The position numbers and the translations under genes were made by a program. Positions 1-64,000 of a stretch of 64,000 nucleotides of DNA are shown piece after piece; the stretch's first letter is position 1; every line of letters begins with the position of its first letter. The stretch is from assembly GCF_000949635.1 (NCBI RefSeq), contig NZ_BAFN01000001.1:2655673-2719672 (forward strand), read 5' to 3'. The DNA comes from Candidatus Brocadia sinica JPN1. GTDB taxonomy: Bacteria > Planctomycetota > Brocadiia > Brocadiales > Brocadiaceae. Below the pieces are notes generated by a model. The model saw only the letters and a program-made list of their open reading frames with translations. It did not search any database and had not been told where the DNA came from.

Positions 1-692
1 GTTAGCAGCGCAGTTTTGAGGTGCTGATCGACCGGATACAATGCATGTGAGACAGTGGTTAATGGGACCGTGTGGTTGATTTGTACCGTAACCGGATCAT
101 GCAGGATATCGTGTGCCAGACGACGGATATCATTGGGCATGGTGGCAGAGAAAAACAGTGTTTGCCGCTGCGCCGGCAGGTACTTTAATATCTTCCGGAT
201 ATCAGGCAAAAACCCCATATCGAACATACGATCTGCCTCGTCCAGCACGAGTACTTCCAGATGTGATACATTGATCGTGCCCTGGCCAATGTGATCAAGC
301 AGGCGGCCGGGGCAGGCTACTGCGATTTCTGCTCCACGACGCAGCTTCTGGATTTGGGGGTTTATAGCTACACCTCCATAGATGGTAACACTGCGCAATC
401 CGGTTTGCCGTCCCAGTCCGGCGATGGTCTCGTGTATTTGTTCTGCCAGTTCACGCGTGGGCGCGATTATGAGGGAGCGAAGACGTCCGCGCTGCCCCTG
501 CATCAGACGCTGCAAAATCGGCAGCACGAATGCTGCAGTTTTGCCTGTTCCGGTTTGGGCCAGGGCGATAATATCCCGGCCCTGAAGAATTGATGGGATA
601 GATTGAAGCTGTATCGGCGTCGGTGTAATGTAACCGAGTGTCTGTACACCAGCCGCAATAAGCGGATGGAAATTGAACGTTTTAAAATTCAC
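1..692 (-). CDS. rhlE: DEAD-box ATP-dependent RNA helicase, RhlE-like (3' part outside window)
   Basis: This is the N-terminal 230 residues of an RNA helicase that unwinds RNA in the cytoplasm, as in rRNA maturation or mRNA turnover. Visible motifs in order are the Q motif (PTPIQLQ, 24-30), Walker A AQTGTGKT (45-52), PTRELA (78-83), CPGR (127-130, usually TPGR), DEAD (151-154) and SAT (182-184). The second RecA domain lies beyond the window edge. The start is a GTG at 692, chosen because AAGGAG lies five bases upstream and the product begins with the usual short F-x-x-F helicase N-terminus. The exact subfamily (RhlE rather than another DEAD-box member) is inference; the family is certain. Confidence 0.93.
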   Translation of the reverse strand, partial: MNFKTFNFHPLIAAGVQTLGYITPTPIQLQSIPSILQGRDIIALAQTGTGKTAAFVLPILQRLMQGQRGRLRSLIIAPTRELAEQIHETIAGLGRQTGLRSVTIYGGVAINPQIQKLRRGAEIAVACPGRLLDHIGQGTINVSHLEVLVLDEADRMFDMGFLPDIRKILKYLPAQRQTLFFSATMPNDIRRLAHDILHDPVTVQINHTVPLTTVSHALYPVDQHLKTALL

Positions 693-1363
693 TGAAACTC
701 CTTATGGTTAAAATATGAGCCAAGTCACCTTTGTTAATGGCTCTCTAATAAACTATAATTCAATTGTTTGGCTGTAGCGTCCAAAACTCTCTGACCAGGA
801 TTCTTCAAAAGTTGATAGGGAACGATTTGTAAATGAATTGTGTCTGCCTTGTGGGTCAGAGACTCTTGTCAACCCTGATGGATATTAGTCAACTACGAAT
901 AGCCAATTACCTACTTCAGTTAGCGACTGTTACGTAGTCCTGCATGGTATATGCCGTGGAGGGATAAGATGCATACCTGATGTATGCAGCAGTTATTTGA
1001 AACCTCTATTATAAACTACTTTCGCCTACCTCTTTTAAGTATGAACACATTATACAGAAAATTTCTCTTTAAGAAAACAGAATATTAAAAAAGTTTTTTA
1101 CTTTCCTGCCGTTACAGCTTATATGGGAGTTTTCGCCCCTTGCCCGGTAGTCTGTTTCCCAATCCTTGTGGCAAACATGTGGTTCCTCGCTGTTTTTCCA
1201 AACCAAATTTCCTTCCGGTTCCACCGATTCTTCATCTTACGGACGATCGCGAATGAATCTCACATCGCAATTCTTCGGTGATTCCGCCACTACCAAATCG
1301 ATACAATTTTGAATCTGAATTTTCCCTCTTGTTCTGACTTATCTGCAAGCCAATCAACTGGAA
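693..1363. other. Intergenic region, 671 bp, no gene recognised
   Basis: No convincing gene. On the minus strand about 1106-1330 there is a loosely open, stop-interrupted reading frame that could be a decayed gene, but it matches nothing I recognise. A short palindrome GCATAC-n5-GTATGC sits near 970-986. The helicase start signals lie at the left end and the downstream flank of uppP at the right end. Confidence 0.4.
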
Positions 1364-2143
1364 TTACATGTCCATTTTCATCATGAATGCAACAATAGCC
1401 AATGCCACCCCAACAACTATGCGATAATACCCGAACCATTTAAAACCGTGTTGTTTCAGGAAACCGATAAAGGCCTTGATAGCAAACATAGCTACGACAA
1501 ATGCTATGAAACTCCCCAGGAGCAGGATGACTATATCAGGGTGTTGGATTGTCTTGTAAGAACCCATCATTTTCTTGGCGCTTGCGCCAAGCATGGTTGG
1601 AACAGCAAGAAAAAATGAAAATTCAGCGGCTGTTCTCCGGTTAAGCCCTACCACCATTCCTCCAATGATGGTGGCTGCAGCCCGTGATACCCCCGGGATC
1701 ATTGCGATACACTGAAAGCAACCGATTTTAAAAGCCTGGAACCAGGATATTTCCTGTTCTTCCATTCCTTCGGCGTGTTTAAACCACCGGTCTGCAAAGA
1801 TCAGGACAATTCCCCCAAGAAAAAGTGAGGCAATGACTACCCATACGTTTGCCAGTAAATAGTCGATATAATCTTCCAGGACAAAACCAACAACTGCAGC
1901 AGGCAGGAATGCAAAGGCTAGTTTCAGATAAAACCGGAAAGCGGTGAAAAACTTACGCCAATAAAGCACTACCACCGATAAAATAGCGCCAAGCTGAATA
2001 ACGATTTCAAAATTCTTTGTCAGGGTATTATTGCTGATACCCATAAATGTAGAAGCGATTACCATATGGCCGGTAGATGAAACGGGTAAAAACTCGGTGA
2101 TACCTTCAATAATGGCAAGAATCAATGCTTCTAAATAGGTCAT
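1364..2143 (-). CDS. uppP: Undecaprenyl-diphosphatase UppP (BacA)
   Basis: Integral membrane enzyme that dephosphorylates undecaprenyl diphosphate to recycle the lipid carrier of peptidoglycan and polysaccharide synthesis. At 259 residues it is near the normal family length. The two active-site signatures are present: EGITEFLPVSSTGH at 13-26 and PGVSR at 150-154. About eight hydrophobic segments cover the rest. It is the last gene of a minus-strand run that begins at the EIIA-Ntr gene, but the gap upstream is 66 bp and contains a hairpin, so co-transcription is uncertain. The ATG start at 2143 gives the standard N-terminus just before the first helix. Confidence 0.96.
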   Translation of the reverse strand: MTYLEALILAIIEGITEFLPVSSTGHMVIASTFMGISNNTLTKNFEIVIQLGAILSVVVLYWRKFFTAFRFYLKLAFAFLPAAVVGFVLEDYIDYLLANVWVVIASLFLGGIVLIFADRWFKHAEGMEEQEISWFQAFKIGCFQCIAMIPGVSRAAATIIGGMVVGLNRRTAAEFSFFLAVPTMLGASAKKMMGSYKTIQHPDIVILLLGSFIAFVVAMFAIKAFIGFLKQHGFKWFGYYRIVVGVALAIVAFMMKMDM

Positions 2144-2186
2144 ACGTTTATTTCCCTTTCTTATTAACGTTTATGGATTTCAAAGA

Positions 2187-2212
2187 TAGGGACACGCTGC
2201 GCCGTGTCCCTA
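2187..2212. repeat. Perfect palindrome over the rlmI-like stop codon
   Basis: TAGGGACACG at 2187-2196 and its exact reverse complement at 2203-2212 form a 10-bp stem with a six-base loop. The stop codon of the upstream methyltransferase gene is inside the right arm (2210-2212). A related, less perfect version lies at 48107-48132. It may act as a terminator or mRNA-stabilising hairpin, or simply be one copy of a dispersed palindromic repeat. Confidence 0.7.
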
Positions 2213-3406
2213 CGGACTATTTCTCTTTTGTATGGGGAATACCCTTGCAAAGACGGCCTTAAGGTATCGCCCTTCGGGAAAGATGGTAGAAAAGGGATGG
2301 TCTGATGACGCCCCCGCAAGCCGAAAAATTTGCAATACAACTCCAGCTTCTGCTGCAGAACGGGTCAGAATGGAAAGAAAGTCCCTCTCTGATACGAGAC
2401 CTGAGCAAGAGCAGGTCAGCAGGATGCCGCCTGGCCTGAGTACCTGTACGCCAAGCCTATTGATGTCCCCGTAGGTCCGATGTGCACGCTTGATCTCTTC
2501 GGTGCATCCGGCAAGTTTTGCCGGGTCGAGGATCACGACGTCGGCCTGTATACCCTTGCTGATCATCATACGCAGGTGATCAAACACGTTGACGTGTTGG
2601 AACGTTACTTTTACAGCGTTTAGTCGTGCATTTTCTTGTGCAGTTTCCAGTGCTTTTTCATCCAGGTCTATTGCCGTAGCCGACTTTGCGCCAGCCAGCA
2701 TTGCAGAAATGGCGAATCCACCGGTATAACAAAAACAATCAAGCACCTCCTTACCGTGGCAATACTGTGACAATGTTAAACGGTTCTCACGTTGATCGAG
2801 AAAGAAACCCGTCTTGTGTCCTGTTTTGAGATTTACCTTCATCTTTAACTGATTTTCTTTAATTTCTACGGAATCGGGACCGGGATAAGCCCCGGCTGCC
2901 CTTGAAAAATCTACACCCTCCTTGGCGGCAATTCGTTCATCCGGGCGCACAACAACCCGGGTGCCAGGGTAAAGGGACTGTAAAGGCGATACGATCAACT
3001 CCATTATTCCAAGGTATCCGGCAGAGTATGGTTCCACGACGAGGACGCCGGCGAATTTATCAATAATCAGCCCCGACAGACCATCGGCTTCCCCATGTAC
3101 TAATCGGTAGCTGTCAGAAGCCTTCTGAATCCCAAGAATTTCCTCACGAAGTGTCCTGGCCTGTTCCAGTTTTTTGAAGAAAAATTCGTGATCTAACTGT
3201 TCGGATATATTCTCGGTTAACAGACGGATGCCAATATTACTTTTGTAATTGTAGATACCCCTGCCAATAAAGGTTCCTTCCTTTGAGATTACCTCTACGA
3301 GGGAGCCTGGCTGCAGGCGTTTTTGAGGATGCCGGATCATCCTGGTGAAGATCCATGGATGAAGTGAGTTTCTCCGGGCCTTTAATGAGATTACCGGTAG
3401 TTCCAT
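2210..3406 (-). CDS. rlmI: Class I SAM-dependent rRNA methyltransferase, RlmI-like
   Basis: Predicted cytosine-C5 rRNA methyltransferase of the RlmI/YccW family (398 residues, normal length). An N-terminal PUA RNA-binding domain (about 1-70) is followed by the linker signature KTGHKTGFFLDQREN (194-208) and a Rossmann methyltransferase domain. SAM motif I is VLDCFCYTGGF (221-231), an acidic ADLDE-like strand end follows at about 246-250, and DPAK lies at 294-297 where family members usually have DPPK. A TCSCS segment near the C-terminus is typical of the family. The substrate nucleotide cannot be told from sequence. The stop codon lies in a palindrome. Confidence 0.88.
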   Translation of the reverse strand: MELPVISLKARRNSLHPWIFTRMIRHPQKRLQPGSLVEVISKEGTFIGRGIYNYKSNIGIRLLTENISEQLDHEFFFKKLEQARTLREEILGIQKASDSYRLVHGEADGLSGLIIDKFAGVLVVEPYSAGYLGIMELIVSPLQSLYPGTRVVVRPDERIAAKEGVDFSRAAGAYPGPDSVEIKENQLKMKVNLKTGHKTGFFLDQRENRLTLSQYCHGKEVLDCFCYTGGFAISAMLAGAKSATAIDLDEKALETAQENARLNAVKVTFQHVNVFDHLRMMISKGIQADVVILDPAKLAGCTEEIKRAHRTYGDINRLGVQVLRPGGILLTCSCSGLVSERDFLSILTRSAAEAGVVLQIFRLAGASSDHPFSTIFPEGRYLKAVFARVFPIQKRNSP

Positions 3407-3558
3407 AACGCAAATTCCTCTCCTATCGGATTAATTGCTTAACACACCGTTGACCGCCGGCAGTGGGAATTTATTACCCGCAGCAGACTATCCACAGCCT
3501 ACCATCCACGATCTTTTTGTCACAACTAAGCTGCCTGATATAAATCTATTCAGGTTCT

Positions 3559-4884
3559 TTACGATAAACATATCTTTGCAAAGAATAAGGATACTATGGT
3601 ACCGGTAGAGATATTAATGAAATTAACAACTTCGTTACTTATCCATTTTCTTCGTTCGATAGTCGCACCCAAAATACTTTCAACCGTAGTGCCAACAAAC
3701 GATGCAATTATTACGATGAGTATTGACTGAAGGTTGATTACGTGTAACACATAAGCTTCGGCGCCAATAAAAGCAGCAGACAGTATCCCCAAAATAGTTC
3801 CTTCGACAGATATTGCCCCATCCGTACCTACAGGGACAGGTTGCATCGTAGTAATTAAGATTGGCCTTTTGCCATAAATTTGTCCCAATTCGCTGGAGAT
3901 TGTATCGAAGGTGGCCGTAGCGAAGGCGGCAACAAAGGCAGCCCTGTAAATTTCTGGGGTATTGGTCAATAAGGCCATAACAGCCATCACAAGCCCAACC
4001 CCGCCCTTCGCAATTACGTGTTTTGAGCTGCGCTTGCCCTTGTTTTCCTGGGCAACTCCATGTGAAGCCTTCCACGTATATTTATATCTGGATGACCAGC
4101 TGCCGAGTAGAAAAAATGTAAAGAGGATTAAAAATCCCCCTGGACCCAGACAGAGATAGATGATGGTACCGAGAACAACCCCGCTGATTAAGCCAGACTT
4201 ATTTACGGTTTTTACATAATAAGCAAGCAGGCCAAATGCTACATTGACGCTAAAAGCAGTGAAGATGTTATGAGCATGACTGAGATGTTTCCAATTCACG
4301 ATAGTCGCAGCGTAAAGAAATAGCCCTGCAGCCAGCGGCACCGTAATATTGTCGTCGATCTTCAGCGGCAATGATTCAACTCCTGCCGTTATGAAAGATG
4401 TCAAAAACGCCGTGATCAGCAGATAGTGCCACGGTAATGGTGTTTGTAACGGGCTCAGATTTACCCACCACATGAGAATTGCAGCGCCCAGTCCGCCAAA
4501 GAAGACAAAGGCTATAAAACCGATCCATGACTTTTCAGGATTCCAGGGAAGTTTCTTTTTCCCATAAGTCTTTCCAAAGAGATTAGAGCAACCATCGCCC
4601 AGGGACATGATTGCCCAGGCGCCTGCCACAATATACATTTTTTTATGAAAGAGAAGGATAAGGGCAAAGACCATTACCCCATAGATCAGTTTACCGAAGG
4701 AAAAGCACCTTTCCATCTCATGTTCCCGGAATGAGCCCTTTACGAATATCTTTGATAAGAAAAGTCCATACAGAATTCCCGCTAATGCAAACAGGAGCGC
4801 TTGCCAGGTATTTAAATATTTTAATAAAAAAACGAATATGACTGGCACGATGTGTTCAATCCTGCGTTTTGTTTCATTTGTCAT
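3559..4884 (-). CDS. Fused VTE5/Sec59-like lipid kinase and DUF92 (VTE6/TMEM19-like) membrane protein
   Basis: A polytopic 441-residue protein with two recognisable halves. Residues 1 to about 205 resemble the CTP-dependent dolichol/phytol kinase family (Sec59, DGK1, VTE5): SLGDGCSNLFG (94-104), a basic GKKK stretch (108-111) and KSW (118-120). Residues about 212-441 are a DUF92 domain, with DTISSELG (327-334) and PVPVGTDGAIS (349-359). In plants VTE5 phosphorylates phytol and the DUF92 protein VTE6 phosphorylates phytyl phosphate. The fusion could therefore convert an isoprenoid alcohol to its diphosphate in two steps; that is inference. It is 17 bp from the DUF21-CBS gene upstream, suggesting an operon. 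Confidence 0.8.
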   Translation of the reverse strand: MTNETKRRIEHIVPVIFVFLLKYLNTWQALLFALAGILYGLFLSKIFVKGSFREHEMERCFSFGKLIYGVMVFALILLFHKKMYIVAGAWAIMSLGDGCSNLFGKTYGKKKLPWNPEKSWIGFIAFVFFGGLGAAILMWWVNLSPLQTPLPWHYLLITAFLTSFITAGVESLPLKIDDNITVPLAAGLFLYAATIVNWKHLSHAHNIFTAFSVNVAFGLLAYYVKTVNKSGLISGVVLGTIIYLCLGPGGFLILFTFFLLGSWSSRYKYTWKASHGVAQENKGKRSSKHVIAKGGVGLVMAVMALLTNTPEIYRAAFVAAFATATFDTISSELGQIYGKRPILITTMQPVPVGTDGAISVEGTILGILSAAFIGAEAYVLHVINLQSILIVIIASFVGTTVESILGATIERRKWISNEVVNFINISTGTIVSLFFAKICLS

Positions 4885-4901
4885 GGCTTGACGCTGAATT
4901 T

Positions 4902-5924
4902 TTATTCTTCAGGACTGGTCTTTTCCCTCAATTCCCCGAAAATGACCTTTAAGATATCTTTTATCTCTATTAAACCCGATACATTGCCGCCGGCATCTCT
5001 GACAATGGCGATGTGTAATCCCTTTTGCTGAAATTCTGTAAATATCTTACTAATCTTGTTGTTTTCAGAGACAAAATAGGGTTCCATCATAAGGTCTTCG
5101 AGGACAAAAAGAGAATTATTTGCCACCATATTAATGATTCCTTTTGCATGAACGATCCCAATTACCTTATCAATGCACTGCCTGTACACCGGATACCTGG
5201 TGTAGCCTTCTTCTGCAACGATTCTTACGATGTCCTCACGTCCCATGTCTGCATTTATGGCTACAATCTGTTGTCTGGGTACCATAACCTCTTTAGCAAG
5301 CTTATCACTAAATTCAAATATTTTGCGCAATAACTTGTGTTCACCATCAGCTAATACACCCGTCTCTCCACTTTCCCTGATAATATGTTTTACCTCTTCA
5401 CGGCTGAAAATCGTTTTTTTATACTCAATTTTCACACCAAATAATTTAAAAAAGAGGTAGGTAATATAGGTAATTAATGTAACGCTGGGTGATAAGACCC
5501 ATCGTATCCACTCATATGGTTTGATGATCAACAGGGAAAGTTGTTCAGGAAACTGGGTTGCTAACACTTTTGGAAACGTTTCCGCAAACAAGAGTAAAAT
5601 GAAGGCGACGATTACTGGCGCAAGAATTACACCCCATTCATGCAAATAGTATATTGCGATCGTTGTTCCTATCGTTGATACTATGGTATTGACAATATTA
5701 TTTCCCGTAAGGATGGTGCTGAGAAGTTTATCTGGCTCATTGACACTATTATAAATAGCGACGGCTCTTTTGTTCCGTTGTTTGATCAGATAGTCCAATC
5801 GTACCTTGTTAATGGAAAAAAGAGATGTTTCGGTTAGTGAAAAAAAGGCGGAGACGATCAGGAGGATAAGAAAGAGTATCAACATAAAAATGATTGTTGC
5901 GGCGGAAAAATGCATGTGGTCCAT
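4902..5924 (-). CDS. DUF21 (CNNM) membrane protein with paired CBS domains
   Basis: A 340-residue CorB/CNNM-type protein, often annotated as hemolysin-like or TlyC. The first 180 residues form the DUF21 transmembrane domain with about four hydrophobic segments and the usual 'SLTETS' start. A CBS pair follows (about 213-335) beginning with EVMVPRQQIVAI. The C-terminal CorC/HlyC transporter-associated domain found in longer relatives is missing: the protein ends shortly after the second CBS domain with a charged tail. Relatives are implicated in magnesium or cobalt efflux; the actual substrate is unknown. It lies between the EIIA-Ntr gene (40 bp upstream) and the kinase fusion. Confidence 0.85.
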   Translation of the reverse strand: MDHMHFSAATIIFMLILFLILLIVSAFFSLTETSLFSINKVRLDYLIKQRNKRAVAIYNSVNEPDKLLSTILTGNNIVNTIVSTIGTTIAIYYLHEWGVILAPVIVAFILLLFAETFPKVLATQFPEQLSLLIIKPYEWIRWVLSPSVTLITYITYLFFKLFGVKIEYKKTIFSREEVKHIIRESGETGVLADGEHKLLRKIFEFSDKLAKEVMVPRQQIVAINADMGREDIVRIVAEEGYTRYPVYRQCIDKVIGIVHAKGIINMVANNSLFVLEDLMMEPYFVSENNKISKIFTEFQQKGLHIAIVRDAGGNVSGLIEIKDILKVIFGELREKTSPEE

Positions 5925-5963
5925 AAAGGCAACTCCTTCTTATTTCTTTCAGCATAAGGACTA

Positions 5964-6422
5964 TTATTCCTTTTCTTTTTCATTGATAAGACGCATGATC
6001 TCTTCCGGCGAATGAGATTTAATAATTCGTTGCTTAAAGGGCTCATCAATGAATAAACGGGCTATTCGACTCAAAAGGCCAAGATACCTGCTGTCTGTTC
6101 GCTCTTTGGTAGCAATCAAAATAACGAAATGAACGGGTTTCCCGTCTATTGCATTGAATTCTATTCCCTGCTCCGAAATTCCAAGACATGCGACAATATC
6201 TGTTACGCCGGAGGTTTGTGCATGGGGAATCCCAATTCCTCCACCAATTCCTGTACTTTTAATTTTTTCCCGTTCAATTACCTTTTTCAGGAGGTCTGTT
6301 TCGCTTGTCACCTTTTCCGATGTCCTGGTCACCTGCACCATTTTTCCCAGCACATCATTTTTATCCCTTCCGTTCAAGTCGATGATTATGCGTTCTTTGG
6401 TCAGAACATCTGAGAGTTTCAC
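5964..6422 (-). CDS. ptsN: PTS EIIA-Ntr-like protein (PtsN/fructose-type IIA)
   Basis: A soluble phosphotransferase IIA domain of about 152 residues. The phosphorylated histidine is His67 in GIGIPHA, and the family end 'LINEKEKE' follows normally. In bacteria without a sugar PTS these proteins regulate nitrogen and potassium metabolism. No HPr or enzyme I gene is in the window. I prefer the GTG at 6422 because a purine-rich GGGGGGAG precedes it and the product then starts directly with the conserved KLSDVL; a TTG at 6470 would add 16 residues without a ribosome site. It heads the minus-strand run running through the DUF21-CBS gene. Confidence 0.88.
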   Translation of the reverse strand: MKLSDVLTKERIIIDLNGRDKNDVLGKMVQVTRTSEKVTSETDLLKKVIEREKIKSTGIGGGIGIPHAQTSGVTDIVACLGISEQGIEFNAIDGKPVHFVILIATKERTDSRYLGLLSRIARLFIDEPFKQRIIKSHSPEEIMRLINEKEKE

Positions 6423-6643
6423 ACTCCCCCCTTTCGCCACATAATTCCTTTTCTCATTCAGGTATGACAAACTTAATCACAGTCATCATGTCGCATAAGC
6501 AATATCCTGAAACCACGAAAATATTTGTTTCTTTCACAAACGGACTATATTTTTGTATATTCTAATTTATGGTTAATAAAAATCAATGTATTTAAATTAT
6601 GGAACCCTTTCTGAGTCTTTTCCCCACGGGAAAGAAGGCTTTC

Positions 6644-7819
6644 TTAAGCCATATCCTTATAGAAACTCTGACCACACCCGAGGTTTTTAAGGCCTAAGAT
6701 TTCTGTGATAGTGGCTCCCACGTCTGCAAAGGATTGGCGAATGCCTAATGATTTGGGATAACCCAACCCCTTCCCGTAAACTAACAAAGGCACATACTCC
6801 CTGGAGTGGTCTGTGCTGGGGGTGGTGGGGTCACAACCATGATCTGCCGTAATAAACAAAATGTCACTTTCGTTAAGCGCTTCCACGATTTGAGGAATAC
6901 TCGTGTCAAAGGTTTTTAGCGCATCCGCATATCCCTTTACGTCGTTTCTGTGACCATATTTCATGTCAAAATCAACGAGGTTGGTAAAAAGTATTCCTTT
7001 GAAATTCCTTTTCATACATTTTATTGTCTGGATAATGCCATCCTGATTGTCCTGAGTGTGGATCTCTTCCGACAACCCTCTGTGTGCAAATATATCCCCG
7101 ATCTTGCCAACGCCGATTACCCCGAATCCATCCTGGAGTGCATGATCCAAAACGGTAGATGACGGTGGCGCCAGAGAGAAATCCTTCCGCCTGTCCGTTC
7201 TGATGAATTGACCGCTTTGTAAAACAAAAGGGCGCGCAATAACCCTGCCGACAGCATGTTCACCTGTTAATATTTTCCGCGCTATTTCACAAATATGGTA
7301 TAAGTCCGGAACGGGAATGACATCCTCGCTGGCAGCAATCTGAAAAACACTATCGGCGGAGGTATATACTATGGGAAAACCCGTCCTGATATGCTCTCTT
7401 CCCAGTTCCCGAATAATCTCAGTGCCTGATGCCGATTTATTCCCCAAAATGGGTCTGCCAATTTTTTCCACAAAGATATCAATAATTTCTTTTGGAAAAC
7501 CATTCGGATAGATTGGGAATGGTTTTGGGGTGATAATCCCCATCATCTCCCAATGACCACAAGTCGTGTCCTTTCCCCTGGAAACTTCTGACATCTTGCC
7601 ATAGAATCCAGAAGGAGTAATTGAAGATGAAATGCCCTTGATAGGCACAATCTTTCCCAGTCCTAAATTTTCCAGATGGGGTAACTGCAATCCTCCCAAA
7701 GCATCAGCTACATTTCCCAGGGTATTGCTGTATTCATCTCCGTATAAATGAGCATCGGGCATAGCCCCAATACCCACACTGTCCAGTACAATAAGGATAA
7801 CTCTTTGAATCGGTATCAT
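6644..7819 (-). CDS. deoB: Phosphopentomutase DeoB
   Basis: Converts ribose- or deoxyribose-1-phosphate to the 5-phosphate in nucleoside salvage; an alkaline-phosphatase-superfamily metalloenzyme. Visible are the metal-binding [13 protein letters not shown] near the start, the [13 protein letters not shown] segment carrying the phospho-acceptor threonine, and [17 protein letters not shown] near the C-terminus. The ATG at 7819 gives the standard 391-residue enzyme. A GTG at 7879 would overlap the upstream stop codon as GTGA and add 20 poorly conserved residues; neither start has a clear Shine-Dalgarno site, so the start is uncertain. The upstream sensor gene ends 57 bp before the ATG. Confidence 0.95.
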
Positions 7820-7875
7820 ATTTGATTCACGACAGGAATAATTCCGGTAACAGATCGAAAGCCATAGGGTTTGTT

Positions 7876-8736
7876 TCACTGAGTTACTTGACCCAACAGC
7901 TTCTTTTGCATGGTTATATCCTTTGTTACGTGTATTGAACCTATGAACTTCCCCGCATCATTAAAATAGGGAAATGCAGTGATATTAAAGATGCCGCACA
8001 TATGGGGGTCTACGATCTCTTCTGTACATGGAGTCTTCTTCTCCATAGATTTACGGTGTGGACATATCTTCCATGGTTCCTCCGTACCATGAAAAATCTT
8101 ATAACATTTTTTGCCAACTATTGACTTAATATCCATATTGAATTTTTTGGCTACTGCCTTGTTAGCCCGAAGAATAGTAAAATCTGTATCGTGTATGCTG
8201 ATTAAATCATTAATGGCGTCAAAGGCGCTTTCCCACTCTATTTTAGAACGTTCTATTGACTTAAATGTGTTCATTAAGGTTGCATTTTCAATACTCACGG
8301 CAATATAACTGGCCAGTGTAGTCATAAGAAGGCTCTCGTATTTGTCATATTCAAAAGCATGAAATTTCTCGGGTATAATACTGAATACAGCCGATAACCC
8401 GATCAGTTTCCGGTTATGAATAAGGGGGGTATTCATAAAGGACGTATATCGTACATCTATAACAGGACGGGTAATAATGTCTTTCAACCGTGTAGAACAT
8501 GGCAGGCACGCATCCTTAACCTTGGAGAAAGGAATTCCTACAGAACAAACCGGCGTGAGGTTTTCGTCATTATTTAACATAAGTACGGATGCATCTGCCC
8601 CGGTAAATACCTTGAAGTGTCTTGTTGCCGTCCGTAAAAATGATTTGTAATCCAAAGCTCTGGAGGATTGTAAAAAAGCGTCCGAAAGGGCCTTTATGCG
8701 GTGGTATAACTTCTTTTCATCTGAAATAGATGACAT
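7876..8736 (-). CDS. GAF-PAS sensory protein without output domain
   Basis: A cytoplasmic protein of about 286 residues. An N-terminal helix is followed by a GAF domain (about 35-165) and a PAS domain (about 175-286) ending in the usual HVTKDIT. No kinase, cyclase or DNA-binding domain follows. The PAS core is cysteine-rich: KCYKIF, then ICPHR, TPC and HMC, a spacing seen in PAS domains suspected of binding a metal or heme. The ATG at 8736 is chosen over a TTG at 8778; no ribosome site is clear. It sits directly ahead of deoB, which does not explain its role. It could feed an unlinked kinase. Confidence 0.7.
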
Positions 8737-8863
8737 CTTTCCCGAATCCCGTCCGAATGAAAATGAATATGTATGCAAGATTGGCGATCGGCCATTTATG
8801 ACGCTACGCGTTGAAACATTTCTTCAAGATGATTATATTGAAAATAATATTTGTTCTTCAAAT

Positions 8864-8900
8864 GAAAAATGCAAAGTGAACTTTGCGCTTTGCATTTTTC
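8864..8900. terminator. Strong inverted repeat, probable terminator for the 9011-9763 gene
   Basis: GAAAAATGCAAAG at 8864-8876 pairs perfectly with 8888-8900 (13-bp stem, 11-base loop). Read on the minus strand it lies about 110 bp past the stop of the secreted-protein gene, and the second arm ends in a T run. The A/T-rich ends would serve termination in either direction. Confidence 0.55.
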
Positions 8901-9010
8901 GCTTCATCCAGGCCTCCGGTGTCTGTCTACTGGGCATCAGTCAATGTGGCCTGGTTATTCGCAATTGCAACTCATGTGTGAAGGATTCCTACTGAGGATT
9001 GGTTAATATT

Positions 9011-9763
9011 TTATTTATTTTTAACCTTCACGGTCACTCTTGTCTTCAAACCACCATCTGTCTTAAATTTGACCTTTGCATTACCTGTCTTCTGCGTAGC
9101 TGTAATCGTAAATATAGCCTCACCATTTGCATCCGTATCTTGACTTAGCGGTGTCACCGATATACGCCTCTTACCAGCCTTAACCGTAGCCGTTACCGTT
9201 TCACCAACAACCGGGGTACCATCAGAGCAAGTTACTGTCACTGTTACCTCATCGCTTTCTTCTTTCTTAAGCCGTAGTACATATGGAGATGCAGTTATCT
9301 CTTCGGCTTTGCATCGGGGAGTTGGTGTCACTGTCGGTGTAGATGGTATCAAACCAAAATATTTTTCATCTCCATATGATGTTCCTGCGCTATTCTGTGC
9401 AGCAATCCTGTAATAATAAATAGTTTCTTCCAACAACTTCCCTATATTGATGCTTACCTGTGTATCAGTCGTTCCGGTTACCGTTTGTGTGCTTGATTTA
9501 TTATTATAAGAACCACTGCTTGTACCATAATCAAACCATGCAGTTGTCAACAACCCATGGGCATTGACAATACTTTCCAGAATTACCGAATTGTCACCTG
9601 CCAGTGATGCCTCCCCAGTTGTTACCGTCGGCGGTTGTGGTGTCGGTGTTACAGTTGTCGTTGCTGAAAGTATCGGCGTTTCCTGTGCAGATACCAACTT
9701 CAAACATAAGGTCCCACAAATAATTAACAAACAATAAGAAAGAAAAATAAATCTATTTCTCAT
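9011..9763 (-). CDS. Secreted Fn3-like/Ig-like domain protein
   Basis: A 250-residue exported protein of unknown function. It has a signal peptide (about 1-26, ending near VSA), a Pro/Thr-rich linker (TPTPQPP), a fibronectin-III-like domain (about 45-135, with IYYYRIAAQNSAGTSYG) and a second linker. The last 105 residues are an Ig-like invasin-type domain with the segment ISVTPLSQDTDANGEA. The same module ends the much larger SBBP protein at 10299-13361 with nearly identical wording, so the two are paralogues or exchanged their 3' ends. A surface or periplasmic location is likely. The C-terminal KVKVKNK-type end could be a sorting or anchoring feature, but I cannot show that. Confidence 0.75.
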   Translation of the reverse strand: MRNRFIFLSYCLLIICGTLCLKLVSAQETPILSATTTVTPTPQPPTVTTGEASLAGDNSVILESIVNAHGLLTTAWFDYGTSSGSYNNKSSTQTVTGTTDTQVSINIGKLLEETIYYYRIAAQNSAGTSYGDEKYFGLIPSTPTVTPTPRCKAEEITASPYVLRLKKEESDEVTVTVTCSDGTPVVGETVTATVKAGKRRISVTPLSQDTDANGEAIFTITATQKTGNAKVKFKTDGGLKTRVTVKVKNK

Positions 9764-9940
9764 AAAAAAATGAATTATTATTTGTTTTATTAAGAAGTAC
9801 GTAATCAGATAAGATAATAAGATAGCTGCCTACCCTAACCTTGCTTGTAAGTGACAACCGTAAAGAAATAGGTTATACCCAGTATTCGTATCCTTCGATA
9901 ATTTGGCATATGTGCCCATTTTCCATTCGCACAATTTTAT

Positions 9941-10042
9941 GTAGGGCGGGCATTGCCCGCCATAATCAATCTATTTCGGTACAATCCATCATGCAGAACC
10001 CACCCCGATTGCTCAATTTTTGGTAGGCGGTGCCTACCCTAC
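9941..10042. repeat. MITE-like element, copy 1
   Basis: A 102-bp unit with GTAGGGCGGGCATTGCCC at the left and the reverse complement of GTAGGGTAGGCACCGCC at the right. These are inverted terminal repeats, and each terminus is itself palindromic. The interior contains a GGGTTCTGCAT block (minus strand) shared with copy 2 at 14754-14885. No transposase is encoded. It may be mobilised in trans. Confidence 0.75.
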
Positions 10043-10134
10043 CTGGCTTCAATCGTATCTATACGCTCATTTTGGAGATTACGCTGTACAATGGATAATT
10101 CGGTCTGTTGCTCATCTTGTATTGAGACTTTCAT
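10039..10134 (-). pseudogene. Small ORF cut by the MITE-like element
   Basis: A 31-codon reading frame starting at an ATG (10134) preceded by AAGGGT, giving MKVSIQDEQQ... and ending at a TAG formed by the first bases of the MITE-like element. Beyond the element the minus strand is open again in more than one frame, so this looks like the 5' end of a small gene interrupted by the insertion. I do not recognise the product, and it may not be a real gene. Confidence 0.3.
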
Positions 10135-10298
10135 AATTTACCCTTAGTTTTAAAAGTATGAAATGACTAACGTTGAAGTATGCATACCAAGGACCGTTCC
10201 ATTTCATGCTGGTTTAGGCTTGAAGTCTGAACCGAAATGTTTTGATCTATAAATATGCAAGCTCGAACCAACGAAGAGGTATTTTTTGAACAGAAAAA

Positions 10299-13200
10299 TT
10301 ATTTATTTTTAACCTTCACGGTCACTATCGTCTTCAAGCCAGCAGATTCAAATTCGACCTTTGTCTTACCAGCTTTCTGTGTGGCTGTAATCGTAAACAC
10401 GGCTTCACCGTTTGTGTCTGTATCTTGACTTAACGGTGTAACCGATATACGCTTCTTACCTGACTTAACCGTGGCGGTTACTGTATTAACAACTGGTGAA
10501 CCGTCAGCACATGTTACTAACACTGTTATTTTACCGGTTTCTTCCCTCCCGAGTTTCAGCGTCTTTGGAGATGTCACGATATTTGCAACCTCACAAGGTG
10601 TTGGCGACGGAGTCGGTGTGGGTAATATAGCTGTTTTAAAGTTGTTTTCGCTTCCATACGTGATTCCTGTACTGCTCTGAGCAACTATCCTGTAATAATA
10701 AATGGTTAGAGCAGACAATCCACTTATATTGATACTTACAGATGTATCACTCAATCCACTGACCGTTTGTGTAGATGAAGTACTACTATATGATCCACTA
10801 GTAGTGCCGTATTCATACCATGATGTTGCTGCCAGTCCATTAGCATTAACTGTCCCATTCAATAAAGCAGAATCATATGTTACATTTGAAGCAAACCCCG
10901 TTATAACATTGGGTGGTGAGGCAGAAAGATTACTATCAAAAAATGATATAAATGCATCAAGACCCTCATAACTATGAGAAGTATCATAAGCATCTATTGT
11001 TGTTGGAAAGTTCATTGAAGCTGTCGAACCAGTCACATAAACATTATCACCTGAATTCATAGCTATGGCAAAACTCTGTTCCTCGCTGTATCCGCCCAAA
11101 AATGTGGATGCAATGAGGTTTGCCAAATTTCCGCTAAACTTTGATACAAAAGCATCTGCACTACCATTAAAAAAAATATCATAAGCGCCAAAGGAAGCAT
11201 CAAGGGTCGTTGGAAAATTTGATGACTCAGTTAAACCAGTCACATAGACATTTCCACTTGAATCTATGGCTATAGCATTGGCATAATCACTTGAAGAACC
11301 GCCTAAAAATGTGGATGCAAGCAGGGTTGTTAAATCATCACTTAGTCTCGATACAAAGACATCACCATTACCGTTAAAAGAAGTATCATAAGTATCCGTA
11401 GTTATTGGAAAATCTGCTGACCCTGCTAAACCTGTTACATAGACGTTGTTACTTTTCCCTGACGTCATTGTTATAGAATGAGCAGTATCACCTGAAGAAC
11501 TTCCTAGATAAGTAGATGCAAGCAATCTTGTTAAATCTCTGCTTAGCTTTGCTATAAAAACATCATTACTGCCATTGAAAGAAGTATCATAAGCGGTCGT
11601 AGATGTTGGAAAGTCTGATGACTGAGTATCACCAGCTACATATATATTCCCATCTAAATCTATGGTCATAGAATAAGCAGACTCATTGGACGATCCCCCC
11701 AAATATGTGGATGCAAGCAGAGTTGTTAAACCGCTATTAAATTTCGATATAAAAATATCACTACCGCCATCAAAAGAAGTATCATAGGCATCTGTAGATA
11801 TTGGAAAATCCGATGATAAAGTTCCGCCAGTCACATAGACATTTCCACTTGGATCTATCGCTATGGCATTGCCATAATTATAGGCAGAACCTCCCAAATA
11901 GGTAGATGCAAGCAGGCTGCTTAAATCGCCTTTAAGTTTTGATACAAAGATGTCGTAATAACCGCTATTATTGTAAGAACTATCATAAGTGCCGGGGGTT
12001 GTCGGGAAATCTGATGACCATGTGTAACCAGCCACATAGATATCCCCGCTGGAATCAATGGTGATAGAAGAAGCACTATCCGATCGAGAACCACCCAAAA
12101 ATGTAGATGCAAGGATGCTTGTTAAATTCCAGTTTAACTTTGATATAAAAACATCACCCGTACCGTTAAAAGAAGTATCATAAACACCTAGAGTTATTGG
12201 AAAGTTTAATGACGCAGTTGAACCAGTTACATAAATATTCCCATCCGAGTCAATGGCTATAGAATGAACACTATCCCATTGAGACTCACCTAAATATGTA
12301 GATGCAAGGAGGGGGTCGATGATGAGTTCCTTTGTTTTGTCGTAGGAGGCTACCTTGAAACCGTATTCTGATTGCGGATTTTGGACTTCGGATTTCGGGT
12401 TTGAGAGGTTTGCTTCTGTATGCTGAATTCGATATTCAACAGCCACATCCACCCTCTTTCCATCAATCTCCTGATAAGCCACAGGTTTTGTAAATTTTAC
12501 AGGCCCAAGCTCTGTTTCTACCACAAGTTCTCCGTCTTCGTTTACCTTTAATCCCCCTGTGTCTCCCTTTAGAGAAAGGGGGTTGGAGGAATTTATGCCA
12601 CTCAGACTGATCTTTATCTGATCAGGGCTTGCTCCTGGCTTCACATAAAAGAGTTTTTCTACGTTATTCCCATAAGCCCTCAATTTTAAGTCTATTCCCT
12701 TATAAACCTCACCAAGATTTATCACCTCATATGTTGAGATATTGGTCTTCCACCTTGATGCGTCTTTCCTTTTGAAATAGTTTACCTTCGTTATGGCCTT
12801 TCCTTCGCCTTTGATTTTGTTGACCTTGCCGCCGATGAGTGTTTCTTTAAGGGCAAGTCCTCTTATTTCAGATTTCGGAGTCTGGATTTTAGATTGCGAA
12901 AATGTGTAATCAGCATTTTGAGAAACAATTTTGGGTATCGGATCAAAACATGAAATTAAGAACAAGTCGAAAATTTTGGATTTAGGTTGGATGACGTTAC
13001 CATTTACTTGAGGTCCATAACCCGTTTTCCTGACTCCTGATCTCAGACCACAGAATCTTGTTTCTTGCCCTTCGTCCCTTCCCGGTAATGAATAGACGAT
13101 CTCCCCGTCTTTCGTTACAAAAACTGTTCCACCAAATGTGTTGGCATAAAACTCCACTCTTTCATCGGTCTGTCCCATATTGGCTATGAAAGGTATCTGG

Positions 13201-13361
13201 AGTTTTTTGGTCTTTTGAATAACCTCTGCCTGTGATGGTTTGTCTGCACCCATCTGTCCAGCAAAAAGGGTTTTCGAGAAAGACATTGTGAGCAAAAGAA
13301 CTGTCATGTATCCAAAGGTGTTAAACTTGCCGCATGTAAGACTAAAAGATGCGTTTCTCAT
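10299..13361 (-). CDS. Large secreted SBBP beta-propeller protein with Fn3-like and Ig-like C-terminus
   Basis: A 1020-residue exported protein of unknown function. A signal peptide (about 1-34, ending near LFAG) is followed by an N-terminal domain typical of SBBP proteins (about 40-345, with LIDPLLASTYLG at its end). Seven SBBP repeats follow (about 350-810), each with the pattern IAIDSSGNVYVTG...FPTT...YDTSFNG...DVFVSKL and starting ASTYLGG or ASTFLGG; seven repeats fit a complete seven-bladed propeller. The C-terminus is an Fn3-like domain (IYYYRIVAQSSTG), a TPTPSPTP linker and the Ig-like module shared with the protein at 9011-9763. It is likely cell-surface or extracellular. ATG at 13361. 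Confidence 0.88.
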   Translation of the reverse strand: MRNASFSLTCGKFNTFGYMTVLLLTMSFSKTLFAGQMGADKPSQAEVIQKTKKLQIPFIANMGQTDERVEFYANTFGGTVFVTKDGEIVYSLPGRDEGQETRFCGLRSGVRKTGYGPQVNGNVIQPKSKIFDLFLISCFDPIPKIVSQNADYTFSQSKIQTPKSEIRGLALKETLIGGKVNKIKGEGKAITKVNYFKRKDASRWKTNISTYEVINLGEVYKGIDLKLRAYGNNVEKLFYVKPGASPDQIKISLSGINSSNPLSLKGDTGGLKVNEDGELVVETELGPVKFTKPVAYQEIDGKRVDVAVEYRIQHTEANLSNPKSEVQNPQSEYGFKVASYDKTKELIIDPLLASTYLGESQWDSVHSIAIDSDGNIYVTGSTASLNFPITLGVYDTSFNGTGDVFISKLNWNLTSILASTFLGGSRSDSASSITIDSSGDIYVAGYTWSSDFPTTPGTYDSSYNNSGYYDIFVSKLKGDLSSLLASTYLGGSAYNYGNAIAIDPSGNVYVTGGTLSSDFPISTDAYDTSFDGGSDIFISKFNSGLTTLLASTYLGGSSNESAYSMTIDLDGNIYVAGDTQSSDFPTSTTAYDTSFNGSNDVFIAKLSRDLTRLLASTYLGSSSGDTAHSITMTSGKSNNVYVTGLAGSADFPITTDTYDTSFNGNGDVFVSRLSDDLTTLLASTFLGGSSSDYANAIAIDSSGNVYVTGLTESSNFPTTLDASFGAYDIFFNGSADAFVSKFSGNLANLIASTFLGGYSEEQSFAIAMNSGDNVYVTGSTASMNFPTTIDAYDTSHSYEGLDAFISFFDSNLSASPPNVITGFASNVTYDSALLNGTVNANGLAATSWYEYGTTSGSYSSTSSTQTVSGLSDTSVSINISGLSALTIYYYRIVAQSSTGITYGSENNFKTAILPTPTPSPTPCEVANIVTSPKTLKLGREETGKITVLVTCADGSPVVNTVTATVKSGKKRISVTPLSQDTDTNGEAVFTITATQKAGKTKVEFESAGLKTIVTVKVKNK
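10930..12311 (-). repeat. Seven tandem SBBP coding repeats
   Basis: Tandem degenerate repeats of about 190-200 bp inside the large secreted-protein gene. Each encodes an ASTYLG/ASTFLG start followed by IAIDSSGNVYVTG-like and DVFVSKL-like segments. Seven copies are visible. Drift between copies is moderate, so they are old but recombination-prone. Confidence 0.8.
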
Positions 13362-13704
13362 AATCTTATTTCCTCCGGCATTAATGGTTTTGATCTATCA
13401 TCTGTTGAATTATGATAACCATGAAAGCTGTTTTTCGATCAGGTTTTTGGTGAATTTCTTTGAATTTTTTGTGTCCTACCTTGTTCCCAGTCCGGCTTGG
13501 AAGCCAGGTTGTTAGTGAAACTCTGCTTCACGCAAAACCGACTTTTAAATTAAAAAAATAAGTTCCCAATTCGCAATTCAACGATATCAATCAGTCGTAA
13601 CGTCGGGCATCAGGCGCGGCTGAAAGCTAAAGCCCTGCACGCCGTAGTCAGGAGCAATGGATAGGAAAGAAATTCTTACTCCAACGCAACCTGGATCATC
13701 TTTT
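13362..13704. other. Intergenic region with a decayed palindromic repeat
   Basis: 343 bp. Around 13475-13535 the pattern TTGTTCCCAGTCCGGCTTGGAAG...GAAACTCTGCTTCAC resembles a decayed copy of the TTCCCAAAC/GAAACTCAGTTTC palindromic repeat at 54109-54214. The stretch 13600-13680 is richer in G+C and belongs with the DUF5677 gene downstream. No gene seen. Confidence 0.4.
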
Positions 13705-14502
13705 CTATGCAGGCATCTCCCCCAGAGCAGCCTGGAATTGACTCGTGAACCCTGCACATAATTGAGCCCGATCCTCGTTAAAAATAGACGAGATTGTTTT
13801 GAGAGCTTCAGCCATAACCATGCCAGCAAGACAGAGAAATTTCGCCGAATTGGCGTCTGAAGGGCCATACTTGAACCCTTGGATTGCTTTTTTTGTTTCA
13901 TCGTAGTCGAGGTAGGATTCCAAATCCCAGGCTGTTGTATGGACTGCACCACTCAAGATCGCGTATGCGGTCGCGTAGACATCGTGACAATCAGCCCGGC
14001 GTGCAACATCCTCAATCTTTAGCGGCTTGATATTCTGCTCTTTTATCGTTTCACTGATGTCCCGAGCGAGGGTATCATCCAGCGTTTCTCGAAGTGCATC
14101 AAGACTTGAGCTGCTTGAATTACGTATACGATTGACCAACCCCTTTCGAGAGATGTGAAGCTGGTCTAAGTATTCCTTGAGGAATGTGGGGTCCTTGTGA
14201 ATGGCCATAAGGCAGAAATAGGCTTCGAGATAGGCTCGGAACACAACGCTACTGACCGACATCATACCGTGTTCAACGGCGATAAACATTCCTTGGAACA
14301 ACTCCATCAGGCGCGCAAACAGCACAGCTGTGGTTGTGTGCAATTCGCTCGTAACGTCAACAGCCCGGCCGCTCAGAAATCGATGGCATTCCCGGTTTAG
14401 CTTGCGGATAGTTGTAAACACCGTAGCGTGCCGATTCTTATGATCTGCAATCCAGTTACAGATGCTGCCTTCGAGGAAACCGTTTTCATCGATTCTGCTC
14501 AT
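13705..14502 (-). CDS. DUF5677-type protein of unknown function
   Basis: A 265-residue soluble protein, largely alpha-helical, resembling DUF5677-type proteins (central 'RAYLEAYFCLMAI' helix and a later S-x-x-VHTTAWDLE segment). The function of the family is not established; members often sit in accessory DNA. Codon use is richer in G and C than in the neighbours, and the gene stands alone between repeats and an IS element, which suggests horizontal acquisition. The ATG start at 14502 has no clear Shine-Dalgarno sequence. A 7-bp perfect palindrome (14528-14542) lies 25 bp upstream. Confidence 0.65.
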   Translation of the reverse strand: MSRIDENGFLEGSICNWIADHKNRHATVFTTIRKLNRECHRFLSGRAVDVTSELHTTTAVLFARLMELFQGMFIAVEHGMMSVSSVVFRAYLEAYFCLMAIHKDPTFLKEYLDQLHISRKGLVNRIRNSSSSSLDALRETLDDTLARDISETIKEQNIKPLKIEDVARRADCHDVYATAYAILSGAVHTTAWDLESYLDYDETKKAIQGFKYGPSDANSAKFLCLAGMVMAEALKTISSIFNEDRAQLCAGFTSQFQAALGEMPA

Positions 14503-14953
14503 TACAAATTAATTCCAACATTAATTAGCCGTTACTAACGGCCGTCTTAATATACGGCTATGAGCACATATAATACCCTTACTTGTGAGGTATTATACGC
14601 CTATTTTAGTCATATAATAAAATTAATAAAGACTTGGCAATAAAATGTAACAGATTTATTATTTTATTCAAAAAGAAAATAAAATATATGCCCCTAAATT
14701 ACTGGATCAGGTGCGTGCTGTAATTCTGTGATCCACTATGGTTATGTAGTTATGTAGGGTAGGCACCGCCTACCAAAAACCGGGCAATAGGGAGGGTTCT
14801 GCATAAAAGACATGTCCTCGTAATAATGGCTATCGGGTCGAAATGGTCTTGGCAAAGATTTATTTTGGCAGGCATTGCCCTGCACTTGGATAAATCACTT
14901 CTGTTATTTAACACTTGCAATTTTTATTCCTTCATAGATAGCCATTTTCCTTT
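14503..14953. other. Intergenic accessory DNA with palindrome and MITE-like copy
   Basis: 450 bp between the DUF5677 gene and the IS element. It holds the palindrome GCCGTTA-C-TAACGGC (14528-14542), an AT-rich stretch, the MITE-like copy 2 (14754-14885), and the displaced 3' end of the HEPN gene (stop codon at 14932-14934 on the minus strand). Confidence 0.6.
14754..14885. repeat. MITE-like element, copy 2 (inverted relative to copy 1)
   Basis: Starts GTAGGGTAGGCACCGCC, continues with a block matching the complement of copy 1 (TACCAAAAA, GCAAT, GGGTTCTGCAT), then diverges, and ends in a palindromic GGCAGGCATTGCCCTGC related to the other terminus. The interior is about 30 bp longer than in copy 1. 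Same element family, inverted, and more decayed. Confidence 0.65.
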
Positions 14954-14962
14954 AAAAATTTC

Positions 14963-16278
14963 CAGCATTGTCCGGTTAAGTTTTTGCGTGGTCATAATTT
15001 TTAGCATGTTCTTTGAAATTGTAGTTGCCAAAAGGAGAAAAGTTTAAGTTTCTGGCTTCATTATTTATTTTGATTCTCAACTCTCTGACTCTTTTGATAG
15101 AAACTTTTTCTTTGAAATTATTGTGACAGTAAATAGCAAGTAGAAGATAGGTAATTAACCCTGCAAGTATTTGAACCATTAATCCGTGCTGTGATCGTGC
15201 GATAAGATGATAGACCTTGAGGTGGCGCTTCCACCAACCAAAGAATATTTCAATATTCCAGCGAAGCTTGTAAAGAGAAGCGATATCTTCAGCAGTAAGG
15301 TCATGGCGGTCAGTTGCAACCCAATACTCTTTAGCGTCTATCCAATACCCGATAAGGCGAACAGGTTTTTCTGTCTGATTCACCTGGGGTGTTCCAAGCA
15401 GGACAAGGGCATCATAAAAGACTATGCTCCCTGGCTTGAGAGGATTGGTTTTTATAACGGATTTATTTGTATTCTCTTTGATACGGCAGACAAAATGCTT
15501 TCCTTCTGTCTGCCATAGGTCAAAGTCTTTATGGCACTGATAATAACGGTCCATGATTCCCGTCTGACCAGGGGAGAGTATTTTGTTTACGAAAGGGCGT
15601 TCGTCACCTTTACCATCGGTAAGGTAAATTTTTGATGGAATAGAATGGTTAAGATTAAAACCAAGGTGGGCTTTTGCTTTTTTTGCCCCCTTTCGGTAAT
15701 CTGCCCAATGCATGGAAAGGACTGCGTCAATGAATGAACCATCAATACTGACGAGTTCCCCCAGATGTTCATATTCCTGGGGGAGCACCTTTGTGGCATC
15801 GGCTTGAAGTTTCGTGAAAATAAAGAGGAGTTGCTCGATGCCTCTGTGGTTGATGGCCTCGAAAAAGCTGCTCTTTTTGATACCGTCGGGAGGCGCTATT
15901 TCGGTTCTGGCAAAATCATCCTCTTGGAGTTCCTGAAGGAGATCTCTGCCTGAGGAATGTTCTTGGAGATGGTAATAAATAAGTGCTTTGAGTTGTTGTT
16001 CGAAATTCATCTGCAACGGCCTGTTTCCTTTTGATTCAAGAGGTGGCACCGAATGAAAAATATTCTGTACAGGACTAAACAGTTCATGAAACGTGGGAAT
16101 TTTTTGCTGTTTGCAAAACGGATCAATGGTATATGGCATTTTTATAACTCCTTTATAGTTAAAGTGTTATAAAAATTTTGCCATCATTGACTATTTCAAA
16201 AAGTCAAGCAAAAAATACCTCTTTCTTAAAAAATTTATTGTCTTTTGTTTTACGCAAATTTCTAACCGGACAATGCTG
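14963..16278 (-). mobile_element. Complete IS4-type insertion sequence, 1316 bp
   Basis: Both ends read inward CAGCATTGTCCGGTTA (16 bp identical), extending to 23 of 27 matches with a shared TTTGCGT. The element is flanked by a perfect 9-bp direct repeat, AAAAATTTC, at 14954-14962 and 16279-16287. It carries one transposase gene. The 9-bp duplication and a YxxRWxIE transposase fit the IS4 family. The insertion split the 3' end of a HEPN gene; removing the element and one repeat copy restores a reading frame that ends seven codons later. The perfect repeats suggest a fairly recent event. Confidence 0.92.
14976..16139 (-). CDS. IS4-type DDE transposase
   Basis: A 387-residue transposase that cuts and joins the ends of the surrounding IS. 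Catalytic residues can be placed: the first Asp in SIDGSFID, the second in MDRYYQ, and the Glu in YKLRWNIEIFFGWWKRHLK, a typical YREK-like signature. The N-terminal region (about 1-110) matches the helical domain that precedes such transposases. The frame is full-length and uninterrupted, and both IS ends are intact, so the element may be active. The stop lies 13 bp inside the left IS end, as is usual for compact IS elements. Confidence 0.95.
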   Translation of the reverse strand: MPYTIDPFCKQQKIPTFHELFSPVQNIFHSVPPLESKGNRPLQMNFEQQLKALIYYHLQEHSSGRDLLQELQEDDFARTEIAPPDGIKKSSFFEAINHRGIEQLLFIFTKLQADATKVLPQEYEHLGELVSIDGSFIDAVLSMHWADYRKGAKKAKAHLGFNLNHSIPSKIYLTDGKGDERPFVNKILSPGQTGIMDRYYQCHKDFDLWQTEGKHFVCRIKENTNKSVIKTNPLKPGSIVFYDALVLLGTPQVNQTEKPVRLIGYWIDAKEYWVATDRHDLTAEDIASLYKLRWNIEIFFGWWKRHLKVYHLIARSQHGLMVQILAGLITYLLLAIYCHNNFKEKVSIKRVRELRIKINNEARNLNFSPFGNYNFKEHAKNYDHAKT

Positions 16279-16661
16279 AAAAATTTCCGTATTTTATCAG
16301 ACATTTCACCTGCCTCCCTTTTAAATTCAAAAAAATCATCCCTGGTAAATACGTATGATGGATTATAGTCAGCCTCTTCCCGGTATTTCATGAGTTTTGA
16401 AAATATGTGTGAAGCCTTTGGCTCAAAAATGCCCTCCTTTACAAAATGAAGACTAAAAAGCCGGAGCGCCCCTTCGTGGCTCTTGGGTTCGAGTCCTTTT
16501 GTTAAAAGCAATGCCTTGATGCTGTGAAGAAGAAAATAGTATAGTCTGGAAACGGCGTCATTGAAAAAACCATTATCGTGAAGAAGATTAGCAGCATCCA
16601 GTGCTTTGGCTGCCCGTTCAATTTCTTCATGGATGTTTATTCTTTTATTTTTTTCTATCAC
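16191..16661 (-). pseudogene. HEPN-domain protein with 3' end replaced by IS sequence
   Basis: The HEPN partner of an MNT/HEPN pair (COG1895 type). Visible features are helix 1 with AAKALDAANLLHDNGFFNDAVSR, the conserved RLYYFLLH segment and YREEADY. HEPN proteins of such pairs are usually ribonuclease toxins or nucleotide-binding partners neutralised by the MNT enzyme. The IS inserted after ...SDKIRKF, so the present frame runs on through the IS terminus for about 30 foreign residues. The undisturbed gene would have ended KIRKFLKENGYL at the stop now at 14932-14934, giving 134 residues. The GTG start at 16661 overlaps the MNT stop by four bases (translational coupling). The altered protein may still work. 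Confidence 0.85.
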
Positions 16662-16960
16662 AGCGGTATCCCCTCTCTTTCGATATCAAGCGCAATACGT
16701 CTTTCTTGCCCTTTAAGACGGTCAAACTCTTCCTTTGAAAGTACTATAGCGGATATTGGTTGGAGATATTTGAGTTCTATTTCAGCCACGGCATCAAGGA
16801 TTTGATTCTTGAGTTCCCTTGTCAGTCCATGGACTATGATCGCAATATCGATGTCGGACTCGTCTTCATAATCTCCCCTTGCCCTTGATCCAAAAAGGAC
16901 CATTCTCTCTAAACGATTGCCTAAAAATCCTTTCAGGTTATCTTTTAGTTCGATTAACAT
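16658..16960 (-). CDS. mntA: MNT-type minimal nucleotidyltransferase (antitoxin of HEPN pair)
   Basis: A 100-residue nucleotidyltransferase with the fold signature GSRARGDYEDESDIDIAII, supplying GS and the D-x-D metal-binding pair. In studied MNT/HEPN modules this enzyme adds AMP to the HEPN toxin and neutralises it. The start is the ATG at 16960, with AAAGGA six bases ahead, rather than a longer frame overlapping the oxidoreductase. It begins 28 bp after the FAD oxidoreductase and overlaps the HEPN gene by four bases. Whether it targets this particular HEPN protein is inference. Confidence 0.87.
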   Translation of the reverse strand: MLIELKDNLKGFLGNRLERMVLFGSRARGDYEDESDIDIAIIVHGLTRELKNQILDAVAEIELKYLQPISAIVLSKEEFDRLKGQERRIALDIEREGIPL

Positions 16961-16988
16961 CTTATTCCTTTGAATGTATGAGGTGTTA

Positions 16989-18326
16989 TTATTCATTCTT
17001 TCGTAGCAGTGAACGCGCTGTAACAAGAAACAGGTTTATTAAGAGCCTTGGGTGTACACTCTTGAAAAAGATATCTTTATAAGGGGCATTCCCGGTTACC
17101 GAATTCCATAATACCTCATTCATCCGTTTGGTTTCCCAAGTATCCGGATGTTCAAACATGTATTTTATATGACTTGATACGAGGTGTTTCTCTCCGGATA
17201 TGATATCATTTGCAGTGAGGATTACGCTTCCATAGACATTGTCTCTGCCCAAGAGTATTTTTGCTGGATTGAAATATCCTTTTTCAAAATCCTTCTCCGT
17301 CACACCCTTTTCAAATGCGGTCTTTGCAGCCAGTTGTGCCGTGGTAAATGCAGAATCTATACCGTTTTTATAGGTACGGGATATCCCGGCATCCCCGATA
17401 ATAACAAACCTGTTTGTGTACGGATGTCTGGCATGATTAACCGGTATCTTCGGGAAACAGATGCATCGTTTCTTTACATCATCCCAGCCTTTCGGGAGCA
17501 TCTCCTGTATTTTCGGTTGGTTTAAAAACTCATTTAGCAGGGTCTTGTTCATCTCTTTGGTTCCCACAAGGCATATGGTCAAAAAATCTCCTTTGGGGAT
17601 AAATGAGGCGAATCGTATAAATTTTAAGCCCAAGGAGAACACGTAGATATTGTTTCCATACAATGCATTATTTACCGCTCTTGTAGGGTAAATATCCATG
17701 ATACAGGTTTGAACGGTTTTCGGGGGGATATAGCCAAAACCTAATTTCTGTAATTCATAAAGGGTGTCTGAGTTGACCCCAAAGGCGCCTACGACGAGGT
17801 CGGCTGTATATTCGGTTTTTGAAGCTTCTTTTCCATAGGTAAGTTTTATTGAGTCTTTTGGATTTTTGGGTATTTGAATATTTGTTACAGGATCGAGAAT
17901 AACCTGGGCTCCCATTTCTTTAGCGTGTTCTAAGAGAAAATAATCAAAACTTTCACTCACGTCGCGATCGGCGAACCTGGGCCCGCTGCCACGAAATACC
18001 GTAACAATCCTGGTCTTGTGGGGATAGTGTAAAGGTATGCCATATTCAGGTACCTGGAGGAAATACCCTTCTATTTCTTGCTGGATACATGAGGGGGGAA
18101 GGTGGATGTTATGTTCCGGAAGTTTCCTGAGGAGCGCCTCGGAAAGCACACCCGCACTCATGTTACAACCGGGGGCACCTTTCCTGGCAAAATCTTTTTT
18201 CTCGAAGATTGTTACCGAAACCTCAATGCCTAACTGCCTTGCATATGTCAAGGCGAAATGTGCAAAAAAACTCCCGGCAGGACCACCGCCAATAACTGCT
18301 ATTTTTGCCCCATTTTTTAGCTGCAT
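16989..18326 (-). CDS. FAD-dependent oxidoreductase, geranylgeranyl-reductase-like
   Basis: A 445-residue flavoprotein. The N-terminal FAD-binding motif is AVIGGGPAGSFFA (about 10-22), and FVIIGDAGISRTYKNGIDSAF near 310-330 is the second FAD contact of the p-hydroxybenzoate-hydroxylase/geranylgeranyl-reductase fold. Members reduce isoprenoid chains or hydroxylate aromatic rings; the substrate is not visible here. CNMSAG at about 55-60 keeps the family's small-residue turn. It is followed by the MNT/HEPN pair, an unlikely functional partner. ATG at 18326. Confidence 0.75.
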   Translation of the reverse strand: MQLKNGAKIAVIGGGPAGSFFAHFALTYARQLGIEVSVTIFEKKDFARKGAPGCNMSAGVLSEALLRKLPEHNIHLPPSCIQQEIEGYFLQVPEYGIPLHYPHKTRIVTVFRGSGPRFADRDVSESFDYFLLEHAKEMGAQVILDPVTNIQIPKNPKDSIKLTYGKEASKTEYTADLVVGAFGVNSDTLYELQKLGFGYIPPKTVQTCIMDIYPTRAVNNALYGNNIYVFSLGLKFIRFASFIPKGDFLTICLVGTKEMNKTLLNEFLNQPKIQEMLPKGWDDVKKRCICFPKIPVNHARHPYTNRFVIIGDAGISRTYKNGIDSAFTTAQLAAKTAFEKGVTEKDFEKGYFNPAKILLGRDNVYGSVILTANDIISGEKHLVSSHIKYMFEHPDTWETKRMNEVLWNSVTGNAPYKDIFFKSVHPRLLINLFLVTARSLLRKNE

Positions 18327-18377
18327 GTGTATATGAAATCCTCATCCCAAATACTTTAGTGAGGCATTTGCATACAG

Positions 18378-18566
18378 TCATTTATGCTCTTCCAGATATT
18401 TTCTAACGGCTAGTTGTGAAACGGCAAATTCCTCAATCTTTCTTACCCTTTGTAAAACATGATGCCAATCTTCCGGCGTGCCGCAGGGGCCGTCTTCCTT
18501 AATCTTCTTTTCCAATTTTTTTAAGTCCAATTCCAGTAAGTCGAGTCTGTTTTTCAGATCTTTCAT
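18378..18566 (-). CDS. Small coiled-coil protein of unknown function
   Basis: A 62-residue, highly charged protein with a heptad-like N-terminal half rich in Lys, Leu and Glu and a central GTPEDWHHVLQ segment. ATG at 18566 has GGAGAA six bases upstream, which supports a real gene; a TTG at 18578 would overlap that ribosome site. It lies 52 bp ahead of the FAD oxidoreductase start and may share its transcript. Function not recognised. Confidence 0.6.
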   Translation of the reverse strand: MKDLKNRLDLLELDLKKLEKKIKEDGPCGTPEDWHHVLQRVRKIEEFAVSQLAVRKYLEEHK

Positions 18567-18644
18567 GGTGTTCTCCAATATTTTTCGTGATCAACTCACA
18601 AAAGTTTGAAATTCCTACACAATCAAATTACAACTGATTTAAAA

Positions 18645-18674
18645 CTTTGCGTTCTTTGCACTTTTTGCGGTGAG
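18645..18674. repeat. Short dispersed repeat (CTTTGCG/TTCTTTGC type)
   Basis: ACTTTGCGTTCTTTGC followed by ACTTTTTGCGGTG, a direct-repeat-like motif downstream of the TPR gene. Similar wording appears at 33385-33416 and in both arms of the inverted repeat at 61201-61270. Probably remnants of one small repeat family. Confidence 0.4.
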
Positions 18675-18686
18675 TTATCAGGTATT

Positions 18687-19424
18687 TTACGGGATTTTCT
18701 TTGCTGGTTTATCATCCGTATGATAAAGCGAAAATTCATCTTTGGCTTTATCCGTCCAACCCTTTGCTGTATAAGCAATACCAAGCTTTTGGTGGATTTC
18801 CCTGTCTTTGGGTTTGCAGGCCAGCGCCTTATTGAATTCGCTGATTGCATCATCGATCAGCCCATTAGAGAAGTAGGAAAATCCCAGGTTGTAATGAACA
18901 GAGGCCTTTTGCTTGGTTTTATTTTCAGGGAGAAGCTCCAGAGACTTTCGGTACTCAGGAATGGCCTCACTGTGTAATCCCTTGCATCGATAGGCATAGC
19001 CTAGATTATAGTAGGCTTCTGCCGAATTTGGGTTTTGGTTAATGGCCGTCTGAAAGGCGCAGATAGCTTCATCCAGCAGACCCATATCCCGGTATAACAA
19101 GCCTTGATAATAATAGAGACCGGGATAATTTTTCTCTTTTTCTAATAGTGTATGAAATGCAGTCATGGCCTCTGAATAGTTTCCTTGATTGCCGCACGTC
19201 AACGCAAATTGGAACAGGTCATCGTTGTTCATGGATTTTAATTTATCGGTGATCTGCTGGGTGTCGGTTTTTTGAGAACCTGGGGCAGTTTTATGTATTT
19301 CATCGTTGATGCCGGTGGAATTATAAATGATTCCGGCATTGGGATACGTGGTGTCGTGCTTATTGCAACTTAGCACAGGAGCTAAAAGAAGAAAACCCAA
19401 GAAGATAACGATATAACTTTTCAT
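18687..19424 (-). CDS. TPR-repeat lipoprotein
   Basis: A 245-residue predicted lipoprotein with a signal peptide ending in the lipobox LAPVLSC (lipidated Cys about 20). After a polar linker, four to five tetratricopeptide repeats follow (about 75-235), with typical phrases such as GLLDEAICAFQTAI...NSAEAYYNLGYAY and SEAIPEYRKSLEL. TPR proteins act as scaffolds for protein complexes; here probably on the periplasmic face of a membrane. It is separated by 130 bp from the M16 peptidase upstream, which may share its transcript. Specific partners are unknown. Confidence 0.85.
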   Translation of the reverse strand: MKSYIVIFLGFLLLAPVLSCNKHDTTYPNAGIIYNSTGINDEIHKTAPGSQKTDTQQITDKLKSMNNDDLFQFALTCGNQGNYSEAMTAFHTLLEKEKNYPGLYYYQGLLYRDMGLLDEAICAFQTAINQNPNSAEAYYNLGYAYRCKGLHSEAIPEYRKSLELLPENKTKQKASVHYNLGFSYFSNGLIDDAISEFNKALACKPKDREIHQKLGIAYTAKGWTDKAKDEFSLYHTDDKPAKKIP

Positions 19425-19554
19425 GGTAAAAAACCTTTCTAACGGAATAAATTATACTGAATTTCTTATTCATCAGGTTAAAGGAATCATACGAAATTTT
19501 CAAGGAAAATAAGAGGAAATATATGGGTTGGCAGTACGATGTGATATGAACAGA

Positions 19555-20841
19555 CTATTTAAGCATCGCAATCGTATGCTTTTTGTTTAACCAACTATAG
19601 GTGCCAACAACAATAAAATTGCGTTTTTCGGGTATAAAAATTTCTGCAATAGTTCTGTGCACATCTTCCAATTTGATATTGTGGATTTTCTGTGCCTGTT
19701 TTTCCGGTGTATCGGGTGTTTCCGGGGTAATCAGAAGCTCCTCAATGCCAAACCAGTTAGCCATGGCGAGTGGGCTGTCCATGATGAGTTGTGTCTGGCT
19801 GAATACCCGTTCCTCTGTCTGGTTCAGCTCCTGTTCCGTGATTCCTTCACGGTAAAGTTTGCGTACCTCATCCATAACGGCCTTAGTTGTTTTTTCAAAA
19901 TTTTCCCTTTTTGTCGATGTATAGATGTCAATAGAACCAACGTCGGAAAACATGGTGGGGTAGCTTGTGATATCATAGACCAGCCCCAATCTCTCTCGTA
20001 CATTCAATGATAATCTGGAACTGATTCCCCCTCCCAGGACATCTGCAATGAGAAGCATGATAATGGCTTTTTCGTGTTTATACGGATATGCCTTATGGCA
20101 GAGTTTAAAACTGACAGTTTGAGATGGAGATTTTTTGAAGAGGCATCTTGGCTCTGTTTGTGTAGTTTTCAGAGGTGGTTTCTGCCCGAAGAACTTTCCC
20201 TGCGCATTTCCGAATAGTTCGTTGACATAGTGAGCAACCATATCTTTCTCGAATTTTCCACTGATACAGAGAACGATGTTCTCCGGAGCAAAGAATTTTT
20301 TATAATGGATATTCAGGTCTTTGGCACGTAAGGCCGCGATGGTTTTTTCATCTCCGAATAAGGGCGCCTCTGCTGAGCCTTCCTTCCACATCAATGAAAA
20401 TGACATATCGTCAATGCATACATAGTCTCCTTTTACATCAACGAACTGCCTCATCTCCTCCTGGATGATACGTCTTTCTATCTCGATATCGTCCGATCTG
20501 AAATTTTGCCCGAAAATGATGTCTCCAAGGATGTTTATGCCCCTTTCGATATGTTTGTTGTGTACCTGGATAATCACTGCGGAATATTCCGGCGATGTGT
20601 AAGCATCAATATCCCCACCGATATTGTCTATGGCCTGGAATAATTCGAAGGAATTTTTGAAAAGCTTCGTTCCGCGAAAAAGCATATGTTCAAGGAAATG
20701 TGATATGCCAAGGTTCTTTTCTTCTTCATATCTGGACCCCACGCCGATATAAGCAGACATAACAACGGAGTGGATATGGGGTATTTCCAGGTAAATTACA
20801 CGCAATCCGTTCGGTAATAGTTCTTTGCTGTAAGTGTACAT
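19555..20841 (-). CDS. M16 family zinc metallopeptidase
   Basis: A 428-residue protease of the processing-peptidase (pitrilysin) family. The inverted zinc motif HFLEH is at 48-52 and the third ligand region is IIQEEMRQF (about 130). The second, inactive half carries GGGISSRLSLNVRERLGLVY, the standard substrate-clamping segment. Proteins of this length normally dimerise or fold as one two-domain monomer. There is no signal peptide, so it is cytoplasmic unless exported otherwise. ATG at 20841. It is divergent from sbtA with a 413-bp gap. Confidence 0.93.
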   Translation of the reverse strand: MYTYSKELLPNGLRVIYLEIPHIHSVVMSAYIGVGSRYEEEKNLGISHFLEHMLFRGTKLFKNSFELFQAIDNIGGDIDAYTSPEYSAVIIQVHNKHIERGINILGDIIFGQNFRSDDIEIERRIIQEEMRQFVDVKGDYVCIDDMSFSLMWKEGSAEAPLFGDEKTIAALRAKDLNIHYKKFFAPENIVLCISGKFEKDMVAHYVNELFGNAQGKFFGQKPPLKTTQTEPRCLFKKSPSQTVSFKLCHKAYPYKHEKAIIMLLIADVLGGGISSRLSLNVRERLGLVYDITSYPTMFSDVGSIDIYTSTKRENFEKTTKAVMDEVRKLYREGITEQELNQTEERVFSQTQLIMDSPLAMANWFGIEELLITPETPDTPEKQAQKIHNIKLEDVHRTIAEIFIPEKRNFIVVGTYSWLNKKHTIAMLK

Positions 20842-21254
20842 TGGTTTAAAAGGGAAAAATGTTTATCCTGAAAAACTGTATATTATTACCACTGTAAAAT
20901 TTATAGTCCATGAATTTTTGGCAGGTGCTCAAGTTGTTTAAATTTATATTTGTCTTTCTAATGTATTGTTATACTAAAACGATATTGTAAAATAAATTTC
21001 AAATATGAAATTTTTACATTAGCAATAGTAATACCACAACACAGGCTAATTACTTCATATTGTGGCTAAATATCTGTTACCAAAAGAATAAGGTCATATT
21101 GTAAGACAACAAATATTTTTTGGAATGGAATTTGTGATATAATTTTACGGCTAATGGGAGATTCAATTCCCATGCTCTTTTATTTCACACAGGTACAATT
21201 ATGAGTAACAAAATAATTGTATGAAAATTTAAAATATTTTGAAACAAGGAAAAA
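20842..21254. other. Divergent AT-rich intergenic region ahead of sbtA
   Basis: 413 bp of strongly AT-rich DNA between divergently transcribed M16 peptidase and sbtA. It must contain both promoters. A TATAAT lies near 21135-21140 in the sbtA direction, but I found no well-spaced -35 box for it. No gene or strong hairpin seen. Confidence 0.4.
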
Positions 21255-22250
21255 ATGGACATTGATCTTATTATAAATAATCTGGCACACCCTCCCGTTC
21301 TCTTCTTCTTTCTTGGAATGATCGCGTCATTCTGCAAATCAGACCTGAAGATCCCCGACCCTCTCCCCAAGCTCTTTTCCCTTTACCTATTGCTTGCCAT
21401 AGGATTTCATGGTGGGGTTGAATTGCGTAAGACCGGGCTTACTCAGGAAGTTGTATTTGCCCTATCCGCGGCCATGGGTATGGCGGTAATTGTGCCAATT
21501 TATGCCTTCTTTATCTTAAGAATTAAATTAGATGTTTATAATGCCGCAGCAATTGCCGCTACCTATGGTTCTATAAGCGCGGTGACATATATCACGGCTG
21601 TAACCTTTCTTCAGACTTTAGGCCTCGAGCCTGGAGGATACATGGTAGCCGCATTAGCGCTTATGGAGTCGCCAGCGATTGTTATAGGAATTATCCTGGC
21701 AAGGCTATTTGCTCCAAAGAAAGAGAACGAAAATGGATTTTCCTGGTCCGCAGTGTTTCGGGAAGCCTTCCTGAATGGTTCTGTGCTGCTTATAACGGGT
21801 AGCTTATTGATAGGATTAGCTTCAGGCGAAGAGGGATGGGATACCTTAAAGCCCTTTACCAAGGATATATTTAAAGGCATGCTCAGTTTTTTTCTCCTTG
21901 ATATGGGACTTTTGGCAGCAAAGAGAATTGGTGATTTAAAAAGTGCTGGATTTTTTTTACCACCTTTTGCTATAGTAATTCCTGTTTTTAATGCTTGTAT
22001 TGGTATTGTTTTAGCGAAACTTGTCGGTTTGCAGCCGGAAAATGCCCTTATGCTTTCGATTCTCTGTGCAAGCGCTTCATACATTGCGGTTCCTGCTGCT
22101 ATGAGATTGTCGCTTCCCGAGGCAAATCCGAGCTTGTTTGTTCCCATGGCGTTAGCGATTACGTTCCCGTTTAATATTATAGTAGGAATACCGTTATATT
22201 ACTATTTAATAAAGAGGGTCAATGAATTGATTCCAGCATTCGGGGGATAA
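21255..22250 (+). CDS. sbtA: Sodium-dependent bicarbonate transporter SbtA
   Basis: A 331-residue membrane protein of the SbtA/DUF897 family, which imports bicarbonate with sodium. About ten hydrophobic segments, in two inverted halves. Family signatures are FFFLGMIASFCKSDLKIPDPLPKLF at the start, FHGGVELRKTG, and ATYGSISAVTYITA, the repeat that lines the substrate site; a matching CASASYIAVPAAMR follows in the second half. ATG at 21255, with AAGGAAA nine bases ahead. It is followed after 6 bp by its PII-like partner, so the two form an operon. It would supply inorganic carbon to an autotroph. Confidence 0.92.
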   Translation: MDIDLIINNLAHPPVLFFFLGMIASFCKSDLKIPDPLPKLFSLYLLLAIGFHGGVELRKTGLTQEVVFALSAAMGMAVIVPIYAFFILRIKLDVYNAAAIAATYGSISAVTYITAVTFLQTLGLEPGGYMVAALALMESPAIVIGIILARLFAPKKENENGFSWSAVFREAFLNGSVLLITGSLLIGLASGEEGWDTLKPFTKDIFKGMLSFFLLDMGLLAAKRIGDLKSAGFFLPPFAIVIPVFNACIGIVLAKLVGLQPENALMLSILCASASYIAVPAAMRLSLPEANPSLFVPMALAITFPFNIIVGIPLYYYLIKRVNELIPAFGG

Positions 22251-22256
22251 AGGATT

Positions 22257-22559
22257 ATGAAACCGGTATCAAAAGTAGAAATAATAATCGATTCTCTTGA
22301 AGTTGAACATGTCGTTAAGTTTCTCGATGAGATAGGAGTTTCTGGTTATAGTATTATCAATGATGTGGTCGGAAAAGGCCATAGGGGTGTAAGGTCTGGG
22401 TATGAATTCGCCGAACTATTTAAAAATAGTTACATAATGGTTGTTTGTGAAGAAAAGGAAATGCACAAGATCGTAGAGGCAATAAGGCCGATTATTAAGA
22501 AGTTTGGCGGCGTTTGCATTGTGTCCGATGTTATCATGAGAATACATAGAAATACCTAG
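22257..22559 (+). CDS. sbtB: SbtB, PII-like regulator of SbtA
   Basis: A 100-residue trimeric PII-like protein that binds adenyl nucleotides and gates SbtA. It starts KVEIIIDSLEVEHVVKFLDE and carries the conserved GKGHRGVRSG loop. The C-terminus stops after SDVIMRIHRNT, without the Cys-containing C-terminal loop (CGPEGC) that gives some cyanobacterial SbtB proteins redox control. Operon position directly behind sbtA is the main support for its role. ATG at 22257 with AAAGGA before it. Confidence 0.9.
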   Translation: MKPVSKVEIIIDSLEVEHVVKFLDEIGVSGYSIINDVVGKGHRGVRSGYEFAELFKNSYIMVVCEEKEMHKIVEAIRPIIKKFGGVCIVSDVIMRIHRNT

Positions 22560-22682
22560 AAGCTATGGGGTTAACGTCCTGCATTAACTTGTCAATTGTT
22601 CGCATATTTTTCAGCCATAGAAAGGGCCGTCCCATTTCTTCAAATTCCTTTCATCAATCAATGCCAACGTCACTCCCGTGAT

Positions 22683-23327
22683 TTAAAGGCAGGACGTTTC
22701 CGATGGATTGAGAATCCTCACCTTTCTGCCCTCGATTTTTAATCTGCCCTCTGCAAAGAGGCGTATTGCCTCCGGATATGCCTCGCATTCCTCTTTAAAA
22801 ACCCGCGCAGCAAGAGTGTCTGGCGTGTCATCTTCGAGGACGGGAACAGCCCTCTGGATAATTACGGGGCCGTTGTCGTACACATTATCCGCAAAATGTA
22901 CCGTGCATCCGGAAACCTTTGCACCATAGTTGATGACAGCCTCATGCACCTTTTTGCCGTAATAATTGTGGCCGCAAAAGGCAGGAATAAGTCCCGGATG
23001 AATATTCATGACCCTGCCTTTGTACTGTTCGGGAATTTTGTAAAAATGTACGAAGCCTGCAAGGACGACAAGGTCGATAGGATGCTTATCCAATTCGTTC
23101 GTAATGGCGTGGCTAAAAGCTTCGATATCATTATAATCCGAATAAGGGATGATTGCTGCGCAAAGGTTGTGCTTTCTCGCTCGGTCAAGGCCAGCGGCGT
23201 TTGGTTTGCTGCTTATTACGATTTGAATTGTGGCAGGTAATTTCCCTGCCTCTATTTGGTCTATAAAGTTTTGAAGGGTATTGCCACCGCCAGAGATCAA
23301 TACCCCTAAACGTATTTTTTTTATCAT
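22683..23327 (-). CDS. purN: Phosphoribosylglycinamide formyltransferase PurN
   Basis: Transfers a formyl group from 10-formyl-tetrahydrofolate to GAR in purine synthesis. From the ATG at 23327 it has 214 residues. Visible are LISGGGNTLQNFID at the start, SSKPNAAGLDRA, the catalytic region HPGLIPAF (His) with GCTVHF, and DNGPVIIQRAVPV near the C-terminus. Normal length is about 200-215. An ATG at 23351 would add eight hydrophobic residues; no ribosome site favours either. It converges on sbtB and diverges from hemL. Confidence 0.94.
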   Translation of the reverse strand: MIKKIRLGVLISGGGNTLQNFIDQIEAGKLPATIQIVISSKPNAAGLDRARKHNLCAAIIPYSDYNDIEAFSHAITNELDKHPIDLVVLAGFVHFYKIPEQYKGRVMNIHPGLIPAFCGHNYYGKKVHEAVINYGAKVSGCTVHFADNVYDNGPVIIQRAVPVLEDDTPDTLAARVFKEECEAYPEAIRLFAEGRLKIEGRKVRILNPSETSCL

Positions 23328-23442
23328 AAAAATAAGCAAAAATATTGACAAAGAATTTGTGATTTGCTATCATGCTCGTCTTCTTGGTTTTCGAAGAAAA
23401 CCTTCTATAGCATGATACATAAAATATAATAATAGATTTTCT

Positions 23443-24735
23443 ATGTCAAAGATAATTATCGAGAAATCAAAAAAAGCGTTTGCTGAGGCACAGAATTTTA
23501 TACCGGGCGGGGTTAATAGTCCCGTCAGGGCTTTTGGCGCCGTAGGTGGCACCCCAATTTTTATAAAGTCAGGGTCAGGTTGCTATCTGACCGATGTCGA
23601 TGGCAACAGGTATGTGGATTATGTGGGTTCATGGGGGCCGCTTATTTTAGGGCATGCAGATTCAAGGGTGGTAAAAAGGATTAACGAAGCGGTAGCCAAT
23701 GGCACGAGTTATGGTGCGCCAACCGAGTTAGAGATAAAACTTGCCCAGCTTATTAAAGAAGCCATGCCGTCTATGGAAAAGGTGAGAATGGTCAACTCCG
23801 GTACAGAGGCTACGATGAGCGCCATCCGTTTGGCGAGGGGATTTACTGGGCGGGACGCAGTAGTTAAATTTGAGGGTTGTTACCATGGGCATGTGGACAG
23901 CTTGCTGATACAGGCAGGCTCTGGCGCCACAACGCTAGGGACACCCACCAGTCCTGGTGTTCCGCAAGATTTTGTTAAGCATACGATTTCCCTTCCTTAT
24001 AACGATATCGATGCGGTAAATGAAGTTTGTTCAAACCGGGGAAAAGACATTGCTTGTATCATTGTTGAGGCAGTTGCCGGGAATATGGGAGTTGTGCCTC
24101 CGAAAAAGGGTTATCTTGAAGGGTTGAGAGAAATAACTAAAAAGCATGGTATTGTGCTGATATTGGATGAGGTTATGACTGGTTTCAGGGTTGCGCATGG
24201 CGGTGTGCAGTCTCTTTACCATATCACACCTGACTTAACTACGCTGGGAAAGATTATTGGCGGAGGTCTTCCGGTTGGGGCGTATGGTGGTAAGAAGGAG
24301 ATTATGGATAGTATCTCTCCGGTGGGGCCAATATATCAGGCGGGTACTTTGTCGGGCAATCCCGTAGCTATGACTGCGGGTATTGCCACATTGGAAATAC
24401 TGAAAGACAATCAAATTTATAAAACTTTGGAAGAAAAATCACAACGGTTGGCTGCGGGTATGGAAAAGGCATGCAAGGATGCAGCGGTGCCTGCCTATCA
24501 CACCCGTGTAGGCTCGATGCTGTGTACTTTTTTTACCGATCAACCGGTTACGGATTATGCTACTGCCAAAAAAAGTGATACGAAACGATATGCAAAGTTT
24601 TTTCACGGCATGCTGGAAAGAGGGTTCTATTTTGCGCCATCGCAGTTTGAGGCAGTTTTTGTGTCGGTTGTTCATGGTGAAAAAGAGATTGATGCAACCA
24701 TTGATGCCTTTAAGGCTGTAATGAAAGATTTTTAA
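23443..24735 (+). CDS. hemL: Glutamate-1-semialdehyde 2,1-aminomutase HemL
   Basis: PLP enzyme that turns glutamate-1-semialdehyde into 5-aminolevulinate in C5-pathway tetrapyrrole synthesis, needed here for heme and cobalamin. At 430 residues it is normal length. The signatures are [11 protein letters not shown] at the start, [24 protein letters not shown], the PLP lysine in [10 protein letters not shown] and GTLSGNP. No frameshift or unusual segment. ATG at 23443, without an obvious Shine-Dalgarno. Confidence 0.96.
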
Positions 24736-24785
24736 AACGTAATTGTTCTTTAAAAAACCTGACCCGAACGAGTCGGAAGAGAAAT

Positions 24786-24874
24786 GTAGGGCAAGGTTTT
24801 AGCCGTTCGGCTGAGCTCACGACAAAGTCTTGCGTTTGTTGCAGGAAAGCAAACCTGAAGGTTTGTCACTGCAT
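24786..24874. repeat. Small inverted repeat element between hemL and the PhoU-like gene
   Basis: The unit begins GTAGGGCAAGGTTTTAGCC and ends with a palindrome GCAAACCTGAAGGTTTG followed by TCACTGC, the mirror of its start with changes. A second internal palindrome, AGCCGTTCGGCT, lies near 24801. It resembles a decayed palindromic MITE of the GTAGGGCAAGGC type. The flanks carry no gene. Confidence 0.45.
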
Positions 24875-25029
24875 GGTAGTGGTGACAATATCTTTGCAGA
24901 AATTGTCAAAAATATTTTTCTTAAAGATACCATTCTTGTGAGATTAGGTTCCCGCGGGGAAGAAAAATGCCCTCCTGTGTTTGCTCTTGCCAAAGGAAAG
25001 GGGGGAAAAGAAATTTTGAGGTATTATTT

Positions 25030-25662
25030 ATGACAAACATAAATATAAGCGGTGACTTAAAAAGTATATTGGAACGTATCAGTGGAATGTGCTCCAAGAC
25101 AGAGTCGATTTTAAGCCTTTGTATGGATGGCTTTATGAAGCATAAGGTCGCATTGCTTGATGATGCGAAGAGGATGAGCCAGGCCATTCACGACGAAGAG
25201 AACGAATTGATAAGTCTCCTCAGCAATAAAGCCGCAAGATCCGGCGTGAACAACGAGTCGATAAAATCCTTGATGGCGGTTGTGGGTCATATTGAAATGG
25301 CAACGAATGGATTGGATGGCATTCTTCAGCATGTAAAGACTAAGGTGGGTGAAGGGGTGTTATTCAGTGACAAAGGTGTGAATGAGATATCTCATCTCTT
25401 CAGAGAAACCCTTGATATATTAAAGACCGCTGGCGATATTCTCCTGACCAGGAACGAGGTACTGAAGAAGTACGTTACTGATAAATACGGAAGCATCAAT
25501 CAAACTATTGATGCCTACTCGGAAGAGCATGAAGACCGGTTAATTAAGGGATTATGTCAACCCAGAAGTTCTTCATTGTATTTGAGCATTGTTGATGCTC
25601 TGGGTAAGGTTGTTTGGCACATAAAGCAGGCAGTTGAAAGATTTTTTTTGATGAGCAGGTGA
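25030..25662 (+). CDS. PhoU-like helical protein at the head of the ATP synthase cluster
   Basis: A 210-residue, all-helical protein resembling one PhoU domain or the cytoplasmic part of Na/Pi cotransporter-associated proteins (pattern KHKVALLDDAKRMSQAIHDEENELISLLS, then MAVVGHIEMATNGLDGIL). PhoU proteins act as phosphate-responsive adaptors. The ATG at 25030 with a GAGG a few bases upstream is chosen over a longer ATG frame at 24967 whose first residues look non-coding. Only three bases separate it from the atpZ/atpI gene, so it probably heads the ATP synthase operon. A link between phosphate and ATP synthase is inference. Confidence 0.65.
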   Translation: MTNINISGDLKSILERISGMCSKTESILSLCMDGFMKHKVALLDDAKRMSQAIHDEENELISLLSNKAARSGVNNESIKSLMAVVGHIEMATNGLDGILQHVKTKVGEGVLFSDKGVNEISHLFRETLDILKTAGDILLTRNEVLKKYVTDKYGSINQTIDAYSEEHEDRLIKGLCQPRSSSLYLSIVDALGKVVWHIKQAVERFFLMSR

Positions 25663-25665
25663 GGG

Positions 25666-26337
25666 GTGGTCTTTGTCAGAAAGGATAAAGACAATAAGGT
25701 GTATAATATCGCCGGGCTTATTGGAAGCTTCGGTTTCACCGCGGCAGGCGCTATGGCAGGTGGATATTTTATCGGGAGTTATTTAGATAAAAAACTCGGT
25801 ACATCTCCATGGTTCATGCTGTCGTTCATTTTGCTGGGAATTGCCGGAAGTTTCATCGAGTTCTTTAAGCTGGTAAAGAAGCTTTTGGAAGAAAATAAAA
25901 AAATGATAAGAGATGAAAAAATGGCCGCTTTGTTCTTTGATGAGGGCTTCCCTGATAGGGTGTTTAAGATGTCCCTCTATTTGTCATTGGTGGTAGTTGC
26001 TTATTCCCTGTCCTATATGTCTTTTATGTTGACCTTAAGCATTGCAATAGGCTGCCTTGTAAGCCTTGCTTCGTGTAAGGTACTCTGGTGGACGGTGCAG
26101 CAAGGGTTGTGGCACGGGAGGAGCGAAATTAAAAAATTTTTCTTAAAGGTGAGTATTTTAAAGTATTTTGCCATGGGTGGAATATTATTTTTCTCCTGTG
26201 TATTTCTGAAGATCAATATAGTTGCTATGGCGTCCGGTTTGAGTATTGTTATGGCGGTGATTATTATGAAGATTGGTAGTAAATTGCTGGTAAATTTTAT
26301 GAACAAGTCGATTAAAGTGAGTGAGAAAGGAGCGTAG
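25666..26337 (+). CDS. Fused AtpZ/AtpI accessory protein of ATP synthase
   Basis: A 223-residue membrane protein with two parts. Residues 1 to about 75 match the AtpZ/AtpQ-type small protein (GGYFIGSYLDKKLGTSPWFM, two membrane spans). After a charged linker, residues about 90-215 match AtpI (ATP synthase I), with four membrane spans. In other bacteria these are separate genes; AtpI helps assemble the c-ring and AtpZ works with it. A GTG start at 25666 has GAGGGG just upstream, overlapping the previous stop. It precedes atpB by six bases. The fusion is unusual. Confidence 0.8.
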   Translation: MVFVRKDKDNKVYNIAGLIGSFGFTAAGAMAGGYFIGSYLDKKLGTSPWFMLSFILLGIAGSFIEFFKLVKKLLEENKKMIRDEKMAALFFDEGFPDRVFKMSLYLSLVVVAYSLSYMSFMLTLSIAIGCLVSLASCKVLWWTVQQGLWHGRSEIKKFFLKVSILKYFAMGGILFFSCVFLKINIVAMASGLSIVMAVIIMKIGSKLLVNFMNKSIKVSEKGA

Positions 26338-26342
26338 GTAAA

Positions 26343-27107
26343 GTGTCCGGTGCGGGTGGAGAAACTGAAAGTTCAACCGAACTGCCATCATTTGTTGACT
26401 TTGTGCCTGTTGATGCCCATAGTCAATTTTTCGGTTTGACGAAGCATGAGTGGGTGCCAATTATTATGTCAGCCACGATAATCATATTCCTGGGAATATT
26501 TTCTATCCTTGCTACAAGAAGATTGCGAAAAGTGCCCGGTAAGCTTCAGTCGTTTTTAGAAATTGTTGTGGAAGGGCTTGAAAATTTTACCAAATCACAG
26601 ATGGGAAGGGCTGCTGGGCCGTTTATCCCATTTATTGGGACGTTGTTTATCTATATCTTTGCTATGAACATGCTGGGGCAGATACCCCTTTTCCACTCAC
26701 CGACAAGTAATTTTAATACGACCATTGCTTTAACACTCATCGTTTTTTTTGTTACTCATTATCAGGGAGTTAAAAATAATGGTATCGTGGGTTATCTAAA
26801 GCATATGGGGGGTAAACCGATTTGGCTTGCTCCACTGGTTTTTCCCCTGCATCTCATGCAGGAATTGCTTTCACGTCCGCTTTCGTTATCGATGCGTTTG
26901 TTTGGTAATGTTATGGGTGAGGATACAATCATTGCGATATTTATAGGGATTTCTCCCTTTCTTTTGGGCTTTATTCCTTTACCTATGCATCTGCCAATGG
27001 TTTTTCTTGCATTATTAGGAAGTACCATTCAGGCAATGATTTTTTCTTTACTGGCAAGTTTTTACATCGCGGGTGCAATTGGCATCCACGAAGATGAACA
27101 TCATTAA
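26343..27107 (+). CDS. atpB: ATP synthase F0 subunit a
   Basis: A 254-residue membrane subunit that forms the half-channels of the F0 motor. The essential arginine lies in SLSMRLFGNVMGEDT, and the C-terminal pair of helices ends in FYIAGAIGIHEDEHH. Around five to six hydrophobic segments. GTG start at 26343, following the AtpZ/I stop by six bases. Start and length fit the family. Confidence 0.96.
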   Translation: MSGAGGETESSTELPSFVDFVPVDAHSQFFGLTKHEWVPIIMSATIIIFLGIFSILATRRLRKVPGKLQSFLEIVVEGLENFTKSQMGRAAGPFIPFIGTLFIYIFAMNMLGQIPLFHSPTSNFNTTIALTLIVFFVTHYQGVKNNGIVGYLKHMGGKPIWLAPLVFPLHLMQELLSRPLSLSMRLFGNVMGEDTIIAIFIGISPFLLGFIPLPMHLPMVFLALLGSTIQAMIFSLLASFYIAGAIGIHEDEHH

Positions 27108-27131
27108 TTTTTTAAAAAGGAGGAGGAAGTC

Positions 27132-27404
27132 GTGATTTATTTTGCAATATTGGCGTTGTCTGTGGCTTTGATTGCGATTGCTGCTTTTGGATGTGCTCTC
27201 GGACAGGGTATGGCTGTATATGGTGCAACTACGAGCATTGCAAGGCAGCCGGAAACGGCAGGGAAAATTCAATTGGTTATGTTTGTTGGTTTGGCGTTTA
27301 TTGAATCATTAACGATTTATTCACTGATGATGTCCTTTATGCTCCTTGGTAAGTTGCCAAAGACTGAGGCAGTTCTCGAATTAATTCAGCATGCCGTTAA
27401 ATAA
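27132..27404 (+). CDS. atpE: ATP synthase F0 subunit c
   Basis: A 90-residue hairpin of two helices; several copies make the rotating ring. Helix 1 has GCALGQG (20-26), the loop is ARQPE (37-41), and the ion-binding carboxylate is Glu58 in FIESLTIY. The site mixes types: Gln25, Glu58, Ser59 and Tyr63 match sodium-binding c subunits such as that of Ilyobacter tartaricus, but Phe56 and Leu60 differ and resemble proton rings. The GTG start at 27132 is preceded by a strong GGAGGAGG. Coupling ion cannot be settled from sequence. Confidence 0.97.
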   Translation: MIYFAILALSVALIAIAAFGCALGQGMAVYGATTSIARQPETAGKIQLVMFVGLAFIESLTIYSLMMSFMLLGKLPKTEAVLELIQHAVK

Positions 27405-27424
27405 AAGTTTGGGAGGAAACTGGT

Positions 27425-27934
27425 TTGGATATTTTAAATACCCTCGGTATTAATTTTAAATCCATAATCATCCAGGGTGTAGGCTTCTTAATACTGCTTT
27501 TTGTTCTCAAGAAGTTTCTTTTCGGTAAGATTTCGGCTATGATTAAGGCCAGAGCTGACGAGGTGAAAAACACGTATGAAAAAACCGAAAAGGACAGGGC
27601 AGAGGCTGAGCGACTGATGCTGGAATATCAGAGAAAACTTACTGAAGCGGAAGCAGAGGCTGCAAGAAGGGTTCAGGATGCCATCAACGAAGGGAATCGG
27701 ATTAGTGAAGAGATTGTTAAGCGTGCCAAGGAAGAGGTTGATCTGATCAGGGGAAAGGCACAGGAAGGTATAGAACAGGAACGGAAGAAGGCCCTGACTG
27801 AAATCAGAAATCAGGTGGTAACTCTTTCTGTTTTAGCTTCTTCAAGGATCATCAAGCAATCCATAAGTCAAAAGACGGCAGAAAAACTTGTTGATGACTT
27901 TATTGAAGAAATAGGGGAATTGAGTGTTAGATAA
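27425..27934 (+). CDS. atpF: ATP synthase F0 subunit b
   Basis: A 169-residue stator subunit with one N-terminal membrane helix (about 8-28) and a long charged coiled coil rich in Glu, Lys and Arg (about 35-140) that reaches up to the F1 head. The start is a TTG at 27425, with GGAGG eight bases upstream. It overlaps atpH by 11 bases. Only one b-type gene is present, so a homodimer is expected. Confidence 0.92.
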   Translation: MDILNTLGINFKSIIIQGVGFLILLFVLKKFLFGKISAMIKARADEVKNTYEKTEKDRAEAERLMLEYQRKLTEAEAEAARRVQDAINEGNRISEEIVKRAKEEVDLIRGKAQEGIEQERKKALTEIRNQVVTLSVLASSRIIKQSISQKTAEKLVDDFIEEIGELSVR

Positions 27935-28472
27935 AAGCGTTGCAATTACATTTATTAATGCCCTTTTAGAGGTTGCATCGAAGAAGGGGCTGTTTGATCA
28001 GATTGAAAAAGATTTGGATCTTGTTTGTGACGTAGTTTTAAAGCATGCCAACCTTAAGAAAGTATTGTTTCATCCGTCGGTTTCACGAACCAGCAAGAAG
28101 GAGTTAATAAGGAACATATTTGGTAAATCGGTTTCAGACCTTATGATGAACTTCTTGTGTTTATTGATTGACCGCAGAAAAGAAGGAATTTTGGATTTTG
28201 TCCCGGATGTGTGTAAAGAGGTTACTCTTGAAAAGAAGGGGGTCGTAAAAGCCACGGTACAGGTGGTTGCGCCCTTGACAGGAGATCGGTTGGAAGATTT
28301 TAAGAAACAGCTGAAAAAGATTACGGGTAAAACGGTAGAGCTGGAGGTTGTCCAGAATCCGGACATTCTCGGTGGAATGGTAATCCAAATCGGCAACAAG
28401 ATGATAGATGGAAGTGTTGCAAATAGATTAAAAAATCTAAAAACCAAACTGTTGTCTTTACGCACAGCTTAG
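27924..28472 (+). CDS. atpH: ATP synthase F1 subunit delta
   Basis: A 182-residue OSCP/delta subunit that clamps the stator to the top of F1. Features are the N-terminal helical domain (FINALLEVASKKGLFDQIEKDL), LKKVLFHPSVS, and the C-terminal LEVVQNPDILGGMVIQIGNKMIDGSV signature. The GTG start at 27924 lies inside the end of atpF, suggesting translational coupling. It is the last gene of the first half of the cluster: a 254-bp gap with a hairpin follows. Confidence 0.94.
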   Translation: MLDKSVAITFINALLEVASKKGLFDQIEKDLDLVCDVVLKHANLKKVLFHPSVSRTSKKELIRNIFGKSVSDLMMNFLCLLIDRRKEGILDFVPDVCKEVTLEKKGVVKATVQVVAPLTGDRLEDFKKQLKKITGKTVELEVVQNPDILGGMVIQIGNKMIDGSVANRLKNLKTKLLSLRTA

Positions 28473-28569
28473 GTTTTGTGTCTTCTTAATGAGAGAATTA
28501 CTCATGAGACTTGATTGCACATCTCTTGTTCTGAATTAATTTTCAAGTTTGATGAAATGAATGAAATAG

Positions 28570-28592
28570 TGGCAGGAGGTTTTCTCCTGCCA
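28570..28592. terminator. Hairpin in the atpH-atpA gap, possible attenuator or terminator
   Basis: TGGCAGGAG, loop GTTTT, CTCCTGCCA: a perfect 9-bp GC-rich stem about 98 bp past atpH, followed by TACATTTT. A second weaker inverted pair, TCAGAATG...CATTCTGA, lies at about 28651-28690, just before the atpA ribosome site. These separate the F0 genes from the F1 genes and could set different expression levels. Confidence 0.5.
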
Positions 28593-28726
28593 TACATTTT
28601 GGTGATTAAGGGTTTTAGATAACTAAAGTTCTTTTGACATATGGTATTATTTCAGAATGGTAATGGAATAGCAAGATGTCATTCTGAGCAAAATGAAGGA
28701 TCTTATTTACAATAGGAGTAGGGGAT

Positions 28727-30241
28727 ATGGCATTAGCATCCACTGATATTACTTCAATTATCAAAAAAGAGATTGAAGGATATGAAGAAAAATTAAAGTT
28801 GGAAAATGTGGGACACGTCATGCAAGTTGGTGATGGGGTTGCTCGTATTTATGGACTGGATGATTGCTTATCCAGCGAACTGTTAGAATTTCCCGATAGC
28901 GTATATGGTATTGCCATGAACCTCGAAGAGGACAATGTTGGTGCTATTCTTCTTGGTTCTGATGAAAAAATTAAAGAAGGTGATATCGTAAAGACTACCG
29001 GGAAAATTGTCCAGGTACCTGTAGGTAAGGCTTTGTTAGGCCGTGTAGTAAATGCTCTGGGGCAACCTATTGATGGAAAGGGACCTATCGCCGTTGATGA
29101 ATATAGACCAATCGAAGGTCCTTCCCCCAATGTAGTGGAGAGACAGCCCGTAAAGGAGCCATTACAAACCGGCATTAAGGCAATTGATGCCATGATTCCA
29201 ATCGGCAGGGGTCAGCGTGAGCTTATTATCGGTGACAGACAAACGGGTAAAACAGCAATTCTTATTGATACAATAATTAACCAGCGTGAATCCGGGGTCT
29301 ATTGCATCTACGTGGCGATTGGCCAAAAGATGTCTACTGTTGCAGATGTTGTTAAGACGTTGGAAGAGAATAAGGTGATGGATATAAGTATTGTTGTGGT
29401 GGCTTCTGCTTCCGATCCTGCCCCGCTCCAATATATTGCACCGTATGCAGGTTGCGCAATGGGTGAATACTTCAGGGATAATGGTATGCATGCTGTGGTT
29501 ATGTATGACGACCTCTATAAGCATGCGATTGCTTATAGACAGATTTCCCTCTTATTAAGGCGTCCGCCTGGTCGTGAGGCATTTCCTGGCGATATTTTTA
29601 ACCTTCATTCAAGATTGTTAGAAAGAGCAGCTAAACTGAATAGTGAACTTGGTGGAGGATCTTTAACGGCGCTTCCTGTTGTAGAAACGCAGGGTGGTGA
29701 TTATTCAGCATATATTCCTACAAACGTTATCTCCATTACCGATGGTCAGATTTATCTGGAAGGTGATTTGTTTAATGCCGGTATACGTCCTGCAATTTCG
29801 GTAGGTCTTTCGGTATCCAGGGTCGGCGGAAATGCCCAGATTCCTGCAATGAAAAAGGTCGCTGGCACATTGCGGTTGACTTTAGCCCAGTACAGAGAGT
29901 TAGCTTCATTTGCACAGTTTGGCTCTGAATTGGATAAGTTTACTCAGGCGCAGTTGGCCAAGGGTAGCAGGCTTGTAGAGTTGTTGAAACAGCCACAGTA
30001 TGCGCCAGTGTCCGTAGAAGAGCAGATTATGGCAATCTTTGCCGGTATTAACGGATATCTGGATGATGTTGCCGTAGATAAGGTCAGGGTTTTTGAGAAG
30101 GAATTCCTGAAGTTCATGAAGGAAAAATACGCTTCTATTGGGATAGAGATTAGAGAGAAGAAGAAGCTTGACCAGGAGATAGCAAATAAATTAGAGAACG
30201 CTATCAAGGAATTTAAACAAATCTTTGCAAAAAAGGGCTAG
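28727..30241 (+). CDS. atpA: ATP synthase F1 subunit alpha
   Basis: The 504-residue non-catalytic nucleotide-binding subunit. The P-loop is [10 protein letters not shown] (about 170-179); [28 protein letters not shown] and the [14 protein letters not shown] signature follow. Length is normal and the frame uninterrupted. ATG at 28727, with AGGAGTAGGGG upstream. It is followed after three bases by atpG. Confidence 0.98.
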
Positions 30242-30244
30242 GGA

Positions 30245-31120
30245 ATGCTGAGCACGAGAGAAATTAAACAACGAATCAGAAGTATTACGAGCATCAAGCA
30301 GATTACCCGTGCCATGGAAATGGTGGCGGCGAGCAGGCTCAAAAAGGTTGAGTCTAAGGTTCTCGCCTCACGTACCTATACGGAAAAGATGCATTCCGTC
30401 CTAAGCCACCTGGTTTCTTCACTTGAAGGTACTCATCCCTGGTTTGCAGAGAAAGAACAGGCGGTTCCCGTTATAAAAGTCATCTTGATTACGGCGGATA
30501 AAGGGCTTTGCGGTGCCTATAACAATAATATAATTCAGAAAGTTGCAAAATTTATCAGGGAAAAAGAAGGCAAGGAGATTAAGCTTACCCTTATTGGAAA
30601 GAAGGGTTATCTGCATTTCTCTAAAGGACGATATGCTTCTCTCATAGAAAAGTATATTCCAGAGGGTGTAGAGAAACTCGGATATGGACATGTTCAGGCA
30701 TTAGCGGCTCAGTTAATAAAAGGGTACGAGGCAAATGAGTTTGGAGAATTGCACATATTCTTCACGAAGTTTCATACGGTAATGCAATCTTTTTCTACAA
30801 GTATGAGATTGTTACCCATAGAAAAGGGAACCTTCGAATCAAAGGGAAAACAAACCGGCGGTGAATATATTTTTGAACCGTCTGCAGAGCAGATTATTAG
30901 CCATCTTTTCCCGAAATTTGTAGAAACCCGGCTTTACCAGTGTATCCTGGAATCGCTGACATCTGAGTATGCTGCCAGACGTGTTGCCATGATCGCAGCA
31001 ACAGACAATGCTGGTGAAATGATTGATGAATTGACGAGTTCGTATAATAAAGCCCGACAGGCGGCAATCACTAAGGAATTGCTGGAAGTTGTCTCTGGCG
31101 CTGAGGCCCTTGTGCGGTAA
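30245..31120 (+). CDS. atpG: ATP synthase F1 subunit gamma
   Basis: The 291-residue rotor shaft. N-terminal helix TREIKQRIRSITSIKQITRAMEMVAASRLKK and C-terminal helix EYAARRVAMIAATDNAGEMIDELTSSYNKARQAAITKELLEVVSGAEAL form the family's coiled coil. The Rossmann-like middle holds ITADKGLCGAYN. ATG at 30245, immediately after atpA. A 149-bp gap with no clear gene separates it from atpD. Confidence 0.97.
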   Translation: MLSTREIKQRIRSITSIKQITRAMEMVAASRLKKVESKVLASRTYTEKMHSVLSHLVSSLEGTHPWFAEKEQAVPVIKVILITADKGLCGAYNNNIIQKVAKFIREKEGKEIKLTLIGKKGYLHFSKGRYASLIEKYIPEGVEKLGYGHVQALAAQLIKGYEANEFGELHIFFTKFHTVMQSFSTSMRLLPIEKGTFESKGKQTGGEYIFEPSAEQIISHLFPKFVETRLYQCILESLTSEYAARRVAMIAATDNAGEMIDELTSSYNKARQAAITKELLEVVSGAEALVR

Positions 31121-31242
31121 AGAAATACTATACATCGCAGAGAACATGGGGAGAGAGGTTTGCAGTGAAGAATAACTGTCTGCAAAAAGATAAAGATATT
31201 GAAAATATTTCTTCCTGTACCCTGTGATTAAGTTTTGACTAA

Positions 31243-32694
<1,452 letters not shown>

Positions 32695-32695
32695 A

Positions 32696-33100
32696 ATGGC
32701 TAAAACATTCAAACTAGAGATTATTACACCTGAAAAAGTTGTTTATAGTAATTCGGTTCAGAGTATCTCTGCCGATGGGACGGAGGGTTCCTTTGGCGTC
32801 CTAGCAGACCATGCACCATTGATTACGGAATTACAAACGAGTATTTTGACGGTTGGTGACACAAATAACAAGACAATACGGTTTGCACTTGATAGGGGGT
32901 TTTTGGAGGTCATGGCAAACAATGTCGTTGTTCTGACTGATGCATGTGTTACGGAAGGCGAAGTGAACGTTGAAAAGGCACGCGCTGAAAAGGATACTGC
33001 GGAAAAGACGCTATCCAGCGGAGGAAACGCCGAAGAGAAAGAAAAGGCGATGGCAATCCTCAGGCGAGCCGATACGTGGCTCAAGCTGGCCAATAAATAA
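32696..33100 (+). CDS. atpC: ATP synthase F1 subunit epsilon
   Basis: A 134-residue subunit: N-terminal beta sandwich (about 1-87, with IITPEKVVYSN and GSFGVLADHAPLITEL) and the short C-terminal two-helix region that can brake rotation. ATG at 32696, directly after the atpD stop. A GTG at 32687 would overlap atpD and add three residues. It is the last gene of the cluster and is followed by a terminator. Confidence 0.96.
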   Translation: MAKTFKLEIITPEKVVYSNSVQSISADGTEGSFGVLADHAPLITELQTSILTVGDTNNKTIRFALDRGFLEVMANNVVVLTDACVTEGEVNVEKARAEKDTAEKTLSSGGNAEEKEKAMAILRRADTWLKLANK

Positions 33101-33119
33101 AAATTATTTTAAGGAATAG

Positions 33120-33176
33120 AAAATCCCCTTGGTTTTCCATCAGTTGGAATGGAAATGCAGGGGGATTTTTATTTTG
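33120..33176 (+). terminator. Terminator after atpC
   Basis: AAAATCCCC at 33120-33128 pairs with GGGGATTTT at 33161-33169; the interior can pair further (TTTTCCAT with ATGGAAA). The second arm is followed by a T-rich run (TTATTTTG). It lies 20 bp past the atpC stop and fits an intrinsic terminator closing the ATP synthase operon. Confidence 0.75.
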
Positions 33177-33432
33177 TCTCTAAAAAAGATAGCATGAAAA
33201 ATTTTCATTTTGGTATAATATTTCGTAATATAGTATAGCAGTAACCAAAAAAATTATTCGTGCGAGTTACAAATACCATCATCTGTTTTTTTGACAAACT
33301 CGAACTGAATATTGAAGTAAATGAAATTTTTATATGATTATTCAGCCATGAAGATATTAGGGACAAAAGAATCAGTGGATTTATTTTATCTTTGTGTTTT
33401 TATGCCTTTGTGTCTGAAGAGTTAAGGTATTT
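33177..33432. other. Intergenic region ahead of rfbB
   Basis: 256 bp, AT-rich, with no gene. At 33385-33416 a CTTTGTG-rich stretch matches one arm of the inverted repeat at 61201-61270 and may be the same repeat family. The rfbB promoter should be here; I could not place it with confidence. Confidence 0.35.
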
Positions 33433-34473
33433 ATGACAATTCTTATTACTGGTGGTGCGGGATTTATCGGAAGTCACTTCGTCCGCCGAATGATTAATCA
33501 AGGCAAGCGGGTAGCGGTGCTTGATAAGTTGACCTATGCGGGAAATCTCGAAAATCTTAAAGATATTATTGAAGATCCAAAGATGTCTCAACAGTTTAAA
33601 TTTTACAAAGGTGACATCGGGAATCAGGAATTCGTAGAGCATATCTTTGTAGAGGAAAATATTGACACAATTGCCAATTTTGCTGCTGAATCACACGTAG
33701 ACCGAAGTATTCGCAGCGCAAGTAACTTCATTGATACTGATATGAAGGGTGTTTTTGTTCTGCTCGAAGCATCGAGACGTTTCAGTTTAAAAAAGTTTAT
33801 TCAGATATCTACCGACGAAGTTTATGGGACAGCCCATCAAGGTGCGTTTAAGGAGACGGATGCCCTAAATCCCAGTAATCCTTATTCTGCAAGTAAAGCC
33901 GGAGGAGATAGGCTGGCTTACGCTTATTGGGTGACGTATAAACTACCAATCATCATTACCAGAGCATCCAACAATTACGGTACTAATCAACATCCTGAGA
34001 AATTCATTCCGCTCTTTATCACAAATGCATTGGAGGATAAAAAACTACCCCTTTATGGCGATGGAAGGCAGATAAGGGATTGGATTCATGTTGAAGATCA
34101 TTGTGCAGGTATTGATTTTATAATGAATCATGGGCAGGACGGTGAGGTGTATAATATCGGCGGAGGAAATGAACGATATAATATTGACACAGCGCACCTT
34201 ATCCTGGATGAACTCAAAAAACCAAGGTCATTGATAGAACACGTCAAAGATAGGGAAGGACATGACAGACGTTATGCCCTGGATTGTAGCAAGCTAATGC
34301 TTCTGGGATGGAAACCACGGATAAAATTTGAAAATGGTCTGAGTGACACAATCCATTGGTACAGGAATAATCAGGTATGGTGGAAACGGATAAAGAACGG
34401 TGAGTTTATGGAGTATTACAACAAGCAATATAGTCACCGGTTTGCTGACACAGATGTGCAGCAAACTCATTAG
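33433..34473 (+). CDS. rfbB: dTDP-glucose 4,6-dehydratase
   Basis: A 346-residue extended short-chain dehydrogenase that makes dTDP-4-keto-6-deoxyglucose for cell-surface polysaccharides. The NAD motif GGAGFIGSHF is at 7-16, STDEVYGT carries catalytic Thr, Asp and Glu, and YSASKAGGDRLA the catalytic Tyr and Lys. The length is normal. ATG at 33433. No other rfb gene is nearby; the next gene is a small membrane protein. Confidence 0.93.
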   Translation: MTILITGGAGFIGSHFVRRMINQGKRVAVLDKLTYAGNLENLKDIIEDPKMSQQFKFYKGDIGNQEFVEHIFVEENIDTIANFAAESHVDRSIRSASNFIDTDMKGVFVLLEASRRFSLKKFIQISTDEVYGTAHQGAFKETDALNPSNPYSASKAGGDRLAYAYWVTYKLPIIITRASNNYGTNQHPEKFIPLFITNALEDKKLPLYGDGRQIRDWIHVEDHCAGIDFIMNHGQDGEVYNIGGGNERYNIDTAHLILDELKKPRSLIEHVKDREGHDRRYALDCSKLMLLGWKPRIKFENGLSDTIHWYRNNQVWWKRIKNGEFMEYYNKQYSHRFADTDVQQTH

Positions 34474-34502
34474 ATGCGTATTTGGTAAGAAAGGAATTTG
34501 TT

Positions 34503-34955
34503 ATGTTGTGTACGATAATCATGAAAAATTCAAAAAGAGTTACTCTTTTGCCGGAAAAATTGATGCAACTTTTTGCATATCTTCATAATTTTAAGGAAAC
34601 ACATAAATCTTTTTTCGTGAAATGTGCCGTTATATTTATGTCGGTGAAAATAGGGCTCATTTTCCTCGCCACGTTTGCAACAATGATCTTTTTACTGGGA
34701 TCTGCAGCACCATATCTCGCTATAGAGATGTCAAAGACGAAGGCAATATTTTTTGCATCACCTCTGACGATGATAATTATGGTAAAGTTGTACTTTATAG
34801 TCAAGATATTGATGACCTATGATAAATCCAAATCGATAATTAAAGCAGTGGTCAGTCTTATGTTATTAAAAGGTAGGCAAGGCATACGTCGGGTAGAGGA
34901 AACGATTCCAGCGGATTTATCGCCGTTTTCTCTGGAAAAGGTTAGAAATCGATAA
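34503..34955 (+). CDS. Small membrane protein of unknown function
   Basis: A 150-residue protein with two hydrophobic segments (about residues 43-68 and 83-103) and basic ends. ATG at 34503 with AAAGGA seven bases upstream is preferred to an upstream GTG at 34482. It lies 29 bp after rfbB on the same strand and probably shares its transcript. No family recognised. A hairpin follows about 75 bp downstream. Confidence 0.6.
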   Translation: MLCTIIMKNSKRVTLLPEKLMQLFAYLHNFKETHKSFFVKCAVIFMSVKIGLIFLATFATMIFLLGSAAPYLAIEMSKTKAIFFASPLTMIIMVKLYFIVKILMTYDKSKSIIKAVVSLMLLKGRQGIRRVEETIPADLSPFSLEKVRNR

Positions 34956-35030
34956 AAGAGGCGGTACAAGTTTCTGTTTAAAATTTCGGCATGTGGGGCG
35001 TTCGATCACACTTCAGCCTCGCTCCGCATG

Positions 35031-35049
35031 ATATCATTCCGAATGATAT
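35031..35049. terminator. Palindromic hairpin between convergent genes
   Basis: ATATCATT-CCG-AATGATAT, a perfect 8-bp stem with a three-base loop, followed on the plus strand by ACGTTTTTC. It lies between the convergent rfbB unit and the NtrC-type regulator and may terminate the former. AT-rich stem, so the evidence is moderate. Confidence 0.45.
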
Positions 35050-35099
35050 ACGTTTTTCATACATTCCCACTTATTTCAGATAGCGGCCTCCATCATTGA

Positions 35100-36491
35100 T
35101 TACGTCCACATCCTTCCGGTATTTGCCTTGGTTAATCCGTTTTTATAATTTTCAGGGTTAAGATTGTATTTTTTAATCAGTTTATAAATATCTGCTCTGT
35201 ATCGTTTTGCCATTTTTGAGGCAGTTGAAATATTTCCTTTACTTATTTTCAAGAGATTTTCAATGTATTCGCGTTCAAATCTTTCCTTGGCATCTTTGTA
35301 TGAATTAAAGGTATTTTTCAGGATATTTGCGCTGGTAAAGATATCCTCTGTTGCAATAATGTTTTTATTGGTTGTGATGATGGCGTGTTCAATCTTGTTT
35401 TGTAACTCGCGTACATTGCCAGGCCAATCATAAAGTATCATCCTTTGAATGGCGGCAGGGGTAAATCCGATGATATCTTTCTTGAGCACCTTACAAAATC
35501 CAGTCAGAAAGTAAGTGGCTAGCAAAGGGATATCGTCCCTCCGTTCACGTAAAGGCGGGATATAAATGGGTACAACGTGGATTTTGTAAAATAAGTCTTT
35601 ACGAAACGTTCCGTCATTCACCGCCTTTTGCATGTCCGTATTGGAAGCGACAATGACCCGTACATTGGTCTTCATGCTCTTTGTGCCGCCAACGGGCTTA
35701 ATTACCCCTTCTTGTAATACCTCCAAAAGCTTTGTCTGCAAGGAAGATGAGATAGTGCCGATCTCATCCAAAAAAATGGTGCCTCCGTCAGCTTGTATGA
35801 AAAGCCCTTCTTTTTTTTCATGAGCATCCTTGTGGCCTCGTATGTGTCCAAAGAGTTCTTCTTCCAATGTTTCCTCCGGAACAGTCCCGCAGTTTATGGC
35901 TACAAAAGGATATTTTAGACGATCGCTGTTGTAATGAATGGCCCGCGCAATGAGTTCCTTCCCTGTGCCGCTTTCACCGTAAACTGAAACTATACAGTCT
36001 GTTTTGGCAATCATGGATACGCGGTCCAGGATTTCCTGCATTCGTTTATCTTTGCCAATAATGTGCTTAAATTTGTGCTGCTCATCAAGCTGGCTTCTGA
36101 GATGTTCGATTTCTTTGGTTAGATAGTGCTTTTCAAGGGCATTTTTAATATGAAGCGACAGGTCTTCATTATGAAATGGTTTGGTTATGTAGCTGTATGC
36201 CCCCTTTCTCATGGCTTCGACAGCACTTTCGATACTTCCGTGAGCAGTTAGGATAATAACGGGAATATTTGGATGATACCGTATGATTCCTTCCATAAGT
36301 TCAATCCCATTTTCTTCAGACAATCGTAAGTCAATGATGACAAGATTAAAGGAAGTAGCGGATAATGCTGACTTTGCCTCCTCACCGTTCCTGGCAACAA
36401 TAACGTAATAACCCCATGCCTTTAACCGCATACGGATAACTTCCAGGATATTTAGATCGTCGTCTATGACCAGTATCTTTTCGCCTGACAT
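35100..36491 (-). CDS. NtrC-family response regulator lacking the GAFTGA loop
   Basis: A 463-residue regulator: receiver domain (1-120, acceptor Asp54, with Lys104), AAA+ domain (about 143-375) and a C-terminal Fis-type helix-turn-helix (about 415-450). Walker A is GESGTGKE (172-179) and Walker B GGTIFLDE (236-243). The loop that touches sigma54, normally GAFTGA, reads GHKDAH (219-224), so sigma54 activation is doubtful. It may act without sigma54, as shown for a few loop-less NtrC relatives. It follows the kinase and lipoprotein genes and is transcribed with them. ATG at 36491. Confidence 0.9.
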   Translation of the reverse strand: MSGEKILVIDDDLNILEVIRMRLKAWGYYVIVARNGEEAKSALSATSFNLVIIDLRLSEENGIELMEGIIRYHPNIPVIILTAHGSIESAVEAMRKGAYSYITKPFHNEDLSLHIKNALEKHYLTKEIEHLRSQLDEQHKFKHIIGKDKRMQEILDRVSMIAKTDCIVSVYGESGTGKELIARAIHYNSDRLKYPFVAINCGTVPEETLEEELFGHIRGHKDAHEKKEGLFIQADGGTIFLDEIGTISSSLQTKLLEVLQEGVIKPVGGTKSMKTNVRVIVASNTDMQKAVNDGTFRKDLFYKIHVVPIYIPPLRERRDDIPLLATYFLTGFCKVLKKDIIGFTPAAIQRMILYDWPGNVRELQNKIEHAIITTNKNIIATEDIFTSANILKNTFNSYKDAKERFEREYIENLLKISKGNISTASKMAKRYRADIYKLIKKYNLNPENYKNGLTKANTGRMWT

Positions 36492-36521
36492 GGCTTACTA
36501 TGCTACAAATTATTCGTTTTT

Positions 36522-36908
36522 TTATTTTTCGAGAGTCACTGATTCAGTTCCCAAGGTTACCTCAGGGATATTTGCCGGAATCGTTTCTTCAATACTATTA
36601 CTAACCTCCTCCTTCTTCTCCTCTACTTGTACATCCACTTCCCGGAGTTTTTCTATATCGTTTTTGAGATCTTCAATCGTTATTTGAGCAAAACGAAGTT
36701 CGTCAGTGAGTTTTCCAATCTCCTGATCTTTCTGAGAAAGGCGGTCTAATAGCTCGGTAATAGTTTTTTCCTTGAGTTGAAGGTCAAGTTTAATGGTTGT
36801 GATTTCTTCATTTCTAGCACAAAATTCTTTATGGGTCATGCAGACGCAACCTGTGCTTTGGATAAATACAGAAAGAAAAAAGAATGGGAAAAAGTAGTTT
36901 TTTTTCAT
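36522..36908 (-). CDS. Coiled-coil lipoprotein between kinase and regulator
   Basis: A 128-residue predicted lipoprotein: signal peptide MKKNYFFPFFFLSVFIQSTGC with lipobox STGC, then a long charged coiled coil (about 45-95) and an acidic, Pro-containing tail. The ATG at 36908 is preferred to 36923 because it gives a standard signal peptide. Its place between a sensor kinase and an NtrC-type regulator matches the outer-membrane lipoprotein QseG (YfhG) of enterobacterial GlrK/QseE systems. Sequence similarity to QseG is not claimed. Confidence 0.75.
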   Translation of the reverse strand: MKKNYFFPFFFLSVFIQSTGCVCMTHKEFCARNEEITTIKLDLQLKEKTITELLDRLSQKDQEIGKLTDELRFAQITIEDLKNDIEKLREVDVQVEEKKEEVSNSIEETIPANIPEVTLGTESVTLEK

Positions 36909-36996
36909 AGGTAAAATATCCACTGTTTTTGGTTCTAATAGGTTTTCAATTTGAAGTTAAATAAATGAAAATTCATATACTATGTAAATGATTTCC

Positions 36997-38529
36997 CTAA
37001 CACTGTTGTAAGGCGTAATCGTACCTGCAGGGAAGCGTGAAATGGAAGGTGCTGCCCTTTCCTGCATTACTTTCTACCCAAATATCACCACCGTGGTCAA
37101 GTACAATATGCTTTACAATAGAAAGGCCTAACCCTGTTCCTTTCATGCCGCCTTTTCCTTTGTTATTAACCTGTTGAAATTTGTCGAAGATCTTTTTATG
37201 ACATTCGGCCGGTATCCCAATTCCTGTGTCTGAAAGGCTGACCCTGACAAAAGAATGTACGTTATTCAGTCGATTTTGTTCTGCAAAAAAATGGGAAACG
37301 TTACCGGACGCAACTTCAGTTACACGGATTGTAATATCACCTCCTGATGGAGTAAATTTAATGGCATTGCTTAGAAGATTATCCATTACCTGTGCAATTT
37401 TGTCACTATCGAGCAGGATTTTTGGCAAAAAGCCTCCATGTGCATGATGAATACTGATATTTTTACTTTCCGCTAGAAAGCGTATTGCATCCGCACTCTT
37501 TCGTATAATATCCTGAATGTTCGAGTACTGGAAATTGTATCTCATCAATCCTGCTTCGATTCGAGAAATGTCTAACAGGTCATTAATCATCATGGTAAGC
37601 CGAAGAGTTTCTTCTTTGGTAATGTTCAGGAGTTTCATTTGTGAGTCGGATATTGGACCGGCAATTTTTTCCAACAAGAGATCGTTGGCCTCACGGATAG
37701 CCGTTAAAGGAGTTTTCAGGTTGTGAGAGACATTGGAAACAAACTCTGTTTTCAATTGGTCCATCTCTTCGAGTTTGTCACACATTTGATTAAAGGCTGT
37801 TCCCAGAGTACCGATTTCATCGTTTGATGTAACTTCAATCCGATAATCTAAATCTCCCTGGGCAATACGGTCTGTAGCATCCTTCAGAATCTTTATGGGA
37901 GCACAGACACTGCGGGTAAAAAAATAGGCACAAATTGCTCCAAAGAGAACGGCAAAAAGAATTATGACAAGGGATATCTTGGCCGACTTGTATCCGATTC
38001 TTTGAAAAAGTCCAATTTTATTTATTAATTCTGCCTGGGTGGTAAGCGTTAGCTTATTAATAGATTCGGTAAGAAGGTCGAGTGTTTTTTCTTTTTCATC
38101 TTCATAACGGGTATCAGGCTGGAAAATCTCCTCCTTACCCACCAGGATGATTTCTTTGGAAACCATGGAAAGATATCTTTTGTGCAGTTCCTTTATCTGA
38201 TTTAATAATGCTCCTTTTTCCCGATTCGTTATGGATGCTTCCAGCAATTTAAGCCTCTCCTGAAATTCTTTTTTCTTCTTGTCAAAGAGATCTAAAAAGG
38301 CGCTGTCATTAGTAATGAGGTATTTTTTTTTATTTCTCACCTGTTCAAGAAGGTTATCCACGAGCTTTTCTCCATTCTCAATGGACGGAATATCAGATCT
38401 CATAATCGAGTCAGTAACCTTATTGAGGTGATTGAGACGAAAGATTAAATAAAAACTCATTGTCAGCATAAACAATGCAATGGCAAAATAACCAAAGAGT
38501 ATCCGTTTCCAAAGGCTATTTTTTATCAT
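36997..38529 (-). CDS. Membrane-bound sensor histidine kinase (HAMP, four-helix-type sensor)
   Basis: A 510-residue kinase. Two membrane helices (about 9-28 and 187-207) flank a helical periplasmic domain of about 155 residues rich in charge. A HAMP domain follows (about 208-260), then HisKA with the phosphorylated His in FVSNVSHNLKTPLTA, and the ATPase domain with N box NLLSNAIKFTPSGG, G1 DTGIGIP and G2 GTGLGLSIV. It should phosphorylate the loop-less NtrC regulator downstream. Gene order kinase, lipoprotein, regulator matches QseE-QseG-QseF. ATG at 38529. Confidence 0.92.
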   Translation of the reverse strand: MIKNSLWKRILFGYFAIALFMLTMSFYLIFRLNHLNKVTDSIMRSDIPSIENGEKLVDNLLEQVRNKKKYLITNDSAFLDLFDKKKKEFQERLKLLEASITNREKGALLNQIKELHKRYLSMVSKEIILVGKEEIFQPDTRYEDEKEKTLDLLTESINKLTLTTQAELINKIGLFQRIGYKSAKISLVIILFAVLFGAICAYFFTRSVCAPIKILKDATDRIAQGDLDYRIEVTSNDEIGTLGTAFNQMCDKLEEMDQLKTEFVSNVSHNLKTPLTAIREANDLLLEKIAGPISDSQMKLLNITKEETLRLTMMINDLLDISRIEAGLMRYNFQYSNIQDIIRKSADAIRFLAESKNISIHHAHGGFLPKILLDSDKIAQVMDNLLSNAIKFTPSGGDITIRVTEVASGNVSHFFAEQNRLNNVHSFVRVSLSDTGIGIPAECHKKIFDKFQQVNNKGKGGMKGTGLGLSIVKHIVLDHGGDIWVESNAGKGSTFHFTLPCRYDYALQQC

Positions 38530-38777
38530 AAATCCATCACGATACGTAAAATTCTGCGAGAATCCCCTTTATTCGGGGATTTTGATAACGCGACTTGAAT
38601 GTTATGGAGGATTAAAAAATGGTTACAAAAAATACTACATCATCTTTGGATTCTTGGCAAGGAAAAAACAGCGGGCAAAATTTACATATTGCGGTAATAT
38701 TACGACTTATGCTATAGTAATTTTCATATGAATGGCTTCAGATTAATACCATAAGATGTAGAAGGAAAGGTGACGCA

Positions 38778-39914
38778 ATGGATGTATCGGCAAGATTTCT
38801 CCAAACAGCCCTGGATGGTATTGATGATTGTATTAATATCGTCGATAAGAAATTTCAAATCATATTTATTAATGAGGCTGCAAGTAAGAGAGTCGGGAAA
38901 AATTGGCGAACAATGTTAGGAAACAAGTGTTATGCACAACTGTGGGGAAAAAGCGCACCGTGTGAAAATTGTGTGACAGGAAAGGCTTTTGAGACTGGAA
39001 AAACACAGCAAACAATCAAATGGGAAATAGGACCTGATGGTAAAAAGCACTTCATGGAACATTTTGCATTTCCCATTACAGATAAGGAGGGTAATGTAGA
39101 ATATACGGTAGAAATTTTCAGAGATATTACCGAAAGAAAATTGCTTGAAGAGGAGAGGGAGCAACAACGACTGGAACTGGGCAAGCGGGTACGTGAACTA
39201 CGGCATGCTTATGAGGAACTCAAATCGTTACAGAATCAACTCCTGCAAGCCGAAAAAATGGCTTCTATCGGCCTTCTTGCATCCAGCCTTGCTCACGAAT
39301 TGGATACCCCGCTTGCCACGATTTCCGGTTATTGCGAATTACTGGCAGAAGATATTCAGGACAAAAATTTCCTGGGGCGTGTTAAAACCATCTCTGAACA
39401 GGTAATAAAGTGCCAAAAGACGATTAGAAATCTATTGGATTTTTCAAGGAAATCCAATTATGAAAGAAAATTATGCAATATCCATCAATTAATCAATAGT
39501 ATACTTTCACTTGTTGAGCATCGCTTAATAATTCATAAAATAAGATTACATAAAACATTTGATGACCAGATACCACCTTTATTGGTCGACGGGAATCAAA
39601 TTCAGCAGGTAATTCTCAATCTCGTAAATAATGCTGTGGATGCTTTACCTCAGGGCGGAGATGTCTTTATTGAAACCAGGGTAAATAGGGAGGCGAAGTC
39701 TTTCGAAATTATTTTTGAGGACAACGGAATCGGGATCTCCGACGAACACAGAAAATATATTTTTTCGCCCTTCTTTACAACCAAGGAACCTGGCAAAGGA
39801 ACGGGATTGGGATTATTAATTTGCAAAAATATCATTTTGGCCCATAACGGGAAAATAACATTAGAAAGCCGCGTAGGTAATGGGACGAAATTCGTTATAT
39901 TGTTGCCTCTGTGA
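38778..39914 (+). CDS. Cytoplasmic PAS sensor histidine kinase
   Basis: A 378-residue soluble kinase. An N-terminal PAS domain (about 5-118) with cysteines in KCYAQLW and APCENC resembles the Cys-rich PAS of the 7876-8736 protein. A coiled coil (about 120-155) links it to HisKA with LASSLAHELDTPLATI and an ATPase domain with NLVNNAVDALPQGG and GTGLGLLI. The ATG at 38778 has AAGGAAAGG upstream. The sigma54 activator 29 bp downstream is its likely partner, an NtrB/NtrC-style pair. Confidence 0.9.
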   Translation: MDVSARFLQTALDGIDDCINIVDKKFQIIFINEAASKRVGKNWRTMLGNKCYAQLWGKSAPCENCVTGKAFETGKTQQTIKWEIGPDGKKHFMEHFAFPITDKEGNVEYTVEIFRDITERKLLEEEREQQRLELGKRVRELRHAYEELKSLQNQLLQAEKMASIGLLASSLAHELDTPLATISGYCELLAEDIQDKNFLGRVKTISEQVIKCQKTIRNLLDFSRKSNYERKLCNIHQLINSILSLVEHRLIIHKIRLHKTFDDQIPPLLVDGNQIQQVILNLVNNAVDALPQGGDVFIETRVNREAKSFEIIFEDNGIGISDEHRKYIFSPFFTTKEPGKGTGLGLLICKNIILAHNGKITLESRVGNGTKFVILLPL

Positions 39915-39942
39915 GGGTCATTTCAGTTGACGGGTAAGGATC

Positions 39943-41301
39943 TTGAAGAAGATACTGGTTGTTGATGACGATATGGCAATGGGAGAGATGTGTAAAGAGC
40001 TTCTGAAGAGTAAAGGCTATATATCGGATGTTGTCACAAGTGGTAAAGAAGCTATAGAAAAGGTGTCCAGGGACGGCATATATGCCATTATCCTTACGGA
40101 TCTGGTTATGCCAGAGATTGATGGTATAGAGGTTTTAAAAAGGGTTAAACAACAAAATCCAAGTATAGACGTAGTCGTAATGACAAGTTACGGTACTGTA
40201 ACAAATGCCGTGGAAGCCATGAAACTCGGCGCCTCTGACTATATTACAAAGCCGTTTAAACGTGATGAGCTTATTATTGTCATTGAAAAAATATTGCAAC
40301 TACAGCGTCTCGAAGGCGAGGTCGACCGGTTGCGTTCCGAACTCGGTGAAAAATACAAATTTGGTAATATCATTGGTGAAAGCCCGAAGATTAAAAAAAT
40401 ATATGAAATTATATCTAATGTTTCTAATACAGAAGCAAATATCCTGGTTCAGGGAGAAACGGGTACTGGTAAAGAATTGGTAGCAAGGGCTATTCATTAT
40501 AACAGCGCCCGTAAAGATTATCCGTTTGTAAAGGTAGACTGTGCGGCGCTGGCTGAGACTTTGTTGGAAAGTGAGCTATTCGGCCATGAAAAAGGGGCAT
40601 TTACGGGTGCCACAAAAGATAGAATCGGTCGTTTCAGAACGGCTGATCATGGTACGATATTTTTGGATGAAATCGGTAATATTCCTTTGTCGGTACAAGC
40701 GAAATTACTTCGTGTCCTGCAAGACAGTGAATTTGAGGCTGTGGGGAGTGACGAGCTGATAAGAGTGGATGTACGAATCATTGCAGCAACCAATGCAAAT
40801 CTGGAAGAACACGTTGAAAAAGGCTTATTCCGCAGAGACCTTTTCTACAGACTTAATGTTATTCGTATTTTCCTGCCACCCTTAAGAGAACGTGTAGACG
40901 ACGTCCCGCTACTTGCTGCGTATTTTCTTTCCATTCATAGTAAAAAGAACCGGAAAACTGTTGAAGGAATTTCCCGTGAGGCGTTAAACAAACTCGTATC
41001 GTATACCTGGCCTGGAAATATACGGGAACTGGAAAATGTTATTGAGCGTGCAGTTATCCTTTGCAGAGGGACAATGATTGAACCTGTTGATATTCCTCTG
41101 TATCAGGAAAAAATGGTCTTTCCGCCGGATCTCTCCGGGAAGCCACTCGATGTACTAATGGATCAGGTTGAACGTCAAATAATTATGAATACTCTGGAGA
41201 CGGCGGGAGCAGACAAGGAAAAAGCCGCAAAAATACTCCAGATTTCCCGTGCCAGTTTTTATAATAAGTTAAGAAAACACAAAATTACCGAAATGACATA
41301 A
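39943..41301 (+). CDS. Sigma54-dependent response regulator, NtrC family
   Basis: A 452-residue regulator: receiver (1-120, VDDD and acceptor Asp in ILTDLVMPEIDG), AAA+ domain with Walker A GETGTGKE, intact sigma54 loop GAFTGA, Walker B GTIFLDE, and a C-terminal Fis-type helix-turn-helix (AAKILQISRASFYNKLRKH). The start is a TTG at 39943 with AAGGA four bases upstream. It lies with the PAS kinase as a two-component pair. It contrasts with the loop-less regulator 3.4 kb away. Confidence 0.94.
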   Translation: MKKILVVDDDMAMGEMCKELLKSKGYISDVVTSGKEAIEKVSRDGIYAIILTDLVMPEIDGIEVLKRVKQQNPSIDVVVMTSYGTVTNAVEAMKLGASDYITKPFKRDELIIVIEKILQLQRLEGEVDRLRSELGEKYKFGNIIGESPKIKKIYEIISNVSNTEANILVQGETGTGKELVARAIHYNSARKDYPFVKVDCAALAETLLESELFGHEKGAFTGATKDRIGRFRTADHGTIFLDEIGNIPLSVQAKLLRVLQDSEFEAVGSDELIRVDVRIIAATNANLEEHVEKGLFRRDLFYRLNVIRIFLPPLRERVDDVPLLAAYFLSIHSKKNRKTVEGISREALNKLVSYTWPGNIRELENVIERAVILCRGTMIEPVDIPLYQEKMVFPPDLSGKPLDVLMDQVERQIIMNTLETAGADKEKAAKILQISRASFYNKLRKHKITEMT

Positions 41302-41305
41302 TGTT

Positions 41306-41932
41306 ATGAAAGAATTACAAATTCTCTACATCGAGCATTGGCATAATTTTCTGCTCGCCTTTATTCCTCTCTTTATCGCAATCGACGTGGCAGGGATATT
41401 GCCTATTTTTATGTCGTTGGTGGAAGGGATAGAAAAGCCGCAGAAAATAAAAACGATAAACCAGTCTGTGATCACTGCCCTTTCAGTCAGTGTTGGCTTC
41501 CTGGCCATCGGAAAGTTTATTTTTTCCGTGCTGGGAATTGAAATATACGATTTCAAAATGGCCGGTGGTCTTTTGTTGTTGGTATTTGCCATCAATGATT
41601 TGCTATTTGCGGAGAAAGGAAAGAGGGCAATAACTTCAACGATGGGGGTCGTGCCCTTAGGCATCCCGCTTGTTGTAGGTCCGGCTGTGTTAACCACGAT
41701 CATTGTTACGGTGGATACCTACGGTTATATTCCAACGGTGACTTCCCTGGTAATAAATCTTGTCATTGTATGGGTCGTCCTTCTGAAGTCAAATTTCATC
41801 TATCGAATTATGGGTGAGGGAGGGTCCAAGGCCTTTGCCAAGGTCGCATCTCTGTTGCTTGCAGCCATAGCCGTAATGATGATCAGGCGGGGATTTGTGG
41901 ATATGATAGCATTTCTGAAGAAATCTTCCTGA
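41306..41932 (+). CDS. MarC-family membrane protein
   Basis: A 208-residue protein with six hydrophobic segments of the MarC/NAAT family. Typical phrases are FIPLFIAIDVAGILPIF near the start and PLGIPLVVGPAVLTTII in the middle. The function of the family is unsettled; older claims of multidrug resistance did not hold. ATG at 41306, or possibly the in-frame ATG nearby, four bases after the regulator stop, so it may be co-transcribed with it. Confidence 0.88.
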   Translation: MKELQILYIEHWHNFLLAFIPLFIAIDVAGILPIFMSLVEGIEKPQKIKTINQSVITALSVSVGFLAIGKFIFSVLGIEIYDFKMAGGLLLLVFAINDLLFAEKGKRAITSTMGVVPLGIPLVVGPAVLTTIIVTVDTYGYIPTVTSLVINLVIVWVVLLKSNFIYRIMGEGGSKAFAKVASLLLAAIAVMMIRRGFVDMIAFLKKSS

Positions 41933-41934
41933 CA

Positions 41935-42081
41935 ATGCATGCCTATCATCCGGAAATTGTTAACAAATGGCGTATAGGTGATCATCGTTATTTGATTATT
42001 GCAAAAGCTGTAGTGATGAAACTTCCGGCGGCGATAACAAAATCAGAGAAAATGCTCAAGATTGAAGAAAAAAAGAAGTAA
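41935..42081 (+). CDS. Possible small protein directly behind marC
   Basis: A 48-codon frame starting two bases after the marC stop: MHAYHPEIVN, then RYLIIAKAVVMKLP and a Lys-rich end. The tight junction and length suggest translation. It distantly recalls the omega subunit of RNA polymerase (a basic R-Y-x-x-x-x-A-K-A helix), but the resemblance is too weak to name it. It may also be chance. Confidence 0.35.
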   Translation: MHAYHPEIVNKWRIGDHRYLIIAKAVVMKLPAAITKSEKMLKIEEKKK

Positions 42082-42082
42082 T

Positions 42083-42112
42083 TTGACATTATGAGTCAGG
42101 ATATATTACAAT
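42083..42112 (+). promoter_or_regulatory. Sigma70-type promoter for the parvulin gene
   Basis: TTGACA at 42083-42088 and TACAAT at 42107-42112, 18 bases apart, 40 bp before the ATG. Near-consensus boxes in an AT-rich gap. Confidence 0.6.
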
Positions 42113-42151
42113 GACTTTTTATTATTTTTTCATTCTTTATAGGAGAAGTCA

Positions 42152-43204
42152 ATGTTAAGGGGATTTGTTAAACCGATAGGGATACTATTGGGTGGAATAT
42201 TGTGCATTCATTTGAGTGTATCTGCCGCAGAAACAGATACAAAAAAACCTTCTGCACCGCCAAAAAAGGCACAAGCTGTACCGAAGGCAAAGGCTAGTGA
42301 ACCGAAAGAAAAAGAGGCAGTAGCACCCCAGAAGCGAAAGGGCGATTCAAGTAAAGTTCTGGCGACAGTAAATGGTGAAAATATCATCCAGGAGGACGTT
42401 GACCATGTCCTCGGCAGATTCGGAAATCAGATAAGCGAAGATCAAGTTCCAGCAGTTACGCAACAGATACTTGATGGACTGATTACCCAAAAGCTCATCC
42501 TGCAATTTATTCGTGATAATAAGCTCGAACCGAGCAAAACGGAGATAGAGACAGAAGTGAATAAGGTGCGGGAAGATATCAAAGCCAATCCGGGTCTGGC
42601 AGGTCAAACACTGGAGCAGGTATTGGAGTCCCACGGGAGCAGTATTGACGATTTGAAGAAAGATATCACTATATCCCTATCATTGGAAAAGTATCTTGGC
42701 AAAGACCTTGATGATCAGAAAATAAAGGCATATTTTGAGCAGAATAGGTCTGCCTATGACGAATCGGAAGTAAAGGCCAGCCATGTCCTGGTAGATACAC
42801 GGCAAATGAAGTCGGAAACAGAATTGGCACAGGCTAAAGAAAAAATCAATAAAATAAAGGCAGAGATAGATGCGGGAAAAGATTTTGCAGAAGCTGCAAA
42901 GCAGTATTCTGATTGTCCTTCCAAAGAAAAAGGCGGAGACTTGGGTTTCTTTAAAAGAAAAGGACAAATGGTTGAGCCATTCGCTGCTGCTGCGTTTGCG
43001 TTAAAAACAGGACAGATAAGTGGCCCTGTACAGACACAATTCGGATATCATCTCATAAAAGTTACAGAAATAAAAAAAGGGAAAGATATTAACTTCGATA
43101 CTATAAAGCCCAATGTTAAACAAGATATCCTGAGTGAAAAAGCCAAGGTACTCATAGCGCAGCTCAGACAGAATGCCAAGATAGATATGAAAACGCCTCT
43201 TTAA
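42152..43204 (+). CDS. Exported parvulin-type peptidyl-prolyl isomerase, SurA/PrsA-like
   Basis: A 350-residue exported folding catalyst. A signal peptide (about 1-26, ending VSAAE) is followed by a Lys/Pro/Ala-rich stretch (about 30-68), an N-terminal SurA-like chaperone helix region (about 70-200) and one parvulin domain (about 207-305, VKASHVLVDTR...GGDLGFFKRKGQMVEPFAAAAFALKTGQISGPVQTQFGYHLIKV). It helps fold outer-membrane or periplasmic proteins. ATG at 42152 with AGGAGA upstream. A terminator follows. Confidence 0.92.
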   Translation: MLRGFVKPIGILLGGILCIHLSVSAAETDTKKPSAPPKKAQAVPKAKASEPKEKEAVAPQKRKGDSSKVLATVNGENIIQEDVDHVLGRFGNQISEDQVPAVTQQILDGLITQKLILQFIRDNKLEPSKTEIETEVNKVREDIKANPGLAGQTLEQVLESHGSSIDDLKKDITISLSLEKYLGKDLDDQKIKAYFEQNRSAYDESEVKASHVLVDTRQMKSETELAQAKEKINKIKAEIDAGKDFAEAAKQYSDCPSKEKGGDLGFFKRKGQMVEPFAAAAFALKTGQISGPVQTQFGYHLIKVTEIKKGKDINFDTIKPNVKQDILSEKAKVLIAQLRQNAKIDMKTPL

Positions 43205-43258
43205 TCAATTCTCGGGTTCTCTATCTTGTTGACAGGTAGATATTTTGAGTAGCGTGAT

Positions 43259-43300
43259 AAGCTTCCCATCCGTTTTCATTGGGGTGGGAAGCTTTGTTTA
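43259..43300 (+). terminator. Terminator after the parvulin gene
   Basis: AAGCTTCCCA at 43259-43268 pairs exactly with TGGGAAGCTT at 43285-43294, with CC/GG extending inward, followed by TGTTTATT. It lies 55 bp past the stop. Confidence 0.75.
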
Positions 43301-43431
43301 TTATATCTTTAATCTTCGTAGATATTTAAGTTGATTTTTTACTTCCCATATATTATCTTAACGATGCACGAAGGCCTTTTTAAGGTCTTTTCATGCAAGT
43401 AGATGGAACAAAAGTTATAAAAATAATAATT

Positions 43432-43460
43432 TTGACTATCGAAATCGTATGTGATATATT
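43432..43460 (+). promoter_or_regulatory. Sigma70-type promoter for the 43537-45554 operon
   Basis: TTGACT at 43432-43437 and TATATT at 43455-43460 with a 17-base spacer, about 75 bp before the first start codon of the operon. Confidence 0.55.
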
Positions 43461-43536
43461 CCCTCTCGTTGATTCAGATAATGTAAATGATCTATTCAAT
43501 TGCACATATTTGGTATAGAATTGAAAAAGGAGGTAT

Positions 43537-43905
43537 ATGAAATCAATGGCACTGAAGAAGAATGTCACGAACAAACTTGTATTAAGTTCCTTTTTCAAGA
43601 TAATTACTATTGATGGGAAGTCAGAAGAGGTGGTAGTAAAGGTAAGAAGAACGCTTTTTTTTGACGATGAGGATAGCTTCCCTTTTTCTAAAATAAAAAG
43701 TGTGGAAGTTGTAAAGGATGTCCGGGAATCGGTGCCGAATAATTACATAACCTATGCGGTATTCTTAAGGTTGGCAAATGGAAAAAAGATATTAGTTGAT
43801 GAAGTGGGTGAATCATCCAATCGTGGGGGGCTTAAGGAGATGAAAAACCTTGGGAAAAAAATTAGTGTGATAACACGGAAAGAAATGAAATTATTTGAGG
43901 ATTAA
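43537..43905 (+). CDS. Small cytoplasmic protein of unknown function
   Basis: A 122-residue basic protein predicted to be mostly beta strand; no signal peptide or membrane helix. GGAGG precedes the start region; ATG at 43537 or at 43546 (M4). No family recognised. It is the first gene of a unit that continues with an exported protein and a radical SAM enzyme, with a good promoter upstream. Its role there is unknown. Confidence 0.6.
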   Translation: MKSMALKKNVTNKLVLSSFFKIITIDGKSEEVVVKVRRTLFFDDEDSFPFSKIKSVEVVKDVRESVPNNYITYAVFLRLANGKKILVDEVGESSNRGGLKEMKNLGKKISVITRKEMKLFED

Positions 43906-43968
43906 AGAAGGACGCACGATCGAAAAACCCGGAAGACAGAAACACAAATATTATTCAGGAGGTGTTCC

Positions 43969-44535
43969 ATGAAACTTGTTAAACGGTGTCTTGGCCTGGT
44001 TTGTATAATGATATTGGGGGTACCGGCACTGTCCGGTGCATTTGACATTCAACTAACGCAAGAGCAGATGAAAGAGGCAAATGAATATGGTGGAAAATAC
44101 AAAGGAAAAGATATTTTTGACAGCCCTGTTGTAAAACCGGCCTGTTTTGGCGAATATCCCAAAGGTGGAGGCGGGCTGATCATGAGCAAATATATTAAAA
44201 TTGCGGTAAGTTCTGCCATGAAGGCTATGAAAGATCAATCTCTTACTTCTGAGGATTTAAAAGAAATGACAGAATCTGTTACTTTCAATGTTGTTGTTAG
44301 CGTTCCCGAAGAAGGCATTCAATCTCCGGAGGATGTTCAAATTATTCTGAAACAAGGAATGAATGTTATATTGCCAGAAAAAAATGCGTTTGGTATGAAA
44401 TATAAGGACAAAAGACAGGGTATCATTGGCGCTTTCCGATACGACAAAATTAATCCAGGTGCAAATACAGCCATTGTTGTCAAAACGAAAAAAAGTGAGG
44501 AAACGTATAAAATTGATTTTTCTGATGTAAAATGA
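43969..44535 (+). CDS. Exported protein of unknown function
   Basis: A 188-residue protein with a signal peptide (about 1-24, ending LSGA), then DIQLTQEQMKEANEYGGKYKGKDIF and a single Cys in KPACFGEYPKGGGG. The C-terminal half looks like a beta-rich domain. The ATG at 43969 has AGGAGGTG upstream, a strong site. The stop overlaps the radical SAM start by four bases (ATGA), so both are translationally coupled and probably act together. No family recognised. Confidence 0.7.
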   Translation: MKLVKRCLGLVCIMILGVPALSGAFDIQLTQEQMKEANEYGGKYKGKDIFDSPVVKPACFGEYPKGGGGLIMSKYIKIAVSSAMKAMKDQSLTSEDLKEMTESVTFNVVVSVPEEGIQSPEDVQIILKQGMNVILPEKNAFGMKYKDKRQGIIGAFRYDKINPGANTAIVVKTKKSEETYKIDFSDVK

Positions 44536-45554
44536 TTAACACTTTAGAAAAGAAACAAATTGGTCCGAAGCGGACGTTGAGAGACAAGGTATTCGATTAT
44601 TCCAGTCAAAAAATCGGTAAAGAAAGGACGAAATTTTTCTTTAAATTATATGACCTTGCCAGGTTTGACCTCTTTGGCAAACCAAAAGGCGCAATTGGAT
44701 CAATTGATATTACCAACCGCTGTAATCTGCGTTGTAAACACTGCTATTTTTATGCACATGACTATGAAGAGAGGCCTGAGCTCAGTGATGACGAATGGAT
44801 TGATAAACTCGAGAGCTTGAAAGAGACAGATTTTCCATTTTATCAATGTTCCTGGATTGGCGGTGAACCCCTCCTGAGAAAAGAATTAATAGAACGCGGC
44901 ATGAAATATTTCAAATCAAATCTGGTGGCTACCAATGGTACGATTGAACTGCCCAACTGGCCAGATGTGAACTTCTATATGTCGGTTGACGGCAAAAAGG
45001 ATATGCATGATACCATTCGGGGAAAGGGTTGCCATGAAAGGATAAAAAAACATGCCAACAGGCCTGAATTAAAAATTCATGTATCGATGGTAATTAATAA
45101 GATGAATTATCAGGATATTGAATATTTTATCGAGGAATGGAAAGACGTTGGTGTTAAGGGATGTTTATTTCAAATACATACGCCAATAAAAGGCTTGAAA
45201 AACGATGACCTGTGGCCAGGCTGGCAATTACGCGATGAAATATTAGATAAACTGCTTCGGCTAAAAGATGACAAATACGGGGATTTTATCGGCGTGCCCA
45301 GTCTTGTTCTGAAGCTTATGAAATCAGATAAATGCAAAGAGGTCACGAGAAATTGCGTCTTCAAAGAGGTATCCTTTTGTCTCGACCCTCAGGGTCAGAT
45401 TAAAAAACCGTGTATGATGGGCCCTTATGCTGACTGTCTACGGTGTGGATGCGTCCTCCCTTTTCATATGTGGGCGCTTGAAGACAAGTGGCTTATGGCA
45501 AGAGAGGTTTTCATGTCATTGAGGCGCAAATTGGGGAAAAAGGCCTTTCGTTAG
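44532..45554 (+). CDS. Radical SAM enzyme with Cys-rich C-terminus
   Basis: A 340-residue iron-sulfur enzyme. The radical SAM cluster motif is CNLRCKHC (about 64-71), with GGEPLLR for SAM binding and SVDG on a later strand. The C-terminal third contains NCVFKEVSFC, KPCMMGPYADCLRCGC, enough cysteines for one or two auxiliary clusters, as in SPASM-type enzymes. The substrate is unknown. Translational coupling to the exported protein suggests a shared task, perhaps modification of a cell-envelope or small molecule; that is inference. ATG at 44532. Confidence 0.85.
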   Translation: MINTLEKKQIGPKRTLRDKVFDYSSQKIGKERTKFFFKLYDLARFDLFGKPKGAIGSIDITNRCNLRCKHCYFYAHDYEERPELSDDEWIDKLESLKETDFPFYQCSWIGGEPLLRKELIERGMKYFKSNLVATNGTIELPNWPDVNFYMSVDGKKDMHDTIRGKGCHERIKKHANRPELKIHVSMVINKMNYQDIEYFIEEWKDVGVKGCLFQIHTPIKGLKNDDLWPGWQLRDEILDKLLRLKDDKYGDFIGVPSLVLKLMKSDKCKEVTRNCVFKEVSFCLDPQGQIKKPCMMGPYADCLRCGCVLPFHMWALEDKWLMAREVFMSLRRKLGKKAFR

Positions 45555-45590
45555 ATTATACAAAACTCAAAATATCTTTTCCATTTTTGT

Positions 45591-46796
45591 TCATTTGGGC
45601 AAACTCGTTTCTGACCGGTCAGAAATTTGTTTGGTTTCCCCCTCTTTCCTTTCAATAAACCATTTTACAAACCAATCGGACTCTTTCATAATAATACTTC
45701 CGAGAATGGCGCTGAGCAGTACGTAAACCCCTGTAAGAGATTTGAGGGGAAAGGGTAAATTGGGATTCATTGCAATCGTTCCTGCTAAGATGATGGAAAA
45801 TTCCCCTCTTGGAATGAGGCTGAAACCAAGCCTTAAACCTGCCTTTCTGCTCAAATGATATCTTTTGCCAATAAAATAACCTCCAAAGACCTTGCTGAAA
45901 GAGGAGATAACAAAGATAAATATCCCGATCGGAATAAGGTTTGTCACATGCTTATAATCGATTGACATGCCAAATGCGACAAAGAAAATCGCTGTGGAAA
46001 ATTGTTGGAAGGGTTTGATCGCCTCGGAAATTCGATGCCTTTGTTTTGTTTCCGACAATAAAAGTCCTGCAAGAAACGCCCCTATTGCTTCAGAAAGCCC
46101 TATTTTGGACGCAGCACCGGCAGAAAGCACGATAATCGAAAGAATCAGGATTACAAATAACTCCGTATGCTCAATATCAACAATCTTATCGATAAATTTC
46201 TTTGAAGTCTTGGCGAGAACAATAAAGAACAGAAAAAAGGCCGAGGTTTTTAGCAGAACAATGATTGTACCCTTTGTGTCAATATGACCATAATTCAGAA
46301 TCCCAACAAAAAATGCAAGGAATAGGGCTATAAACATATCCTCAAAAATCAGAATGTTAAGGATATATTCAGTCTCTGGGTTTGCAGAACGTTTTAAATC
46401 GATAATTGACTTGGCCACAATCACAGAGCTGGTGACATAAAGAATACCACCGAGTAAAAGGGATTGCATCAAATCGTAACCTAGTATCCAGCCAAGAAGC
46501 AGACCAATGGGAAAGTTGAAGAAAAGGTCGTAAATCCCGGTAGTAAATATTTTCCGCTGGTTATGAAATAAATTGCCCACAGAAAATTCCAGACCAAACA
46601 TAAACAGCATAAAAATAATACCCAGGGTGGCGATAAATTCTGTAATAATCGTAACGGGGAAAAAATTCTGCAGAATCATTCCCACCACGATGAATACAGC
46701 CGTGAGCGATTGATTGACTTTTGCGGCCAACAAACCAGCAAAAAATAAGGCGATGAGGGAAATCCCTAATGATAACACGCTTTCATTTACGATCAT
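45591..46796 (-). CDS. khtU: CPA2-type cation:proton antiporter, KhtU-like
   Basis: A 401-residue membrane protein with about 12 hydrophobic segments of the CPA2 (Kef/GerN) family. Typical segments are FGLEFS, ESEIGAFLAGLLLSET-like (here GLSEAIGAFLAGLLLSET) and RLGFSLIPRGEFSIILAG. It lacks the C-terminal RCK domain of KefB/C. Coupled by a four-base overlap to the TrkA-C protein upstream, it fits the KhtT/KhtU potassium-proton antiporter arrangement of Bacillus. Potassium as substrate is inferred. Confidence 0.85.
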   Translation of the reverse strand: MIVNESVLSLGISLIALFFAGLLAAKVNQSLTAVFIVVGMILQNFFPVTIITEFIATLGIIFMLFMFGLEFSVGNLFHNQRKIFTTGIYDLFFNFPIGLLLGWILGYDLMQSLLLGGILYVTSSVIVAKSIIDLKRSANPETEYILNILIFEDMFIALFLAFFVGILNYGHIDTKGTIIVLLKTSAFFLFFIVLAKTSKKFIDKIVDIEHTELFVILILSIIVLSAGAASKIGLSEAIGAFLAGLLLSETKQRHRISEAIKPFQQFSTAIFFVAFGMSIDYKHVTNLIPIGIFIFVISSFSKVFGGYFIGKRYHLSRKAGLRLGFSLIPRGEFSIILAGTIAMNPNLPFPLKSLTGVYVLLSAILGSIIMKESDWFVKWFIERKEGETKQISDRSETSLPK

Positions 46797-47299
46797 TTTC
46801 CCAAATGTTGTTTAATCTCAAAGGTTGATAGAAAATTCTTAATCTGCTCGTTATTCCCTATAATGATAAGTGTATCCTGGGGTTTAATGATTTCGCTGGA
46901 AGAGGGATTGGGAATTACCGTTTCGCCCCTGATAATGGTGGTAATGGATACTCCCGTTGTTTTTCTGATATCCAATTCTTCAATCTTTTTATTGGCAAGT
47001 ATTGAATCGGGGACGATCTTGATCCATTCCATAGTCACGTTTTTCATCATTAATTTCGGCTCGTCTTCAATGACAGGCTGGAAGTATGTTCCCGAGAGTA
47101 TGGTGCCAATCTGACGTGCCTCTTCATCGCTAAGCGTAGTTACGGAAGTAGGCTCGTCGTTGTCTTTGGTAAATTTAAACACCTCTCTTTCTCCTGAAGA
47201 ATGAATCACTACGACCAATTTATCGCCAGAATCCAATTCCAGGGTAAATTTTTTACCTATACCAGGCAGGTCGCATTCCTTGATTTCCGACATATACAA
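46793..47299 (-). CDS. khtT: TrkA-C/RCK-C regulatory subunit, KhtT-like
   Basis: A 168-residue soluble protein with an N-terminal domain of the KhtT type and a C-terminal RCK-C (TrkA-C) domain (about 80-160, with ILANKKIEELDIRKTTGVSITTIIRGETVIPNPSSSEIIKPQDTLIIIG). It should gate the antiporter encoded downstream, binding nucleotides such as c-di-AMP in related proteins; the ligand here is unknown. Start at 47299 (ATG), with AGGGGTTG just upstream on the minus strand. Confidence 0.87.
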   Translation of the reverse strand: MYMSEIKECDLPGIGKKFTLELDSGDKLVVVIHSSGEREVFKFTKDNDEPTSVTTLSDEEARQIGTILSGTYFQPVIEDEPKLMMKNVTMEWIKIVPDSILANKKIEELDIRKTTGVSITTIIRGETVIPNPSSSEIIKPQDTLIIIGNNEQIKNFLSTFEIKQHLGK

Positions 47300-47508
47300 C
47301 CCCTTTCTCTCATACGCATTTTACTTTTAACAAACACAAAAATGTCTACGAGCGTTCCATAGAAATAAGATGATATTACGCATTGCATAATCAGTTGTCA
47401 ATTTATTTTAGTAATCAAGCTTCTTCAATATCCTTGACTTTAGTTTGTGATTAATATAACCTTTTACCTGTGGAATAATAAATGAATTCAACAAATAAGG
47501 AGAGCGCT

Positions 47509-48036
47509 ATGGAAAACGGACTCCTCATGGTAAATACAGGTGATGGGAAAGGCAAGACAACGGCCGCTTTGGGTCTTGGCCTGCGGGCAGCCGGACATGG
47601 TATGAAAGTACTCATGCTCCAGTTTTTCAAAGGGCCGTGGCTTACAGGAGAGATTTGTGCGGCAAAACGGCTGGAACCCGATTTCAAGATTACCCAGTTG
47701 GGACAGGGATTTGTCAAAACACGGAAAGAGGAACATTCTAAAGCGACTCTTGAAAATGCCCGTGTATCCTGGGATTATGCGAAGCAGGAAATCTTTTCAG
47801 ATTTATATGATATCATTATCCTGGATGAGATTAACAATATGATTGACCATGGACTTTTATCTGTTGAGGAACTGATATCAGTATTAAAAGAACGGCCCAA
47901 AAGGCTTACTATAATTCTGACAGGACGTAATGCCCACGACAGGATTATTGAACTGGCAGATATGGTGACCGAAATGCGGGAGATCAAACATCATTACAAA
48001 AGTGGAATCAAGGCACAAAAAGGCATTGAATTTTAA
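47509..48036 (+). CDS. cobO: Corrinoid adenosyltransferase CobO/BtuR
   Basis: A 175-residue ATP:cob(I)yrinic acid a,c-diamide adenosyltransferase for coenzyme B12 synthesis or salvage. The P-loop NTGDGKGKTTAALGLGLRAAGHG is near the start, followed by IILDEINN and ILTGRNAHDRIIELADMVTEMREIKH. The ATG at 47509 has AAGGAG upstream and is preferred to 47482. It is monocistronic and diverges from the khtT gene. No cobalamin riboswitch was noticed in the 209-bp gap before it. Confidence 0.95.
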   Translation: MENGLLMVNTGDGKGKTTAALGLGLRAAGHGMKVLMLQFFKGPWLTGEICAAKRLEPDFKITQLGQGFVKTRKEEHSKATLENARVSWDYAKQEIFSDLYDIIILDEINNMIDHGLLSVEELISVLKERPKRLTIILTGRNAHDRIIELADMVTEMREIKHHYKSGIKAQKGIEF

Positions 48037-48105
48037 TTTACCCTTAGTCTCTCTATTAATAAAAGCAGCCCTTTGACTATTTGTTTACCATGAGGATATT
48101 AAATC

Positions 48106-48134
48106 TGTAGGGATACGGGAACCGTACCCCTGCA
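48106..48134. repeat. Palindromic repeat before thyX
   Basis: GTAGGGATACGG-GAA-CCGTACCCCTGC: about ten of twelve positions pair. Related in wording to the palindrome at 2187-2212. Likely a dispersed palindromic repeat, perhaps also a terminator for cobO. Confidence 0.5.
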
Positions 48135-48158
48135 TTGAAATTTTCAAAATGGAAATTT

Positions 48159-48890
48159 ATGCCAGAATCCAAATTGCATGTACTATTATTGCGATACACA
48201 CCAGATCCCGAAGAAATAGTGGCCAAGGCAGCCAGGCTGTGTTATAGTCCGGCTTCTATTGATGAGCTGAAGCAGCAGATTGAAAGTCAGAACCAGGCAA
48301 ATTTTATTGAAAAGCTGACCGATATGAGACATCTCTCGCCCATTGAACACGTTACCTTTACCTTCGGTGTAGAAGGTATCTCCCGTGCCTGTTCTCATCA
48401 GATGGTAAGACATCGTTTAGCATCTTATTCTCAGCAGAGTCAGCGATACGTGGGACAACAGAGTAAGAAGAGAGGGGGATTTCATTTTATTGTCCCACCC
48501 AGCATCGAAAAAATAGGCAAAAAGCAATGGTTTATTGAAAAGATGAGTATTCTGCAGAAATGGTATGATGAACTTGTGGAGACACTTGGCAATAGCGGAG
48601 AAAGCACATTTGAGGATGCACGTTTTTTATTGCCGAATGCCACAGAGACAAAGATTATTATCACCATGAATGCCCGTGAATTGCTGCACTTCTTTCGGAT
48701 GCGTTGCTGCAACCGCGCTCAGTGGGAGATAAGGAACGTTGCAACAGAGATGCTCCGGCAGGCCAAACAGGTTTCTCCTCATATTTTTAAAGATGCAGGA
48801 CCTGGCTGTGTGAATGACAAATGCCCTGAGGGAAAGATGACCTGTGGAAAAATGGATGAGGTGAGAGAACGATTTAAAAATCTGTTGTAA
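48159..48890 (+). CDS. thyX: Flavin-dependent thymidylate synthase ThyX
   Basis: Makes dTMP from dUMP using methylene-tetrahydrofolate and FAD. The ThyX motif is RHRLASYSQQSQRY, and LLPNATETKIIITMNARELLHFFRMRCCNRAQWEIR carries further nucleotide and folate contacts. From the ATG at 48159 it has 243 residues; a TTG at 48135 adds eight. No ribosome site separates them. No thyA gene is in the window. Confidence 0.95.
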   Translation: MPESKLHVLLLRYTPDPEEIVAKAARLCYSPASIDELKQQIESQNQANFIEKLTDMRHLSPIEHVTFTFGVEGISRACSHQMVRHRLASYSQQSQRYVGQQSKKRGGFHFIVPPSIEKIGKKQWFIEKMSILQKWYDELVETLGNSGESTFEDARFLLPNATETKIIITMNARELLHFFRMRCCNRAQWEIRNVATEMLRQAKQVSPHIFKDAGPGCVNDKCPEGKMTCGKMDEVRERFKNLL

Positions 48891-48967
48891 GAAGGTCCTT
48901 CGGGAAAGTTTTTTACCCTTTTATGATTATTTCCCTGTTTATTTGGGATAATTTGTGGCTGAAATGG

Positions 48968-49672
48968 CTATTTCTTGCCATCACGCTTCTCAATGGCCTC
49001 AGCTTGACGTAAATAGAGAGGCAATAATTTGTCTGTCTCGCATTGATATCCCGCTTCATACATCCTTTCTCCTAACAAAGCCACATGTTCTGCCTTTGGT
49101 ATTGACCACTCCTCTTTGTCTATAAAAATGTCCTTTTGATGAAATATATCTCTGTAAGGTGCAACACCGTCTCCGAAAATAATTATCGGTCGTGGAAGGA
49201 CAGATAAAAGTTTTTCTGGCTGAATCACCAGAAACTCAGATACCCTTTTCCATTGAACACCTCCCAATCCCTGTTCACGGCTTGCAACGGCAGTCTCATA
49301 GACACATGCATAAACGTGGTTTCGTCTTGCATCAAGGACAGGACAAATGGGTGTTGAATCAGCCGTGTAATTCCTGGCTATAATGTCGAATATAGGTACG
49401 CCAACAACAGGTTTCTGTAATGCGTAGGCCAGTATCTTTGCACAGGTCACACCTACCCGTAATCCTGTATATGAGCCTGGCCCCACATCTACTGCAATGA
49501 GGTCTATGTCCTTCAGTGTACAGCTGATTTCAAGCAAGGCGCTCTTGATAGCAGGTACCAATTCTTTACCATGTTGCATGCCCCTAAAATTTCTTGCAGT
49601 GATAATATGCTTGTCCTGGCATATTGCAATTCCGCCAATGTTTCCAGACGTTTCTATTCCAAGTACTTTCAT
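48968..49672 (-). CDS. tsaB: tRNA threonylcarbamoyladenosine synthesis protein TsaB
   Basis: A 234-residue ASKHA-fold partner of TsaD in making t6A37 on tRNAs. The start is KVLGIETSGNIGGIAI, followed by the signature VDVGPGSYTGLRVGVTCAK and PICPVLDARRNHVYA. It normally forms TsaB-TsaD-TsaE; neither partner is in the window. ATG at 49672. The C-terminal end LPLYLRQAEAI is typical. Confidence 0.93.
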   Translation of the reverse strand: MKVLGIETSGNIGGIAICQDKHIITARNFRGMQHGKELVPAIKSALLEISCTLKDIDLIAVDVGPGSYTGLRVGVTCAKILAYALQKPVVGVPIFDIIARNYTADSTPICPVLDARRNHVYACVYETAVASREQGLGGVQWKRVSEFLVIQPEKLLSVLPRPIIIFGDGVAPYRDIFHQKDIFIDKEEWSIPKAEHVALLGERMYEAGYQCETDKLLPLYLRQAEAIEKRDGKK

Positions 49673-49779
49673 AGATTATTGGTTGTTGAAATTCCCTAAT
49701 ATAACAGAGCCTCAACCAAATCCCCTAGTTTATTTTAGTCAGGTATTATTTATAATATTTGCTATAATTAAGATTAAAT

Positions 49780-49832
49780 CGATTGTGGCTAACGGAAGGA
49801 GGGCGTAGCCAGACTGGAGTTAGCCACAATCG
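49780..49832. repeat. Inverted repeat with 14-bp perfect arms
   Basis: CGATTGTGGCTAAC at 49780-49793 and its exact reverse complement at 49819-49832, 25 bases apart, followed by CGGCTTTTTT on the plus strand. It lies between tsaB and the unrecognised gene at 49943. No plus-strand gene ends here, so it is more likely the end of a mobile or decayed element than a terminator in use. Confidence 0.55.
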
Positions 49833-49942
49833 CGGCTTTTTTCTCTTTCCGTTCAAGCATTTGTTTTTTCGATAAACAAGTTGGCCGCTTAAAGCAAATT
49901 TCAGGACTTAATAAGCCGTACCGATTGGACGGAATCAAATAC

Positions 49943-51124
49943 TCACAATTGGCCAACAGGTAAGTGACCGGATTTCAGCGTAGTAACCTGTTCTGGGGTG
50001 AAGGGTGGTTCGAAAAGATCTTGCGACTCCTGATAACATCGGAACAGGTCGACGATGAAATGCAAGCGATCAGGCAGGTCTGCCCAATCGACGGCACCGG
50101 TTTCGTGCAGGCTGTTAGGTGTAGGGTCGATCCGTTCAAGCAGGGCACGCAGATCGGGGTTTGCTATCTCTTTCAGTGAAACGGGGAACTCAGCGTTCAG
50201 GTCTTTGCCCAGCTGTAACCGCTCGTGTGGCAGGCTAATGGTCATCAAGTGTTCAGTGATGACCAGTCGGGCTTTTTGTCGTGCGGTGGCGATGAGCGTA
50301 TTGATCGCAGCGTCAAAAGGCTTCAGCCTCCCAAGTAGCCGTATCAAAAGCCGTTGTACCAGGGTAGGCCAGCCTCTGGAGGGAAAAATAATCTTTATGA
50401 GGAGATGGGTGAACTGCCTGTAATCGGTGATGGCAGCATTAAGTGCTTCTGCAATCTCAGGTTGCAAACGCGTCTGTTCATGAAAACCGATTTCAATGTT
50501 GGCTAGCAGATAGAGTTCTGCACGCTTTTTAGCATCGTCTTCGAAGAATGACTGATAGTACCGAGGGAACGCCTGGCTCAAATATCTTTGGCCATCGGGC
50601 GGATCGCCGGGCCTCAGTTCATCGCAGAAACGTCCTATCTTACCGACATCAAACATTTCGTCGTGTAGGCACGTTGAAAAGAAGCGGGCGAATTCGCGTC
50701 CGATTTCTTCAAAGACCTTCTTGTTGCCTCTGCCCACCGCATCGCCTGCCTGATCAATTGCTATGAAAGGATTCAAGATTTTCCACACTGATTCCTGTAT
50801 CTCCCGGGTGTCTCGTTTTGCACCGACTTGTTGTGCGGATGTGGCGATATCCCTAACTGCCTGCGTTGCTATGAGATCTGTATCGAGTATGTTTTCCAGT
50901 GATTGCACAAGGTCCTCCTTGCGAATTGTCTGTCCGGCTTGCTTGGATGCCCAGGTTGCAAATGTGCACCAGTTGGCGCTCAGACCCGTTCGTTCCGAAA
51001 GTACTGCTGACAATTCGTGATAACACTGTGTGATCTGCAGGTTGCGCAGGATCGGGTCCTGAATTGCAGAGATTCGATCGACTTCGGTAACGGTGGGTAC
51101 GTGATTGTTTCTCATTGTTTCCAC
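49943..51124 (-). CDS. Unrecognised 393-residue soluble protein of foreign composition
   Basis: A 393-residue protein with no signal peptide or membrane helix, helical throughout; one phrase is [42 protein letters not shown]. Segments [23 protein letters not shown] and [13 protein letters not shown] suggest a conserved core, but I cannot assign a family. Codon use is richer in G and C than in the neighbours, and the gene is flanked by repeats, so it was probably acquired by transfer. Start at 51124 or at M4 (51115). Confidence 0.6.
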
Positions 51125-51636
51125 ATAATGACATACTTGATCAGTGATCGACCGAGAAATTTACAAGGCACCCCATTATATCAACTTCCTTGTGATGTTC
51201 AGGAGAGGAAGCAGATACATCCTTCAAATTTCATAAAATCAGCATTCCTTAATTCTCAGTATACTATCTCATGAGGTAGTGTGTGTCAACCCAAAATCAG
51301 TACAATTACATGGGGTACCTGAAGATATTTTTCAATATAACGTTTGATAATGTGTATGCAATTGAATAAAATACATATGGAGATAAGAGAAATGAAGGGT
51401 ACTTTAAAAGTGAGAAAGCAATTTATTCTTGATCCGGCAAAGATAGAAGCCGTAAAAAAATCACCGAACGCTCACCATGATCGTTTTTGTTTGATTATTG
51501 CCGTTCATCCATCGACATGATCAGGATGAACAGTATAAAGAAAAATAGGCAACCTTTCGTCAATTCAGTATACATCACAAAAAGGTTCCTATTGGGACAT
51601 AGACGCTCTTAATGGATATACCGATATAAACTTATT
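51125..51636. other. Intergenic accessory region with a possible antitoxin remnant
   Basis: 512 bp between divergent genes. It contains a short ORF (51392-51520) and AT-rich DNA. The promoters of the ABC pair should be near its right end; none is clear. Confidence 0.4.
51392..51520 (+). pseudogene. Possible remnant of a ribbon-helix-helix antitoxin
   Basis: 42 codons from an ATG at 51392 with GGAGATAAGAG upstream. The first part, MKGTLKVRKQFILDPAKIEAVKK, resembles the N-terminus of ribbon-helix-helix DNA-binding antitoxins, but the frame then ends without the expected second half. It is probably a truncated gene; the call is weak. Confidence 0.3.
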
Positions 51637-52785
51637 ATGGGCAAACATAGTAATATACTCCTTCTGGCAACTGAAAATTTATTGCGCCACAGGACAAAGA
51701 CCATTGTCGTCTGCCTTTGTATTATTGCCATCCTTACACCGTTTATTACGGCTATAGCCATTTCTGACGGGATACGTGCACAATCACTCATCTCCGTCAA
51801 GGAAGGTGCGGATCTCTATCTGACATTTGACGAATTTGGAAGAAATTCAGCCATTCCATTAAAATATCTGGACGAGATTAAAAAAATCTTTGGGGTAACG
51901 AAGGTGATACCGCGGATTATTGGCAGGGGTTTTCTGCAAAATAAACTGGCGGTCGTTGTCGGTGTCAATAAAGAAGATATCCCTGAATCTGTTGATTGTA
52001 TTTCTGGTCGAATTTTTGAAAAAGCAAATGAGGTGGTTGTGGGTCATGAACTGGCGAGGCATTTTAAACTCAATATCGGTGACCAGTTCAGCATGCGTTG
52101 CCAGCAACGAAAGACCTTTACCGTTGTAGGTTTCTTTTCTTCAGACTCAAGTATCTGGGGGACGTCTATGATATTCATGTCGTTCAAGGATGCCGGGGAA
52201 CTGTTCGGGAAACAGGACGTTGCTACCGATATACAAATTCACAGCCTGCCGGGGCATAATTCAGAGATTGCGACTGATTTGTACGATATTCTTCAGGGCG
52301 AACCATACCGGCTGCAGGACAAACACATGATAGAACTGTATTTTAAAAAGGGGTTTATGCTCAAGGAAGGTATCTTTAGTGCCTTATATATAGTGGCCTT
52401 TGCCTTGGGTGTTCCAGCCATTCTGGTAGCTTCTGGTTTTGGATTATCTGAGCGAAAAAAGGAAATCGGTATTATGAAGGCCACGGGGTGGCATACCCTG
52501 GAGGTATTAGAACTGATTTCCTTTGAACAATTACTCATCAGTTTATTGGGGGCTACCATTGCCATAGTGCTATCCATTCTTTGGGTTAAGGGTTTTAATG
52601 GTGCATTTATTGCGCAATTTTTTATTGCAGAGATAACCATGTTGCCCAAATTTACTCTCCCTGCACGGTTTCTCCCCTTACCGTGCCTCCTGAGTTTTTT
52701 CTTTGCCTTTCTCTTGACTATGGTTGGTAGTGTCTATTCTTCATGGAGGGCATCAACGGTATCGCCGGTTGCGTCGATGAAATAA
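51637..52785 (+). CDS. ABC transporter permease, MacB/FtsX type
   Basis: A 382-residue membrane protein with one N-terminal helix (about 20-45), a large periplasmic domain (MacB-PCD-like, about 46-235) and three C-terminal helices (FtsX domain, about 245-380, with SERKKEIGIMKATGW). Such permeases work with the ATPase encoded next in lipoprotein or peptide export or in mechanotransmission. ATG at 51637. The stop overlaps the ATPase start (TAATG). Confidence 0.9.
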   Translation: MGKHSNILLLATENLLRHRTKTIVVCLCIIAILTPFITAIAISDGIRAQSLISVKEGADLYLTFDEFGRNSAIPLKYLDEIKKIFGVTKVIPRIIGRGFLQNKLAVVVGVNKEDIPESVDCISGRIFEKANEVVVGHELARHFKLNIGDQFSMRCQQRKTFTVVGFFSSDSSIWGTSMIFMSFKDAGELFGKQDVATDIQIHSLPGHNSEIATDLYDILQGEPYRLQDKHMIELYFKKGFMLKEGIFSALYIVAFALGVPAILVASGFGLSERKKEIGIMKATGWHTLEVLELISFEQLLISLLGATIAIVLSILWVKGFNGAFIAQFFIAEITMLPKFTLPARFLPLPCLLSFFFAFLLTMVGSVYSSWRASTVSPVASMK

Positions 52786-53447
52786 TGATAAGGACTGAGA
52801 ATCTTTGTAAATCTTACAGACAGCATTCACATTACGAGGTACGCGCCATATATGACATTAACGTAAATATTTCAAAAAACAGTTTTTTGGTATTTCATGG
52901 GCCATCTGGTTCCGGGAAAACCACCTTGCTGAATATTATCGGTACTCTGGACAGACCTACTGCGGGTAAGGTATTCATGTATGGAAAAGAGATTACCTCG
53001 TTTTCCGATATTGCCCTTGCAAGGCTACGGCGAGAAAAGATCGGTTTTATCTTTCAGGACTTTCATCTTATTCCAAGGCTTACCAGTTGGGAGAATGTTT
53101 CTTATCCGCTTATCCCATCAGGGATCGGCTTCAAAGAACGTTTTGAAAGAGCAAAATTCCTTTTGGAAAAGGTGGAACTCGGTGACAGGTTAGATCATAC
53201 CCCTGAGGAACTCAGCGGGGGGCAGCAGCAGCGGGTAGCCATTGCACGGGCGCTGATCAATAACCCTGAAATTATTATCGCTGACGAACCCACATCGAAT
53301 ATCGATGACGAAACCAGCGCGCATATACTAAATTTTCTGAGTGAACTAAAAGCACGGGGAGTAACCATTCTCGTTGCTACCCACGATACCTCGCTTGAAA
53401 AGATTGCCGACGTGACTTTTAAAATGAAAAATGGCAGGATTGTGTAG
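52785..53447 (+). CDS. ABC transporter ATP-binding protein, LolD/MacB type
   Basis: A 220-residue ATPase. Walker A is GPSGSGKTT, Q-loop FIFQDFHLIPRLTSWENVSYP, signature LSGGQQQR, Walker B IIIADEPTSNID, H-loop ATHD. The ATG at 52785 overlaps the permease stop codon by one base (TAATG), so both are translated together; a TTG/ATG start at 52743 inside the permease gene is unlikely. Substrate unknown. Confidence 0.93.
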   Translation: MIRTENLCKSYRQHSHYEVRAIYDINVNISKNSFLVFHGPSGSGKTTLLNIIGTLDRPTAGKVFMYGKEITSFSDIALARLRREKIGFIFQDFHLIPRLTSWENVSYPLIPSGIGFKERFERAKFLLEKVELGDRLDHTPEELSGGQQQRVAIARALINNPEIIIADEPTSNIDDETSAHILNFLSELKARGVTILVATHDTSLEKIADVTFKMKNGRIV

Positions 53448-53703
53448 TAGTTTTGCCACGAATGAACACGAATAGGTACAAATGAACTGTATTTAAATCC
53501 ATGAATAAACTTGATAAAACACAAATAGCAAACAAATTTTTCCGATATTTATGATATTTTGAATTGTTATCTTTTCCTTTGCAGTCGCACCTAACCCAGT
53601 ACTCCCACAACCCCACGATGGTTATTCCTTACCCGGCACACGGCTTTTTGTTCCCATCTTAAGGAGATTGGTAAGCTAATTTATTTTTATCATAACAAGC
53701 ACC
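53448..53703. other. Intergenic region ahead of arsR
   Basis: 256 bp. The first part (GCCACGAATGAACACGAATAG) is a common degenerate repeat-like stretch. The rest is AT-rich without a gene. Confidence 0.35.
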
Positions 53704-53749
53704 TTGACATTCAGGTTTTTTAATCCATATTATATCAACATAATTTGAT
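53704..53749 (+). promoter_or_regulatory. arsR promoter and candidate ArsR operator
   Basis: TTGACA (53704-53709) and TATTAT (53728-53733) are 18 bases apart. Immediately downstream ATCAA-CATAAT-TTGAT (53734-53749) is an inverted repeat of the ATCAA-n6-TTGAT type recognised by ArsR/SmtB repressors. It lies eight bases before the arsR start, a good position for autorepression. Confidence 0.65.
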
Positions 53750-53757
53750 GTGTTTTT

Positions 53758-54063
53758 ATGGATACTTTTAAAACCCAACAATTTGCCAAATTATTAAAAG
53801 CGCTGAGTGGTGATATCCGTCTCAATATTATTTCCTACCTTGCATCCGGCGAGAAATGCGTGTGTCATATTTATGAGTATTTTAAGCTCTCGCAAAATCT
53901 TGTTTCTCACCACCTGGGAATTTTACGGGAAAGCGGTCTCATTAAAGACCGGAAGGATGGTAAATGGGTCTACTATTCACTCAACGAACAAAATATAGAA
54001 AAAGTAACACATTTTTTACAAGAGATTGTGCAGAAAAAGAAAGAAGAAAGAGATACATGTTAA
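53758..54063 (+). CDS. arsR: ArsR-family metalloregulator
   Basis: A 101-residue winged-helix repressor. The metal-sensing Cys pair in EKCVCHIYEY fits the arsenic/antimony ELCVCDL motif with changes. The recognition helix is LSQNLVSHHLGILRESGLI, followed by the wing KDGKWVYYSL. ATG at 53758. It is intact, whereas the arsC and acr3 genes downstream are broken, so it now regulates little or only itself. Confidence 0.92.
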   Translation: MDTFKTQQFAKLLKALSGDIRLNIISYLASGEKCVCHIYEYFKLSQNLVSHHLGILRESGLIKDRKDGKWVYYSLNEQNIEKVTHFLQEIVQKKKEERDTC

Positions 54064-54108
54064 CGTATTTCATGTGTTTGCTATATAAAAATATTTTTCA
54101 ACTGCTCG

Positions 54109-54214
54109 CTCCCAAACTCCTTCCCCATTTTCATGAGGACATGGTTTGGGAGTGTAATGGGTGAGAAACTCAGTTTCTCTGCAATTGTGTTCTCAAAACA
54201 AGAGTTTGGGAACA
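54109..54214. repeat. Compound palindromic repeat between arsR and arsC
   Basis: CTCCCAAAC (54109-54117) pairs with GTTTGGGAG (54144-54152); AGAAACT-C-AGTTTCT (54164-54178) is a perfect palindrome; GTTCTCAAAAC and GTTTGGGAAC (about 54189-54213) form a third imperfect pair. A decayed relative lies near 13475-13535. No coding capacity. Confidence 0.6.
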
Positions 54215-54277
54215 AGTAGTAGTTACTTATTAAAGGGAATTTTTCAAACAGCTAAAATGTTGCAATAATATTTAATT

Positions 54278-54592
54278 ATGGATTCAAGGCTAATTTATTT
54301 GTTTGTCTGCGTAGAGAATGCCTGCCGCAGTCAGATGGCAGAAGGTATTTTTAAGACACTGACTGATAGCGCTGCTGCAAAGAGTGCGGGAACGGAGATT
54401 GCCGGGGAAATAAATCCTGTGGCAATCGAGGTTATGAAAGAAAGAGGCATTGATATTTCTCAACAAAAGCCAAAGGTGCTTGATAAAGAAATGATCGTTG
54501 ATGCCACAAAAATTATTACCATGGGATGCACGAAAAACTGTCCTCTTCGGAATATCCCGAAAGAGAAAACCATCGAGCGGAGAAGTGGTTAG
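54278..54592 (+). pseudogene. arsC: Truncated arsenate reductase ArsC (LMW-PTP type)
   Basis: The N-terminal 95 residues of a thioredoxin-coupled arsenate reductase. The catalytic P-loop CVENACRS (C-x5-R) and the second redox Cys region ITMGCTKNCP are present. After that the normal C-terminal helix (about 35 residues) is missing and the frame runs into LRNIPKEKTIERRSG and a stop. The last bases overlap the start of the next gene fragment in another frame, which points to a deletion that fused the two. It may be inactive. Confidence 0.8.
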
Positions 54593-54877
54593 CGTAGAGA
54601 TAATTACTCCCATGAAAGGAATGTCTGGTGGTGTACATCTTATGTTATGTTGAAAATCGACAAAGGAGAAATTCCCGTTCATTTGGGACCGTCATGGTGT
54701 CTTGAAAATCAGGACACCAAGATCGAACCAAAGGACAAGATAGAGGTAACGGGTTCAAGAATTACCGTTGAAGGAAAACCTGCCATCATTGCCGCCGAAG
54801 TAAAGAAAGCTGACGAAACACTAAAGTTACGCGACGAAAAAGGGTTTCCATTTTGGAGTGGATGGAGAAGCCGCTAA
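54579..54877 (+). pseudogene. Broken gene for a small OB-like protein, 5' end lost
   Basis: From 54579 the frame reads GEVVSVEIITPMKGMSGGVHLM, then a 5-bp tandem duplication (ATGTT at 54642-54646 and 54647-54651) shifts it; the second part, MLKIDKGEIPVHLGPSWCLENQDTKIEPKDKIEVTGSR to WSGWRSR, continues from 54647. Removing one ATGTT restores a single frame. The start of the gene, probably with a signal peptide, was lost at the arsC junction. Proteins with this pattern are annotated as hypothetical; function unknown. Confidence 0.7.
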
Positions 54878-54901
54878 TTAAGTGTTAAGGGATTGAAAAG
54901 C

Positions 54902-54942
54902 TGTGATTGTAGAGCGAAGAGCCTCTTCGCTCTACAATCACA
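54902..54942. repeat. Very strong palindrome, 20-bp perfect stem
   Basis: TGTGATTGTAGAGCGAAGAG at 54902-54921, one base, then its exact reverse complement at 54923-54942. Such a near-loopless palindrome is a cruciform/hairpin candidate and looks like a dispersed repeat unit (core GTAGAGCGAAGAG). It lies between two gene fragments, with no transcription end needing it. Confidence 0.85.
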
Positions 54943-55000
54943 CAGAAGGTCAACTCAATGAGAAATAACTATTTTTAATCACTTCAGGAATAAGGATTCG

Positions 55001-55432
55001 ATGATGGATAAATCAAAGATCAATTTGGTAATCGATGCCCTGATGTTTTTTTGCATGATGGCAATGACAGGGATCGGACTTCTTGTGAAGTTTGTCTTGT
55101 TGCCCGGCAAAGATACATGGGCAGTATATGGCAGAAAAGTGGAATTGTTCTTGTTTGGAATGGACCGCCACCAATGGGGAACGATTCATATGATCATTGC
55201 TTTCGTTTTTCTGGGTTTAGCTGTGCTTCATATCATACTCCACTGGAAGATGATATTGTCATTGTATCCCAGGTTAATAGGGAGCATGGCTGCCAGGCGC
55301 ATCATCGCCGTGATTATTGTCATTGCGGGTCTGTTTTTTGTGGTCTTCCCATTTGTTTTGAAACCGGAGGTGCAAGAACTTGAAGGGAAGGGAAGGCATT
55401 ACCGTGAAAGTATTGATATTAAGAACAAATAG
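55001..55432 (+). CDS. DUF4405 membrane protein
   Basis: A 143-residue protein with four hydrophobic segments and conserved histidines in [14 protein letters not shown] and [10 protein letters not shown], which in this b-type-cytochrome-like family may bind heme. The ATG at 55001 or 55004 has AAGGA about nine bases upstream. It is the only apparently intact gene between the arsC fragment and the broken acr3. Function of the family is not established. Confidence 0.75.
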
Positions 55433-55770
55433 GCGAAATGTAGCACTTGATTTACTTAATTTTGAGGTATTTGCCGGTTTGTCAGGATTTGCCGCTGCAA
55501 CCTTTACGGCGCTTCTCGTCTTTCTGAAACCAACCGATAGACACGAGCGCTATGTAAGATACGGGAATAAGTATCGAAATTTAAGTGAGGATGTAAGGCG
55601 ATTTTTTGAAATTGAGTTTTACACGGAAAAACCGGACAATGAATCAAAGACGCTTCTCGACGCGCTCATTTCTCAAAAGAAAAGACTCGATGTAAACAGT
55701 CCTTTGCTTCCTGATTGGGCGCTGAGAAAAACGAAAAAAATAATTGAATCGGAAAAAACGAAATACGAGA
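55433..55770 (+). pseudogene. SLATT-like 2TM fragment joined to the acr3 gene
   Basis: Starting inside the DUF4405 stop region, a frame reads [30 protein letters not shown] then [24 protein letters not shown] and [15 protein letters not shown]. This matches the pattern of SLATT domains, the membrane effectors of SMODS/SLOG-type defence systems. The expected N-terminal part is absent and the C-terminus runs straight into Acr3 ([14 protein letters not shown]). It is therefore a fragment in a chimeric frame, not a working effector. Family call is from pattern only. Confidence 0.55.
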
Positions 55771-55775
55771 GAGAA

Positions 55776-56846
55776 GTTAAAGAAATTCCCGAAAAAAAGT
55801 TATCCGTTTTTGAGAAATATTTAACACTCTGGGTTTTGCTCTGTATCGGTGCAGGTATTGTTCTGGGAAAGGCGGCGCCCGGTGTTGCAGTCAAGCTGGA
55901 TTCCCTTGCAGTATATGAGGTTTCTATTCCCATTGCAGTCTGCCTGTTTTTTATGATGTATCCTATCATGGTAAAGATAGACTTTGCAGAGGTTATCAAA
56001 GCGGGGAAGACGCCTAAGCCGATTTTTTGACGTTATTTATTAATTGGTGTATTAAACCGTTTACGATGTATGCGATTGCGACATTTTTTAGGGTATCTGT
56101 TTAAAGACTTTTTACCTAGCACAGAAATTATTAAAGGCGGAAGCACTGTGGGGCTTTACCGTTCATATATATCAGGCGCTATACTCTTAGGAATCGCACC
56201 CTGCACCGCCATGGTTTTAATATAGGGATATTTAGCCAGGGGCAATGACGGGCTAACCCTGGTGATGGTGGCAATAAACTCTTTGACCATGCTGGTCTTG
56301 TACGCCCCGTTGGGTGGCTTTTTATTAAAAGTAAACAAGATGCCCATTCCCTGGGAAACAATAGCGCTCTCTGTTTTAATTTACGTTGCCCTTCCTCTGG
56401 TAGCGGGGTATTTTTCCCGGAGATGGATTATTAAAACCAAGGGGTTGGGGTGGTTTCAGGAAAAATTCCTGCACTTTTTAACGCCGGTATCCATAACAGC
56501 GCTTCTGGCCACATTGGTTCTTTTGTTTTCATTCAAAGGCGATGTGATTATTACTCAGCAACAAGCGATTCTTTTTATAGCGATCCCCCTTTTTATTCAA
56601 ACCTGTCTTATCTTTGCAATAAGTTATGCGTTAGCAAGATTTTTGAGGTTAGGTTACCGGGATGCGGCGCCCTCAGCAATGATCGGGGCAAGCAATCATT
56701 TTGAAGTGGCTATTGCTACTTCAACAATGCTTTTTGGCCTGTCATCAGGGGCGTCCCTGGCTACTGTTGTGGGCGTATTAATTGAGGTTCCTGTGATGCT
56801 CATGTTAGTTAAGATATGTCTCAAGACACAAAATTGGTTTAGATAA
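55776..56846 (+). pseudogene. acr3: Inactivated arsenite efflux permease Acr3
   Basis: The full Acr3 sequence can be read but not translated. [15 protein letters not shown]...[36 protein letters not shown] is followed by a missing T in a six-T run (56023-56028), then TLFINWCIKPFTMYAIATFF, a second missing T in another six-T run (56084-56089), GYLFKDFLPSTEIIKGG...YISGAILLGIAPCTAMVLI, an in-frame TAG (56223-56225) where Trp is usual, and [19 protein letters not shown] to the end at 56846. Two frameshifts plus one nonsense codon show a pseudogene. Confidence 0.87.
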
Positions 56847-56950
56847 AAGGGTGAAAATTCTGTATTCAAAAATTTAAAGAGATCTTTATTGGAAGTACTA
56901 CCAATAACGTTGCGAAGTATGCTAAAATATTGGCGTTGTTTGTAACTAAA

Positions 56951-57014
56951 AAAATCGACTTTGCTGAAGTGGTAAATGTTGCCAAAACCCAGAAAAATCA
57001 CTATGAAGATTGAT
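56951..57014 (+). pseudogene. Possible second scrap of an acr3-like gene
   Basis: KKIDFAEVVNVAKTQK closely repeats the Acr3 segment [16 protein letters not shown] found at 55975-56020. It is out of context, about 100 bp after the acr3 pseudogene, and could be a rearranged fragment of another copy. Too short to be sure. Confidence 0.35.
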
Positions 57015-57086
57015 ATAGGGTGGATTTGGTGTAAAAACCAACGCCTTAATTCGCTCATAATTTAATGAGCGGAGGCAAACGAGATT

Positions 57087-57508
57087 ATGAAAAACGTATC
57101 ATTCAGCCTTATCATGCCTATGACGTGGAGGCACCTTTTATACTCTTTTTGGTGTATAGCAGCCCTATTTTCACTGTCATCGATTGCCAGCGGAGAATCG
57201 CCAGGATTAGTAAACCCGCAAATTTCGGCTGGATGGTATCATACCGTTGCCCTGAAGTCAGATGGCACAGTCTGGACCTGGGGGTGTAATGATCATGGCC
57301 AATTGGGAGACGGTACAAATACAAACAGAAACATCCCTGTAAGCGTGAAAAAACTCCGTGATGTTGCCTCTATTTTATGCGGAATGAGGCATACCGTTAT
57401 ATTGAAGGCAGATGGTACGGTCTGGGCATGGGGGCGCAATGATTACGGCTAACTGGGGATGGTACAAGCACAGAGAGAAATATTCCTGTGCAGGTAAAAA
57501 GTAAATGA
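57087..57508 (+). pseudogene. Truncated RCC1-repeat exported protein
   Basis: A signal peptide (about 1-33) is followed by two RCC1-type repeats: [39 protein letters not shown] and [26 protein letters not shown]. The next codon, expected CAA (Gln), is TAA (57450-57452), and a base is missing from the following G run; corrected, the frame reads QLGDGTSTERNIPVQVKSK and stops at 57506-57508. A complete propeller needs seven repeats, so most of the gene is gone. Confidence 0.75.
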
Positions 57509-57598
57509 AGAATAGGTAAAATGTTATATGACAGACAGGCATTTTTAACTTTTGAAAGGTCGATTGCTAAACCCATCCACCTCAGGTAAATTATTCTG

Positions 57599-58624
57599 AT
57601 GATTGTAAATATCTACACCCTTATCATGTTGTTCGTTGCCTTTTTGTCCCTCTTCTTAGGCGGATTTTTATTTTACGCAGCCTTGAAGATGTTTCTTGGT
57701 TCTGAACCTATGATACCGTTAGAGACAAAAGATAAATTTGAACAGAGGGGTTATCTGGTATTTCTCGTGGCGTGTGTGATGCTATCGGTGAGGATGCTTG
57801 CGTGGCCGTGGTTCTATTTTATGCTCCAGAGCTTTGTATCTGAGGTACCAGGAGCGATGTGCATGTTCGGGGTTACACAGATTTTACCGTCTATGGTTAC
57901 CTTTTTACAGATCATAAAACCCATTTCTTTTTTTATGATGGGTGGCTGGTTGCTGTGTTATTACCTTGACAAATCTATCCCCACGACGCCTCTGGTCAGA
58001 AAGAATGTACTCCTCCTTCTCATCGTCTGTAGCATACTTCTGGCCGATAGTATCGCGGATATTTATTACGTGCTCCGTATGAAGCCATTAATGTCTGTCT
58101 CCTGCTGTGCCACCTTCTTTGATGTGCCACTAAGACCTTCGGCCATGATCCCCCAAGCCATCTTTGGAAGGCACTTTCAAAAGATTTTATTTATTGTGTA
58201 TTATCTGACAAATATAATCCTTATCGCTTTGTTATGGATACCTCTTTCAAAAAAATGGCTTTCATTAGCACCATTATACAAAAAAATTATTCTTTATGGT
58301 CAGGCGGTAATAGGAGTTATCAATATTCCTGTTGTGATCTATGCGTTTATTGAAAACATCGCCCCCAGACTTATGCAACTGCCCTATCATCATTGTATTT
58401 ACTGTTTCATGGGGAATGGCATGGTACCTGATGCTCCCATTATGCTTGGGTTATTTGCCATTGGTACCTTTGCTATTGGCTGGATAGGTATCCTTCGTCT
58501 TTTTTGCATGGTTACAGAAACGCAAATTGTAACAGAGCGGCTTTTGGTGAAGGTACATAGTTTATCAGCCTTTTGTCTGCTTGCCTCCATTATGATGGTA
58601 ACGATACATTTGATACTTACATGA
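57599..58624 (+). CDS. Polytopic membrane protein of unknown function with Cys pairs
   Basis: A 341-residue protein with about eight hydrophobic segments. Conserved-looking motifs on loops are VSCCATFFD, PYHHCIYCFMGNGMVPDAP and RMLAWPWFYF. Two Cys pairs and neighbouring His could bind a metal. ATG at 57599. No family recognised. The NosL/TRASH-like gene 93 bp downstream on the same strand also has metal-type cysteines, so the two may cooperate. A palindrome lies between them. Confidence 0.65.
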   Translation: MIVNIYTLIMLFVAFLSLFLGGFLFYAALKMFLGSEPMIPLETKDKFEQRGYLVFLVACVMLSVRMLAWPWFYFMLQSFVSEVPGAMCMFGVTQILPSMVTFLQIIKPISFFMMGGWLLCYYLDKSIPTTPLVRKNVLLLLIVCSILLADSIADIYYVLRMKPLMSVSCCATFFDVPLRPSAMIPQAIFGRHFQKILFIVYYLTNIILIALLWIPLSKKWLSLAPLYKKIILYGQAVIGVINIPVVIYAFIENIAPRLMQLPYHHCIYCFMGNGMVPDAPIMLGLFAIGTFAIGWIGILRLFCMVTETQIVTERLLVKVHSLSAFCLLASIMMVTIHLILT

Positions 58625-58644
58625 CAAAATTTTTCACTGGGTGG

Positions 58645-58668
58645 CACGGACAAACGTGTTTGTCCATG
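58645..58668. repeat. Palindromic repeat between the membrane protein and NosL-like genes
   Basis: CACGGACAAAC (58645-58655), two bases, GTTTGTCCATG (58658-58668): ten of eleven positions pair. Likely another dispersed palindrome or a weak terminator. Confidence 0.5.
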
Positions 58669-58717
58669 TGATTATGAATTATCTGTACCCGCTTCAGTTA
58701 ACTAATTGAATTCCCGT

Positions 58718-59134
58718 ATGACAAAAACATTCTGGATTGGACTTGCTATTATCTTTGGAATTGCGCTTGGAGGGGTGTTCTATCAAAAGTTCATAAAAAG
58801 CCCGCGTTGTGCCTATGATGGGTCTGCAATTCCGCTTATCTATGAGGTTGATATTGTCCTGAAAGACCATGCAACAATGAAATTTTGTTCTATCTACTGC
58901 GCCGCACAATGGTTCAAAAACAATGCTCAAAGGATTGATCACGTTATCGTTACTGATGAAATCAGGGGCAATAAGATTGACTCATATATAGCCTATTTTG
59001 TTGAAAGTGAGCTTATTACAAACGAGACAAACGATAACCGCATCCATGTCTTTCAGCAGCGACAAGATGCCCTTACCCATGCAGAAAAGTTTCATGGAAC
59101 GATGACAGACGATCCATTTACCACAGATGAATGA
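58718..59134 (+). CDS. Membrane-anchored NosL/TRASH-like protein
   Basis: A 138-residue protein with one N-terminal membrane helix (about 5-22) and a small domain outside. CAYDG (about 30-34) and KFCSIYCAAQWF (C-x3-C, about 58-69) match the TRASH/NosL metal-binding pattern, though the first site has one Cys where two are usual. NosL delivers copper to nitrous oxide reductase; no nos gene is in the window. ATG at 58718 preferred to a TTG at 58706; neither has a good ribosome site. Confidence 0.65.
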   Translation: MTKTFWIGLAIIFGIALGGVFYQKFIKSPRCAYDGSAIPLIYEVDIVLKDHATMKFCSIYCAAQWFKNNAQRIDHVIVTDEIRGNKIDSYIAYFVESELITNETNDNRIHVFQQRQDALTHAEKFHGTMTDDPFTTDE

Positions 59135-59157
59135 AGAAGAAACAATCTCATGAAATT

Positions 59158-60402
59158 CTACTTCTCTTCCCTTTCAAATTCGAAAAGGGTGACTGGATAC
59201 GTAATCTTCGTCCCATCACGATCGATCTCTGCAATGCAGATATCCCCAAATTGTTTTGTTTGAAGATAATGGATCAGTTCCATGATATTTTTCAATGCCC
59301 TGTTGTCAATTGACAGGAGGATATCGCCATCCATAAAGCCTGCCTTTTGAGCCGGACTTTTTGGTGTTATTTTTTCAATGACCAGTTTATTATCGTCTCT
59401 CTTTTGAAACTGGACGCCCAGATAAATCCGTTTTTTCTCAGGTTCCGGTTCATAGGGGGTGATGGACCAGACAAAATCAGCAGGTTCTAACGGTATCTCC
59501 GGCAAAAACGGATGTTGCTCGGCTGATGGTTTACCGCCTTTAAATTCGGTGGTATAAATTGTACAGTACGGCAAGAAGGTGCGCCGAAATACCCTTTTGG
59601 GAATACCAAAGTCATAGACGATATGGCCATTTCCGACAAAGGCGAGAAATTTTCTGCCTTTTCCCTCCCATGAAGATAAGTAGTCTGTTATGGTTTGTGC
59701 CATGTATTCTTCCCATAAGCATTGTATCGTATGAAACCTCTCCCTATCTGCCAAACCTTTTGTGTGTCCGGGGAGCACTTTTTCCAGGTAAACCCCGTGA
59801 AAATAATCGCTGGTATCAATTTCAGGCAAGAGTTTTTTCTCGTCCTCGCTTAAATCTTTCAATCCCTTTGTCCTCACCATGGTTACGACATCCTTCGATG
59901 CATTAAGTGCAATTACGGGGATCTTCTTTTCCCGGGCAAAGTCCAATATGTCTTTATACAGTGCATAGTTATATCCCCACTCCCCGTACCACCGGGTGGC
60001 TTCTAAAAATTTATCCTCATCAATCTCACCTGCAATCCACTGGTCCAAAAAGGGTTGGTATGGCCTGGTGAACATCTCCATGCCGATAGCCAGGTTGCTT
60101 CCAAATCTTTCGTAATGGGCCGTTAATATTTTTAACTGTGCTTGATGGGATGCCTTATTTGCGTGGGTTTCACCCACATAAAAGACACTGGCACAATCAA
60201 AGAAATGAGAAAGGGCAGAGACTGGTATCTTTTGACCTGTTGGGACGTGGATGATATCGTCGATCTCAACCTGTGCAGGAAAATTTTTCAACCGATCCGC
60301 ATCTGGAAAGGCATTCATGGGGAATATAAAGAAAAATGCAAGAAAAAAGGCGATAAGGAAACGAAGACCTTTTGACCATTGTTGTTTGATAGGCTTTTTC
60401 AT
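59158..60402 (-). CDS. ChaN-family (DUF399) protein with C-terminal PDZ domain
   Basis: A 414-residue exported protein. A signal peptide (about 1-32) precedes the ChaN domain (about 60-290) with FVGETHANKASHQAQL at the heme/iron-binding start, GMEMF, ALNASKD, and FVGNGHIVYDFGIP. A PDZ domain follows (about 325-405, FQKRDDNKLVIEKITPKSPAQKAGFMDGDILLSIDNRAL). ChaN proteins bind heme or iron at the envelope. The PDZ addition suggests interaction with exported peptides or proteases. It converges on the NosL-like gene. ATG at 60402. Confidence 0.85.
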   Translation of the reverse strand: MKKPIKQQWSKGLRFLIAFFLAFFFIFPMNAFPDADRLKNFPAQVEIDDIIHVPTGQKIPVSALSHFFDCASVFYVGETHANKASHQAQLKILTAHYERFGSNLAIGMEMFTRPYQPFLDQWIAGEIDEDKFLEATRWYGEWGYNYALYKDILDFAREKKIPVIALNASKDVVTMVRTKGLKDLSEDEKKLLPEIDTSDYFHGVYLEKVLPGHTKGLADRERFHTIQCLWEEYMAQTITDYLSSWEGKGRKFLAFVGNGHIVYDFGIPKRVFRRTFLPYCTIYTTEFKGGKPSAEQHPFLPEIPLEPADFVWSITPYEPEPEKKRIYLGVQFQKRDDNKLVIEKITPKSPAQKAGFMDGDILLSIDNRALKNIMELIHYLQTKQFGDICIAEIDRDGTKITYPVTLFEFEREEK

Positions 60403-60727
60403 AAATATTGATGGATGATAAACCTGAGATATCCACTTCCGGCAAAGAAATGCTCGTATCTCACCAGAGTTAACAATTCCGAATAAGTTTTTATCGCACT
60501 ATAGAGAGAACAATTGATCACAGCAAACTTGCTAACATAATATGTTTTCTTCTCCCATTAGTCAAATATTCATTTTGTGAAAGATTTCAGTTCTCGTGCT
60601 GTAGTGTTTTACCCAAACTGCATCTCGCGACTGATAAGCAATTTAGGTCGGGACATATGTTTTAGTTTTCATCCTGAACCAGTAAAATATTTTGTAATTG
60701 CGGGTGCTTGTTTTATATTATCAGTGA

Positions 60728-60754
60728 GAAAAGCCATATTATATATGGCTTTTC
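60728..60754. repeat. Perfect 12-bp hairpin
   Basis: GAAAAGCCATAT, loop TAT, ATATGGCTTTTC. The second arm ends in a T-rich stretch and is followed 8 bases later by CTTTTTTC, so it could terminate plus-strand transcription, though no gene precedes it. Confidence 0.6.
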
Positions 60755-60890
60755 ATACGCCTTTTTTCTGTCAGTCTCTTCAATCCAAGAGGTTACAGCA
60801 TGAATCGGATGTTTTATATCAATCTGCCAGCAGCGATAGACAGTAATGAGATGGTTATTTCGAACCGGTAGTTAAAGGTCATTTAAAGAA

Positions 60891-61049
60891 TTACTGGTTT
60901 TCCCTTGTTTTTATTTCACGAACAATATCCTCGATTGCCATATCTTTAAATAATTCCTTGCGTTCTTTTATATAGTATCCCTTTCCCTTTTCGTAACGAA
61001 GGATAAACTTGGTAGCACTGGGAAAGGAGTGGAAAATGTATAAACGCAC
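60891..61049 (-). CDS. Possible small protein or 3' gene remnant
   Basis: A 52-codon minus-strand frame starting GTG at 61049: VRLYIFHSFPSATKFILRYEKGKGYYIKERKELF then KDMAIEDIVREIKTRENQ. The amino-acid mix is that of a real protein (basic, alternating hydrophobic), but there is no ATG, and a stop codon lies shortly upstream. It may be the end of a decayed gene. No family recognised. Confidence 0.35.
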   Translation of the reverse strand: MRLYIFHSFPSATKFILRYEKGKGYYIKERKELFKDMAIEDIVREIKTRENQ

Positions 61050-61200
61050 TGCTTGCACACAGGGGCGTTGTTCTGTATACTATATCGAAATTATCAGGGC
61101 ATATCAACAATACAATAACACAGAAATGTGCACACTATCGTAAGGAAAATTTAAGGAACGGGATACAGGTTTTAGCGCATGACTACGTTTTGTCTACTCG

Positions 61201-61270
61201 AACCACAAAGACACAGAGAGCACAAAAAAATCTAAATTCTTGCCTTTGTGCTCTTTGTATCTTTGTGGTT
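61201..61270. repeat. Long inverted repeat, 26-bp arms, before the ABC exporter
   Basis: AACCACAAAGACACAGAGAG and six further bases at 61201-61226 pair with 61245-61270 at 24 of 26 positions; the loop is 18 bases. Single-arm relatives lie at 33385-33416 and 18645-18674. It is 78 bp ahead of the GTG start of the exporter and may fold in its leader RNA. Confidence 0.75.
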
Positions 61271-61348
61271 GAATTCATTTTGGTTGCGGCTCCGCAGCGC
61301 TAGGATGTAATAATATGGTTTGTTTTTTGGCACAATGGAAATAAACCC

Positions 61349-63118
61349 GTGGCTAAAGTTTTTGTAAACCCTGCATTAAAAAAATTTCTTTCCTACGTAA
61401 AGCCTTACCGTCAGTTGATTACAATAGCCACCTTTTGTGGGCTATTGAAATACAACATTCCTTTGATCTTTCCCTGGGTTTTTAAAGACGTGATTGATCA
61501 TTTGTTGTCGTCGTCTTCCTATAATGCTGTGAAATTACATTACACCATGCTGGCTATGATTGGTCTCTATATGTTTTGGGCGGCAGTTACCTATTTTCGA
61601 TCTTACTATGCTGATCAGGCCGGTCAACGGCTTGTTTTTGATCTGCGGCATGAGTTATATGTCCATCTTCAGCGGATGTCTCTTAGCTTCTACGAAAAAC
61701 GCCAGGTAGGGTCGGTTGCGTCACGGCTGCTGGGAGATATCGCGGTTGCCCAAAACTTTGTGGGTGCTGCCTTTACCAATACGGTTATGGATGCAAGTTC
61801 CCTATTTTTGATTGCCTTTTTCCTTTTCCACATGAATTGGCGATTGGCGCTGGTTTCTATTGCTATCTTTCCTTTTTATGTCATGGTAAACAAGTATTTC
61901 AAATCCCAACTCAGAAAAACCAGTAAATTAGCCCATCAAAAGATGGAAGAAATCTCCGGAAATGTTCACGAAAAACTCGGTGGTATTTCCATCATCCAGT
62001 CTTATACCCGGGAGAAGACGGAAGAAAGACACTTTTTTCAGGATAGCCGGGAATACTTATTCTACCAATTGAAACATATACAACATCACGCTGCAGCCCA
62101 ATCTATTGTTGGCTTTTTAACTTCCCTTGCACCGGTCCTCGTGGTCTGGTTTGGGGCAATGCAGGTTATCCATGGTCACCTGACCGTTGGCGAGCTAGCT
62201 GCATTTTATGCCTATCTAAGCATGTTTTACAACCCTCTGAACCGGCTTACTGAACTGAATGTCCTTTTAGCCAATTCCCAATCTGCGATGGAGAGGATTT
62301 TTGAGGTATTTAACACTTCTCCTGAGGTTGTGGATTGTCCTGCCGCTCAGGAACTTGGACCTATTAAGGGAGAGATCAAATTCTTCAATGTCCATTTTGC
62401 CTATGAAATGTCAAAAACTGTCCTGAAGGATATCAATTTGCGTATACCGGCTGGCTGCACGGTGGCGCTGGTGGGGCCGAGTGGCGCTGGGAAATCTACG
62501 TTTGTCAAACTCATCCCGAGGTTTTACGATGTCTCGGCGGGAAAGATTACCATTGATGGCTGGGATATTCGGGATTTCAAGCTGAGTTGGTTAAGGAGAC
62601 ATATTGCTACCGTGCCTCAGGATCCAATCTTGTTTTCCGGTACGATCCACGAGAATATCCTGTTTGGCAAGCCCAATGCTATTGAAAGAGAGATTCAGTC
62701 CGCGGCTATTTTCGCCAACGCCCATGATTTTATTAGTAAACTGCCAAAGGGTTATCAAACGGAAATCGGTGAAGGCGGCCTTAAACTTTCAGGGGGACAG
62801 AGGCAGCGTGTTGCTCTGGCACGGGCATTTCTAAAAAATGCGCCTGTTTTAATTTTAGACGAGGCGACTTCTTCCCTGGATTCCGAGTCAGAAAATCTGG
62901 TCCAGACGGCATTGAAGAGATTAATGCAAGGACGAACGACCATAATTATTGCCCACAGGCTGTCCACTATTCAATCGGCGGATATGATTGTTGTCTTTGA
63001 CAATGGAGAGATTGTAGAGATTGGCAGCCATCAAAAACTTTTGCAGCATTCATCTAGTCTTTACCGTCAACTGTATGAAAAACAATTTCATTGCAAAAAA
63101 ACAGGAGTAGATGTATAA
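61349..63118 (+). CDS. msbA: ABC exporter, MsbA-like half transporter
   Basis: A 589-residue exporter: six membrane helices (about 20-310) fused to an ATPase domain with Walker A GPSGAGKST, Q-loop TVPQDPILFSGTI, signature LSGGQRQR, Walker B VLILDEATSSLD and H-loop IAHRLST. It acts as a homodimer. MsbA flips lipid A precursors; other members export lipids, drugs or peptides, so the substrate is not certain. GTG start at 61349 without a strong ribosome site. Confidence 0.9.
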   Translation: MAKVFVNPALKKFLSYVKPYRQLITIATFCGLLKYNIPLIFPWVFKDVIDHLLSSSSYNAVKLHYTMLAMIGLYMFWAAVTYFRSYYADQAGQRLVFDLRHELYVHLQRMSLSFYEKRQVGSVASRLLGDIAVAQNFVGAAFTNTVMDASSLFLIAFFLFHMNWRLALVSIAIFPFYVMVNKYFKSQLRKTSKLAHQKMEEISGNVHEKLGGISIIQSYTREKTEERHFFQDSREYLFYQLKHIQHHAAAQSIVGFLTSLAPVLVVWFGAMQVIHGHLTVGELAAFYAYLSMFYNPLNRLTELNVLLANSQSAMERIFEVFNTSPEVVDCPAAQELGPIKGEIKFFNVHFAYEMSKTVLKDINLRIPAGCTVALVGPSGAGKSTFVKLIPRFYDVSAGKITIDGWDIRDFKLSWLRRHIATVPQDPILFSGTIHENILFGKPNAIEREIQSAAIFANAHDFISKLPKGYQTEIGEGGLKLSGGQRQRVALARAFLKNAPVLILDEATSSLDSESENLVQTALKRLMQGRTTIIIAHRLSTIQSADMIVVFDNGEIVEIGSHQKLLQHSSSLYRQLYEKQFHCKKTGVDV

Positions 63119-63231
63119 AAATCGCAATCAGTATTATTTTATTTTATTCATAGAACGAAATCCTTTATCGGTATGAGCCTTGGCTATTCAACAATCAAAT
63201 TTTATTGAGGTGCCACCATCAGGGCTAAATT

Positions 63232-64000
63232 ATGATAAATGAAGTAATAACCAAAAGGTTCCTTGTTATTTCTTTAGGCGGTAAAGATGCAGAATATACA
63301 TCTTTTCGAGATTATTTTACGCAGAATGGCTTTGATGTTTCTTTTGTTTATGACGAGAGAGATTTACACAAGATACCGGAGAGTAGAAATGGTTTCGATG
63401 TAGTTTTGGTAGACGTGGATCGAGATCCGGATAAACAGATAGTGGCTGTTCAAATCATGAAAAAATATTATCCTCACACAGCGGTAGTGCCAATAACAAA
63501 GGAAAGCAAGATTGATATTGCATTACAAATGAGGATGTCATGCCTGGGACTTTTTGATTATATTACGAGGCCAATTCATTGGGGGAATCTTGATGATGTA
63601 TTGAGAAGGGTATTCCGGAAAATTGACACTGATCGTATGTTGAAAAGGATGGAGCAGGAGCGGGAGACCATCCTGAATATCAATCGCTTAGTACTCTCTC
63701 ACATGAGTTACAAGGATTTTTGTAATGCGTTATGCCTTGAACTCAGAAAGATTATTAACTTTGATTACTTCAGTTTAGTATCGAGAATTGAACCTTCGGG
63801 TGAATATTATATGTACTTATTTGATTTAGAGCAAAATGTACACAATTTTCAGAGAGGCACCGAATTGAAAACAACCCTGGAAAGTTTTCTTTTTAATGAG
63901 GTGTCAAAGTCCAGTAAGATCATTATTAGAAATGAAGTATGCAAAAATGGGAGTGAGGATGAAAAAGACATAGTGAACGACGGCATCACATCTTACATGG
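63232..64000 (+). CDS. Receiver-like and GAF-domain signalling protein (3' end outside window)
   Basis: The first 256 codons of a signalling protein. Residues about 8-130 look like a receiver domain (FLVISLGGKDAEYTSF, phospho-acceptor Asp in VVLVDVDRD, then a TRP segment with ITRPIHWGNLDDVL), followed by a coiled linker and a GAF-like domain (about 150 onward, LCLELRKIINFDYFSLVSRI). No output domain is visible before the window ends; a kinase or HD-GYP/GGDEF domain may follow. ATG at 63232. Confidence 0.75.
   Translation, partial: MINEVITKRFLVISLGGKDAEYTSFRDYFTQNGFDVSFVYDERDLHKIPESRNGFDVVLVDVDRDPDKQIVAVQIMKKYYPHTAVVPITKESKIDIALQMRMSCLGLFDYITRPIHWGNLDDVLRRVFRKIDTDRMLKRMEQERETILNINRLVLSHMSYKDFCNALCLELRKIINFDYFSLVSRIEPSGEYYMYLFDLEQNVHNFQRGTELKTTLESFLFNEVSKSSKIIIRNEVCKNGSEDEKDIVNDGITSYM

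Follow-up and report, generated by a model that had tools for sequence, protein, structure and literature searches.

A fused Sec59-like and DUF92 protein of Candidatus Brocadia sinica as a probable bifunctional prenol and prenyl-phosphate kinase

According to reviews, the enzymes known for the second step of prenol phosphorylation are few and come from plants and cyanobacteria (PMC9782597), and the plant cytoplasmic kinases of farnesyl phosphate and geranylgeranyl phosphate are still undiscovered (PMC13415981). The plant enzymes VTE5 and VTE6 accept not only phytol and its phosphate, but also geranylgeraniol and geranylgeranyl phosphate, and prenol phosphorylation in plants is preceded by the farnesal-reducing dehydrogenase FLDH (PMC13415981). 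In 2011, COG1836, which corresponds to the DUF92 (VTE6) family, was tied to phytol-phosphate metabolism through plant-prokaryote comparative genomics (PMC3223725). A fusion of a Sec59-like domain with arCOG02245 (DUF92) was described by Makarova et al. in 2015 for Methanosarcina, e.g. Mbar_A3310 of Methanosarcina barkeri, and an isoprenoid kinase role was proposed for its DUF92 family (PMC5898192). The architecture reported here is the same, and the fusion as such is not novel. In the open-licence literature, we found no report on the activity of any bacterial Sec59-DUF92 fusion.

The window, by which we mean the whole analysed stretch of 64,000 nucleotides from the anammox bacterium Candidatus Brocadia sinica JPN1, carries the fused gene on its minus strand. 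The gene, its domains and its motifs are located as follows.
3559..4884, minus strand: fused membrane protein of 441 aa, a prenol-kinase-like half followed by a DUF92 half; open reading frame with ATG start
4276..4884, minus strand: N half, residues 1-203, CTP_transf_1 / VTE5-Sec59-like domain (PF01148)
3562..4275, minus strand: C half, residues 204-441, DUF92 (VTE6-like) domain (PF01940)
4591..4599, minus strand: GDG motif, residues 96-98; G96 and D97 invariant in 21 homologues
4525..4533, minus strand: KSW motif, residues 118-120; K118 nearly invariant in 21 homologues
4348..4356, minus strand: DDN motif, residues 177-179; D178 and N179 nearly invariant in 21 homologues
3901..3906, minus strand: DT, residues 327-328; invariant in 22 DUF92 homologues
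3808..3840, minus strand: PVPVGTDGAIS, the DUF92 signature, residues 349-359

To assign the two halves, the protein was compared with Pfam and NCBIfam models. In the Pfam scan of the full-length protein, PF01940 was found on residues 214-428 with 192.1 bits (E=1.5e-56; gathering threshold 27.5), and the C half covers positions 3-250 of the 251 positions of this model. TIGR00297, a narrower hypothetical-equivalog model of NCBIfam, scored 203.1 bits on the fused protein and just missed its cut-off of 205.85. We therefore claim membership of DUF92, but not equivalence to TIGR00297. No first domain was reported for the N half in the full-length Pfam scan. When residues 1-203 were scanned alone, PF01148 (CTP_transf_1) was matched with 27.7 bits (E=3.1e-6; gathering threshold 24). 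None of the NCBIfam models matched these residues, so that a phytol kinase is not separated here from dolichol-kinase-like proteins. In an alignment of 21 homologues of the N half, G104 and G122 are invariant in addition to G96 and D97, and E170 is nearly invariant together with K118, D178 and N179. The half carries the conserved acidic, K-S and DN motifs of the CTP_transf_1 / Sec59-VTE5 superfamily. Consistent with the preliminary description, which had read a VTE5/Sec59-like kinase joined to DUF92 from the GDG, KSW and PVPVGTDGAIS motifs, the HMM searches assigned both domains to the one polypeptide; an assignment of one domain only would have refuted that description.

The fused frame is kept end to end in other Brocadiaceae with 75-85% identity, and with 81% in the closest named locus, that of Candidatus Brocadia sp. 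AMX1. For the whole protein, a dN/dS of about 0.10-0.16 was obtained. Taken separately, the halves show a dN/dS of 0.22 (N half) and 0.13 (C half) in comparison to the nearest relative, and values of 0.08-0.16 in comparison to the remaining relatives. Neither half is broken, and purifying selection acts on both. The end-to-end conservation of the frame and the low dN/dS indicate that the fused gene is genuine and that the open reading frame did not arise by accident. It provides the single DUF92 match in the genome of 4.08 Mb.

To compare fused with separate genes, as the preliminary description had proposed, 294 Planctomycetota genomes were surveyed, 58 of which contain DUF92. A Sec59-like domain and DUF92 share one frame in 14 of these 58 genomes, and separate genes for the two lie in one neighbourhood in 25 more, mostly overlapping or in tandem. 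In the remaining genomes, DUF92 occurs by itself, the locus is truncated at a contig end or no class was assigned. Within the Brocadiaceae, all or part of the fusion was found in 8 of 33 genomes, which belong to two genera. A tree of 39 concatenated N and C sequences contains five changes between the labels fused and separate, at least four of which are forced by starred branches; these changes may be gains or losses of the fusion. In this tree, the fusions of the Brocadiaceae group together in a single supported clade. Each of seven cyanobacteria carries one stand-alone homologue of the N half (open frame of 219-271 aa; 1e-30 to 1e-35 with the N-half profile), and their DUF92 genes stand alone elsewhere in the genome. 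At least nine long frames, mostly from one family, contain DUF92 behind other sequence. DUF92 forms the C-terminal end of the long frames at L037, L040, L041, L044, L049, L052, L124, L126 and L134; in two of them, checked with Pfam, a ComEC Competence domain lies upstream in frame, in one case together with a metallo-beta-lactamase domain, which is an unexpected architecture.

The gene neighbourhood was assessed in 40 larger planctomycete loci, which were searched for the kinase parts, for a short-chain dehydrogenase (SDR) and for the gene between split kinase genes. A UbiA-family prenyltransferase accompanies the kinase pair in half of them (20 of 40, from 10 family codes), directly adjoining in 19 cases and 1.5 kb away in one. 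An SDR is present in 9 of the 40 loci. Unsupervised clustering of the neighbouring genes added a fifth member, a PF01663 phosphodiesterase of 690-740 aa, which is strong in 14 of 40 loci and in many cases immediately precedes the N gene. In four loci, a gene resembling prenyl diphosphate synthases lies nearby (one classified). No uppP-like cluster stood out among the recurrent neighbours in these other planctomycetes. The genes occur in the orders N-C-UbiA, C-UbiA-N and SDR-C-UbiA-N, and such a varied order with constant membership is expected from functional linkage more than from the descent of one block. The best models for the UbiA protein are chlorophyll synthase (ChlG), homogentisate phytyltransferase (HPT) and geranylgeranylglycerol-phosphate (GGGP) geranylgeranyltransferase, all of them below their cut-offs; among solved structures, digeranylgeranylglyceryl phosphate synthase (PDB 6M31, E=1e-18) is its best match. 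In a comparison with HpnA, SdmB and others, the SDR of the Brocadiaceae fusion carriers is closest to HpnA with 240-261 of 368 bits, and no cut-off was met.

It seems likely that the fused protein is a bifunctional membrane prenol and prenyl-phosphate kinase that feeds a UbiA prenyltransferase. The N half would phosphorylate an isoprenoid alcohol in a reaction of the VTE5/FOLK/Sec59 type that presumably uses CTP; the second phosphate would then be added by the C half in a VTE6/DUF92-type reaction. In this presumed order of steps, a free prenol would leave the protein as prenyl diphosphate, which most likely feeds the UbiA protein of the ChlG/HPT/GGGP-transferase side that is encoded elsewhere in the genome. 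The presence of both halves in one chain suggests that the monophosphate may be handed over. Split but neighbouring kinase pairs in other planctomycetes strengthen the stepwise reading in the manner of a Rosetta stone. Enzymes of the ChlG, HPT and GGGP-transferase type mostly use C20 chains, and judged from this type of UbiA, a substrate of C15-C20 appears to be favoured; the chain length is a guess on this ground. In relatives, an HpnA-like SDR precedes the fused gene and might interconvert prenal and prenol; it may resemble plant farnesol dehydrogenase, which serves as a lead, and plant FLDH is a model for its role. A stepwise conversion of alcohol to diphosphate, as suggested in the preliminary description, is still the best reading, but phytol in particular is not indicated: VTE5 and VTE6 also take the geranylgeraniol forms (PMC13415981), so that no link to chlorophyll is needed. 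Beyond the kinase, we tentatively propose an undescribed isoprenoid salvage-and-attachment pathway of Planctomycetota, a reading which has slightly less in its favour than against it. It would comprise the SDR, the prenol kinase, the prenyl-phosphate kinase, a UbiA of the ChlG/HPT type and the PF01663 phosphodiesterase; its product would be a prenylated compound new to these bacteria, the two kinases would have become fused on at least two occasions, and a reduced version would be left in the anammox genus Brocadia. The open-licence literature yielded no description of the planctomycete gene set.

In the window, the fused gene is accompanied by the following genes.
4902..5924, minus strand: CNNM-CBS membrane protein, upstream flank and synteny anchor (PF01595, E=8.5e-47)
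2210..3406, minus strand: RlmI-like SAM methyltransferase, downstream flank and synteny anchor (PF10672/PF17785)
1364..2143, minus strand: uppP (BacA; PF02673, E=2.2e-79)

Both Brocadiaceae genera share the order CNNM-CBS, SDR (where present), fusion and RlmI-like gene, followed by uppP where the contig reaches. The other Brocadiaceae carriers with a readable interval have the SDR, an extended SDR, between CNNM and the fusion. In the window genome, the interval between these two genes is 17 nt only; an SDR is absent from the fusion locus, and the SDRs found genome-wide are distant (best 31% identity). The orthologous UbiA gene is located in the same genome at G000:C1:597296-598288 and reaches E=8e-96 with the operon profile, compared with 1e-5 or worse, or no score, for the other three UbiA-family genes of the genome. 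The Brocadia set is split over two loci. Beside the UbiA gene lies a remnant of the PF01663 phosphodiesterase with parts missing (L204:10346-11442; G000:C1 near 598350-599440). Aligned to a relative of 743 aa, it covers only residues 10-232, 336-368 and 568-661 and is spread over more than one frame. In relatives, the phosphodiesterase is whole. The set is thus reduced in this genome, with an intact kinase and prenyltransferase. This UbiA was found in 7 of the 33 Brocadiaceae genomes, and 5 of those 7 carry the fusion. The co-occurrence is imperfect, with five genomes having both genes, three the fusion only and two UbiA only (Fisher p=0.004, with kinship ignored).

The absence of the SDR and the phosphodiesterase remnant indicate that the pathway may be decaying in this genome. 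The fused protein could then be a leftover in which at most one of the halves has kept its use, and the longer branch of the window protein (0.10 vs 0.031 for its sister) would fit such a decay. On the other hand, the dN/dS of 0.22 and 0.13 for the two halves against the nearest relative, the intact frame and motifs of the fusion and the intact UbiA gene argue against this explanation, which we regard as unlikely.

Against the reading as a bifunctional kinase, DUF92 kinase activity rests on plant VTE6, and the superfamily also holds the true cytidylyltransferases CdsA and CarS. As a rival explanation, we considered that one or both halves are CdsA/CarS-like cytidylyltransferases, which would make a CDP-activated lipid. 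In favour of this, the Pfam family matched by the N half is that of the cytidylyltransferases, and among solved structures CarS and CdsA rank first for both halves. The C-half model gave CarS 5GUF (Z 9.1) and CdsA 4Q2G/4Q2E (Z 8.4) as top structural matches, and the N-half model folded alone gave CarS 5GUF (Z 8.7) and CdsA 4Q2G (Z 8.4). Z values for helical proteins are not decisive alone; TRIC channels reach Z 8.3 against the N-half model, and helical bundles can score such values by arrangement alone. The CarS and CdsA values are, however, in line with what the sequences show and with an HHpred result published for DUF92 (PMC5898192). MATE/MurJ transporters, which a VIA run on the whole protein had offered as the N-half fold (Z about 5), were discarded because they were no longer top matches once the N half was folded alone. 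AlphaFold predicted the whole protein with a mean pLDDT of 89 and a pTM of 0.64, with a low-confidence linker near residues 199-202, and the N half alone with a pLDDT of 88 and a pTM of 0.85. Sequence searches of the PDB with the full protein and both half-profiles returned nothing meaningful, and with Foldseek alone no match fell below E 0.001.

Profile comparisons with hhalign were used to examine how the halves relate to each other and to other proteins of the genome. The profile of 21 N halves aligned with that of 22 DUF92 halves at E=5.6e-5, in comparison to E 0.2-0.67 for control comparisons with unrelated membrane proteins. In this alignment, the GD97 region of the N half is paired with D327 of the C half, and ES motifs align too. 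Judged from these profiles, the N and C halves are remote relatives with a shared, predicted CTP-transferase core. The genome also encodes a 445-aa protein in which a HAD/SerB-like phosphatase is joined to a Sec59-like kinase domain (L003:1417-2754, minus strand; G000:C1 near 3853500). Similar matches with similar frame lengths occur in most Brocadiaceae, and it is odd to find a phosphatase combined with a lipid kinase in a single chain. The DUF92 profile aligned with this HAD-linked kinase domain at E=1.3e-4. To the same domain, and thus to the Sec59/VTE5 type, the N half is far closer (E=5e-16) than to the CdsA of the genome (E=2.9e-5); in a single-sequence search it scored about equally with the HAD-linked kinase and with one cyanobacterial protein. 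Moreover, the genome already has a complete CdsA (L002, E=2.7e-50), and the characterised DUF92 protein VTE6 is described as a phytyl-phosphate kinase (PMC9782597). The cytidylyltransferase explanation appears unlikely, somewhat less probable still than a decaying pathway, and the bifunctional kinase is preferred over it.

The preliminary description had pointed to uppP and to a geranylgeranyl-reductase-like protein 12 kb away as gene context. uppP is indeed nearby, but in genomes without the kinase the CNNM gene adjoins the RlmI-like gene (L088, L089, L091, L092, L097, L098, L102-L105, L107), and uppP follows at these sites where the contig extends (L088, L098, L102). As the order is kept at empty sites, the comparison removes uppP as evidence of function, and it was rejected as a functional partner; the CNNM-CBS gene is probably not functionally linked to the fused kinase either. 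Recycling of undecaprenol or dolichol-like long carrier alcohols together with uppP is the least probable explanation: uppP does lie 1.4 kb downstream on the same strand, Sec59 homologues phosphorylate dolichol and archaeal DUF92 genes adjoin uppS (PMC5898192), but CNNM-RlmI-uppP persists in relatives without the kinase, and the partner genes in other planctomycetes are UbiA, SDR and phosphodiesterase, with no prominent uppP-like cluster. The product of 16989-18326 resembles a geranylgeranyl reductase weakly (TIGR02032, 68.8 bits with a cut-off of 158.8); unrelated genes lie between it and the fusion, and it was rejected as a partner. Pfam assigns it to DAO, and no PDB relative was found for it. 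The gene context first noticed is mostly incidental, and the informative neighbours, UbiA, SDR and phosphodiesterase, lie outside the window.

Further observations concern other genes of the window. A phosphopentomutase gene (DeoB; 6644-7879, and loci L087 and L097) is near-complete in some relatives and fragmented in G049 and G206; in other relatives, the interval from PtsN to the GAF/PAS gene showed no copy of it. It is a second patchy gene of the syntenic block. Positions 10299-13361 encode an apparently secreted protein of 1020 aa with many repeated segments, and 9011-9763 encode a shorter protein resembling its C-terminal part.

Outside plants, little is known about the second step of prenol phosphorylation. 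With repeated fusions and conserved neighbours, a single fused protein offers a clean system for studying DUF92 as a bacterial prenyl-phosphate kinase, and the linked UbiA hints at where the diphosphate may go. Compared by description, Mbar_A3310 has the same domain pair in the same order in one polypeptide, both domains belonging to the CTP-transferase superfamily (PMC5898192). It is archaeal and has uppS as its reported context, whereas the fusion described here is from Planctomycetota and has UbiA, SDR and phosphodiesterase partners in relatives. The plant phytol kinase VTE5 and phytyl-phosphate kinase VTE6 are membrane proteins of homologous domain types, by family assignment, and catalyse consecutive reactions. 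However, they are encoded by separate genes, as are their counterparts in the seven cyanobacteria checked, and no role in tocopherol or chlorophyll metabolism is evident in an anammox bacterium. With dolichol kinase Sec59 (COG0170), the N half shares the GD...K-S and DN motifs and a predicted membrane fold, but differs in being fused to DUF92. CdsA (4Q2E/4Q2G) and CarS (5GUF) rank first among solved folds for both halves; on the other hand, identity is low (11-19% over aligned residues) and a different reaction is expected. The fusion is already known from Methanosarcina, whereas the pathway around it is possibly new.
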